From the NCBI GenBank assembly GCA_021805395.1, contig JAJZFJ010000011.1, positions 1 through 47,412 of the forward strand: DNA of 47,412 nucleotides. The letters are read 5' to 3'. The translations under genes and the position numbers were made by a program. Below, piece after piece: positions 1-47,412 of the stretch. Under the pieces are notes generated by a model. It had not been told where the DNA came from, did not search any database, and saw only the letters and a program-made list of their open reading frames with translations. Source of the DNA: a bacterium (GTDB taxonomy: Bacteria > Armatimonadota > Chthonomonadetes > Chthonomonadales > Chthonomonadaceae). Numbering within the stretch: position 1 is the first letter of the stretch; every line of letters begins with the position of its first letter.

Positions 1-2
1 CC

Positions 3-464
3 GATTCCGTTATAGAAAAAGAGAAGGAGCAGCCAGAAATGGAGTTATTAACACGGTGGGGTAGAGATATTAAAGAAGAGGGCAGGGTGTTAGGTCGAGA
101 AGAGGGAAAGGTAGTAGGTCGAGAAGAGGGAAAGGTAGTAGGTCGGGAAGAGGGAAAGGTAGTAGGTCGGGAAGAGGGAAAGGTAGTAGGTCGGGAAGAG
201 GGAAAGGTAGTAGGGCGAGAAGAAGGTAAAGTGTTAGGTCGGGAAGAAGGTAAAGTGTTAGGTCGAGAAGAGGGTCGGGAAGAAGGTAAGGAAATAGGTG
301 CACGTGAACTGTTACTATCCATTGGTGAGCACCGTTTTGGCCCACCCTCGAAATCTGTAATCGCTCGAATATCCAAAATCAGAGACATGAAAAAGCTGGA
401 CGAGTTAGCCGTCGCCGTTTTTAAGTCATCAAGCTGGAAAGACTTGCTGAGTACGTTGAAATAG
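3..464 (+). CDS. Rpn-family nuclease/putative transposase, C-terminal part (cut by left edge)
   Basis: The frame is open to the left edge, so the gene starts outside the window and only about the last 153 residues are seen. It reads DSVIEKEKEQPEMELLTRWGRDI, then seven near-identical copies of GREEGKV(V/L), then a tail (ARELLLSIGEHRFGPPS to LLSTLK). The tail resembles the C-terminal domain (DUF4351 type) of Rpn/PD-(D/E)XK recombination-promoting nucleases, which often carry charged GREEG repeats before it. The catalytic nuclease domain would lie upstream and is not visible. The internal ATG at 39 is not a credible start, because the frame continues upstream and the same upstream residues recur in the copy at 482-843. 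The family link is inferred from the repeat and tail only. Confidence 0.6.
   Translation, partial: DSVIEKEKEQPEMELLTRWGRDIKEEGRVLGREEGKVVGREEGKVVGREEGKVVGREEGKVVGREEGKVVGREEGKVLGREEGKVLGREEGREEGKEIGARELLLSIGEHRFGPPSKSVIARISKIRDMKKLDELAVAVFKSSSWKDLLSTLK
93..272 (+). repeat. 24-bp in-frame minisatellite encoding GREEGKVV
   Basis: Seven full 24-bp units start at 93, 117, 141, 165, 189, 213 and 237, and a partial unit runs from 261. Units 1-5 encode GREEGKVV and units 6-7 encode GREEGKVL. They differ only by a few substitutions (cga/cgg, gag/gaa, gta/tta). The neighbouring copy at 482-843 has a single GREEGK at the same place, so the array has expanded in one copy or contracted in the other. Confidence 0.9.
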
Positions 465-481
465 ACTTACTCTGATGCGGC

Positions 482-843
482 TTGCTTTCATTATCTTTTT
501 ACTTGCTCAAAAAACTATCAGTGCCTTATTTGGAAACGAAAGATCTGGAACTTACCTTTTACCACCAAGTTATAGACAAAGAGAAGGAGCAGCCAGAAAT
601 GGAGTTATTAACACGGTGGGGTAGAGATATTAAACAAGAGGGCAGAGTGTTAGGTCGGGAAGAAGGTAAGGAAATAGGTGCCCGTGAACTGTTACTCTCC
701 ATTGGAGAGCACCGTTTTGGCCCACCCTCGAAATCTGTAATTGCTCGAATATCCAAAATCAGTGACATGAAAATCTGGACGAGTTAGCCGTCGCCGTTTT
801 TAAGTCATCAAGCTGGAAAGAATTGCTGAGTACGTTGAAATAG
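482..843 (+). pseudogene. Frameshifted tandem copy of the Rpn-like gene 3' end
   Basis: About 270 bases are almost identical to the gene ending at 464, including 3' flanking sequence (tagacttactctgatgcggc in both). This copy keeps about 27 codons further upstream (YLLKKLSVPYLETKDLELTF) and lacks the repeat array. Near 770 the first copy reads atgaaaaagctg and this one atgaaaatctg, a net one-base loss. The frame then hits TAG at 785-787, although the correct continuation (ELAVAVFKSSSWKELLSTLK) is still readable in the next frame up to TAG at 841-843. It has no start with a ribosome site. It is a decayed partial duplication. Confidence 0.75.
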
Positions 844-1014
844 ACTTACTCTGATGCGGCTTGCTTTCATTAACTTTAGCTTGGTGATAACAAGCATCAA
901 CTTCTCTGGAAGCCTGTGAAACACTTAAGCAAGTTTCCCATAAATTACGATTAATGACTTCATACTAAGCTACCAACACATCTGTTATCTAGAATAGTAT
1001 AAAGATTGTGGCGA

Positions 1015-2754
1015 TCAGTTCATTTGCTCTAGGCTATGGGCTATTGCTTCAGAGAGTGCTGACACGTCCCCGAACGCCACTTCCGTTACTCCAGGCATGC
1101 CAGCTAATCCGGCTCGTTCGGTAGTTATCACAGGGAGTCCAGCCTGGATGGCTTTTAATAATGCGGAAGGGTGATCCTCGATGCAGGAGGGCTGAACTAC
1201 TACCTTCGCTTCCTCCAGCCAAGACTTTGAACTGGTCCTGGATACTATGTCAATATTTTTCCAAAAAGCCTCACCCTCAAGCTCATTTCCACAAGGCATC
1301 AATCCCACATTGAGGCTACGTATTGCCTCTCGTACCTCGTACGCACCTTTTCTTCCAGCTGTTGGACCCGGAAATACGATGTTGTTACCAAAAGACATCT
1401 TTTGTACAGGCTCGCAGTTCCAGTTTAGTTTATGTGTCTTATTTGGATACAATGTGGCTAAGTATGAATGAGGAGTAATTATCGAAGAGCAGTATTCAAG
1501 CGCTTCACGCTCCGCTTCGGCAATCCACCGAGGTGCGCGAAAGTCAGAAAGAGTATTACTTTCAGGATGAAGTGAAGAAGCAGCATTGAGATTGGAATGA
1601 AGTAGATGAATTGGCTGGCGGTTCATGAGTACGGAAACATCTCGTCCACCAAGACACCCGTCCATCCACAAATATGGAAGCAGATTCTGAGCAACACACA
1701 GTTTTTCGGAAAAAATAGAAAGCTGTTTTCTAAGTATATGGGCAATCCGTTCATCGTATAAGATTTGTATTAGCTGCCGGGATGCACCTTGAGAGGCACA
1801 TCTTCTTAATTTAACTGAACGCATAATTCCGGTCAAACTTGCGGAATGCACTGTTGAGAATGGAATTGTTTGCCAGGCATACCTGGATGAATGCCATCTT
1901 AATCCATCCATAGCCAACAGTAGATGATCAGTATCTTTAGCTGTTAAACTTACCCAGTCTGCAAATTCACTGCTCCACCCATCAAGTATGAATGTAATGC
2001 CACCAGCCTTGGATGGCTTTAAAATAGCCGGAAGGTGCTGATGAATAACACAATCGGCTTCACCGCACGAGATACAGCTTCGGGTAACAGCATTGGATGA
2101 TAGAGCGACGATTTGTGGCTTGACGACAACAGATTTGTTTTCGATGATATGATCAGTGTAGAAACGAACTGAAAGATAATTACGTGATATTGAGGTTTTT
2201 ATGCAAATTGGAATTTCAGATTTAAACTTCAGATCTATATAGTTCCAGTATACAGTTGCATCTCTGTCATCTGAAGCTGATGAACTTGTAATGCGTTGCG
2301 AATGCCTATGCCTCTCTACTATACTACATCCACTCTCCTTAGCGAGTATATACAGACTGTTTGAGAGTTGACACACTCCTCCTCCGATAGCGGGAACAAT
2401 GCAGCCATCCAGAATCTGCCGACCATAAGCATAGCCTTTTCTTCTCGTCAACCTGCCGATCTGCATCCAGAAGCTGAAAATCCTGCCAGGAGGAATCAAT
2501 GTGCCATTAAGTTTTTGAGTAGCAAGTCTAAGGTTTTCAATTTTGCCTAGATCCAGTACTCTCTCATCCGGCAGGTGGTTATTCCTTAATGGGGTTACCT
2601 GTTCGCAAATTAGAGTTGTATAATTCGTGGCAATGCCCTTTTCCAGCCGGGAGACATGGTTATTACGATTTTCCATAAACCGCTTCATAATCAAAAATTT
2701 GGACTTGATTAAAAATGATGATCTCTTCCGCAAATCTAGCTGCTTCATGGACAT
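1015..2754 (-). CDS. VanW-like domain fused to a family-1 type glycosyltransferase domain
   Basis: The protein has 579 residues. Residues about 35-205 match the VanW family: GGGVCQLSN at 124-132, ERHRHS at 147-152 and DATVYWNYIDL at 165-175. VanW proteins are associated with the envelope, some with glycopeptide-resistance loci, but their reaction is not established. From about 250 to 575 the sequence looks like a GT-B glycosyltransferase, with the donor-side signature SCIEDHPSALLKAIQAGLPV at 523-542. The linker holds a Cys/His cluster (C227, C230, C235, H238, H240) that could bind a metal. No signal peptide or membrane segment is obvious. The gene stands alone, divergent from the secreted beta-helix gene. 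A role in cell-surface glycan assembly is inference. Confidence is high for the VanW part and moderate for the transferase part. Confidence 0.75.
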   Translation of the reverse strand: MSMKQLDLRKRSSFLIKSKFLIMKRFMENRNNHVSRLEKGIATNYTTLICEQVTPLRNNHLPDERVLDLGKIENLRLATQKLNGTLIPPGRIFSFWMQIGRLTRRKGYAYGRQILDGCIVPAIGGGVCQLSNSLYILAKESGCSIVERHRHSQRITSSSASDDRDATVYWNYIDLKFKSEIPICIKTSISRNYLSVRFYTDHIIENKSVVVKPQIVALSSNAVTRSCISCGEADCVIHQHLPAILKPSKAGGITFILDGWSSEFADWVSLTAKDTDHLLLAMDGLRWHSSRYAWQTIPFSTVHSASLTGIMRSVKLRRCASQGASRQLIQILYDERIAHILRKQLSIFSEKLCVAQNLLPYLWMDGCLGGRDVSVLMNRQPIHLLHSNLNAASSLHPESNTLSDFRAPRWIAEAEREALEYCSSIITPHSYLATLYPNKTHKLNWNCEPVQKMSFGNNIVFPGPTAGRKGAYEVREAIRSLNVGLMPCGNELEGEAFWKNIDIVSRTSSKSWLEEAKVVVQPSCIEDHPSALLKAIQAGLPVITTERAGLAGMPGVTEVAFGDVSALSEAIAHSLEQMN

Positions 2755-3096
2755 AATAAGTTACGTAAATCCTTCCGAGGAACAACAAGTATTATCAAAA
2801 TTGGACGGGATATAGTAGTGGATGGTTGCACGGATATAATGTTCAATAATTTAACACTCACCGCGTGAGTATTACTTTATTCTGGAATTTCTGTATCATA
2901 ACTCAAATGCAGACATCTTATTTGATAATTCATGGTGAAATTATGATACTGAGTGTATAATTTAAGGCATAAGATGATGCCTTAAACAGAATGATAGACA
3001 AGCTGATGCTCTGATTCAGATAACCCGTAAGTAACTTCGTTTAATACTCAACAATTAACCTCCATGGGTACTTGGCAAATATGCTGATATTCTATA
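2755..3096. other. Divergent intergenic region with a short palindrome
   Basis: This AT-rich spacer lies between two divergently transcribed envelope genes. The only notable structure is a perfect inverted repeat at 2856-2870 (ACTCAC, 3 bases, GTGAGT), which could be an operator. No coding frame or RNA gene was recognised. Confidence 0.4.
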
Positions 3097-3123
3097 ATGT
3101 GTGAAGTTCATAAGGCACCTAGA

Positions 3124-4917
3124 ATGCAATTAAGAATCGTTCTTTACATACTGGTTTTCATGCTTGTTCAATCTACAGTATCAGCTAAAGTCTATTATGT
3201 AAGTTCGCAAAACGGAAGTGATAACAATACTGGCATGTCTATTACAAACAGTCTGAAAACATTACAAAAAGCTGCCGATATCTCGAAACCCGGAGATACA
3301 ATCTCAGTAATGCAGGGAACATATCTGGCTCTTAACTCATCGGCTGTGTTGAATATCCATCATTCTGGTACCAAACATGCTCCTATAGTGTTTGAGTGTT
3401 ATCATAATCAAGAGGTTATAATTCAACTTAGCAGGAGCAACTGGCAAGGAGTTAATATATCAGCTGGTACACATGACATTGTGATTAATGGATTTCACAT
3501 TATTGGCATTAATCGGTTTTTAACGTGGGATGGTGCTAACCGAAGTAGAGTGAGCGGACTTTCAAAGCCGGAGTACAATGGCACTGGCATCGCCTGCTCC
3601 GGGACTAGTCAGGGGGTATCGGTGGATTCAGTAGCCGACATTATCATCGAAAATTGCATCATTCAGGATTGTGCCCAGGCAGGTATCTCCACAAGTCATT
3701 CAGATAATATAACTATAAGGGATAATATTGTGTCTTACAGTTGCTGGTATTCATCCTACGATAGCAGTGGAATATCCAACTGGGAAGACGCTAATGTTCA
3801 CAAAAAGAAAACTAACAACTGGATGAAAATACTGGGTAATACCGTGTTTGGCTGTCGGGATGAGATCGGTACCGATCCATCTCCCAGTACGCGGTGGACC
3901 ATTACAGATGGCAATGGAATCATAGTGGATGACTCTTATTGTGATCAGACTACCGGAGTCCCATACACAGGCAGCACTTTAATATCAAACAATCTCGTAC
4001 ACAACTGTGGTGGTGCAGGAATACGTGCTTTCAATAGTAATTCGGTCGACATTGTGAACAACACAACGTATCATAATGCCGAAAGTCGTTCATATGCGGA
4101 TACAAAGATCTCTTGTGGCAGCATTGCTTCTCAATCTACATTTTTGAAAGACAACTATTATCTAGGTGGCACTCCCGCTTCAGACTTCACTGGCGTAGAA
4201 AATGAGTCACTTCTTGGCAGCATTGCTCCAGTTCCAACTGCTGTTTTTCATTACGAGCGCAAGGGGATACCTAATCAGAATAACGACTCCTTCACATATA
4301 TCATTCATGAAGTCCCACTCAGAAGTTATGAGATTGTATTGCTATTTTCTGAAGATCATTGGCATAATGCTGACGAACGTCAATTCAATGTCTCTGTGAA
4401 TGGAAATAGATGGCTGACTAATTTTGATATCTTTGCAGCTGCAGGAGCAGACCTTAAAGCAATCGCTGAGATTACTCACGATACCTCCGATCCAAAAGGT
4501 GATATAAGATTAACATTTGAACCAGGCAAATGTGGAAACCCTATCGTGAATGGGATTGAAGTGCTCTCAGACCAGTCTTCCCAGCCTAATGAGATTGATT
4601 TAATATGTAATAAACCCTCCTTAATTCAGGGAGTTTATCATATTCAGAACAACATCATCTGTCCAAATGTGAGTGCTGCCGCTGTTCATATTGTTAATAT
4701 CCCTAAAGATTGCATAGTTGATGGATTTAACATCTATTACAATGGCAGCAGGAAACATCCTTACACATCCATTGACGGGATTGGTGATCTATGGATTAAT
4801 CCTCAGTTCATAAATCCGGGACTTGGTGCTAGATCAAATTTTCGACTTGCTTCAAACAGCCCAGCTATTGGCTCTGGCTTAAAAGGCAGTAATAGAGGAT
4901 GTTTATTTCCCAGGTAG
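3124..4917 (+). CDS. Secreted right-handed beta-helix protein with an inserted malectin-like domain
   Basis: The chosen ATG at 3124 follows AAGG eight bases upstream and gives a clean signal peptide (MQLRIVLYILVFMLVQSTVSA). An ATG at 3097 would add nine residues. The mature N-terminus KVYYVSSQNGSDNNTG, then PGDTI and QGTY, is the usual opening of DUF1565/pectate-lyase-like beta-helix proteins. Repeated coils (IIIENCIIQDC, ITIRDNIVS, TLISNNLVHNCGGAG) follow. Residues about 355-480 read like a malectin carbohydrate-binding domain (YEIVLLFSE, FNVSVNGN, FDIFAAAGA, NPIVNGIEVL). The helix then resumes and ends NFRLASNSPAIGSG, a common C-terminus in this class. It probably binds or cleaves an extracellular polysaccharide, but I see no lyase active site that I can name. 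Confidence 0.8.
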   Translation: MQLRIVLYILVFMLVQSTVSAKVYYVSSQNGSDNNTGMSITNSLKTLQKAADISKPGDTISVMQGTYLALNSSAVLNIHHSGTKHAPIVFECYHNQEVIIQLSRSNWQGVNISAGTHDIVINGFHIIGINRFLTWDGANRSRVSGLSKPEYNGTGIACSGTSQGVSVDSVADIIIENCIIQDCAQAGISTSHSDNITIRDNIVSYSCWYSSYDSSGISNWEDANVHKKKTNNWMKILGNTVFGCRDEIGTDPSPSTRWTITDGNGIIVDDSYCDQTTGVPYTGSTLISNNLVHNCGGAGIRAFNSNSVDIVNNTTYHNAESRSYADTKISCGSIASQSTFLKDNYYLGGTPASDFTGVENESLLGSIAPVPTAVFHYERKGIPNQNNDSFTYIIHEVPLRSYEIVLLFSEDHWHNADERQFNVSVNGNRWLTNFDIFAAAGADLKAIAEITHDTSDPKGDIRLTFEPGKCGNPIVNGIEVLSDQSSQPNEIDLICNKPSLIQGVYHIQNNIICPNVSAAAVHIVNIPKDCIVDGFNIYYNGSRKHPYTSIDGIGDLWINPQFINPGLGARSNFRLASNSPAIGSGLKGSNRGCLFPR

Positions 4918-5188
4918 CATATCTTAATAGGAAAGACTCAGATTACTTCTTAGCAGCATTAGATCTTTCTATGGCACTTCAGGTTATGGTTTATACTGGG
5001 TACGTTTGTTGAAATAGCAGTTGATGCTCAATTTGATCTATTCACTGTATCGAATGTTGTACTTTAAAAATTTTTCAAGATTCACTTCCTACTATTAAGC
5101 CCAGATGTTTACTAGCCGATACTAATTTATCGGGAGATTGAACATAACTGTACGTCTGACACCTGATAGATTGGATTCAAGGCGGGTA

Positions 5189-5791
5189 ATGCGGGTGATA
5201 TATAGAATAGCGCTTCTGTTTTCGTGGTTTGCATGTATTTTAATTGGCTTGAACTATGAGTTGCACTATGAGGTAACACCAGGTAGTAAAGCTCATCCAG
5301 CATCTTCCTGGCCGATTCAGAGCTCAATCCCACTATCTAGGTCAGGATATACTCTCATAATGCTTGCACATCCAAAATGTCCATGCACAAGAGCTTCCCT
5401 GTTCGAATTACAATACATCATTGGCCACTCTCAATCTCCAGTTTCATGTTATATCCTGTTTTATCATCCTGCTGGAGTTGTTAAGGGGTGGATGCAAAGT
5501 CCTCTCTACCATGAAGCAGTCAGTATCCCAGGTGTGAAAGCATTGAGAGATTTGAATGGAGAGCTGGCATCCAAGTTTAGAGGGTCAGTATCAGGGCAGA
5601 CCTATCTATACAACAGCAAAGGTGAGTTGCTTTTCAGTGGAGGAATCACATTTTCTAGAGGCCATGAAGGGACGAATCCTGGTGAGGAAAGTGTACTGGC
5701 AATACTGGCAGGTCAAAAACCAATCTGCACAAGTAGTCCGGTATTTGGATGTTCAATCCAGCCAGGAGTTATCACTTCACTATCCAGCTAA
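5189..5791 (+). CDS. RedB-like membrane-anchored thioredoxin-fold protein
   Basis: The protein has 200 residues. An upstream in-frame TTG at 5138 exists, but the ATG at 5189 is preceded by AAGG and starts directly at the membrane anchor (MRVIYRIALLFSWFACILIG). The exported part contains HPKCPCTRASLFEL with Cys 64 and Cys 66, then a segment reading YNSKGELLFSGGIT, and a C-terminal PVFGC. This arrangement matches proteins annotated RedB, named after a myxobacterial developmental locus, which resemble thiol-redox or thioredoxin-like proteins. It ends 26 bases before the cyclic-di-GMP gene, so the two probably form an operon. A thiol-sensing or redox role is inference from the CxC motif and fold similarity. 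Confidence 0.65.
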   Translation: MRVIYRIALLFSWFACILIGLNYELHYEVTPGSKAHPASSWPIQSSIPLSRSGYTLIMLAHPKCPCTRASLFELQYIIGHSQSPVSCYILFYHPAGVVKGWMQSPLYHEAVSIPGVKALRDLNGELASKFRGSVSGQTYLYNSKGELLFSGGITFSRGHEGTNPGEESVLAILAGQKPICTSSPVFGCSIQPGVITSLSS

Positions 5792-5817
5792 ATAAATAGA
5801 AGAGGTTTTTTGAAGTA

Positions 5818-7653
5818 ATGACGTTTCAGAGTAATACTGGTAGTAATATAGAGAATAAGGTTAAACAGTTGTCGGAGCAGCTATATAAAGAGCATCTGCA
5901 TAGAATTTATTGCCGTACAGATCTTATGTTTGCAATCCTGATGCCTCTTCAGTGGATTTTAGCAATAATCATAGCACTCACATTCTCTCCCAAAACCTGG
6001 GCGGGTACTACAAGTAGTACTAACATTCATGTATGGATGGCAATCTATTTTGGAGGATGCATCACTCTATTTCCAGTATATGTTGCATTCAGGTTTAGAG
6101 GAACCTGTTTCAGTAGACAGGTGATTGCGACAGGGCAGCTTTTCATGTCGGCTCTACTGATAGATGTTTCGGGCGGACAGATAGAGATGCACTTTCACAT
6201 CTTTGGCTCATTGGCATTCCTTGCATTCTACAGAGATTGGAAGGTGCTGATGACGGCGACAGTTGTTACCGCAATAGATCATATTGTCGGAGGACTCTAC
6301 TGGCCAGCTTCAGTCTATGGAGTTTCATTTCCTCAGCCATGGCTATGGGTGGAGCATGTATTGTGGGTGGTATTTGAGGACGTGTTTTTGCTGTTATCCT
6401 GTAAATGGGGTCTTCAGGAGCTTGCAGGAATCTGCAGCAAAGACGCCTCACTCCAATCTCAAAAGTTGATCTTAGAAGAGATGGTTGAACAAAGAACGTC
6501 TTCACTGAAAGAGGCTAACCTCAGGCTGGAAGCAATTGCTACAACCGATCCTTTAACTGGTCTGCCCAATCACAGATCCCTTGTGGACGCGATAGAAAAA
6601 GAGTTGAACAGAAGCAGTAGATATAAACGAAGCTTTTCTCTCCTCTTTCTGGATATCGATCATTTTAAAGCTCTCAATGATTCCCTAGGGCATTCTGGTG
6701 GTGATGCCGCATTGGAAGAGCTAGGAACTCTGTTAAGAAGCGTGATTAGAAGTATAGATACTGTTGGCAGATGGGGTGGTGAGGAGTTCCTGGTTTTGTT
6801 ACCTGAAACGGACTCTGAAGGTGCAAGTATGATTGCTGAAAAAATACGTTCTGAAGTTGCAGCACATCTGTTCCTGAATGAAAGAGGTATCTATCTTACA
6901 TGCTCTTTTGGAGTTGCATCATATCCAGCTGATGCAACAGCTATCTCAGATCTTGTAGAATCTGCCGACAAGGCGATGTACGCTGCTAAAAAAATGGGAA
7001 GGAATCAAGTTAGGCTATTTTCCGACCCAATGCTTAACAGTCTGGTTAATTCTGATTCTGAAACCCGTGAAGAGGCAGCATTACAGGGCATTATGGATGC
7101 GTTGGCTGGTCTGGTTGATGCAAGAGATCTCTGTACAGGCGAGCATGCAGGCCAGGTGTGCAAAATTGCCTGCGGAATTGCAACTGCCCTCGGATACTCG
7201 GATGCCGATGTGAAATTAGTAAATCAGGTTGCACTACTTCATGATGTTGGGAAGATTGCTATTCCCGATGCAATTCTACAAAAACCTGGTGCGCTCAGCG
7301 CGGAAGAGTGGGATATTATGAAGTCGCATTCTGCTACGGGAGCACAGGTAGTAGGGAGAGTACCAGCATTGCGTGTTGCAGCAGCCGGTATAAGATCTCA
7401 TCATGAGAGGTGGGATGGAGCAGGATACCCAGATGGTCTTAAAGGCGACAGCATACCGCTGGCAGCACGAATTGTGGCTGTAGCTGATACCTATAGTGCG
7501 ATAACATCTAACAGACCTTACAGGAATGCACAGAGTATAGAAGCGGCAATAACTGAGATCGATCGCTGCTCAGGGACTCAGTTCGACCCTATGGTTGTAA
7601 AAGCACTCCATGTCTATCTGGAACAGTTACATGGTCAGCAGGAAGCTGCTTAA
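5818..7653 (+). CDS. Membrane sensor with GGDEF and HD-GYP domains (cyclic-di-GMP turnover)
   Basis: The protein has 611 residues. Residues about 35-200 form several membrane segments and contain IEMHFHIFGSLAFLAFYRDW (122-141), a His-rich motif seen in membrane domains of some sensor kinases. A short coiled coil leads to the GGDEF domain (about 240-400): DPLTGLPNH, an intact GGEEF active site at 320-324, and RSID at 311-314 in the right place for the inhibitory product-binding I-site. The HD-GYP domain (about 420-600) has HD at 475-476 and HHERWDGAGYP at 528-538, all canonical. It should therefore be able both to make and to hydrolyse cyclic-di-GMP. It shares an operon with the RedB-like gene. 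The input signal is unknown; the His-rich membrane motif may bind a metal or heme. Confidence 0.9.
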   Translation: MTFQSNTGSNIENKVKQLSEQLYKEHLHRIYCRTDLMFAILMPLQWILAIIIALTFSPKTWAGTTSSTNIHVWMAIYFGGCITLFPVYVAFRFRGTCFSRQVIATGQLFMSALLIDVSGGQIEMHFHIFGSLAFLAFYRDWKVLMTATVVTAIDHIVGGLYWPASVYGVSFPQPWLWVEHVLWVVFEDVFLLLSCKWGLQELAGICSKDASLQSQKLILEEMVEQRTSSLKEANLRLEAIATTDPLTGLPNHRSLVDAIEKELNRSSRYKRSFSLLFLDIDHFKALNDSLGHSGGDAALEELGTLLRSVIRSIDTVGRWGGEEFLVLLPETDSEGASMIAEKIRSEVAAHLFLNERGIYLTCSFGVASYPADATAISDLVESADKAMYAAKKMGRNQVRLFSDPMLNSLVNSDSETREEAALQGIMDALAGLVDARDLCTGEHAGQVCKIACGIATALGYSDADVKLVNQVALLHDVGKIAIPDAILQKPGALSAEEWDIMKSHSATGAQVVGRVPALRVAAAGIRSHHERWDGAGYPDGLKGDSIPLAARIVAVADTYSAITSNRPYRNAQSIEAAITEIDRCSGTQFDPMVVKALHVYLEQLHGQQEAA

Positions 7654-7666
7654 AAACTGAACTTGG

Positions 7667-7700
7667 GGCAGGGTGAAAACTTACGGAAATTCTTCCTGCC
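7667..7700. terminator. Weak hairpin between convergent genes
   Basis: GGCAGG at 7667-7672 pairs with CCTGCC at 7695-7700 across 22 bases. It lies in the 73-bp gap between two convergent genes and could serve both. There is no clear T-tract. Confidence 0.3.
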
Positions 7701-7726
7701 TCATATCTAAGCGATGTATACGGAAT

Positions 7727-8425
7727 TCAATCCATTAACCCTTTAGACTTGAGGGAAACCCATGTATTATGCCCGATAATCACATGGTCAATGATGTCAA
7801 TGTCAACAACTTTACCAGCTTCAACTAAACGTTTTGTAATGGAAATATCCGCCTGACTGGGGCTGGGATCTCCGCTAGGGTGATTGTGGACTATGATAAT
7901 GCTGCGAGCTGAGGCAATAATTGCCTCACGAAAGCATTCCCGTGCATGTGCCAGGCTGGAATCTAACAGTCCCTGAGTTACTAGCACATTCCTGATTACC
8001 TTATTCTTTGTGTCTAGTAGCAGCACCCTCAGCTGCTCCTGCATAAGATCCCGCATCTCAGGCATAAGAAGATTCGCTACATCGCCTGGCTGGGTAATTG
8101 TGGGGCGATTTTCGGCATCAACAGTACCCAGTCGCTTGCCTAACTCAATGGCTGCAAGTATCTGGCTTGCTTTTGCCGGCCCAAGTCCTTTTATTCTATC
8201 CATAAGTTCATTGGGACTTGCACTGCCAATGCCTCTTAAGCCTCCCATTTGACGAATTATATGATCTGCAAAGCTTAGTACAGAGTACTCCTTTGTTCCA
8301 GTGCTTAAAATAATTGCAATGAGCTCACTGGAGCTAAGCGCTCTCGCACCAAGATTCACAAGGCGCTCGCGAGGCCGGTCGTTTTCAGCCATTTCTCTCA
8401 TAGCGGTTGAATACGGTTCAGGCAT
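7727..8425 (-). CDS. radC: RadC family JAMM/MPN-domain protein
   Basis: The protein has 232 residues, the usual length. The N-terminal part has the UPF0758 opening (RPRERLVNLGARALSSSELI) and a helix-hairpin-helix (GIGSASPNELMDRIKGLG). The C-terminal JAMM metal site is intact: H180 and H182 in VHNHPSGDPSPSQAD, then D193. The family was once linked to DNA repair, but its biochemical role is unsettled. The start ATG has AAGGTGA just upstream. It begins eight bases after the stop of the CRTAC1 gene on the same strand, so the two are probably cotranscribed. Confidence 0.93.
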   Translation of the reverse strand: MPEPYSTAMREMAENDRPRERLVNLGARALSSSELIAIILSTGTKEYSVLSFADHIIRQMGGLRGIGSASPNELMDRIKGLGPAKASQILAAIELGKRLGTVDAENRPTITQPGDVANLLMPEMRDLMQEQLRVLLLDTKNKVIRNVLVTQGLLDSSLAHARECFREAIIASARSIIIVHNHPSGDPSPSQADISITKRLVEAGKVVDIDIIDHVIIGHNTWVSLKSKGLMD

Positions 8426-8433
8426 TCTTCACC

Positions 8434-10122
8434 TTACAACACATGTGGAGTAGTATCTCCTTCCTTCAACTTGTATTGCCGATTTGCAGTCAGGCGGCCA
8501 TAGCTGGTGCTCTTTCCAGAAGGCCATTTAACAGTAACTGTGGCATTATCTGAAGTTCCCAGGCCACAGTGCACACGAGGATCTGATGACGACATGTATG
8601 ACCCATCGGCATGGCAAACCCTCAGCAGTTTTTGAGTTCCAGTATCCAGGGTGACTAAAGCTCCATAACCCTGTCTGTTGCTTTCCACTCCTTCCAGATT
8701 GAGAATCAGCCAGTTGTTATTGGTGCTACTCTCATTGTGCAGGAGCAACGGTGCACCTTCACTATCAACAACAAGTGCGTCCATTCTACCGTCATTGTCG
8801 TAATCACCAATCGCTAATCCGCGGCCCACAATAGGAACTCCAAATGCCGTACCAGAACTGGATGAGATGTCTTCAAATAACTCACCCTGTTTGTTATGTA
8901 ATAGAAGAGTGGGCTCTTTATAATGTGATGCCGGGTCTATTTCATGGATGTTATCTTGAACGTGTCCGCTGGCGATAATGAGATCCAGCCAACCGTCATT
9001 ATCTACATCCAGCCACTTGGCACCAAATGAAACATAAGGCAAAGCGATTGCAGCAAGGCCTAATCTTTCTGCAACTTCCGAAAAATTGCCGCCACCTTCA
9101 TTGTGGTATATACACTTGGTCTCGTTCTGAAATGTGGCTACCACCAAATCCAGTCTTCCATCATTATCATAATCACCCCAATCTGTTCCCATGCCACCGT
9201 GTCTGGTACCATCATGATCGAAGGCAGTGCCTGCAAATGCTGCCACATTATTAAAACTTGAGCCTGTATTCGACATCAGATCACCTTCAACTTCATCGTT
9301 GGCGAATGAGATAGACTGCCGACCTGAATGATCATAGTCAGCACATGCTATCCCTAAATTCTTTCCGTGGGAAGTAGACATTTTCCATTGTGCGCTCACA
9401 TCCTGAAATTTTCCACCACCTACATTTTTATATAACTTGGGATGATGTGCCTTATAGTATCGTGGTCCGCATGAGGTCATGTAGTCTCCATTGGGACACA
9501 GTTGAGGTGAAGTATTGGGACCAAATGAGACGTAGTTTCCTATAACCAGATCAAGCAGACCGCTACCTGGAGACAACTGTACCCACGCTGCCGAAGTACC
9601 CCATGGTTGTGCAGGAATTCCAGCATGGCTGGAGACATCAATAAAATGTTTTCCCCCCTCATTGTGCAGGAGTGCCCCTCCACTATAGGCTGTGAGGTAG
9701 ATATCGGGATATCCATCGTTATCATAATCACCAACGGCACATCCCAGGAAATGACCGTTCAGTTTCGATAAGCCTGTTTCGTCAGATACATCGCGAAAGT
9801 TTCCCTTACCATCTCCCTTGTAAATCGCTAACCTGTTACCGACCAATAGGATATCCAGATTGCCATCCATATCATAATCCAGGAAGGCGCATCCATTTCC
9901 AATAGTACCAAGAATGTTGAGAGGACGAGGAGCATTGATTTGCCATTTATAACTGATCCCCGCTGACTCTGTTACATTTTTGAATGATATAAGGGAAGGT
10001 GTGGCTTGCACTGGCGAACTAGTGACTGCAGATTGCGACTTTCTACTAGATGGGCTGCATCCAGCGAGTGATACCACGGATGCAATTAGGAGATCTCTTC
10101 GCGAGAGAAGGTATGGTTTCAT
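8434..10122 (-). CDS. CRTAC1/UnbV-type FG-GAP repeat lipoprotein
   Basis: The protein has 562 residues. The N-terminus MKPYLLSRRDLLIASVVSLAGC combines a twin-arginine-like motif (SRRDLLIA) with a lipobox (LAGC, Cys 22), so it is probably an exported lipoprotein. The body is a series of FG-GAP/VCBS repeats marked by calcium-site motifs such as DYDMDGNLD, DYDNDGYPD, DYDNDGRLD, DVDNDGWLD and DYDNDGRMD, forming a beta-propeller. The C-terminus (GYGALVTLDTGTQKLLRVCHA to WPSGK) is an ASPIC/UnbV domain. CRTAC1-like proteins occur widely in planctomycetes, acidobacteria and relatives, with unproven roles in surface binding. It sits between ligA and radC on the same strand. A TATAAT box eight bases before the ATG suggests its own promoter and a near-leaderless mRNA. 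Confidence 0.88.
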   Translation of the reverse strand: MKPYLLSRRDLLIASVVSLAGCSPSSRKSQSAVTSSPVQATPSLISFKNVTESAGISYKWQINAPRPLNILGTIGNGCAFLDYDMDGNLDILLVGNRLAIYKGDGKGNFRDVSDETGLSKLNGHFLGCAVGDYDNDGYPDIYLTAYSGGALLHNEGGKHFIDVSSHAGIPAQPWGTSAAWVQLSPGSGLLDLVIGNYVSFGPNTSPQLCPNGDYMTSCGPRYYKAHHPKLYKNVGGGKFQDVSAQWKMSTSHGKNLGIACADYDHSGRQSISFANDEVEGDLMSNTGSSFNNVAAFAGTAFDHDGTRHGGMGTDWGDYDNDGRLDLVVATFQNETKCIYHNEGGGNFSEVAERLGLAAIALPYVSFGAKWLDVDNDGWLDLIIASGHVQDNIHEIDPASHYKEPTLLLHNKQGELFEDISSSSGTAFGVPIVGRGLAIGDYDNDGRMDALVVDSEGAPLLLHNESSTNNNWLILNLEGVESNRQGYGALVTLDTGTQKLLRVCHADGSYMSSSDPRVHCGLGTSDNATVTVKWPSGKSTSYGRLTANRQYKLKEGDTTPHVL

Positions 10123-10130
10123 AGCATACT

Positions 10131-10136
10131 ATTATA
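10131..10136 (-). promoter_or_regulatory. TATAAT box, possible leaderless promoter
   Basis: On the minus strand TATAAT ends eight bases before the ATG of the CRTAC1 gene at 10122, and no Shine-Dalgarno sequence lies between. Transcription would begin at or within a few bases of the start codon. No convincing -35 element is visible. Confidence 0.45.
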
Positions 10137-10279
10137 CAAGATGATGATAATAGAAATATCTTCTGTCTCTGTGATATTTGCAAGCAGCTTCCCGAATGTA
10201 ACAACAATTTTCTGAATGGAGAAATATCATGATTGAATTCACTCAAAACTAATTGAAACATCTCTTGCATTCACGATTA

Positions 10280-13164
<2,885 letters not shown>

Positions 13165-13794
13165 GTGGGAGCAATCGAACAGGCAATCAGGGATTACTTC
13201 GAGAGGTCAAACCTTCGCTTCATCAAGGCCGATTCTGATAGTGATTTTCGTATCGATTACACCATGGACAGTTTTGTGGCTCATGGGAGACTGGTGTTCG
13301 ACGAAGATCGAAGTTTTATGGGCTTTATGGTTAGCGGGAGCGTGAAAGTACCTCAAAACAGACGCATGGAAGCAATGGAATTCATAACCCGCGCCAATTA
13401 TGGTTTGGCATGTGGCGGATTTCAAATGGATTATGACGACGGTGATATTTTATATAGAACGGGTATCTTTTTGAATGGTTCAGAGCCGGATCCAGATATG
13501 GTAGACCCAATTGTTCAAGTTGCTATTCGTACCTATGATCGATATTACAAACAGTTGATGCAGGTTATATATGCTGGACAATCAGCCATTGAGGCAATTG
13601 CAGAGGCGGAAGAGAGTGGACCTTCTCAGGAACAGATTGACCGGGTTGTTGAGACACTTCTGGAATCCTATACCGGAGATTCGCAGAGCGATCAGCCAAG
13701 TACAGACTCTGAGAAACCGCGCAAAAGGCGACGAAATACATCGCGTCGAAGAAAATCTGAAGGTGACGGAGAACTACCTCCTTCATCCGAATAG
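13165..13794 (+). CDS. YbjN domain-containing protein
   Basis: The protein has 209 residues from a GTG start. AAGGAGGAGG ends four bases before this GTG, so a TTG 17 codons upstream is not needed. The sequence IEQAIRDYFERSNLRF, then a first sheet (YTMDSFVAHGRLVFDED), a proline-containing turn (VKVPQNRRMEAMEFITRANY) and YRTGIFLNGSEPDPDMV match the YbjN fold, which resembles type III secretion chaperones. Members are small, soluble proteins of unclear function. The last 40 residues are a charged, low-complexity tail (KPRKRRRNTSRRRKSEGDGE) that could bind nucleic acid. The gene is monocistronic and ends at a strong terminator. Confidence 0.8.
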   Translation: MGAIEQAIRDYFERSNLRFIKADSDSDFRIDYTMDSFVAHGRLVFDEDRSFMGFMVSGSVKVPQNRRMEAMEFITRANYGLACGGFQMDYDDGDILYRTGIFLNGSEPDPDMVDPIVQVAIRTYDRYYKQLMQVIYAGQSAIEAIAEAEESGPSQEQIDRVVETLLESYTGDSQSDQPSTDSEKPRKRRRNTSRRRKSEGDGELPPSSE

Positions 13795-13814
13795 TAATTG
13801 GTAGTAATATCTGA

Positions 13815-13852
13815 ACAAATACGTCATCCTAAATTTAGGATGACGTATTTGT
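13815..13852 (+). terminator. Rho-independent terminator of the YbjN gene
   Basis: A perfect 38-base palindrome with 19-base arms (ACAAATACGTCATCCTAAA and its complement) lies 20 bases after the stop and runs into TTATC. Its symmetry would allow it to act in both directions. Confidence 0.85.
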
Positions 13853-13999
13853 TTATCACTACAGATGTTCTTGCCATACGAATGAGTACGCGATTGCTAG
13901 CGACTACGCTTGCATGACCTTTCTGAATGAAATTATTAGTTAGCGAAAATATTTCCAATGCGCTAATGCCGATGTGACGATTTTAGAAGGAAATCAATC

Positions 14000-14125
14000 A
14001 TGAAAAGGTGTATCATAATATTAGACCGTCACTACAGATTGATGTCTATTGAGGGGGATTTGTGTGTTGAGCAATCCATTCAATGTGATCGAAATAAATA
14101 CTGTAACATGTGCAGTCTGGTATAG
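14000..14125 (+). CDS. Possible small Cys-containing protein, 41 residues
   Basis: An ATG with AGAAGG nine bases upstream opens a 41-codon frame (MKRCIIILDRHYRLMSIEGD, then LCVEQSIQCDRNKYCNMCSL and V). It has five Cys, four of them in the second half. No relative is recognised. A plausible promoter lies upstream and a terminator-like hairpin about 145 bases downstream, which suggests a short transcript. Such a frame could also occur by chance. Confidence 0.3.
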   Translation: MKRCIIILDRHYRLMSIEGDLCVEQSIQCDRNKYCNMCSLV

Positions 14126-14267
14126 AGTGGATTCATGAATGAAGAACACCAGGATTCGAGAGTGAATCTGATAAACTATGGTAGATAATGATCTGCACAT
14201 CAACCATAATTCTATACTGCACCACAGTGGCGAACAGGTTGCTGATATTAGACATTCAGCATTCTGG

Positions 14268-14296
14268 ACTTCATAATCATAATGAAGTGCATTTTT
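14268..14296 (+). terminator. Terminator-like hairpin
   Basis: ACTTCAT at 14268-14274 pairs with ATGAAGT at 14282-14288 around a seven-base loop, followed by GCATTTTTC. It would end a transcript starting in the preceding spacer. Confidence 0.4.
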
Positions 14297-14539
14297 CTAA
14301 CTTGGAAAAACATTCACCTGCAGGAGTTCAGTGATATCCACCCGATGAGAGCTTCATCATTACTCTTATATCTGGATTGATCCCTATGTGGTATGAAGGT
14401 TAAGAGAAACTTATCTTTCATCGCAAGGAATATTTCTGACATATCTGTCAAGGTGATAACTATAGTGATGTTTTTGCAACAAAAAAATTAGAATTACACT
14501 GGCAGCTTTTAACCTGCCAGCGAGAAGGTGGCTACACAG

Positions 14540-17080
14540 ATGAAAGCCGTAATAATGGCTGGTGGTGAGGGAACCCGGCTGAGACCTCTTACATCTCAGC
14601 GTCCAAAGCCGCTTGCTCCTGCTCTTAATTTGCCAATTATGGAGCATATCGTACTACTGTTAAAAGAGCATGGAATAAACGATATTGTTGTTACTCTCCA
14701 TTATTTAGCGGATGAGATAGAAGGATATTTTGGTGATGGATCTGAATGGGGAGTGAACCTTATCTATTCTGTGGAAGATACACCGCTAGGTACAGCGGGC
14801 AGTGTCAAGCAAGCTGAAGATTATCTTAAGGACGATACCTTTCTCATCATTAGTGGCGATGCCCTTACGGATATAGATCTTGAAAAAGCGATTCTATATC
14901 ACAAGGAAAAAAAGAGCCAGGGAACCATTGTACTAAGCCATGTGCCCAATCCTTTAGAATTTGGTGTAGTGATTACAGATGATTCAGGGCATATCAGACG
15001 ATTTCTGGAAAAGCCATCCTGGGGAGAAGTTTTCTCAGATACAGTGAATACCGGAATGTATATCCTCGAACCAGAAATTCTCTCATACATGGAGATGGGA
15101 AAGAACTACGACTGGAGTCAGGATATCTTCCCAAGAATGCTAGCCGAAGAGAAACCTCTATATGGCTATATAATGGAAAATGACTACTGGTGTGATGTGG
15201 GTAATCTCCAGCAGTATCGTGAGGCTCAGTATACAGTTCTTGATGGTCAGACGCGAGTTCGAATAGGCAATGACACATCTGAGGGCCGCATTAACGGTGT
15301 GTGGGTTGGAGAAGGTTGTGAGATTGATCCAATCGCACAGATTCTACCTCCTGTAGTGCTGGGTAGAGGTGTGAAAGTTAAGGGAGAGGCAATTGTAGGT
15401 CCCTACTCGGTCATCGGTGACAACTGCATTATTGAAGATAAAGCGAAAGTACATCGAGCCGTACTCTGGGAGAACGTGTATGTTGGATCAAATGTGCAGT
15501 TAAATGCCTGTACTATCTGCGCACATACCACAATTAAAGACAACAGTGTTGTGCAGGAGGGTGCAGTAATAGGCGCCAGGTGCAGAATAGAAGAAGACTG
15601 CACAATTCGAACCCATATCAAGCTTTGGCCGGACAAAATTATTGAGGCTGGCAGTACTGTAACAATGAGTCTCATCTGGGGGCAAAAATGGGCTGGCACT
15701 CTATTCCGCAAACAGGGTGTAATGGGCATTGCCAATATAGAGCTTACACCTGATTTCGCCTGTAAACTTGGTGCTTCCTTCGGTGGTTATCTAAGAAGAG
15801 GTGCTACAGTTGTCACAAGCCGCGATTCAGGACCTGTTGCTCGCATGATGAAACGTGCAATGATCTCAGGGCTTCTCTCAGTGGGAGTGAATGTACTGGA
15901 TATGAGATCGATGCCGCTGCCTGTTAGCAGGCATGCAATAATGGGGTCACAGGCAGGAGGTGGTGTACACGTTCGTCTATCCGATGAGGATCCAAGAATT
16001 GCTTCCATCGAGTTCTTTGATGCTCAGGGTGTATATCTTTCCAAAAGTGCTGAGCGTAAGGTGGAAACAATCTTCTTTAGAGAGGATTTCCGCCGAGTTG
16101 ATGCAGACCAGGTAGGTGAACTCGAGTTTGCAGGCAGAAGCGTGGAGCAGTATTCTGAAGATTTTTATCACAGGTTACAGGTTGAAGAGATGCGTAAACA
16201 GCATCTCAAAATTGTAGCCGACTTCGCATTCGGGCGTCTAGCAAATGTTTATCCAGCCATGTTGGGCAGGTTTGGTGTTGATCTCATAGCCATTAATGCA
16301 TATCCAGATATCGCCAAATCTCCTAAAACGCAGGAATCCCGTGCTGCATTTTTGCCATCACTAAGTCAGATTGTACAGACTCTCCATGCCGATATTGGTG
16401 TTATGTTTGAAGCCGATGGGGAGAGGATGACCCTGGTGGATGAAAGAGGCAGGGTGATCGGTGGAAATATGTTATTGGTAATGATGGCTGTTCTCACTGC
16501 GCGCACTCAGCCGAATGCTCGTATCGCTGTGCCAATAAATGCCCCACGCGTAATTGAGCCGCTGGTCGCAATGCACGATGCAACGGTGATACGGTCTCGC
16601 ACTGAGGCAAGAGACCTCATGAGCCTCTGTACCCGTGCAGAAGGTGGTGAACGAAAAGTTGATTTTGCAGGTGATAATCTTGGCGGATTCATATTCAGTG
16701 AATTCCAGCCATCATTTGATGCAATGTATGCTTTCGGTAAGATGCTTGAGATGCTTGCACTCTCTGGTTTGAAGGTATCTGAACTCGCAGATGAACTTCC
16801 TAACACCTATGTTCAAAAAGCACTCGTGCGATGCCCCTGGGAGCAGAAAGGCAGCATAATGCGGGTGCTTACTCGAGAAGCACACAATATTCCATCCACG
16901 GGCAGCACGCGCGTTGAACTTGTGGATGGAATAAAGTTTGTTAACGACAATGAGTGGGCACTTGTTCTACCTGATGCTTCTGAACCGTATTTCCATATTT
17001 ATGCTGAAGCTGATAACTCGGAACGAGCGAACGAGCTTCTCTGTAACTATGTGGAGAAAATAGAATCACTCAGAGGTTAA
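14540..17080 (+). CDS. Sugar-1-phosphate nucleotidyltransferase fused to a phosphomutase-like domain
   Basis: The protein has 846 residues. The ATG at 14540 has AAGGTGG ten bases upstream; a GTG at 14528 lies inside that ribosome site. Residues 1-240 are a nucleotidyltransferase with [24 protein letters not shown] and SGDALTDID. Residues about 250-370 are left-handed beta-helix hexapeptides ([20 protein letters not shown]). Residues 385-846 align with phosphomannomutase/phosphoglucomutase. The architecture is usually annotated mannose-1-phosphate guanylyltransferase/phosphomannomutase. The mutase active-site loops are altered: RLSDEDP replaces TASHNP (Ser 481 retained), EADGER at 624-629 replaces DGDGDR, and no GEMSGH sugar loop is seen. 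It probably supplies activated sugar for surface polysaccharide. The nucleotide and sugar used cannot be fixed from sequence alone. Confidence 0.88.
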
Positions 17081-17148
17081 CTGATTTAGGCTGCGGAAAA
17101 TGCGCTTGAATCATTGTAGAACTGTTTGCTTAAATAAACCACTATAAC

Positions 17149-17182
17149 GGGGGTAGTCCTATTATCCATGTGGACTACCCCC
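17149..17182. terminator. Hairpin between convergent genes
   Basis: A perfect 11-bp stem (GGGGGTAGTCC and its complement) with a 12-base loop lies 70 bases past one stop and 90 bases before the other. It has no long T-tract but is well placed to end transcription from either side. Confidence 0.6.
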
Positions 17183-17271
17183 TAATTACGCCTGTTATAT
17201 GGAAGCAAATCTGGTTCAAAAAGGCTTAAACAATTGTATTCAGTACTCTCTGGTTCCATACACTCCAGAGT

Positions 17272-18291
17272 CTATGATGGCACTATACTGGATTCGCGAA
17301 TTTTAAGAACTGCCTCTACCGATTTGCACCTGGGTTCAATTAATGTTTCGCCTGCGAATGTTATCCTGTCCATTAAAAGTTCCACTGCAATTTGAGCAAC
17401 TTCTTCCAATGGATAGTGAATGGAAGTGACAGGGACGGTGAGTTCACTCATAATAGGAAGATCATCACAGCCAATCACCAGTACATCCTCTGGCACCTTC
17501 AATCCTGAGCGCCCCAAGCCAGATAATACTCCTAATGCAACCATATCATTAAAACAGATGAGAGCTCTTGGAATGGTTCCGGATTTAATTAACTTCTGCG
17601 TTAGCCCTCTCACAGAGCTGCCCTCATGAGATATTCTGCCAAACGTAAAGACCTTAGGATTGAGGGAATGTTCCTTCATCCACATGTTATACTCTTTTAA
17701 TCTGTTATCGCCAGTGAGATAGGGGAGAGACGCTGGTGCTATGTAGCCAATATCTGTGATTCCCTGAGCATAAAGGTGATCCAGTGCAATTCTAAATCCT
17801 GAGCCTAAATCTACAGCGATGGAATCTATTCCAGGGTGGTAATACCCCACTACAACAGATTTGGTCAGGTCTGAGGAAGTTAATCTACTTCGTACCTCCA
17901 GACTTATCTCTCCCCAAATAATAAGACCATCTGGCTGTCTGGATGCCAGTGTATTCAAAAGGTGCAGATCTTCATCTCTCTCCTCATTTCTTGTTGAGAG
18001 AATCATCTCATATCCTTTTGTTTCCAAAGCTCTGGCACAGAGGGTCACAAATCTTGCAAAAAATGCATTTTCGAGATCTCCACATAACACTCCCACACAG
18101 TAACTTCTATTTGTCTTTAGCTGCTGCGCGACACGATTAACCTGGTAACCAAGCGTATTTGCTGCATTAATAATTCTTTCACGAGTCTCCTCAGATACAC
18201 GCGTATTTGTATGGGCACCATTTAATACATGTGATACAGTGCTGTAATGTACGTTCGCTAAACTTGCAACGCTACGAAGAGTAACTCTCAT
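17272..18291 (-). CDS. LacI family transcriptional regulator
   Basis: The protein has 339 residues. The N-terminal 60 residues are a LacI helix-turn-helix and hinge (LRSVASLANVHYSTVSHVLN, then VSEETRERIINAANTLGYQV). The rest is the periplasmic-binding-protein-like effector domain (VGVLCGDLENAFFARFVTLC, then QPDGLIIWG, and VIGCDDLPIMSELTVPVTSI). These proteins bind palindromic operators and respond to sugars or related small molecules. It is divergent from the PhyH gene across a 171-base gap, the standard arrangement for a local regulator. The effector is unknown. Confidence 0.93.
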   Translation of the reverse strand: MRVTLRSVASLANVHYSTVSHVLNGAHTNTRVSEETRERIINAANTLGYQVNRVAQQLKTNRSYCVGVLCGDLENAFFARFVTLCARALETKGYEMILSTRNEERDEDLHLLNTLASRQPDGLIIWGEISLEVRSRLTSSDLTKSVVVGYYHPGIDSIAVDLGSGFRIALDHLYAQGITDIGYIAPASLPYLTGDNRLKEYNMWMKEHSLNPKVFTFGRISHEGSSVRGLTQKLIKSGTIPRALICFNDMVALGVLSGLGRSGLKVPEDVLVIGCDDLPIMSELTVPVTSIHYPLEEVAQIAVELLMDRITFAGETLIEPRCKSVEAVLKIRESSIVPS

Positions 18292-18357
18292 GAAATTTGC
18301 ACCTGTTCATTTGATCCTGTAAAATGAATCAATAATTATATAGCCGCCTCTATGGAA

Positions 18358-18406
18358 GCATAAAATGTAAGATATTATGCATATTGCGAATCTGTTAAAC
18401 ATTTTA
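18358..18406. promoter_or_regulatory. Candidate operator repeats between LacI and PhyH genes
   Basis: Two inverted repeats overlap here: GCATAA (18358-18363) with TTATGC (18375-18380), and TAAAATGT (18361-18368) with ACATTTTA (18399-18406). Either could be a regulator site. Neither has the classical CG-centred LacI-family form. Confidence 0.3.
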
Positions 18407-18462
18407 CCTATTATTCCGTTAAAGAGGTAATATACTGCAATGTGATATCAAGGAGGCCCACA

Positions 18463-19287
18463 TTGTTTACAGACGACCAGATTGAGCATTTTCATAAGAC
18501 TGGATTTATCCATGGTGGCAGGGTAATGACTGATGAACAGGCAGTGGAATTACGTGACCGCATGTTTGCTGTAATTGAAGGAAAATCTGATTCACAGGCA
18601 GAATCGGTTCGAAATCTGAACGGCGATCAAGCTAATGTGGTGATACAGATTGTGAATATCTGGCAAGCCGATCCTCTTTTTCGCGCACATCTATCCAATC
18701 CGTTAATGACAGCTCTCGCAGCACAGCTAATGAATACAGATATCGTGAGAGTATGGCATGACCAGGTGCAGCATAAACCACCAATCAATGGAGGTCCAAC
18801 ATACTGGCATCAGGATCATCCATACTGGCCAATTATCCAGCCAGCAGACCTAGTGAGCTGCTGGGTTGCTTTGGATGATGCTGATGTAGAAAATGGCTGC
18901 ATGTGGATGGTTCCAGGAAGTCACCTAAGAGGACCCTATAAGGATGGTACTATTGGAACGAATCCTGAAACATGGATGCCAGCCCCAGATGTAACTCTTA
19001 TCTCAGACGATATGTCCATTCAGGCAGTGCCTTGCCCGGTTAAAAGGGGGCATGCAATCTTTCATCACTGTTTAACTTGGCATGGTGCTAAACCAAATCG
19101 AACCGATCGGGGACGTCCTGCAATAGCTGTTCATTACATGCCGGGGCATACGCGTTATGTGAAAGAACCGGGTAAAGAGCACATGGTTGAGCACCACATT
19201 GAAGTCGCTTCAGGAGAGATACTTCAAGGCTCACATTTTCCAGTAGTTTGGGAAAATGGAACAGTAAAGCAGGTAAATGCTGTGTAA
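18463..19287 (+). CDS. Phytanoyl-CoA dioxygenase (PhyH) family protein
   Basis: The protein has 274 residues. The start is TTG at 18463, six bases after a perfect AAGGAGG; a GTG at 18442 lies upstream of that ribosome site. The fold is Fe(II)/2-oxoglutarate dioxygenase. The iron ligands are visible as H116 and D118 in YWHQDHPYWP and H207 in LTWHGAKPNRTDRGR, whose Arg residues would bind 2-oxoglutarate. Supporting motifs are SCWVALDDADVENGCMWMVP and GSHLRGP. Bacterial PhyH proteins hydroxylate varied small molecules, and the substrate cannot be told from sequence. The divergent LacI regulator suggests induction by a sugar-like or related metabolite. Confidence 0.88.
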   Translation: MFTDDQIEHFHKTGFIHGGRVMTDEQAVELRDRMFAVIEGKSDSQAESVRNLNGDQANVVIQIVNIWQADPLFRAHLSNPLMTALAAQLMNTDIVRVWHDQVQHKPPINGGPTYWHQDHPYWPIIQPADLVSCWVALDDADVENGCMWMVPGSHLRGPYKDGTIGTNPETWMPAPDVTLISDDMSIQAVPCPVKRGHAIFHHCLTWHGAKPNRTDRGRPAIAVHYMPGHTRYVKEPGKEHMVEHHIEVASGEILQGSHFPVVWENGTVKQVNAV

Positions 19288-19443
19288 TCTGGGAAGTCAT
19301 CGAAGTGAGCAAATATTTTACTGTATTTCGATATATCCAGGTATCTTTTACAGTTGAAGGGAAGTATTTATGTGCTAAAAAGTATTCCATTAATTTGACG
19401 AGAGTTAGAAGCCCTCAGATATAAATATATGCCTTTTAGTCTA

Positions 19444-19479
19444 TCTACCTCCTGAGTATATTCATCCTTTGGAGGTAGA
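19444..19479 (+). terminator. Hairpin downstream of the PhyH gene
   Basis: TCTACCTCC (19444-19452) pairs with GGAGGTAGA (19471-19479) across an 18-base loop, about 160 bases after the PhyH stop. There is no T-tract, so a terminator role is uncertain. Confidence 0.35.
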
Positions 19480-19560
19480 GACTTGATATTCAATGGATTG
19501 GATTTAGATATCCTTACACTCCGTATTACAGAACCCAGTCATGTCTTCGATCAGCCATAA

Positions 19561-19806
19561 GGCAATACTTACGGAATAGAACTATTAAACGGCACTTGTG
19601 TAGCAACCACTGCAAACAGAGAGGGAACCTGTTTCATCAGCATGCTGACGCTATGTATCGAGAACGGTAGCAGAAGCTGTAGATATAGAGCTTTTCCCTC
19701 TACTGTTCGTGACTACAACACCATAAAAGTAACCAATGTTTTAAAAATCCCCTCAGTAGGCGGTGCTAAATATGTACTACCTGTCATTGTTTCACAAAGG
19801 CAATAG
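19561..19806 (+). pseudogene. Open frame resembling a decayed secreted-protein domain
   Basis: A frame of 81 residues follows an in-frame TAA and ends at TAG 19804-19806, with no start near its beginning. It begins GNTYGIELLNGTCVATTANR and ends VGGAKYVLPVIVSQRQ. The start is reminiscent of carboxypeptidase-regulatory or dockerin-associated beta domains (YxVELLNG...). The resemblance is weak. The rest of the 520-base spacer between the PhyH gene and the next gene shows nothing else. Confidence 0.25.
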
Positions 19807-19808
19807 AC

Positions 19809-20090
19809 TTAGTGCTTACCATCCTCTAACCTTATTTTCATCTCTCCCCAGGTTTTAGGTAACCGTTCATAACAAGCTACTCTGCCATCCAAACTTCCTG
19901 GAAGCACACCCTCATCCAGGAGTGTCACAACGCGTCCCACATCAATCTGTCGGTATGTCCCTGGATCCACAATTTGACCAGCTAAATAAACCTCTCCCTG
20001 AGAAGTATCAATTAAGCAGTTGTCTTGTGCTTCATTTGCCTGTCTGCATTTATATTTGGGCTGCGGTCTTGTAAAAGCTGCGGTTGTCAT
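19809..20090 (-). CDS. Small conserved-looking protein of unknown function
   Basis: The protein has 93 residues. The ATG has AGGAG seven bases upstream, so it is probably translated. The sequence has three Cys (KYKCRQANE, DNCLIDTSQG, RVACYERLPK) and a middle part reading YLAGQIVDPGTYRQIDVGRV. There is no signal peptide or membrane segment. I do not recognise the family. It lies about 110 bases from the end of the response-regulator gene on the same strand and could be read through from it. Confidence 0.6.
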   Translation of the reverse strand: MTTAAFTRPQPKYKCRQANEAQDNCLIDTSQGEVYLAGQIVDPGTYRQIDVGRVVTLLDEGVLPGSLDGRVACYERLPKTWGEMKIRLEDGKH

Positions 20091-20201
20091 GGTTGAACTC
20101 CTGTCTTCAATCCTATTTATATACTATCAATAATGCAAGGATTAAAATATCCTGCTGTGGACTGATTTGATTACGGAATTCTGCCTAAAACCGCATTTTG
20201 T

Positions 20202-20885
20202 CTATTCGTTAGTTGCAACCACTCCATTTCTCACTGCCCACACTGCCGCTTGAACTCTGTCGGAAACGCCAATTTTTTCCAAAATATGTTCCACATGTGT
20301 TTTAACAGTGCTCTCTGCAATAAAGAGAATGGATCCTATATCCTTATTTGGCAGCCCGGATGCAACTAAACTTAATACTTCCCGTTCTCTCTCAGAGAGG
20401 GGGCGAATGAGATCTCTGTCTGAAGAGGCATGTTCTTTAAATCCTCTTAATGATTTCTGAAGGTCACTCATACTCAGCAGCGAATCACCATTTATGACTG
20501 AGCGGAGAGCTGACAGCAAATCTTCCTGCCCCACTCCTTTAAGCAGGTATCCCGCAGCACCGCCAGCTATGGCTCTAGCCATATAAGTCGGATTATCGTA
20601 TGTCGTGAGCATTAGTACAGCTATTTTGGGGAAATCTTTTTTTATGGCACTTAGAGTGTCTAAGCCATCTCTCCCTGGCATTCGGATGTCAAGCAATACC
20701 ACATCCGGGTTAAGAGAGCCAACTTTTTCAATCACCTCATTGCCTGAAGAGGCCACTCCCACTACCTCGAACTCGCTTCCATCCAGCATACTCATGATTC
20801 CATCCTGACACATAGGATGATCATCTGCCAGCAAAACAGTGTGAGTAGCTTTTTGGTTCTCTACAGGTTGTGGTTGATTTATCAC
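20202..20885 (-). CDS. NarL/FixJ-family response regulator
   Basis: The protein has 227 residues. The receiver domain has the acidic pair D21-D22 and the phosphoacceptor D66 in DVVLLDIRMPGRDG, with the switch residues MLTTYD and a Lys in YLLKG. The C-terminal LuxR-type helix-turn-helix is clear (LSEREREVLSLVASGLPNKD, then STVKTHVEHILEKIGVSDRV). Its ATG overlaps the TGA of the upstream kinase by four bases, so the two are translationally coupled. It should be phosphorylated by that kinase and activate or repress transcription. Its targets are unknown. Confidence 0.95.
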   Translation of the reverse strand: MINQPQPVENQKATHTVLLADDHPMCQDGIMSMLDGSEFEVVGVASSGNEVIEKVGSLNPDVVLLDIRMPGRDGLDTLSAIKKDFPKIAVLMLTTYDNPTYMARAIAGGAAGYLLKGVGQEDLLSALRSVINGDSLLSMSDLQKSLRGFKEHASSDRDLIRPLSEREREVLSLVASGLPNKDIGSILFIAESTVKTHVEHILEKIGVSDRVQAAVWAVRNGVVATNE

Positions 20886-22483
20886 TTTTCTGTCTCCTCT
20901 ATTCTAAATCCATGAGTTGGAAAAATGGCTTTAACAAGTGTTCCATCTTCAGGACTGCTATGTATGCTAAATTGGCCGCCTGCCATAGTAGTTCGTTCTT
21001 GCATGCTGTGTAATCCTATGTGAGAATATCCTTGATTCTGATCACCAGGTGAAAATCCTATCCCCCAGTCTTTCACTGTAAGGTTAATGTGTGATCCCGA
21101 TGCACTATTCACATCATCCTCCCAAAGCATAATTAGGACCTTTTCAGATTTTGCATGTTTTCTGATATTACTCAAAGCTTCCTGTGCAACACGGTATATA
21201 GTGGTCTCAAGGTTTTTATGGAATCGTTTGGTAGAGATATTATGAATCAGTTCAGCATGTTCCCAGCCAGCATGCTGTTTTTCGTCCATTAACAGAACTT
21301 CCAGTGCACCACTTAATCCTAAATCATCAAGCGCAAGGGATCGCAACCCATTTACCAGTCTTCTCGATTCGATAACGGCTGCCTTCAGACATTTCTTGAT
21401 AGCCTCAAATTCCTTCTCTGCCTTTGGTTCATTCACACCTCTTGTACTCTGATATGCCTCAAGATGTGCATGGGATGCCATAACCTGTTGGGCTAGTTCA
21501 TCGTGAATCTCATATGCGATTGCCCTGCGTTCTTCTTCCTGACTCTGTATTAGTGTTCCAATGAGAGCACGAGACTTGGATATCATGTGAAGATTATGGA
21601 TCGCCACAGCTGCGTGAGCACTTAAAGTGGATACGGCTATCTCATCTTTCTCAGTGAACTCTTCGCCTCCAATTTTGTTGGTAAGATACAGACTTCCAAT
21701 TGTTTGATCGCCACGACGAATAGGCACTCCAAGGAAACTATCCATAGATGGATGATTTGGTGGAAATCCAACCGAACTTGGATGATCGCTTAGCTTTTTG
21801 ATGCTGATAGGATGCGAACTTTTAATTAACAGCCCCAGTATTCCTAACCCTTTTGGAAGTTTGCCTATGGCTCTCTCTTCACTATGGCTAAGTCCAGAAG
21901 TCATAAACTCAACTAAACCGTCACCAGATGCATTTGCAACACCAAGCGCAGCGTATTGTGCTTGTGCTAGTTCCTTTGCAGACTCAACAATATGTTGCAG
22001 AGCTTCTCGCCCACTGCTGCTTGCAAGAATATCCAGCGAGATTCGATTTGCCACATCCATGACATAGTGACTCTTGTTAACTGTCTCTTCCAAATTGTGC
22101 AGCCTATCTTCCATATCTAGAGAAGTTTGGATCTCTTTACCATTGCCTAACCATACTTCAGGTTCCCCGTTTTTTCCACATAGTAAAATCCACTCCAGGG
22201 TATACATGCGGTATTCTTTGTTATTCGAAGATCGTAATCTGCAGTTCAGAGCGAAAACTGTACCGGTTGAGAAATGTTCCCTAACAGTCTTTTTAACATT
22301 TTCCAGATCATCTGGATGAACAATGGAAAACAGCTCATCAAGTCCTGCCTGTTCAATCTGCTTCCCTAATAACCCATTGAGCATGTCATTCATAAATATA
22401 AAACTCCCTGACCTGTCTGTAATCCAGGCAAGATAGGGTGTACGATTAATTAGTTGTATCAGACTGTCAGAGTTCAGTGTCAC
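20882..22483 (-). CDS. PAS-GAF sensor histidine kinase (HisKA_3, NarL/DevS type)
   Basis: The protein has 533 residues and no membrane segment, so it is cytoplasmic. A PAS domain covers about 5-115 (LAWITDRSGSFIFMNDMLNG). A GAF domain covers about 145-300 (YAALGVANASGDGLVEFMTS, then FLGVPIRRGDQTIGSLYLTN) and resembles the GAF domains of DevS-like kinases. The dimerisation/phosphoacceptor motif is EERRAIAYEIHDELAQQ with His 327. The HATPase domain ends with VAQEALSNIRKHAKS, DWGIGFSPGD and GLHSMQERTTMAGG. It pairs with the response regulator that overlaps its stop codon. The ligand is unknown; the heme His found in DevS cannot be assigned. Confidence 0.93.
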   Translation of the reverse strand: MTLNSDSLIQLINRTPYLAWITDRSGSFIFMNDMLNGLLGKQIEQAGLDELFSIVHPDDLENVKKTVREHFSTGTVFALNCRLRSSNNKEYRMYTLEWILLCGKNGEPEVWLGNGKEIQTSLDMEDRLHNLEETVNKSHYVMDVANRISLDILASSSGREALQHIVESAKELAQAQYAALGVANASGDGLVEFMTSGLSHSEERAIGKLPKGLGILGLLIKSSHPISIKKLSDHPSSVGFPPNHPSMDSFLGVPIRRGDQTIGSLYLTNKIGGEEFTEKDEIAVSTLSAHAAVAIHNLHMISKSRALIGTLIQSQEEERRAIAYEIHDELAQQVMASHAHLEAYQSTRGVNEPKAEKEFEAIKKCLKAAVIESRRLVNGLRSLALDDLGLSGALEVLLMDEKQHAGWEHAELIHNISTKRFHKNLETTIYRVAQEALSNIRKHAKSEKVLIMLWEDDVNSASGSHINLTVKDWGIGFSPGDQNQGYSHIGLHSMQERTTMAGGQFSIHSSPEDGTLVKAIFPTHGFRIEETEK

Positions 22484-22940
22484 TAAATTCTGCTTCCTTC
22501 TGAATAATTAGATCATCAGTGGCATGGTCGTATCAAATATATTGTTACCACACATTTTATTACTTAGTACGGAATCCGGTATCCCTCTTTAGAAGAGACT
22601 CTGAACTAAAGGAAACGAAAGATATAATCTGCTAAGTGGTAGGGTAACAGAAAATGCAAATAGAAGTCGCTGATTTAAGGATATCATGAATTTCTCTGCG
22701 TTATCTATCCCATTTTGGACGGATTGAGAGATAAACAGGCATGATAGACAGCATCCTATGCTGTCTTCTTCTCAAGCCGAACTGAAGGAAGATGTTAAAT
22801 CAAATGAAAATCCCGATGACTAAACATCGACTTTTAGGTATTATCTAGGTGTAAGATGTCCCTCAGAACACCTTTTCACAAAGATATACTAACTCCCAGA
22901 CTAGCAGCTTATGATATCAACTTTCTCAAGGAGATAGACA
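22484..22940. other. Divergent intergenic region with one strong hairpin
   Basis: AT-rich spacer between the kinase gene and the gene at 22941. A perfect hairpin lies at 22746-22766 (AGACAGCAT, loop CCT, ATGCTGTCT) followed by TCTTCTTCTC on the plus strand. It could be a terminator for a short unseen transcript or an attenuator. No gene is seen. The last bases hold AAGGAGA, the ribosome site of the next gene. Confidence 0.4.
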
Positions 22941-23714
22941 TTGGTTACCCAGTTCAGACTTCTCAGTTTCTATGGACTTGCATGTTTATTACTTATTGTT
23001 TCTTCAGGATCATCTTATGCTCAAATCTCGCATACTGGTAAAGGCTATCACTTTCGGTTGAAGGCCAGGCAGGGTGAAACCTTCAAATATCAGCTGGCTA
23101 CTCATCAGGAGATGAGCAATACGCCCAGTGAGTTTGGCATGCAGGAAACAAGCATGAGTATGACCATTAAGGCAACTTGTGCACGTATTAATGGCAATTT
23201 GCTTATAATGAAAACCCTGGACAGTCCATATACTATGAATGGTCGTACTTTTGGAAAGTCGACTACTTCAGTTATGAAAATTAAATCAGATGGTGTGGTT
23301 GTATCTCGGGGATATTCCGGGCTTCCAAATTTGAATTTGGAAAAACTGTACAGTTATACTCTCCAACCGGGCAAAACTTACAATTTACCGGTATCAATTA
23401 GAAGTTCAAGCAGGTCCAGTGTCAAGGTGATAGAGCATGAAACAGTAAAGCTTTTGGGATTTACTCATTATAAAGGACATCAATCAGCCAGACTCCAGAT
23501 GAATTTTAAAAACACTGTGACAATCAAAATGAAAGGCGTGAATACTGCGGTTTCACAAGCAAGTGGAACTGAAACTGCACTAATTTCGGTGACAGATGGA
23601 TGGCCAGAGTATATAAAAATTATTTCAAGCTCAACTTCCGAGAATCCTGCACTTAAGAAAAGTAATATTCATGCATCCACTATGACCATGGTAACCATTC
23701 TGGAGAGAGAATGA
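22941..23714 (+). CDS. Secreted protein of unknown function
   Basis: The protein has 257 residues from a TTG start with AAGGAG seven bases upstream. It has a signal peptide (RLLSFYGLACLLLIVSSGSSYA). The mature part is rich in Ser/Thr and alternates polar and hydrophobic residues in a beta-strand pattern (YHFRLKARQGETFKYQLATH, then VMKIKSDGVVVSRGYSGLPN). A recurring theme of Met-rich strands (SMSMTIK, MTMVTILE) suggests a lipocalin- or jelly-roll-like sandwich, but no family is recognised. It has no adjacent same-strand partner. Confidence 0.6.
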   Translation: MVTQFRLLSFYGLACLLLIVSSGSSYAQISHTGKGYHFRLKARQGETFKYQLATHQEMSNTPSEFGMQETSMSMTIKATCARINGNLLIMKTLDSPYTMNGRTFGKSTTSVMKIKSDGVVVSRGYSGLPNLNLEKLYSYTLQPGKTYNLPVSIRSSSRSSVKVIEHETVKLLGFTHYKGHQSARLQMNFKNTVTIKMKGVNTAVSQASGTETALISVTDGWPEYIKIISSSTSENPALKKSNIHASTMTMVTILERE

Positions 23715-23928
23715 CACATGTCAACGAAGTAGTAAAACACTAACAACTGGCTTCTATCCAGACTCAGAAGTGTTACAATATCAATGTATCTGTACAGCAG
23801 GCAATTCGGTTACACACATAATATGAGCTAGCCAATGATCCATTAGGTAAATGATTTTCAAATAGTCAGAGTAACTCTCAATTACCAAATATCAGGTTGA
23901 TATTTTCATTACAGATATCCACGGCATC

Positions 23929-25302
23929 CTAGTGCACGAGCTCGGGACGAAGTGTAATCATCTGTTCAACTGCTGCATTCGGACAGCTGTTGGCATGCAT
24001 CACAATTTCCACAACCGGTGGTTGGCTATGCTTAGTTAAGACGTAGGTATTTCGTGAGTATTTTATCATCAGGGACTGAGATTTCTGCGGCCACATTCGT
24101 AGGGTTCCAATGAACGGCAGACTTTTTTTGCCAGTTATTGAAGCCGTAACATCCTCATGATTAAGGAAGAAACGCAAGTTCCAGGCGGCAATATTTCCGA
24201 TAATCTTGGTTGAAAGTGTTGGGCAATAGTCCATGGATACGCTGGAATTATGCAGTACAAGTCTGATGCTGTTATGTGCAGAGGCATTTTTAAATGGGAT
24301 TCTTATCACCTCTGATCTTTTATATCCTGCTGTACTATCAACCGCTTGCTTCTGATTTATCACTTCTAACGTATCATCATGCTGAGGGTCATCGAGGTGG
24401 TGGAGAAGCCAGTACGCCATGCCTGTAATGGTGTCTGCTGGATGACCACTTGCATCGGTTTCCGGAAGTGTTGGCGTAGACGTGGCGTATTCAAATACAA
24501 TCCACATATCAGGAGAAGCATCAGCATCTTCATGCTGTCGAACACATTGCTGTGCTGTCTTTAGCCATAAAGATAATGGATCCAGGTTATAAGGTGTAAC
24601 CATCACGGCAGCGAGCTTATGCAGAGTGTGTGCATATTTCACGATGGAAAAACTACCCTGCTGCATCTGCCCCTGGTTGGCAAGCCATAAGCTCAAGGGG
24701 CCGTCTGTTGACATACCTGCTGTATGAGCCATACACTTTCGCATGTAAGTGGCTTCCGGATTACTGCTCAAAATGTCTCCACTTATAGTCCACGGACCGC
24801 ACTGTGTAAGCACAGGTCGAATCTTGTTCGCCGGCATTCCAATATGCTCCAGATCTGAAAGCTTATCACTATCCACACCATAGTTCAAGCTGGCATAAGG
24901 AACTGTAAATCCACCGCGAAGAAGTGCCTCTAACTCATGTCTTTCCAGTGACCTGCTAAACTGCCCTCCATCAGGAAATCCACCTAACCCTGTGTTACGT
25001 GAATCGGATTCATAGTAGGCATCCTTATGTGTCATTTCTGAGCTCAGCAAATAGAAGTCACTCGGTCCCAATCCAAGTAAATTAATGAAGTTAATATAGA
25101 ATCCAGATGCATGTTGTCTCACAAAGTCCCATAGTTTAGGGTTTTTGCTCATTGCCCTCCAGCCGTTAGAAGAGCCTATCCAGACTTGTTGTGCATTGGC
25201 GGGATATTCACTGCAGCAAATCACAGTTAAGGACAACAATAATAGAAACTTCCATAAATGCTTGCAGTGGTGACTGTAGGATTCAACTTCGTGAGGTGTC
25301 AA
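23929..25302 (-). CDS. Large secreted protein of unknown function, possibly barrel-like
   Basis: The protein has 457 residues from a TTG start; GAAGAG lies five bases upstream. A hydrophobic segment (LWKFLLLLSLTVICCSEYPA) ends in ANA and looks like a signal peptide. The mature part begins QQVWIGSSNGWRAMSKNPKL and contains segments typical of an alpha/beta barrel glycosidase or polysaccharide-acting protein (GFYINFINLLG, PVLTQCGPWTISG, DMWIVFEYATSTPTLPE, MAYWLLHHLDD). The C-terminal 150 residues look like beta sandwiches. No catalytic residues can be assigned, so the enzyme idea is speculation. Confidence 0.6.
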   Translation of the reverse strand: MTPHEVESYSHHCKHLWKFLLLLSLTVICCSEYPANAQQVWIGSSNGWRAMSKNPKLWDFVRQHASGFYINFINLLGLGPSDFYLLSSEMTHKDAYYESDSRNTGLGGFPDGGQFSRSLERHELEALLRGGFTVPYASLNYGVDSDKLSDLEHIGMPANKIRPVLTQCGPWTISGDILSSNPEATYMRKCMAHTAGMSTDGPLSLWLANQGQMQQGSFSIVKYAHTLHKLAAVMVTPYNLDPLSLWLKTAQQCVRQHEDADASPDMWIVFEYATSTPTLPETDASGHPADTITGMAYWLLHHLDDPQHDDTLEVINQKQAVDSTAGYKRSEVIRIPFKNASAHNSIRLVLHNSSVSMDYCPTLSTKIIGNIAAWNLRFFLNHEDVTASITGKKSLPFIGTLRMWPQKSQSLMIKYSRNTYVLTKHSQPPVVEIVMHANSCPNAAVEQMITLRPELVH

Positions 25303-25535
25303 ATTACTCTTCTTTCTGTTGCAATAGCTGTTTGTTAGTATTGTCGTTTAAACTTTATGTTTTAATTGTCAAATTCCTTCAAGGTATCAGACAATGTTGA
25401 GGGGGGAGCTGGTCTGGAAACAAGGATATAGGTTCATTATTAATGAGTTGGAATTATAGTGATAGTAAAACATTGGCCTGGTGCAGTGCAGAGGCAGTCA
25501 ATGCACACTGAATATAACAAACCTTCATTGAGCTG

Positions 25536-26168
25536 TCAGGAGGGATCCACACTCTTCAAAATGAATTCTGCAGCCTCAGTATCATTATGCGCTTGTCGAT
25601 GGATTAGAAGTTCAGCAATCTTCAGACGATGATCGCTGCTTTTATTTCCACCAAACTTAAATTTCGCTCGAACTTCGGTTACGGTGAGTTTAAGCCCTCT
25701 AATTGCCCCTAAAAAAGGACCATACGGTAACATATCCTCTTTAACAGGGGCATGCCCTCCTTCAGGCTGAAAATGATCTAACTGCAGGGTGAGTATGTGT
25801 GCAATGTCTGCAGCGTCATCCAGAATCTCCGTTTTGCACACAGCCTGAACAGCGGCGTAATAGCTGGTAGGAATACCGTCCTGCAGGTTCTGGTTTGTGT
25901 TAGCATTCCATGATGTGGGGATATAGGTATAGACGCCATATACACTTAGAATTGCAAGTGACTTCTCTTTTAAAGCTTCCCAAATAGGGTTATCGAATGC
26001 AAAATGGAGGCTAACGGTATTGTTACCATCAAAGTGAAAATGTGTAGGTGCAACAAGAGGAAGCTCTCGATTGATACCCGGGGCAATTATCTCTCCAAAA
26101 TCATGTGTAAGTAAAAACTGTTTCCACTCGTTCTCGTCTGACACGCTGTCTGATTGGCGGATTAACAT
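25536..26168 (-). CDS. PaiB-like FMN-binding protein
   Basis: The protein has 210 residues, near the usual size for PaiB-type FMN-binding split-barrel proteins, annotated as negative transcriptional regulators. The strand SLHFAFDNPIWEAL, then AILSVYGVYTYIPTSW, IPTSYYAAVQAVCKTEIL and the C-terminal LTVTEVRAKFKFGGNKSSDH follow the family's order of motifs (NPxW, xYVSPSWY, VPTWNYxxVH, E(I/V)xxxExKFKLxQN). The N-terminal part is more divergent and lacks the usual HLP motif. The start has AGAGGTG upstream. It could be an FMN- or flavin-dependent oxidoreductase rather than a regulator. It is a single gene. Confidence 0.65.
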   Translation of the reverse strand: MLIRQSDSVSDENEWKQFLLTHDFGEIIAPGINRELPLVAPTHFHFDGNNTVSLHFAFDNPIWEALKEKSLAILSVYGVYTYIPTSWNANTNQNLQDGIPTSYYAAVQAVCKTEILDDAADIAHILTLQLDHFQPEGGHAPVKEDMLPYGPFLGAIRGLKLTVTEVRAKFKFGGNKSSDHRLKIAELLIHRQAHNDTEAAEFILKSVDPS

Positions 26169-26237
26169 CCAGCACCTCTTACAATGAGTTCAATTCCAAT
26201 AGGTACATTCAGGCTTTCAAATGTCCATACATTAAAA

Positions 26238-26272
26238 CAGTATCTCTTTTCTTGTACTGAAAAGAGATACTG
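26238..26272 (-). terminator. Rho-independent terminator
   Basis: A perfect 13-bp stem (26238-26250 with 26260-26272) and nine-base loop lies ten bases past the stop of the minus-strand gene at 26282. On the minus strand it is followed by TTTTAATG. Confidence 0.85.
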
Positions 26273-26281
26273 TAATCAATA

Positions 26282-26767
26282 CTAAAGACCTGGAATATGA
26301 ATAGGAACGTCTTTAATATTATAGCCATTCTTAAGTGCTTCACTATGCAGTGAGGTGACTGAGGTGCCAAGAGCGGCAATGGAAGCAGCATCAAACTTAT
26401 GTGCCTTCAGACTTTTTCCTTCACTCTCCAGTCCAGACTGAAGCTTATCTATCAAGCCTGCTAATTTGTGAAGTGTTGGGCTTTTGCTCACATGTGCAAG
26501 ATGATCCGCAGCCTTCACCCTGTTCACAACAAAGAGAAGTGCCATTCCACCTTTAACCATGGCTTTGATGTGATGGGGTTCCGATGTCTTGAAGCTGCCA
26601 GCCTTGTAGGGGTTCCACACCCAATGATGGAAGGCGAAGAATGCCACGCCTAAATCAGTAACAAAGCGGGTTTTGTCCAGGAACGCCTGGGAAGGTTTCA
26701 GTGCACCTACGGCGAGCATTGTAGCTAGGCCACAGACACATAGCAGATGTGAAACTCTCTTTTTCAT
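26282..26767 (-). CDS. Small secreted protein of unknown function
   Basis: The protein has 161 residues from the ATG at 26767, preceded by GAGGAG; an upstream in-frame ATG at 26851 would put 28 residues before the signal peptide. The leader MKKRVSHLLCVCGLATMLAV ends at SQA. The mature part has FLDKTRFVTDLGVAFFAFHH, WVWNPYKAGSF and a helical C-terminal half with a VNRVKAADHLAHVSKS segment. I do not recognise the family. The aromatic/His-rich FHHWVWNPY motif is distinctive. It has its own terminator and is probably monocistronic. Confidence 0.6.
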   Translation of the reverse strand: MKKRVSHLLCVCGLATMLAVGALKPSQAFLDKTRFVTDLGVAFFAFHHWVWNPYKAGSFKTSEPHHIKAMVKGGMALLFVVNRVKAADHLAHVSKSPTLHKLAGLIDKLQSGLESEGKSLKAHKFDAASIAALGTSVTSLHSEALKNGYNIKDVPIHIPGL

Positions 26768-26984
26768 GTTGCAGTTCTCCTCTATAAATCTCGAGAAATG
26801 GAAACATGCGGAGATTCTCCGCATGTTAGATATTACCCCATGAGTGAACATGTGGTTTCATATAACAGATGAAGAATTTAGTGCGATAAAGCGGATTCTA
26901 TTTTTAGGGAACAGTGGTTCGTAATATTAAGTATAAACCAGAATAATATTTGAAGAGGTGGTTTTTGAACTTAGGAGCAAAATA

Positions 26985-28001
26985 ATGAGAGATGTATCTA
27001 TAGATTTCCTATCGAACTTAAATACAGATACGCAACAACATATTGCACAGAATGATGACGCATATCTCCTGGATGCTTATTCCAATGCAGTTGTTCGGGC
27101 TGTAGAAAGGGTTAGTCCTTCTGTTGCATACATTGAAGCTGAGAGAAATGCGATGAAAGGCGGCACTGCCACCGGGTCTGGCTTTCTGTTCACGCCAGAT
27201 GGTTATCTTCTCACCAATAGCCATGTGGTGCATGATAATACTTCGCTTCGTGTTTCACTACCCGATGGAAGACGCTTCAAAGCAGAGCTTGTGGGAGATG
27301 ATCCCAGAAGTGACCTTGCTGTGATACGCATAGATGGCACCGACCTCATTGCCACTCACCTAGGCAGGTCGTCTGACCTTAAAGCAGGACAACTTGTGGT
27401 AGCAATTGGCAACCCATTTGGATTCCAGCATACTGTTACAGCGGGTGTAGTTAGTGCCTTGGGCCGTACACTTCCTACTGCAGGGGGGCGTCAGATTGAG
27501 GATGTGATCCAGACAGACGCTGCGTTGAATCCTGGCAATTCTGGTGGACCACTGGTGAATTCCAGCGGGGAAGTAATAGGAGTTAATACAGCTACACTCT
27601 CGCAGGCTCAGGGGCTGTGTTTTGCAATTGCGATAGATACTGCCCGTTTTGTTGCAATGAGTCTTATCAAGAATGGAAAGGTACGTCGCAGCTATATTGG
27701 AATAAGTGGCTGTACAGTCAATTTGCCCAGGAAAGTCGTACGGCACTACCACCTAATCAATGAGACAGGTGTTCTTGTGCAGGCGGTGGAACCCGGGTCA
27801 CCCTCCTCAAAAGCAGGTGTTGTGGTGGGGGATGTGCTTCTTGCAATAGATAACAGACCGGTTGGTGGTGTGGATGATATGGTAAGATGCTTAACGCATG
27901 AAAGGATAGGAAAGGAGTGCTCAGTCACTATTCTTCGGCGAACCATGCACACTGCTGAGAGAATCACTATAACAGTTATGCCTGTCGAATCACCAGTCTA
28001 A
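26985..28001 (+). CDS. HtrA/DegP-type trypsin-like serine protease with PDZ domain
   Basis: The protein has 338 residues from the ATG at 26985 (AGGAG seven bases upstream); a GTG at 26958 would add nine residues. The catalytic triad is intact: H80 in LLTNSHVVHD, D110 in SDLAVI and S186 in NPGNSGGPL. A PDZ domain fills about 230-335 (GVLVQAVEPGSPSSKAGVVV). Typical HtrA proteins are exported or membrane-anchored for quality control, but neither start gives a signal peptide or membrane helix: the N-terminus is polar (MRDVSIDFLSNLNTDTQQHI). It may therefore act in the cytoplasm or use a cryptic anchor. It ends near a hairpin at 28029. Confidence 0.92.
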   Translation: MRDVSIDFLSNLNTDTQQHIAQNDDAYLLDAYSNAVVRAVERVSPSVAYIEAERNAMKGGTATGSGFLFTPDGYLLTNSHVVHDNTSLRVSLPDGRRFKAELVGDDPRSDLAVIRIDGTDLIATHLGRSSDLKAGQLVVAIGNPFGFQHTVTAGVVSALGRTLPTAGGRQIEDVIQTDAALNPGNSGGPLVNSSGEVIGVNTATLSQAQGLCFAIAIDTARFVAMSLIKNGKVRRSYIGISGCTVNLPRKVVRHYHLINETGVLVQAVEPGSPSSKAGVVVGDVLLAIDNRPVGGVDDMVRCLTHERIGKECSVTILRRTMHTAERITITVMPVESPV

Positions 28002-28028
28002 TAGGATGCTGTTCCAATATCCATGATT

Positions 28029-28065
28029 CTATCCTGGCAGATGCTCTTTGTGTTTGTCAGGATAG
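28029..28065 (+). terminator. Terminator-like hairpin after the HtrA gene
   Basis: CTATCCTG (28029-28036) pairs with CAGGATAG (28058-28065) across a 21-base loop, followed by TTCTATTT. It lies 28 bases after the stop. Confidence 0.45.
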
Positions 28066-28139
28066 TTCTATTTAAGTGAGGCAGAAATGTTAGGGTTATG
28101 AGTACAATATCTGAGTCATAACGGATTTCAGAGAGAATA

Positions 28140-28484
28140 ATGCATACAAGTTCAATCAAAACAGTCATAAAAGTGCTTGCATTGCTCATAATATCGGCAC
28201 TTCTTGAAGTAGGTGGAGATGCTGGTATTCGAACCGGCTTGCTTGGGAAGAAAGAAGGCTTCCTGCTCGGCGCTCTCATGCTCATCACTTATGGTGTGGT
28301 TGTGAATCTCTCGCGACTTGATTTCAGCAAACTGATGGGCATCTATATAGCAGTTTTCTTTGTGGTAGCCCAGGCGATTTCAGTTGTGGTATTCAAGGAG
28401 AAAATATCTCTGCCTGTCTATATTGGAGGGGCATTCATAATTATTGGTGGATGTGTGATGGCATTCTGGAAAAAGGCTGCCTAA
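28140..28484 (+). CDS. Small four-helix membrane protein, SMR/DMT-like
   Basis: The protein has 114 residues and four hydrophobic helices (IKVLALLIISALLEVGG, LLGALMLITYGVVVNL, LMGIYIAVFFVVAQAISVVV, VYIGGAFIIIGGCVMAFW). Length, topology and a single membrane Glu (E23 in ISALLEVGGDA) match small multidrug-resistance or ArnE-like members of the drug/metabolite transporter superfamily, which work as dimers. The ribosome site is weak (AGAGAG). The substrate cannot be predicted. It is not clearly cotranscribed with the protease, because a hairpin lies between them. Confidence 0.65.
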   Translation: MHTSSIKTVIKVLALLIISALLEVGGDAGIRTGLLGKKEGFLLGALMLITYGVVVNLSRLDFSKLMGIYIAVFFVVAQAISVVVFKEKISLPVYIGGAFIIIGGCVMAFWKKAA

Positions 28485-28856
28485 ATGATCCAACAACTGA
28501 CTATTAGGAGTTGGGTAATGGTGGTAGGAGTGGTTTAGTATGTGTATGTTAGATGATATTGTGTGAATTCGGTTCGTTGTATCATGAGTACTTAATCTTT
28601 TCCCCGAACTTTGAGATGTATTTTGTGAATATCTATGTAGCAAGTCTATTGACATTGCTTCCAGCTCTTGTTATAATACGCCTAACTTTAGAATTCAGAA
28701 AACATCAGCAAACTTCTTAATCCTTACCAGTGATTGAACTATTTACTGCGATATTTCGCTTGTACCGTAGGACCGTGAACCCTAATCCATTGCTGAGGAA
28801 AGATTTAAGTATGGAACTCGAACGGAATTCTGTACTTACTGGGACAATAACAAACC
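28485..28856. other. AT-rich spacer before the three-gene cassette
   Basis: No recognisable gene. A 45-codon plus-strand frame ends at TGA 28865-28867 and overlaps the next gene by 11 bases (reading RRTVNPNPLLRKDLSMELER), but it has no ribosome site and may be a remnant or chance frame. The next gene also lacks a good Shine-Dalgarno sequence. Confidence 0.35.
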
Positions 28857-29627
28857 ATGTTCGATGAACCTCGCTACAGGCAAAACCAATTATCCCTAAT
28901 TCTATTTCCTCCTTCAAAAGATGTTCGCCGCAAAGCGATCCAATTTGAGGAAAAACTGAAAGATATGATGGAGGGTACTGATGGGGGCTATTTTCCGGCT
29001 GTCGTTCACTCTGTACCTGATGAACTAGATCCACAAATACCACGAGTAACCTTTAATTCTGAGCATAGCTTTAGTTCAATTAATATTTCTCAGGCTAGCA
29101 TCGTCCTTACTATAGGATATTCTGATGATTGGCAAACAGAATCAGATAAACGAAATCAGTATATTATGGAGAGGATCCCTGTCCTATTCGGCTTGAAGGA
29201 ATTATTGATTGAGACACAAGTCCTATTTTGTGGTTTTTCATCGTTAGTTCATCTATCAACACTTATGAACGATACAGAGATTATCAGGCATTTGTCAACC
29301 AAATATTTCCACGAATTGAGAGATGATCCACAGATATATGACCTTGAGCTGAAGCGTTCATTTGTGATTGATGATAAGTACTTTAATACTATATCGATTG
29401 CAAATTATAGATCAATTAATTTTGCTTTCAATCCAAATGACATGAATCCGTTGTTAGGAAAGGTCATAGAGCAGGGTATCCAAATTGTTTCAGATTTTAA
29501 TGACAAATATCAGCTATCACAAGGTATGGAGGCCTATCGCTCATCTGAAGAAACAGTTAGACGTGTTGTTGAACTTGCATTAGATTCTGTGCAACAGGAA
29601 GCAATGAGGATTATAGATACCAAATGA
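28857..29627 (+). CDS. TIGR04255-like protein, first gene of a three-gene cassette
   Basis: The protein has 256 residues. A stop lies just upstream in frame, so the ATG at 28857 is the first possible start; no clear ribosome site is seen. The pattern LSLILFPP, then PQIPRVTFNSEHSFSSINIS and IVLTIGYSDDWQ, resembles the opening of the sporadic TIGR04255 family, whose function is unknown. The C-terminal half (SINFAFNPNDMNPLLGKVIE) is mixed alpha/beta and ends in a helix (ETVRRVVELALDSVQQEAMR). It overlaps the next gene by four bases (ATGA), which implies coupled translation. Its AT-rich composition differs from the neighbours and suggests transfer. The family assignment is tentative. Confidence 0.55.
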   Translation: MFDEPRYRQNQLSLILFPPSKDVRRKAIQFEEKLKDMMEGTDGGYFPAVVHSVPDELDPQIPRVTFNSEHSFSSINISQASIVLTIGYSDDWQTESDKRNQYIMERIPVLFGLKELLIETQVLFCGFSSLVHLSTLMNDTEIIRHLSTKYFHELRDDPQIYDLELKRSFVIDDKYFNTISIANYRSINFAFNPNDMNPLLGKVIEQGIQIVSDFNDKYQLSQGMEAYRSSEETVRRVVELALDSVQQEAMRIIDTK

Positions 29628-30190
29628 GTAATGATGTTCTAGAATACGTATCAACCATTAAATCGCCATACATAAATTCTATTAATTCTGTCATACCTAG
29701 TTCCAGATCGCAGCACCCATTTTCCTCTCTCATCGCGAGAGATATAATAATCTCATTTTTAGACTCGTTGTCAAATTGGAAAAATATGGATTCTATTAGA
29801 AGTTTTTCATCAACAAATCCTCGATCTAATAATCTTACAATATTGCCCCCAATTACTTATGACGACAGTACCTACGATATAATGAACGATGATATTCGAC
29901 GTTCATTGGGCTTCTATCTTGGAATAGTTCAGAATTTTTTGTCCCAATCAAACTATATCCTAATCAACTGCTTGGATGTGTCATATTACATTGACCCCGA
30001 GGAGTCACTCAAACAATTGGTAATTACTCATTGGTTGAATACTTCGGCAGATGTCGCAATGAAATATTGGGAGGATATAGACAATCAAGTTGAATATGGA
30101 TTAGAATCCGCATCTGCTGAAATTGCTGAAACCATAAGAGATTTTATAGTAACAAGTGTACAATGGAAAACAGATGACAACACTGAATAG
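29624..30190 (+). CDS. Unknown protein, middle gene of the cassette
   Basis: The protein has 188 residues and starts at an ATG overlapping the previous stop by four bases. It is soluble, rich in Ser, Asn and Ile, and largely helical. The N-terminal third (VIPSSRSQHPFSSLIARDII) and the middle (DDDIRRSLGFYLGIVQNFLS-like segment at about 90-110) have no recognised match. The C-terminus is acidic (YWEDIDNQVEYGLESASAEI). Its end overlaps the start of the HEPN-like gene. The tight packing argues that all three products act together. Confidence 0.55.
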   Translation: MSNDVLEYVSTIKSPYINSINSVIPSSRSQHPFSSLIARDIIISFLDSLSNWKNMDSIRSFSSTNPRSNNLTILPPITYDDSTYDIMNDDIRRSLGFYLGIVQNFLSQSNYILINCLDVSYYIDPEESLKQLVITHWLNTSADVAMKYWEDIDNQVEYGLESASAEIAETIRDFIVTSVQWKTDDNTE

Positions 30191-30551
30191 TCCAAGCAAT
30201 ACACCCTTTGACCCAATGAAGTTTCTTAAAGCTGCGGAAAATCTCGCTAAAGAGGAAGATGAATGTAGTCTGAGAATAGCAGTTGGAAGATCTTATTATG
30301 CGCTTTTCTTATTGGCTAGAGAGAAGTTGAAAGTCCTTGCAATAGATAACGTACATACTGCGGTTCTTCAAGCAATGGGAAGACGAGACAGAAAGATGAA
30401 AAATCTGCTTTTTGAACTACATAGGCTACGCAAAGTAGCGGATTATGAACTTATTCCATTGCTTAATAAAGATAGCAATTGGAAAGCAAACTGGATACGG
30501 CACAAAAAATTATGTGATAAACTTCTTCCACAGCTGCATCGTCTGCAATAG
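30174..30551 (+). CDS. HEPN-like domain protein, last gene of the cassette
   Basis: The protein has 125 residues. The ATG at 30174 overlaps the previous gene by 17 bases; an ATG at 30156 would add six residues. The pattern RIAVGRSYYALFLLAREKL (34-52), VHTAVLQAM (60-68) and HRLRKVADYEL (83-93) is that of small HEPN proteins of the UPF0332 type, found in toxin-antitoxin and defence loci. The common HEPN RNase motif R-x4-6-H is not obvious, so it may bind nucleic acid or nucleotide without cutting. In HEPN/MNT pairs the partner is a nucleotidyltransferase, and none is present here. Confidence 0.65.
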   Translation: MTTLNSPSNTPFDPMKFLKAAENLAKEEDECSLRIAVGRSYYALFLLAREKLKVLAIDNVHTAVLQAMGRRDRKMKNLLFELHRLRKVADYELIPLLNKDSNWKANWIRHKKLCDKLLPQLHRLQ

Positions 30552-30943
30552 TATTACAATCGATCTACACCCTCCGAGCAGGCTGTTTCACATCAGTTCT
30601 TCAGGGTCTGGTGCCTGGTTTCAATAAACGCCAACGGAATCAGATACTCTCACAATAAATCTAGTCATTGCATCCGGGAGTTCCGAGGCTGAAGAATATG
30701 CAAGCGTTTAATCATCCTTTTACTTCATTAATAATACCATTAATCTCCACTGAAACAGCACAATGTATTGACATCCTCCTGTATTTGGAAATGTAAATAT
30801 TTGAGGCTAGTATAGTTACTTTAATCAGAGTGAACACTCTGAGATACGATCTTTGACTTGGTTGCGTTTATTTAACACCAGATTAACCATTTTACTCTCC
30901 AGTTTAGGTAAAATATGACACCGCACCACATAGGAGGTCACCC
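30552..30943. other. Intergenic region with a palindrome upstream of the esterase gene
   Basis: No gene is seen. A palindrome at 30826-30841 (CAGAGTG, AA, CACTCTG) lies about 100 bases before the esterase start and could be an operator. TTGACT at 30853 could be a -35 element, but a matching -10 is unclear. TAGGAGGT at 30931-30938 is the ribosome site of the next gene. Confidence 0.35.
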
Positions 30944-33430
30944 TTGCCTCGTCTTCACCTTAAGCCATTACTACTTTCAATTTCCCTTTTATCCTCACCG
31001 CTACTGGCAGCAGAAGTACAGACTATCCCAATACAAAGCGCCTGTTCTCTACCTCCCATTGGAAGCTATGGGAGGACTCCTGTCCATATAGACCCTTTGG
31101 AGGCTGAAATTGTGAACGGAACTTTCGAGCCACCAAACGCTGGATCTGTGCTAGCGCTGCCGGACGGAAAGCAGCTCACTTGGAAAGCTGAGGTGCCAGA
31201 CAAGGATGGGGCATATCCATTACATGGTGGAGCTTATCTGGATGTTGTAGTAAACTCACCTGCAGATGAAGGAGCTATCCTGCATGCACGGGGAGACAGC
31301 ATGGTATATGTTAATGGAGCACCACTTCCTGGCGATATCTATGGGAACGGCACCCTTCATCTGCCTGTCCATTTGAAGGAAGGCAGAAACGATCTCCTCT
31401 TTTTAGTTGGCAGGGGACCCATATCTGTTAATCTTGTGTCACCACGTGCTGCCGTATCACTGGATACATCTGACCTCACTCTTCCCGACCTGCATGCCAA
31501 CCTGCCACAAAATGTTATGGGTGCATTGCCCGTGTTGAATGCCACTGGCAAGGTGCAGTCAGGATGCATGATTGAGGCCATACCTCTCCACGGACACGCA
31601 ACCTATACCAGACTGCCAGCACTTCTACCTTTCGAGGGCAGGAAGTTAATGTTCCGCGTTGCAACTAATCCTGCCAAGGCAGACATAAATATGCCAGTGG
31701 AGCTTAAACTGCTTCAAAATGGCAAAGTTCTTAGTTCAGCGCAGATAAGTCTGGCGGTTCGCGGGAAATGGGAAACATACAAGGCAACATTCATTAGCAA
31801 TATCGATGGAAGTTTGCAGTACTATGCCGTGAATCCTGCTCATCCTCTTCCAGGCGCCAGACATCTTCCTGCACTCTGCTTAACACTTCATGGAGCAGGA
31901 GTTGAGGCAATCGGCCAGGTGAATGCCTACGAGAGCAAAAGCTGGCTCACATTTGTGGGACCGACAAACCGTCGCCCGTATGGTTTTGACTGGGAGGATT
32001 GGGGGCGACTGGATGCACTGGAGGTACTCAAAATTGCGCGCCATACTCTACCGCTTGATCTCAGCCGAACCTATCTGGCTGGCCATTCCATGGGCGGACA
32101 CGGTACCTGGCAGATAGGAGTACTCTATCCTGACAAGTTTGCAGCGATTGGACCCAGTGCAGCCTGGATCGACTTCCAAAGGTACATAGGCACGAAAGCA
32201 CCTGCGAACCCCACACCAGTACAGAGTATATTCGAACGGGCTTCAGCAACAAGCAACACACTTAAAATGGGGCATAACTATGCGCAGGAGGGAGTATATA
32301 TTCTTCAGGGACTGGCTGATGACACTGTTCCGCCGAATGAAGCAGAATATATGATCAAGTATCTTGGCACATTCAGCCATGATTTTGAGTATCACCTTCA
32401 GCCTGGTGCTGGTCACTGGTGGGACGTGTCCAAAGAACCAGGGGCAGACTGTGTGGATTGGCGTCCCATGTATCAGTTCTTTGCTCACCATACACTTCCT
32501 TCCTATGCAGCCATGCGCCATATCAATTTCACAACTGAGAACCCTGGCGTAACTGCGCATGACGACTGGCTGACAATTTGGCAGCAGATCAAAGCATTGG
32601 AGCCCACAAACGCCAACATTATATTCGATCCTGGTTTGAGACTATTTCATGGGACAACCAGCAATTTAAGTCTGTTGAGGATTAACCTGAATTCGATCAT
32701 TCAGCCTGATCTGCCAGTGAATATAGAGCTGGATGGCAACACCTCATTCTCGGTAGCATGGCCCCAATCTGGCATACTGTGGCTGGAGCACGTGGGGAAT
32801 AGCTGGATCACTGCACCTGCGCCATTGTCCGAGTTCAAAAGCCCTGCACGTAGCGGTCCTTTCAAGCTTGCATTCACTCATCGCTTCTGTTTAGTATATG
32901 GAACACATGGTACTCCTCAAGAGAACAAGTGGGCGTATGATAAGGCGAGATTTGATGCTGAAACCTTCTGGTACAGGGGAAATGGGTCAGTGGAAATCAA
33001 GCCATACACACAGTACAATCCAGATCAAGACAAAAACCAGAGTGTAATCCTTTATGGTAATAGTGAAACGAACAGCATGTGGAAAGTTCTTCTGCCTAAT
33101 AGTCCCATAAAAGTGAGCAATGGCACAATCCTGGTTGGTCATCATGTGTTTGATGGCAGCAATCTGGCATGCCTGTTCCTCCGTCCCAGAGCCGGCAGCT
33201 CAACTGCATACATAGGAGCAGTCAGCGGTTCGGGGCTAGAAGGGATGAAGTTAACGGACAGATTGCCGGTATTTATGTCAGGAGTTGGCTGGCCAGACTG
33301 TACCGTGATGAGCAGCAATGTGCTGGTAAATGGTGATGAGGGGGTATTGGCAGCCGGGTTCTTTGGCAATGACTGGAAAGTAAGCAGCGGAGACTTCGCA
33401 TTTGCTCCTCCACCAGTCACAAAGCCATAA
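30944..33430 (+). CDS. Secreted alpha/beta-hydrolase (prolyl-oligopeptidase-type esterase)
   Basis: The protein has 828 residues from a TTG start six bases after TAGGAGGT. The signal peptide is LKPLLLSISLLSSPLLAAEV. About 300 N-terminal residues are beta-sandwich-like. The catalytic hydrolase domain spans about 300-510: the nucleophile S382 in AGHSMGGHGTW, an acid at D459 or D460 in GLADDTVPPNEAE, and H491 in GAGHWWD. The remaining 320 residues look like further beta domains (GNGSVEIKPYTQYNPDQ, TILVGHHVFDGSNLACLFLR). It is probably a peptidase or carbohydrate esterase acting outside the cytoplasm. The protein converges with the ankyrin gene 17 bases downstream. Confidence 0.85.
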   Translation: MPRLHLKPLLLSISLLSSPLLAAEVQTIPIQSACSLPPIGSYGRTPVHIDPLEAEIVNGTFEPPNAGSVLALPDGKQLTWKAEVPDKDGAYPLHGGAYLDVVVNSPADEGAILHARGDSMVYVNGAPLPGDIYGNGTLHLPVHLKEGRNDLLFLVGRGPISVNLVSPRAAVSLDTSDLTLPDLHANLPQNVMGALPVLNATGKVQSGCMIEAIPLHGHATYTRLPALLPFEGRKLMFRVATNPAKADINMPVELKLLQNGKVLSSAQISLAVRGKWETYKATFISNIDGSLQYYAVNPAHPLPGARHLPALCLTLHGAGVEAIGQVNAYESKSWLTFVGPTNRRPYGFDWEDWGRLDALEVLKIARHTLPLDLSRTYLAGHSMGGHGTWQIGVLYPDKFAAIGPSAAWIDFQRYIGTKAPANPTPVQSIFERASATSNTLKMGHNYAQEGVYILQGLADDTVPPNEAEYMIKYLGTFSHDFEYHLQPGAGHWWDVSKEPGADCVDWRPMYQFFAHHTLPSYAAMRHINFTTENPGVTAHDDWLTIWQQIKALEPTNANIIFDPGLRLFHGTTSNLSLLRINLNSIIQPDLPVNIELDGNTSFSVAWPQSGILWLEHVGNSWITAPAPLSEFKSPARSGPFKLAFTHRFCLVYGTHGTPQENKWAYDKARFDAETFWYRGNGSVEIKPYTQYNPDQDKNQSVILYGNSETNSMWKVLLPNSPIKVSNGTILVGHHVFDGSNLACLFLRPRAGSSTAYIGAVSGSGLEGMKLTDRLPVFMSGVGWPDCTVMSSNVLVNGDEGVLAAGFFGNDWKVSSGDFAFAPPPVTKP

Positions 33431-33447
33431 GAAACTCTATATTAACA

Positions 33448-34320
33448 TCAAGAGTGTGGATGGATATGAGCAAATCTCTCCACACTCCCTGTATACACAT
33501 CTGAAGGTACTGCCTGTTGCAGGAGTCTGCTTAGCGCAAGATTGTCAACCTTCTTGGCACCTAATGCTAGGAGTGCTTTCGCTGTTGCTGCATCATGCTG
33601 AGCGATAGCCACATGAAGAGCTGGATAGCCATGAAAACTGGCATTTGGATCTGCCCCATACCTGCCCAGCTCTTTCACAACTGAAGTCCGGCGTTCCAAT
33701 GTGGCAAGGTAGATGGGTGCGATTCCATCTTCATCCTTCTGATTGGGATTAGCCCTGTCTTTGAGAAGTGTGTCGGCAACGGCATTATCACCCATTAAGA
33801 TAGCCCAGCACAGTGCCGTCATGTGAAGGTCATCGCCAATATTCGGGTTGGCGCCATAATGTAGAAGCGTGTCAGCGATATCTGGCCGTCTGTCTGAGAT
33901 TGCCATGAAGAGGGCTGTGAATCCAAACTCATCTCTGGCATCTACAGCAGCACCATGTCGTAAGAGCAGTTTCACCATCGAGAGATCCCCATTCATGACA
34001 GCAAGCATGAGTGGGGTAGCTCGAGGTGTTCTTGGATTATGCAGTTCTCCTCTAAGCGCGTTATGGAAAAATACTGCTGGTGTCGGCTTGCGAGATGGAC
34101 CCTCTTCATACCGGTTCACATCTGCACCTAACTTTAAAGCTGATCTCACAGTGGAGGTATTGTTGTGAAGCACACCAGAAAAGAGCATTTTATTGGCAGC
34201 CCAAACTCTCACAGGACCGGCCCCCAGTAATAGCATCACACAGAGGGAGGATGTTGTAAACAAGATCTTGCCTCTACGTCTTCTGTGAATTTTCTCATTT
34301 CCAAACGAGTTGTTTGTCAC
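33448..34320 (-). CDS. Exported ankyrin-repeat protein
   Basis: The protein has 290 residues from a GTG start with GAGGTGA seven bases upstream. The N-terminus has basic residues (KIHRRRRGK) and then a hydrophobic stretch ending RVWAAN, so it is probably secreted. About six ankyrin repeats follow, for example TPLMLAVMNGDLSMVKLLLR, then HGAAVDARDEFGFTALFMAI and NPNQKDEDGIAPIYLATLER. These mediate protein-protein contacts. The partner is unknown. Confidence 0.88.
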   Translation of the reverse strand: MTNNSFGNEKIHRRRRGKILFTTSSLCVMLLLGAGPVRVWAANKMLFSGVLHNNTSTVRSALKLGADVNRYEEGPSRKPTPAVFFHNALRGELHNPRTPRATPLMLAVMNGDLSMVKLLLRHGAAVDARDEFGFTALFMAISDRRPDIADTLLHYGANPNIGDDLHMTALCWAILMGDNAVADTLLKDRANPNQKDEDGIAPIYLATLERRTSVVKELGRYGADPNASFHGYPALHVAIAQHDAATAKALLALGAKKVDNLALSRLLQQAVPSDVYTGSVERFAHIHPHS

Positions 34321-34358
34321 TCTCTATTCACCTCAATCTGATGTGTTAGCATACATAA

Positions 34359-35786
34359 CTAAATATCCCATTTGCGCAATAAAAATTTTGATAACCCTTC
34401 AACGGGCAAATCTGGAATTGCAGCGGGCGGTGAGAATCCCCATCGGGTCAAAAGCGCAGTAGCTGCGGCATACCCACTCCTTGCAGCACCTTCCATAGTG
34501 GAAGGCCAGCCCGTATTGGTCCATTCACCGGCAATGAACAGATTGTCTGCTCCACAATCAGTCCCTGGGCGATAGCCATCGACCCCCGGCCTTGGAGATA
34601 AGGTAGCACGCGGCCAGCGAACGACAGCCGTTCTTGTGGGCTGGAAGCTTGCTGTGTCTGGTAGAACTTCGTGAATCTCCTGTAAAGCTGTCTTAACTAT
34701 CTCGTCCTTTGGAATTCCCTCATAGTTTCTGGATGCACTCACAACAAGGCTAAGGAATGTGCCCGCATTCTCAGCACTTTTATAAAGTAATGATCGATTG
34801 AATATCCACTCCATCTTTCTGTCCAGTAGTGCTAATGCAGGTGGGCAGTCGATTGTCTCCTTGAACCATAAATGCACGCCCATAATGGGTACGAGAGAGA
34901 TGTCCTTCAAATGTTCCCAATAACCGGGGTTAATACCTATAATTTCGGCAGGTATGATACGATCAATCAGATCACATTGCAGTGTCACAATATATCCATC
35001 GGCACATATCGACTCACCACCCTGTAACATCAGAGAATTGATACCGTTTTCATAGGCATTCAGTTTCACAACTGTGGTGCGTGTCTGTACACAGCCTCCT
35101 CGATCTTCAATAAACTTGATGGTTGGCTCGGTATACAGAGAAGCTAAAGGTTTTGTTGGTACTCCGAAATGAAAGCCGTTTCGATTAGCCAGGAATGCGT
35201 CCCTGAAAACTTTGAATGAATGGCGACATGAGATGAACTCTGGCTCTTCATTACAGGCACTTACTAAAATTGGCCGCCAAAATCGACTGATAGCTCTTTC
35301 TGTCTGGCCGGTGGCTTTAAACCACTGTGCAGTGTTGATGTTATCGAGGTCTGGTTTGCTTGGAGATCGCAACATATGAAGCATACCATTTGCAATTGCT
35401 GTCTTATCCTTGAGCTTTAGAGATTTGAATATTAAAAATGATATGGAGGTATGAAGGGGGGCAGGCAGCCAGGAGGAGCTTATGTTTGAGAGCTTGCCAT
35501 CACCATCGATGAACGTGAGGCTGTCGAAATAGCGAAGCTGATCAGATATGCCAAGTCTTGTGAAGAGGGCTGCGAGATGTGTACAACAGCGAAGAGTACC
35601 ATGCTGACACTCATCCACTCTTTCACCTGTCTGAACATCCAGGTATGAGGAGGCTCTTCCACCTAGCAGTGGTCGCTTTTCTATCAGGCGAACCATGATG
35701 CCTGCCTCAGCCAGTAGAGTGGCAGCAGTGATGCCGGCTACTCCTCCACCAACAACTACTGCTTCTTTTTTACCATGGATACTCAT
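34359..35786 (-). CDS. hpnE: FAD-dependent amine-oxidase-fold oxidoreductase, HpnE-like
   Basis: The protein has 475 residues. The N-terminal dinucleotide-binding motif is VVVGGGVAGITAATLLAEAG, followed by VRLIEKRPLLGGRA, the hallmark of the phytoene desaturase/squalene group. VDECQHGTLRCCTHLAALFT and the C-terminal LFIAGEWTNTGWPSTMEGAA fit hydroxysqualene dehydroxylase (HpnE), which reduces hydroxysqualene to squalene for hopanoid synthesis. No other hopanoid genes (hpnC, hpnD, shc) lie in this window, so the role rests on sequence pattern. A TATACT box eight bases before the ATG, with no Shine-Dalgarno sequence, suggests a near-leaderless transcript. A carotenoid desaturase is the main alternative. 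Confidence 0.7.
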   Translation of the reverse strand: MSIHGKKEAVVVGGGVAGITAATLLAEAGIMVRLIEKRPLLGGRASSYLDVQTGERVDECQHGTLRCCTHLAALFTRLGISDQLRYFDSLTFIDGDGKLSNISSSWLPAPLHTSISFLIFKSLKLKDKTAIANGMLHMLRSPSKPDLDNINTAQWFKATGQTERAISRFWRPILVSACNEEPEFISCRHSFKVFRDAFLANRNGFHFGVPTKPLASLYTEPTIKFIEDRGGCVQTRTTVVKLNAYENGINSLMLQGGESICADGYIVTLQCDLIDRIIPAEIIGINPGYWEHLKDISLVPIMGVHLWFKETIDCPPALALLDRKMEWIFNRSLLYKSAENAGTFLSLVVSASRNYEGIPKDEIVKTALQEIHEVLPDTASFQPTRTAVVRWPRATLSPRPGVDGYRPGTDCGADNLFIAGEWTNTGWPSTMEGAARSGYAAATALLTRWGFSPPAAIPDLPVEGLSKFLLRKWDI

Positions 35787-35794
35787 TGATTATA

Positions 35795-35800
35795 AGTATA
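35795..35800 (-). promoter_or_regulatory. TATACT box close to the HpnE-like start codon
   Basis: On the minus strand TATACT ends eight bases before the ATG at 35786, the same geometry as TATAAT before the CRTAC1 gene. A second TATAAT directly abuts (35789-35794). No ribosome site is seen. Confidence 0.35.
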
Positions 35801-35936
35801 CCTATGTGAAACAGATCGATGGGCATTTTGCTCTCCAAAGAAATCTTCTGTATAAAAGAACATAAAGTTTTGAGTGGAAAGCTATCAATTCAGCAAAAAA
35901 ACAATATTCTGATAAACTACTTTGCATACCTCTACA

Positions 35937-35980
35937 CTAAAAAAGATGTAACCAAGATTTCTCGGCTACATCTTTTTTAG
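35937..35980 (-). terminator. Rho-independent terminator of the pilin-lipoprotein unit
   Basis: A perfect 14-bp stem (CTAAAAAAGATGTA and its complement) with a 16-base loop lies 20 bases past the stop of the lipoprotein gene. The minus-strand side of the stem carries the T-run. Confidence 0.85.
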
Positions 35981-36000
35981 CTGTGAAATGCAAAGTTTAG

Positions 36001-36186
36001 CTACATAGCATTAGGCTTGGCTACTTGTCCACCAGGAGTCTGCGTCTTCATAGTGCGAGTCATCGGCTGAGGAGAGCCAGCTGGTGGAGTCGGTGGAGGT
36101 GTACTTGTCTGACCGCTGCACCCTGTTAGACATATTGTTAATGCTGAGATAATGATGCTGAGTGATAGAGCTTTTGTAGGGTTCAT
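36001..36186 (-). CDS. Small proline-rich lipoprotein
   Basis: The protein has 61 residues from the ATG at 36186 (AAGGAA upstream); an upstream start would add 11 residues before the signal peptide. The leader MNPTKALSLSIIISALTICL ends in a lipobox TGC. The mature tail is Pro/Thr-rich and low-complexity (STPPPTPPAGSPQP). It follows the pseudopilin gene by about 80 bases with a hairpin between, and ends at a strong terminator. Its role is unknown; it may be a cell-envelope partner of the pilin. Confidence 0.7.
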   Translation of the reverse strand: MNPTKALSLSIIISALTICLTGCSGQTSTPPPTPPAGSPQPMTRTMKTQTPGGQVAKPNAM

Positions 36187-36210
36187 AGATAAATTCCTTG
36201 GGAATAGAAT

Positions 36211-36248
36211 AGAACTCACCCTGACAGTATAACATCATGGTGAGTTCT
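36211..36248 (-). terminator. Attenuator-like hairpin between pilin and lipoprotein genes
   Basis: AGAACTCACC (36211-36220) pairs perfectly with GGTGAGTTCT (36239-36248) around an 18-base loop, in the 80-base gap. It could partly end pilin transcription or protect the pilin mRNA 3' end. Confidence 0.55.
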
Positions 36249-36266
36249 ACCGAGATATTCTGAATC

Positions 36267-37148
36267 TTAAGGCTGATAATCAGGTCTGAAAAGCCAAGCA
36301 TGACAGCCATCATACTGGTAACTATATGTCCCTGCAGCAGAAACGACTAGTCCAGTGTTATCTTCAATCCATGGATCTACAAGATAGTTGTTCTGGAATG
36401 GACTCCACTTTGCATGACCATCGGCAAAGCATACATTGTCACCGTTTTCGTGAACCCAGTCGTTATAGCTAGTTTGTCCACCAAATTCAAAGAGTACATC
36501 CGTACCACCATTACCTGCAGGGCATACTCCATTCGCGTTTGCGGTTGGCTGATATACGCATGGAGCAGTTGCATCTGAGCACTGGAGTTCGGGATTGACG
36601 CTGCTATATCCATCTGTTGCTTCTTTGTTATGTCCAGTCCAGACTAAAATAACTGCTGCAGGTTCTAGCACACCAGCATCAGGATAGCTTGCTAAATCTC
36701 CATTGAATGTATCAGCAATTCGTGGGGTTCCAGGAGGGTTAGTGTTCGATAAATTCCATATTGATGTAGATGGGCAGTCCAGAGCACCATAATTTTTCAT
36801 ATATGGCTGGACAGCATTTGCCCAGGAACAACCTCGCAGAGCCTGATTGTAAGCTGATGTTGTTCTTAAGGTAGGTGGAGCTGTCCAGAAATACCCATTG
36901 TTCCAGCCGCCACCTGTCACGTTATTTAAGACACCCTGTGGATAGTGCTGGTCATAATCCTGGTTATACATCATTATTGCCAAACCCTGTTGGTTCATAT
37001 TAGAGAGGCAGGTGGCAGCTCGTGCTTTCTCTCGAGCCTGGGCAAAAACCGGAAAGAGGATCGCTGCTAATATAGCGATAATGGCAATAACAACAAGTAG
37101 TTCTATAAGCGTAAAGCCACGCCTACTTCGTTGTGCTGAATAAAACAA
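36267..37148 (-). CDS. DUF1559-type prepilin (H-X9-DG pseudopilin)
   Basis: The protein has 293 residues from a TTG start with GGGAGA upstream. The N-terminus [19 protein letters not shown] is a type III (pilin-like) signal with the cleavage site G-FTLIE, followed by [16 protein letters not shown]. The C-terminus [16 protein letters not shown] contains the H-X9-DG motif of this family. Between them is a large variable region with many Cys and aromatic residues. Such pseudopilins are very numerous in Armatimonadota and Planctomycetota; their assembly machinery is type II/IV-like, and none is seen nearby. Confidence 0.93.
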
Positions 37149-37608
37149 TTGGATTTCTCCCTATGTTAAGATTAACGGCCCAATACGGATCAAGGGCTCG
37201 TTTGCATCTGCTAACGACATGCAATTCATCATTCATTGAGACTGGCGATGTCATAAGCAAAAGTATGAAATTTTATTTGTACCCATAGCTGTATGAGAAA
37301 TGAATACTTGTTTGCGAAATCATTTTAAGGAAATATCCTAAACTTCACTTGTCTTACCCGTACCATTTAATAAACTACTTCTATTTGAATTTAGTTCCCA
37401 ACCCTGGAAAATCAGCAATTTCTATACTTAGATATAGTATTTATTCCCTGCTCAGTCCATAAAGATACCTATTATGACTACTGCATTTGCACAATGGTTA
37501 CTTTAAATTTTATGTGAATATATTAAAAATATTATTCAGAAATAATTTCTGCTTCCATAGCCTGTAATTATCAAAGACATATTGTCTCATGGGAATATCC
37601 TGTTTCTT
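37149..37608. other. AT-rich intergenic region
   Basis: This spacer holds the ribosome site of the pilin gene at its left end and nothing else I can identify. It is very AT-rich (for example TATATTAAAAATATTATT near 37520), which may reflect promoters. Confidence 0.5.
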
Positions 37609-38418
37609 CTACATGGGTAGGAGCAGGTTGGGAGAGCTGGAAGAATAATTTACCGGCAGCAGCAGGTCTTTTCCATCAAATAGATTGTACTGTCGTTGTA
37701 TCGTACGGATTGCTCGAGCGATTAAACGAGCCACTGGCCAGTCTGTAATTGCGGATTGACGTTCTAATGTTTTGAGAGGTTCAAGACAGCTTGGATCGCC
37801 TACTTTTTCCAGAGCTAATATCAGACTGTTTCTCATATAGTCGGTTTTACAATGTTGCAATCCATAGAGTAAATGGTTCAAAGAGTGTAGATTGCAAATT
37901 TCATCCATGGTTTGGAGTAACGGATAATTCCAGAGTGGATCATCATTTTCAATTAAATTCCAAAAGATGTCGAGAGTATCTGGCGGCATATTTACAAGTA
38001 ACGTACAGTATGTCTGGTGAAGTTTATTTCGTAAAGGTTTAGGAAGGGAAGTGTACCATAAGTGATTATACAAGAAGAAGATTCCTGAGCATAGTGTCTC
38101 TACGCCAATCGGTTGTTTTAGATTAGGCAATGGTTGCAGTGCACAGTCCAATAACGCCTCAATATTCTCAACAACGTGAGTTCCCATTAGCGTAATCGCT
38201 ACATGAGAAACCTCCACAGACACTTCTTGAAGCTGCAATGTTAATTCTGAAGGTATTCTGGGTATCCGGGCTCTTAATCCTGTCAGGAACATTGTTCCCA
38301 CTTTTGGATAGTAGGCGCTATCAGCCTGATAAAGAGTTCTTACAGCATTCTCTGCAATCTCCCCTTCACACCATAAGTCACTTAAATATAAAAAAGGTGC
38401 GTCAACTTTGCTCGTCAT
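37609..38418 (-). CDS. Unknown helical protein, possible HEAT-like repeats
   Basis: The protein has 269 residues. It has no signal peptide. The C-terminal half has the helix-turn-helix spacing of HEAT-type repeats (YMRNSLILALEKVGDPSCLE, then PLKTLERQSAITDWPVARLI). The N-terminal half has few recognisable features (LWCEGEIAENAVRTLYQADS). Its ATG overlaps the end of the upstream gene by 17 bases, so the two are coupled. I do not recognise the family. Confidence 0.55.
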   Translation of the reverse strand: MTSKVDAPFLYLSDLWCEGEIAENAVRTLYQADSAYYPKVGTMFLTGLRARIPRIPSELTLQLQEVSVEVSHVAITLMGTHVVENIEALLDCALQPLPNLKQPIGVETLCSGIFFLYNHLWYTSLPKPLRNKLHQTYCTLLVNMPPDTLDIFWNLIENDDPLWNYPLLQTMDEICNLHSLNHLLYGLQHCKTDYMRNSLILALEKVGDPSCLEPLKTLERQSAITDWPVARLIARAIRTIQRQYNLFDGKDLLLPVNYSSSSPNLLLPM

Positions 38419-39388
38419 GTGTATCTATTATGTGAAGCATGTTATTGTCCACACCTTTATCATGCGATTTGTTAGGACGGAGAAGACTGGTTTTTTCATC
38501 CTTTATAATTGTATTCGGACGCAATAGAGTATGATGAGGGGATACCTTGTTCTTGCTTATGATGTTGTGGACAGCTGATTTTGCTGCTGACCGTACTGCT
38601 CTATTTTTGGTTGTGGTTAAGCAATTGAGAGTTGGAAGAGCATCTTCACTTCCGATCCGTCCTAAACACGTAAGCATTTTAATCTTCTGCTGCCCTGTTA
38701 TAAGTGTCATTGCATCCAGTATATGTGTACTCGCTCTTGGATGATGAAGTGCATCAAGAACTGGTTGAACTGCTTTTTGATCTCTTGCAGCACTGCTTTT
38801 CATTAAATTCCAGAGATGCGGCGTATGGCTGGGATCGAAGGATGCTAACGCATGGGCAGCAAGCCTTTGAATCACATTTGCATCCTGTACATTCAGTCTG
38901 GCAGTAAGATTTACAGACTGGAGGGTTAGGAGTAAATCACAAAGCTCATAGTGTGCTGAGTGAATCCCTAATCTTCGTATACTTTCGATTTGATCTCGAC
39001 AGTTGGCAAGCAGAGCAAGATATAATGAACCGCTCAGGAAAGAAAAATGCATATTACTCAAACCTTTGAGATCGATTACGGTTCTGTATAAGAGTAGTTT
39101 AAGTATGTTGCCAACGTTGCTATATGCCTCATTTACGTCACCCGGTTTATCTGGATACTCCTGTTTTAGGGTAGTTAATAACTGGGTACCAAAGTGACCA
39201 TAATGTGGTTTATACATCTCATTGGCAGTGCCTCCTGCGATGGATAAAGCCGAAACTTCCCTTATCTCTTTATCTTCATGCCAGAGATGCATCAATAAAA
39301 TTCCAAGAGATGAATGCTCTTCAACATTGCATATCCTAGTTCTCTGTTGTAATAGGGTTCTTGCCTCGGCAATTTGCTGTTTTATCAT
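38402..39388 (-). CDS. HEAT-like repeat protein of unknown function
   Basis: The protein has 328 residues. Parts read as HEAT or armadillo-type helices (VQPVLDALHHPRASTHILDA, then MLTCLGRIGSEDALPTLNCL and NRAVRSAAKSAVHNIISKN). The last 60 residues are polar, basic and probably disordered (TLLRPNTIIKDEKTSLLRPN). This short repeated LLRPN element appears twice. No catalytic residues are seen. It and the next gene form an overlapping pair, probably two subunits or a scaffold pair. Confidence 0.6.
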   Translation of the reverse strand: MIKQQIAEARTLLQQRTRICNVEEHSSLGILLMHLWHEDKEIREVSALSIAGGTANEMYKPHYGHFGTQLLTTLKQEYPDKPGDVNEAYSNVGNILKLLLYRTVIDLKGLSNMHFSFLSGSLYLALLANCRDQIESIRRLGIHSAHYELCDLLLTLQSVNLTARLNVQDANVIQRLAAHALASFDPSHTPHLWNLMKSSAARDQKAVQPVLDALHHPRASTHILDAMTLITGQQKIKMLTCLGRIGSEDALPTLNCLTTTKNRAVRSAAKSAVHNIISKNKVSPHHTLLRPNTIIKDEKTSLLRPNKSHDKGVDNNMLHIIDTHDEQS

Positions 39389-39705
39389 CCGTGTTCGTTT
39401 CCAGCATCTGTTATCAAGTAGTAGCTATATTATAAAAACGAATTTGATCTGAGATTTACTTCTGGTGAATAACTCACTTCAAAAGCTGAAAATGGATTGC
39501 CTGGTTTGCAGAGACAGAACATTTGCTCCCCGAAATTACAAGACCTTATTCTACCTGTCAATATGAATTAATACCTTCAATCGTCACACTAATAGTTTAC
39601 AACTGTAAATGTGGCAGGCTGCTCCAGAACTGCTAATCTCTGAAATTGTCTCTGTTTTCATAATGCTTTACCGGATAACTCAATACATCCACAGATACCA
39701 TAAAC
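39389..39705. other. Intergenic region between HEAT genes and the lipoprotein gene
   Basis: No gene is seen. The left part should hold the promoter of the HEAT pair. At the right end a hairpin at 39691-39726 overlaps the end of the lipoprotein gene. Confidence 0.5.
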
Positions 39706-39726
39706 TTAAGGAGTTATGGTATCTGT
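39691..39726 (-). terminator. Hairpin enclosing the lipoprotein stop codon
   Basis: A perfect 13-bp stem (ACAGATACCATAA at 39691-39703 with its complement at 39714-39726) has a ten-base loop that contains the TAA stop at 39706-39708. It could end transcription or affect termination of translation. There is no T-tract after it. Confidence 0.55.
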
Positions 39727-40389
39727 TACTGGTACTGTGGCACCATTTACTACCTCTACTGTAATGCTGTTTATAGTGTAGACACCACCTGACTGGTTGG
39801 GTTCGTTTGACACGGTGAAGGCGTTGCTGGATGCAAGTTGACCAATCCCACCATCCAGTACAATACTCGGCAGGATGGGAAGGACATTGCCATTTGCGTC
39901 CAGTGTTTCTGCAGTATAGAGTGCTCCACCGGGTGATGCATTGTTGTTAGGGGTTACCACAACCTTTGCAACCTGCTGCAGGTTGTAACCCACAGGAGGG
40001 AGTGCCATTATTACATTTGTTCCTCGCTGGTTAGCCAGTAGAAAATCGATTGTTTGTGGCTGAAAAGCTCCTGAATTGGATGTAACTGAAACTGTCACAT
40101 TGCTATTCACCACACCTGTTGGGAGTCCATCGACTTCGAAGTTTCCGCTACTGTTCGTATATACTCTGTATGTTAACAGTCCGCTGTTAGGTGGCATTGT
40201 GGTGATCGTAACAATGGCATCAGCGATTGGAGCATGGCTTCCCGTCGCTGCCACAACCTGTCCAATAATTGTCGACCTGCCAGGGGGAACACTACCACCT
40301 GTGAAGAAAGAACCACCGCTGCTACATCCCGTTAGCATGGATGCAGTTACTGTGAGTGCAATGACAGATAGGATAAGTTTTGTTTTCAT
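39706..40389 (-). CDS. Lipoprotein with carboxypeptidase-regulatory-like domain
   Basis: The protein has 227 residues. The leader MKTKLILSVIALTVTASML ends with TGC, a lipobox. The mature part has a Gly/Ser linker, then a carboxypeptidase regulatory-like beta domain (TIIGQVVAATGSHAPIADAI, then NSSGNFEVDGLPTGVVNSNV). The C-terminal 100 residues look like another beta domain (VVVTPNNNASPGGALYTAET). Probably a surface-anchored structural or binding lipoprotein. The stop lies inside a perfect hairpin. The gene is adjacent to, but separate from, the XRE-TPR regulator, 43 bases upstream on the same strand. Confidence 0.75.
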   Translation of the reverse strand: MKTKLILSVIALTVTASMLTGCSSGGSFFTGGSVPPGRSTIIGQVVAATGSHAPIADAIVTITTMPPNSGLLTYRVYTNSSGNFEVDGLPTGVVNSNVTVSVTSNSGAFQPQTIDFLLANQRGTNVIMALPPVGYNLQQVAKVVVTPNNNASPGGALYTAETLDANGNVLPILPSIVLDGGIGQLASSNAFTVSNEPNQSGGVYTINSITVEVVNGATVPVTDTITP

Positions 40390-40432
40390 CTAGTAATCAC
40401 TTTTCTTCACACGGTTTCCTCGCACGGAACTG

Positions 40433-42199
40433 TTAATTCATAGCAAATTTTTGACTGAAGGGAAGCCAGGAAATTCTGTCCATTAGTGCAACAGCATCCT
40501 CTTTTTGACCATTGTCTATGAGTGATTGCGTCAGTAATGTAACAGGTTCCAGATAGTCCTCAATTTCAAGTATGGTGTCATCCAAGCCTGCTTTAGACAT
40601 CTCGGTTCTAAGTTGTTCAACGAGTTCAAAAGCTCTTTCAAATGCATTTCTCATCTCAATGCTATCTGAAAGCTGTGTGGCAAACCCCAGAGCCGTAAGA
40701 CCTCTGAATAGCCCTTCAAGGTTCTCAGTGGCCTGAGCCAGTTCCACGGCTCTTTTCGCAACTGTAACTGCTGTGTCTCCCGTTAAAAGTCTCGATTTCC
40801 AGGAAAGCGCTACAGCTTCCAGGTGCCGTGCACCCAGTTTGTTGCTCAGCAGTAGTGCACGATCCACCGATTCCATTGCAGGCTCAAACTCCTTCAGCTG
40901 GAAAAGAAGTCTGCAGAGCCTTAGTCTGCACTCAGCTTCGGCACGCTCAAGACGAAGCGCTCTTGCTACAGTAATGGCCTGCTCAGTGTGGTATCTCGCT
41001 TCGCCAAGCCTCTGTGATTGTGATGCATAAGCATCCGCCAAAGCAAGCTGGGCATATAGCTCTGAAAGCCTGTCACCTCGTCCTAATGCAGCCGACAGGG
41101 CTTCCTTGCCCTCCTGAAGAGCCTCATCTGGCATTCCCATAGCGGCATATAGGATGCCTAGCCATGCCCTTGCCATTGTTTCCCGACGCTTGTCTTCCAC
41201 AAATCTTGCAAACTGGATGAGAGTTTTCAGTCCGCGATAGGCGTTTGACCATTTTCCTGTATGAAGGTCGCACCATGCAATGTTAAATCTGGCTTCTAAA
41301 AACTGATCTGCATTGCCATTTGATTCCGCATCACTCAAACACTTTTCAGCTAGCGCCCTTGCCCCACTGAAATCTCCACCATCCATATAGACGTTCGTTC
41401 TGTTAGCATTTACATAGAGAAGCCCCAGTACCGCCTCTTTTTGTCCTATCTCACTGGACTCATCACTCTCTTCAAGTAACAGGGAAGCCTCATCAAAACG
41501 TTCCATTGCTTTAGAATATTCGCCATGCTGTTCGTCTATAGCACCTAACGCTAAAAGACCTCTCCAGCGATGATGAATTGGCATGGTGGGTTCTGTATTG
41601 TGTGCATACTGCTCTTTTGCCTCATTTGTTCGTCCAGTGGCTAGCAGAGCGTTGCCTAAACTCTGACGGGTGCTTGCCTCCATTGCCTGATCTTTTATCT
41701 CCTGAGACAGTGCGAGAGCACGTGTAAGCACATCAATTGCACGAGGATACTCTCCGATGCATAGCAAAGCTTGACCTAACCGTTCTTGTGCCTGGGCTTG
41801 AAGCGTTCTGTCGCCACTCTGCTGTGCGAGCGATACAATGCGCTCACTGGTTGCTACGAGTGCTCTCTGATCGGGTGGATTTTGTTGAGCGTCTGCCAGT
41901 TCCTGCAGGTTTTGGATGCTCTCTGCAAGGCGGGATGCCATATCTGAAGGAGGAGGGGATTCAGTTCTGGCGTCCGGATTGTCATCATAAAAGTAGGTTA
42001 GAGGCACCTGACAGATCTGAGAGATTTGCTGTAATCTATCTGGTTGTGCAAGCGTGCTGCCGGATACATACTGGTAGATGAGGGCACGTGAACAGCCAAT
42101 TCGAGTGGCGAGGTCTTCAATAGACATGCCGGATCTCTCGACTGCTTCCTGGAGACGTTGTCCCTGTTCTCTACGACCTTGACGAGTGCTTAAATCCAT
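40433..42199 (-). CDS. XRE-type helix-turn-helix regulator with TPR array
   Basis: The protein has 588 residues from the ATG at 42199; a TTG at 42214 would add five residues but has no ribosome site. The first 65 residues are a Cro/CI-type helix-turn-helix (MSIEDLATRIGCSRALIYQY, then VPLTYFYDD). The rest is a long series of tetratricopeptide repeats (AQAQERLGQALLCIGEYPRA, then ALGAIDEQHGEYSKAMERFD and MARAWLGILYAAMGMPDEAL). Regulators with this architecture often sense peptides or protein partners through the TPRs. No signal gene is seen nearby. A GC-rich palindrome (42225-42253) lies just upstream. Confidence 0.85.
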   Translation of the reverse strand: MDLSTRQGRREQGQRLQEAVERSGMSIEDLATRIGCSRALIYQYVSGSTLAQPDRLQQISQICQVPLTYFYDDNPDARTESPPPSDMASRLAESIQNLQELADAQQNPPDQRALVATSERIVSLAQQSGDRTLQAQAQERLGQALLCIGEYPRAIDVLTRALALSQEIKDQAMEASTRQSLGNALLATGRTNEAKEQYAHNTEPTMPIHHRWRGLLALGAIDEQHGEYSKAMERFDEASLLLEESDESSEIGQKEAVLGLLYVNANRTNVYMDGGDFSGARALAEKCLSDAESNGNADQFLEARFNIAWCDLHTGKWSNAYRGLKTLIQFARFVEDKRRETMARAWLGILYAAMGMPDEALQEGKEALSAALGRGDRLSELYAQLALADAYASQSQRLGEARYHTEQAITVARALRLERAEAECRLRLCRLLFQLKEFEPAMESVDRALLLSNKLGARHLEAVALSWKSRLLTGDTAVTVAKRAVELAQATENLEGLFRGLTALGFATQLSDSIEMRNAFERAFELVEQLRTEMSKAGLDDTILEIEDYLEPVTLLTQSLIDNGQKEDAVALMDRISWLPFSQKFAMN

Positions 42200-42781
42200 G
42201 CTGTGCTCTTTCAATTCGCAACAGCCCGGAGGGGGAGGGGGTTTATGGCCGGGTAGCCGAAATAGTAACTACAATAGTGAATATTAGCATACTTTCAGAC
42301 AAAATGCAATATGCAGTTCTGTTATGCCTTCAATTAGGGCTAAAGTACAAGAATTCCGTTTATGTTCTTGGAAACGAGTACAGCATATTCTGCTGAAGCG
42401 GTGAGAATTGTAAACATTGTGTTCAGCAACCAAACGTGAACTTAAGGAGAGGTTAGTATTATACTTAAGTTTAAAAAAATATTCGTATGATTTATATTCA
42501 ATGAAATTATGTGAGAATACATACAACTTTAATCAATCGTGAAATTTTAAGATTCAGCATCCTTCAATTTACGGAATGTATTAATGTGATTGTTCAACTT
42601 ACGGATTTTCAGACAATTTCCAGATGATATCAGATCGTTACTCTTTATCTCCTGTATACATTTCGCTTCCATATTTCGAGCATTTTTCTTCATCTTATTT
42701 ATAAATACGTCAAAGCGAGGATGCCTTCCCATAGCATAGTAGTTCATACTGAGGATGTAATGAAAGCAGGAGGGAAATAAA
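42200..42781. other. Intergenic region upstream of the Cys-rich secreted gene
   Basis: No gene is seen in this 580-base spacer. It contains the G-rich block at 42225-42253 next to the regulator gene. The last bases hold AGGAGGG (ribosome site) before 42782. Confidence 0.5.
42225..42253. promoter_or_regulatory. G-rich inverted repeat upstream of the XRE-TPR gene
   Basis: CCCGG at 42225-42229 and CCGGG at 42249-42253 flank two runs of five G. The plus strand thus has four G-tracts (GG, GGGGG, GGGGG, GGG) within 26 bases, 26 bases from the start codon. It could form a G-quadruplex on the template strand or a hairpin. Confidence 0.4.
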
Positions 42782-43459
42782 ATGAAAACAAGTACAACTA
42801 GACAACTATTGACTTCAGTAAGTCTGATGTCTTTGATATGTGTTACAGGTTTTGCAAATGCGAAATCAGCCGATGCGTGGACAAGTGCAGGTGTTCTGGG
42901 TTCGGTAAGTTCTATTGCAAACACAAACCTTACTCTTTTTGAGGTGGGATCTACTGCTCCTATCCAGACAGTCGTAAATCCAACAACGATATTCGGAGGT
43001 ATTTGCCATCACTGTGGACAGTTCCAACCATTCAAACTGGTTGACGGTTCCAAAGTATGTTCGATGTGCGGATGTGGAGAACCAAATCTGGAATGTATTG
43101 GCTGGGAGCATTTCAAAAGTTACGATGCAGCAAATGTACTCTCTTCACTTCCAGAAGGAACCGGAATCCGAGTGGTTTTCAACACCGACGGAAATTCTGC
43201 TTCTGGCATAAAAGATCTGTACATCACTAGAAAGCAGGCGCTGGTACCTGTTTCTGGAATCACTTCAATTTCCAGCACTGATCTGCTCAATTTGTTAAAG
43301 CCGATTGGAGTGAATAGTGCGAAGCTGGTCAACGGCGGCTCTCTCCTTCAGCTCAATCTGAAGAATGACTGGACTGCAAAGAAGGCAGTTCAGTTGAATA
43401 CACTGCTGGCGAAAGACGGAGGGAAGGTTCTTCCACTCGTTCCGTCAGTTACCAAATAA
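42782..43459 (+). CDS. Secreted Cys-rich protein with zinc-ribbon-like motif
   Basis: The protein has 225 residues; AGGAGGG lies seven bases before the ATG. The signal peptide is RQLLTSVSLMSLICVTGFAN ending in AKSA. A metal-site-like segment follows: CHHC at 75-78, CSMC at 93-96, then C98 and C105 (VCSMCGCGEPNLECIGWEHF). The remaining residues form two beta domains (DAANVLSSLPEGTGIRVVFN, then KKAVQLNTLLAKDGGKVLPL). I do not recognise the family. It is 72 bases upstream of the fused cytochrome-porin gene, with a terminator-like palindrome between them. Binding of a metal or of iron in the periplasm is possible but unproven. Confidence 0.65.
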   Translation: MKTSTTRQLLTSVSLMSLICVTGFANAKSADAWTSAGVLGSVSSIANTNLTLFEVGSTAPIQTVVNPTTIFGGICHHCGQFQPFKLVDGSKVCSMCGCGEPNLECIGWEHFKSYDAANVLSSLPEGTGIRVVFNTDGNSASGIKDLYITRKQALVPVSGITSISSTDLLNLLKPIGVNSAKLVNGGSLLQLNLKNDWTAKKAVQLNTLLAKDGGKVLPLVPSVTK

Positions 43460-43473
43460 CAACAAATCTTACG

Positions 43474-43501
43474 GCAAATGGGATTTTAAAATCCCATTTG
43501 C
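43474..43501 (+). terminator. Palindromic terminator between the Cys-rich and cytochrome-porin genes
   Basis: A perfect 28-base palindrome (arms GCAAATGGGATTTT and its complement) followed by TTTATG lies 15 bases after the stop. It may limit read-through into the next gene or act as an attenuator. Confidence 0.75.
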
Positions 43502-43531
43502 TTTATGCTGTATAACAACTGGAGGTCATCC

Positions 43532-44725
43532 ATGCGCAATAGCCGGAACTCTGTAATCTACAATGTCTGCACTGCCATACTAGCAGTAATCTCAATTTTT
43601 CTAATAACAAATACATCTTACGCATTTCCTCAATTTGCAAGAAAGTTCCATCTAAAGTGTGCCACTTGCCACACTATGATTCCTGGATTAACTCCGTTTG
43701 GTTATGCTTTTTTACGTGCTGGATTCAGATTACCTTCCAATGTTGTACAACCGGTAACTCTCAAGAATTCTGTAGCGTTAGCGCTCACCGCATTAGTTGC
43801 CAGAACGCGTACTGTTCCAAACATTGATGTAGCGGGTGTAGACACCGCTTTTGCTACTTCACTCGGAAAGCAGTGGGCAGTCAATTTGCGATATACCACA
43901 GGTTTTAGAGATGGTTCACAGTCTGGTTTTTCCGATTTTTGGGCCCAGTATAATACAGGTGCAAAAGGAGCATTCTGGTCGTTAAAATTAGGACAAATGC
44001 CTATTGTAGATGGGTATCAACAGCTTGGTGATCGCTCCTATACGATTACAGATGCAATGCTATATGGCGCAAATGGACCATTGGCTGGAACTAATGGAGC
44101 TTTGGGTGATTTTGCTCTGGGCGCCTATGAAACTGGTATTCAGGGAGGATACACGGATGGTCCATTCAGCACACGGCTGTCGTGGTTATATGGCATCAAG
44201 GAAGATGGCTCTTCGCAAAATATCGCGTATGATGGGCAGGGTATGCATGATGTCATTCTGCAAACTGACTATCTGGTAGGGAATCAGGGATCGGCAATCA
44301 GTGGTTTCTACTATAACGGGCGACGTCAGCTGCAGACATTGGGAATTCAGGATAACTTTCAGAGGATGGGTGTGTTTGGGACTTATAGCAAATATCTGGA
44401 ACCCGCTTCTCGTGGTATTCCCAAACTCCAGTTAGAACTGAATGGTGGTCTGCTATATGGTGTGGATAATGTTGCTGCTGGCAAGATGGTGAGCAGTTAT
44501 GGAACAATTATCGAAAGTGATCTGTTCTTCAGCCATCAAACCGCCATTTCTCTACGATATGATACTGCACGGTCTGCAGGAATAACTGGAACACCAGATA
44601 CGGATGCGTACACACTCTCTATCACGCATCAGCCAGCACAAAATGTGTTGCTGGAGATTGAGTATCGTAAACAGAACAACCCTGGATCTGACTCGCTGAC
44701 GGGAATGGTGGAGTTTTTATACTGA
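43532..44725 (+). CDS. Fused monoheme cytochrome c and outer-membrane beta-barrel (Cyc2-like)
   Basis: The protein has 397 residues from the ATG at 43532, preceded by GGAGGT; an upstream in-frame start at 43505 lacks a ribosome site. The signal peptide ends TSYA. The mature N-terminus FPQFARKFHLKCATCHTMIP has one CXXCH heme motif (43-47) with GLTPFGYAFLRAGFRLP after it, the same pattern as the N-terminus of Cyc2-type fused cytochrome-porins (PxFARQxxxxCxxCHxxxPxLxPFGxxFxxxGY). The remaining residues alternate hydrophobic and polar with many Tyr and Gly, as expected for an outer-membrane barrel of about 14-16 strands, and end in a terminal aromatic (MVEFLY). Cyc2 oxidises extracellular iron in some bacteria. 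Here electron exchange across the outer membrane is the inferred role. Confidence 0.75.
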   Translation: MRNSRNSVIYNVCTAILAVISIFLITNTSYAFPQFARKFHLKCATCHTMIPGLTPFGYAFLRAGFRLPSNVVQPVTLKNSVALALTALVARTRTVPNIDVAGVDTAFATSLGKQWAVNLRYTTGFRDGSQSGFSDFWAQYNTGAKGAFWSLKLGQMPIVDGYQQLGDRSYTITDAMLYGANGPLAGTNGALGDFALGAYETGIQGGYTDGPFSTRLSWLYGIKEDGSSQNIAYDGQGMHDVILQTDYLVGNQGSAISGFYYNGRRQLQTLGIQDNFQRMGVFGTYSKYLEPASRGIPKLQLELNGGLLYGVDNVAAGKMVSSYGTIIESDLFFSHQTAISLRYDTARSAGITGTPDTDAYTLSITHQPAQNVLLEIEYRKQNNPGSDSLTGMVEFLY

Positions 44726-44757
44726 AAGTGTAAGGTTAACTGGATAAGTTAAAACGG

Positions 44758-44795
44758 ACTCACTGGTGACCGCTTATGGAGGATCACCAGTGAGT
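44758..44795 (+). terminator. Rho-independent terminator of the cytochrome-porin gene
   Basis: A perfect 12-bp stem (ACTCACTGGTGA with its complement) with a 14-base loop, followed by TTTGTTTG, lies 32 bases after the stop. Confidence 0.9.
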
Positions 44796-45040
44796 TTTGT
44801 TTGATCGACATTACATCTGAATTCCACGGGTGTGCAATTAATTGATGAACAGGATGTTCTTACGCACCAGAAATACAAACGCTGCATAAAGAATGTTGAA
44901 ATTCACCATCACACTTCAGGCAGATTCCTTCTAAGAATTAGCTATCTGAGTATGACACCATCCCATCCCTCATCTAATAGTCTCAGCCATCAGCTGAATC
45001 CTGCTAGAACAACACTATATGCTCTGATCTGATTGATTAA

Positions 45041-45811
45041 TCAGGATAGCAGAAGATGTGCTGAAGCCACCAACTGCTCACGGGCAAATGCTGCAGGATT
45101 AGTCTCAGCAGCTTTCCTGAAATAGTCAGCGGTTTTGAGATAGCTGTTGTTGCCGGTAACTTTGGAGGCGAGGATAAGTGCTCTTGCCATTCCAGTATGC
45201 TCACCACCTGCCATCTTAACCCAATCCACTATAGTCAGAGATTTGGTAGTGTTCACAACCCAGTCGGCATTCCTTGCGAGAATGGTTCTTGCCTGGGGAT
45301 CCGATAGTTTGGAAGCTGCAACCGCGAGCCCAGTCAAGTTCTGTGCAGTTGCAATCCAGGGAGATGTGCTAACGTGTGTAATTGTGCCTCTTTTTACATT
45401 ATCCAGCCATTTTTTGGCAGGTAGACTTGTGTATAGTGCACCATTTTTGTTTCTGTACTGAATTGCGGCCATTGCTGACACTAGATATTCAACTCTATGT
45501 GCTAACAATTGGTCGTTCATTAATACCGCAATGTTGGTTGCCTTCACCAGGTATCGGCCAGCAACCCCACCGGTGCTGCCAGTCCTGCTAACATAAGCGG
45601 GTACCTGTTGTGACATACCGGCTGCAAGACGCATATTTGCTACAAGACTATCTGGATTTATTGCAAGAAGAGCAATTCGTGCATCGGTTGTTGCCGTTAT
45701 GGCTGGAGGTCCGCCAGTAGCACCTCCTGCCGCAACACCTCCAGCAATAGATGCAAGAGGTATTAATAAGAAGCTGGCACCAATGAGATATCGGGTAATC
45801 TTGATTTTCAT
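45041..45811 (-). CDS. Secreted protein of unknown function, helical
   Basis: The protein has 256 residues from the ATG at 45811 with AAGGAAG upstream. An in-frame extension back to 46492 exists but overlaps the superoxide dismutase on the other strand and is rejected. The signal peptide (KITRYLIGASFLLIPLASIA) is followed by a Gly/Ala-rich stretch (GGVAAGGATGGPPA). The rest is helical with pattern AAGMSQQVPAYVSRTGSTGG, then RYLVKATNIAVLMNDQLLAH and ALILASKVTGNNSYLKTADY. It may form an alpha-solenoid. I do not recognise the family. It is convergent with nothing close and divergent from sodA. Confidence 0.6.
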   Translation of the reverse strand: MKIKITRYLIGASFLLIPLASIAGGVAAGGATGGPPAITATTDARIALLAINPDSLVANMRLAAGMSQQVPAYVSRTGSTGGVAGRYLVKATNIAVLMNDQLLAHRVEYLVSAMAAIQYRNKNGALYTSLPAKKWLDNVKRGTITHVSTSPWIATAQNLTGLAVAASKLSDPQARTILARNADWVVNTTKSLTIVDWVKMAGGEHTGMARALILASKVTGNNSYLKTADYFRKAAETNPAAFAREQLVASAHLLLS

Positions 45812-45985
45812 TTTTTTACTTCCTTTTATACTAATATTGATTGATCCATATCTTATATGGTTCCATACGTCTCTCCAGATTAGCCGGTGCCCAGGTGTAA
45901 CAAAAACACTTAATCTGTAGTAGACTCTATTATGTAACCATATAGCAGTTAACACTGCACATTCCCCTGAAGGAGATTTTAAGAA

Positions 45986-46600
45986 ATGCCAGAATTTACC
46001 GTTCCCGCACTCGGTTATGCATTTGATGCCCTGGAACCTCATATTGATGCCATGACCATGCAAATCCATCACGATAAACATCATCAGGCGTATGTAACCA
46101 ACCTGAATGCGGCACTGAAAGATTATCCCGAATTTTATGAGAACTCTGTGGAAGAGATCATATCTAATCTGAGCAGAGTGCCAGAAGCAGTACGAACTGC
46201 TGTGCGAAACAATGGTGGTGGACACGCTAACCACACCCTCTTCTGGGAAATTATGAAACCAGGTGGAAGCAGTACTCCAACAGGATCTCTGGCAGCAGCG
46301 ATAGATTCCACATTTGGAGATCTCGATACTCTGAAGAAACAGATAAATGAAGCTGGCGCAAAAAGATTTGGCAGTGGCTGGTCGTGGCTGGCTGTTGATG
46401 GTGGCAAGCTGGTAGTACTCTCTACTCCAAATCAGGACAGCCCCCTGATGGAAGACAAAAAGCCAGTGCTGGGAGTGGATGTTTGGGAGCATGCATACTA
46501 CCTCAAATATCAGAACAAACGCCCTGATTACCTCAATGCATGGTGGAATACTGTTAACTGGAATGTGGTATCTGCCATATATGATGCAGCCATCAAGTAG
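45986..46600 (+). CDS. sodA: Superoxide dismutase, Mn/Fe family (manganese type by motif)
   Basis: The protein has 204 residues; AAGGAGA lies nine bases before the ATG. Metal ligands H28 ([12 protein letters not shown]), H83 ([13 protein letters not shown]), D165 and H169 ([19 protein letters not shown]) are all present. Gly 79 in the GGGHANH motif and Gln 150 in the TPNQDSPL motif place the second-sphere Gln at the site typical of manganese enzymes. It converts superoxide to peroxide and oxygen in the cytoplasm. It ends with a terminator at 46623. Confidence 0.96.
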
Positions 46601-46622
46601 GCTGCGGTTTTAAGCTAAACAC

Positions 46623-46649
46623 ACCCCTCCATCTTGAAAATGGAGGGGT
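46623..46649 (+). terminator. Rho-independent terminator of the sod gene
   Basis: A 10-bp stem (ACCCCTCCAT and its complement) with a seven-base loop, 23 bases past the stop, followed by TTCTGTTTG. Confidence 0.85.
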
Positions 46650-46700
46650 TTCTGTTTGTTTGGCATTTTTTCAACAAGCAGGAGGTGAGAGAATACATTT

Positions 46701-46841
46701 GTGAACTCATTGCACTTTCAATCCAGTGCGTTCTGGACATCTATCATCCAGTGGCACCCAGATGATGTTGAGGAAGAGGTTTCCAATATTCGCACACTTT
46801 CCGATTTCGGAAATGTGCCATATATTGGAAACTATTTATAA
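46701..46841 (+). CDS. Possible small protein, 46 residues
   Basis: A GTG start opens a frame (MNSLHFQSSAFWTSIIQWHP, then DDVEEEVSNIRTLSDFGNVP and YIGNYL). GGAGGT lies 14 bases upstream, a long spacing. The composition and acidic middle look like real protein. It ends 19 bases before the next gene, in a different frame, so it is either a small cotranscribed gene or the remnant of a larger one. I do not recognise a family. Confidence 0.4.
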   Translation: MNSLHFQSSAFWTSIIQWHPDDVEEEVSNIRTLSDFGNVPYIGNYL

Positions 46842-46860
46842 CTTCCTTCGTCTTATAAGT

Positions 46861-47412
46861 ATGCAACCACACCAAGATAGACAATTTGTTAATCGTAAAA
46901 TCACACTTTCTCGTGACGTGATGCTTAAACTCATTGAGAGTGGACAGCTAGACTTACCTTTTACATCATTTTGCCTAATTTCACGAGTTCCACAATATCC
47001 TGAAATGGATGCAATTTTAAAGGTCACTTCTAGAACTTGGCATCAGGATTTTGCACTTTTCTGTTCCTTGCGGAGTACACCTCAATCTATTACTACACAA
47101 ATGTCACGTGCAACACGTGTTGCGAAAATACATGCTTTAACTCCTATGATACTTGCTCCTTATCTATCAGAAGATATTTTGATATATTTGGAGAAAGAAC
47201 AAATTAGTGGGGTTGATCTGTCAGGAAATGGATTTATTCTTGCCCCGAACTTCACAATATGGAAGTCAGGAAATCCAAATCGCTACCCAGATTCTCAACC
47301 AATTAAAAATCTCTACCATGGCGTTAGCTCATGCTTTGTGCGTGCTTTGTTATTAAGAGGACAATTCGATTCGCTCAAGGAGCTGCAGGAGTACACATTA
47401 GCACATCTTTAC
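46861..47412 (+). CDS. Uncharacterised protein, cut by the right edge
   Basis: The frame from ATG 46861 (an in-frame ATG at 46813 is also possible but would overlap the small gene) is open to the end of the window; 184 codons are visible. It reads MQPHQDRQFVNRKITLSRDV, then PMILAPYLSEDILIYLEKEQ, GVDLSGNGFILAPNFTIWKS, PNRYPDSQPIKNLYHGVSSC and FVRALLL. The order helix-sheet, then the GNG and PNRY...PIKNxYxG motifs, resembles a family of AbiEi-like DNA-binding proteins that I remember only loosely. The C-terminal half is missing. No ribosome site is obvious. Confidence 0.5.
   Translation, partial: MQPHQDRQFVNRKITLSRDVMLKLIESGQLDLPFTSFCLISRVPQYPEMDAILKVTSRTWHQDFALFCSLRSTPQSITTQMSRATRVAKIHALTPMILAPYLSEDILIYLEKEQISGVDLSGNGFILAPNFTIWKSGNPNRYPDSQPIKNLYHGVSSCFVRALLLRGQFDSLKELQEYTLAHLY

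Follow-up and report, generated by a model that had tools for sequence, protein, structure and literature searches.

A three-gene HEPN cassette from a member of the Chthonomonadaceae, with a first protein of predicted TBP-like fold, as a candidate tripartite toxin-antitoxin module

The stretch of DNA analysed here (47,412 nucleotides, hereafter called the window) contains three co-directional genes, which raise the question of whether they form a system of their own and, if so, of what kind. In the first-pass annotation they had been described as three overlapping, AT-rich genes, the first TIGR04255-like (after a "sporadically distributed" NCBIfam family), the second an orphan and the third HEPN-like, and an undescribed defence or toxin-antitoxin (TA) system had been proposed. 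The features of the locus are as follows.

28649..28677, + strand: sigma-70-like promoter, TTGACA-17-TATAAT with extended -10 (12/12 consensus), called by consensus match only, 180 bases 5' of P1
28857..29627, + strand: P1, first component, 256 amino acids, predicted duplicated TBP-like fold, phrog_22817 family, pI 4.9
29624..30190, + strand: P2, putative antitoxin/adaptor, 188 amino acids, pI 4.3, N-terminal part 47 % S/T/P/N/Q/G
29972..30082, + strand: DPE-motif stretch (P2 residues 117-153), weakly similar to the antitoxin that accompanies solo HEPN genes (empirical p ~0.005)
30174..30551, + strand: P3, assigned to the AF0298-type HEPN proteins, 125 amino acids from the ATG (131 amino acids from the GTG at 30156), pI 9.8

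The open reading frames and the AT-richness were confirmed: the cassette has a GC content of 36.8 % compared with 43.4 % for the window (z = -2.3 among 1.7-kb windows, near the window minimum), and GC3 is 31-33 % in its genes compared with 35-46 % in the other measured genes. P1 and P2 overlap by 4 bases (ATGA, 29624-29627), and P2 and P3 by 17 bases from the ATG at 30174, which is the most likely start of P3, or by 35 bases from the GTG at 30156. The genes flanking the cassette encode a trypsin-like PDZ protease, a small membrane protein with weak similarity to YnfA/UPF0060 and an esterase-like protein. No convincing attachment-site repeats were found in the flanks searched, and in an empty-site comparison the best matches of the two flanking genes did not lie near one another in the relatives, so that insertion was not demonstrated. 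A nucleotidyltransferase adjoining the cassette was found neither among the window ORFs nor in the domain scan, as the first-pass annotation had stated, the window gave no Rfam match and no reverse transcriptase was matched among the scanned proteins. At the window edge (39-464) lies a gene for a protein consisting largely of GREEGKVV repeats, at least seven of them consecutive.

The HEPN-like character of the third gene was borne out by matches of P3 to phrog_5176 (E 2e-11) and to the PADLOC model HEPN_IX (E 1.5e-4), and by a profile of P3 and nine relatives, which matched the solved HEPN structures 9xbd, 9xbc and 2hsb (AF0298) and the HEPN of retron Kva2. The residues H61, R86, D90 and Y91 are invariant in this set (10/10), the canonical Rx4-6H motif is absent from P3, and an alternative conserved histidine is located between helices 2 and 3. 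From the structure-profile match and the type-specific conserved residues P3 is classed in the HEPN superfamily as a protein of AF0298 type, in which the motif histidine is typically absent and a second histidine, in the interval between helices 2 and 3, may make an alternative RNase site (Anantharaman et al. 2013, PMC3710099). As the canonical motif is missing, RNase activity of P3 is not assured; HEPN proteins without Rx4-6H can be non-catalytic (PMC3710099). The structures 9xbd and 9xbc differ by a Y-to-F change in the RxxxDY motif of the aligned stretch (RSDYD and RSDFD, respectively), suggesting that this motif is under experimental test by others.

P1 matched phrog_22817 over nearly its whole length (E 1.7e-14) and had no match in Pfam, NCBIfam or PADLOC. 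The TIGR04255 HMM gave no match to P1 at E values up to 1 and, in a search of the window's own genome, found other loci without P1 among them, which leaves direct membership of P1 in that family without HMM support. In a profile-profile comparison P1 and TIGR04255 scored 29.4 (P = 0.0012), compared with 9.8-14.4 for shuffled and 11.6-13.5 for reversed profiles, a similarity that is marginal, above the shuffles and collinear in both P1 subgroups. The earlier TIGR04255-like label needs correcting to this extent: P1 matches phrog_22817 and goes unrecognised by the TIGR04255 model, and apart from the marginal profile similarity its likeness to that family is confined to topology, size and gene position (about 250 amino acids, first of three genes, same order of secondary-structure elements) and to partner genes (HEPN, PIN and QGD, see below).

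The AlphaFold2 model of P1, built with good confidence from six sequences (pLDDT 87.4, pTM 0.84), has the element order beta-alpha-beta-beta-beta-alpha essentially twice. In a Foldseek search of viral models the top match was A0A515MGR4 (E 5.5e-7, TM 0.49/0.59); a putative TATA-binding protein (TBP) came next, and TFIID and VETF subunits stood lower in the list. Matches to the PDB were weaker, TBP was not in the top 50, and AdoMetDC/prozyme and MHC-like matches (TM ~0.33 or less) were rejected. The model thus gives P1 a duplicated TBP-like fold, the best TM of 0.49/0.59 being that of a fold resemblance; at the sequence level there was no TBP family match and no SecB match, Pfam giving none whatsoever. 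P1 (pI 4.9) and the TIGR04255 proteins are acidic, and this speaks for binding to protein rather than to nucleic acid. A TIGR04255 member modelled from two sequences gave a poor model (pLDDT 49) with an element order similar to that of P1. Yeast TBP was on top in a PDB search with it, and little weight is placed on this match because the model is poor and the match not significant (E 0.03). A match of the TIGR04255 profile to PDB 9hnh was discounted, as it covers an apparent helical repeat.

Genes of the TIGR04255 family were found in 40 of 251 genomes of Armatimonadota. A recognised third gene, starting ~200-730 bases downstream, was present in 35 of the 44 loci read (16 "SVD", 11 "QGD", 7 HEPN and 1 PIN), counts which describe this set and are no independent test, the seed profiles having been derived from some of the same 44 loci. 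Pfam identified a PIN third gene in two further loci. HEPN and TIGR04255 matches coincide at near-constant spacing in seven genomes (G022, G075, G042, G080, G117, G121 and G011, the last perhaps with a degraded copy, having a stop inside the match), and these TIGR04255-middle-HEPN cassettes span seven GTDB families other than that of the window. The window's own genome carries two other TIGR04255 cassettes, both of SVD type (L074 and L075, at G000:C206:7827-8561 and G000:C83:790-1524), and a TIGR04255-QGD cassette on a viral contig adjoins an integrase gene. The third gene of one further TIGR04255 cassette (L104, G065:C507, 1891-2373) encodes a protein with a DTGSP motif and no Pfam match, which reads like a retropepsin-type aspartyl protease.

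The P1 family itself was found in 2 of 291 genomes of Armatimonadota, the phylum which the systematic count covers. In a Fimbriimonadia MAG a P1 relative is followed by a 93-amino-acid middle gene and a VapC-like PIN protein. The relatives in a Leptospira phage, a Lachnospiraceae MAG and Paenibacillus each have a small gene in the middle, and the third protein there, which carries QGD and CD motifs, belonged to phrog_4575 in both cases tested. In the Paenibacillus locus and on a viral contig, which ends just 3' of P1, the P1 relative lies immediately 3' of endolysin-like (amidase) genes. Enterobacterial plasmids of ~2.6-4 kb encode a shorter P1 relative and then a protein of 121-163 amino acids, with membrane helices predicted by eye; this form consists of two genes, without a separate middle gene. 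The proteins that accompany P1 relatives are PIN, QGD or putative membrane proteins. The QGD proteins of P1 and TIGR04255 cassettes are homologous (hhalign P 7.5e-8), and all third-gene kinds beside chromosomal or phage P1 relatives (HEPN, PIN and QGD) therefore also occur beside TIGR04255. With tblastn, P1 had no match in plasmids and one in phages, the Leptospira phage; scans of viral contigs with P1, P2 and P3 each as a single protein gave no matches, nor did a scan of E. coli genomes with the plasmid pair. On the small plasmids of Enterobacter, Shigella, Klebsiella, E. coli and Rahnella (L035, L036, L041-L044) the P1/membrane-protein pair is the main cargo. In the Leptospira phage (KF114877; L002, 3736-8916) the cassette lies directly 5' of a complete His-Xaa-Ser system, hxsA-D-B-C, genes which were not seen at the other P1 loci read and were rejected as part of the P1 system.

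It had been held that the proposed system would fail if the three genes did not co-occur elsewhere. The exact combination of P1, P2 and HEPN was found only at the window locus; the same layout and spacing recur with TIGR04255 in the first position in the seven other families, and different middle/third pairs accompany the relatives of P1, so that in the sense that matters co-occurrence is found.

P2 had no match in Pfam, NCBIfam, PADLOC or PHROG searches and is still not the complete orphan it had been taken for, its C-terminal part weakly resembling a recurrent HEPN partner. In the TIGR04255-HEPN cassettes the C-terminus of the middle protein is a DPE-motif domain, which some dozen other genomes also encode directly 5' of solo HEPN, in genes of ~116-172 amino acids. 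The profile score of the P2 C-terminus against this domain is weak (P2 ranks 11th when placed among 2000 shuffles of itself, p ~0.005), and the P2 DPE motif sits in the expected place (residues 117-153). The middle protein of one TIGR04255-PIN cassette has a DUF2281 match (6e-7) over its final 34 residues, DUF2281 being a partner of PIN toxins that resembles VapB. Towards the N-terminus, middle proteins usually have a high content of S, T, P, N, Q and G, which make up 47 % of this part of P2. The charges of the acidic P2 (pI 4.3) and the basic P3 (pI 9.8) are opposed, and judged by its sequence P2 looks like the antitoxin of P3.

The cassette is best read as a tripartite module of TA type, in which a constant P1 or TIGR04255 component is combined with swappable antitoxin-toxin pairs, a reading to which we give a probability of about 50 %. 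P3 would be a HEPN toxin, probably an RNase acting through the alternative histidine, and P2 its antitoxin, the C-terminal part of which would bind and neutralise P3 while the flexible N-terminal part would connect to P1. P1, as the functional equivalent of TIGR04255, would most likely stabilise or license the antitoxin, in the manner of the SecB-like chaperones of toxin-antitoxin-chaperone (TAC) systems; we infer that the toxin would be freed when P1 is acted on by a phage protein or by stress, and that P1 may sense phage. Traits of type II TA systems are present (small overlapping genes, a basic putative toxin and an acidic partner), the HEPN partner recurs both in cassettes and stand-alone beside solo HEPN genes, and relatives are located in phage, prophage and small plasmids. 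Against the module count the many solo HEPN-antitoxin pairs without P1 or TIGR04255, the weak similarity of the P2 C-terminus, the marginal P1-TIGR04255 similarity, the low quality of the TIGR04255 model, the missing Rx4-6H motif of P3 and the two-gene plasmid form. The toxin-antitoxin half of the original proposal is fairly well supported, because of the HEPN fold, the recurrent antitoxin-like upstream partner, the opposite charges and the overlapping genes; the defence half is circumstantial, being based on the prophage, phage and small-plasmid locations of relatives.

Foremost among the alternatives, in itself rather unlikely, is a defence system which is not a true TA system, with P1 sensing phage, P2 relaying the signal and a HEPN effector that is harmless until activated. 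It is favoured by the plasmid form, in which the membrane protein is the likely effector and there is no separate middle gene to serve as antitoxin, and it would suit the varied third genes and the prophage, phage and plasmid locations; the C-termini of the middle proteins nevertheless have the look of antitoxins cognate to the third protein, and this HEPN is also known from simple pairs that lack P1. These solo pairs would fit P2 and P3 as an ordinary two-gene HEPN TA pair, P1 being a passenger or a TBP-like, nucleic-acid-binding regulator sharing the operon, as TBP-like domains elsewhere in bacteria, e.g. in RNase HIII, bind nucleic acid (PMC3710099). We regard this as unlikely too and place it second, since P1 or TIGR04255 lies 5' of many unrelated middle/third pairs in constant order, both are acidic, and the P1 and P2 genes overlap. 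That the genes form a housekeeping or metabolic operon whose HEPN-like protein is inactive, a view to which the non-catalytic HEPN proteins lacking Rx4-6H (PMC3710099) would lend some colour, is highly improbable given the very scattered occurrence in the phylum (P1 in 2 of 291 genomes), the atypical GC content, the mobile-element settings of relatives and the swapped partners.

The tripartite TA reading invites comparison with several known systems. TAC systems such as CmdTAC (PMC5105189, PMC11618068) likewise have three genes, the third component proposed here to control the antitoxin; the cassette is not a TAC member, because the fold of P1 is TBP-like and not SecB-like, and it also differs in gene order and in partners that are swapped far more widely. 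In the HEPN-T family of AF0298 type (PDB 2hsb), P3 finds its family, with the motif histidine absent and the alternative one present, but here it shares an operon with P1 and P2, from which a nucleotidyltransferase is absent. HEPN-MNT systems (type VII TA) share the HEPN toxin, whereas the window cassette has neither an adjacent MNT nucleotidyltransferase nor, in P2, a protein related to MNT. Panacea and other promiscuous antitoxins also pair one conserved component with many toxin families (PMC8832971); here the constant part is a separate TBP-fold protein and the antitoxin varies with the toxin. The type IX retron (PADLOC HEPN_IX, retron Kva2) has a HEPN distantly related in sequence to P3, but the window lacks an Rfam ncRNA match and the scanned proteins a reverse transcriptase. 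None of the PADLOC models fits P1 or P2. No paper mentioning TIGR04255 was found in the open-access collection searched, which covers few subscription papers or bioRxiv preprints, and a description under another name may exist.

A wider proposal, which we advance tentatively and hold to fall short of an even chance, is that P1 and TIGR04255 belong together in a single superfamily of bacterial TBP-fold proteins, serving as interchangeable sensor or licensing subunits in a widespread, phage-triggered tripartite system and each linked through a swappable-end antitoxin to many toxins (HEPN, PIN, two unnamed families and membrane proteins). If true, this would provide a function for TIGR04255 and for the unnamed phage and plasmid family phrog_22817, would make a TBP-like fold the constant subunit of a TA or defence system, and would mark the two third-gene families without Pfam names as toxin candidates.

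Two further loci bear on how the HEPN-antitoxin part is distributed. In L014 (G004:C7, 39-1815) a 457-amino-acid macro-domain protein (Pfam E 6.5e-18) with a HEPN-antitoxin-like C-terminus is encoded 5' of a HEPN gene, and would be another fusion carrying this part. In L011 (G032:C40) the antitoxin-like gene upstream of HEPN (688-1053) starts with MGKKCANPPVVEE, which resembles MGKRYANPPIVEA, with which the TIGR04255 protein of G080, from the same genus, begins; a deletion seems to have joined the beginning of a TIGR04255 gene to the antitoxin end.
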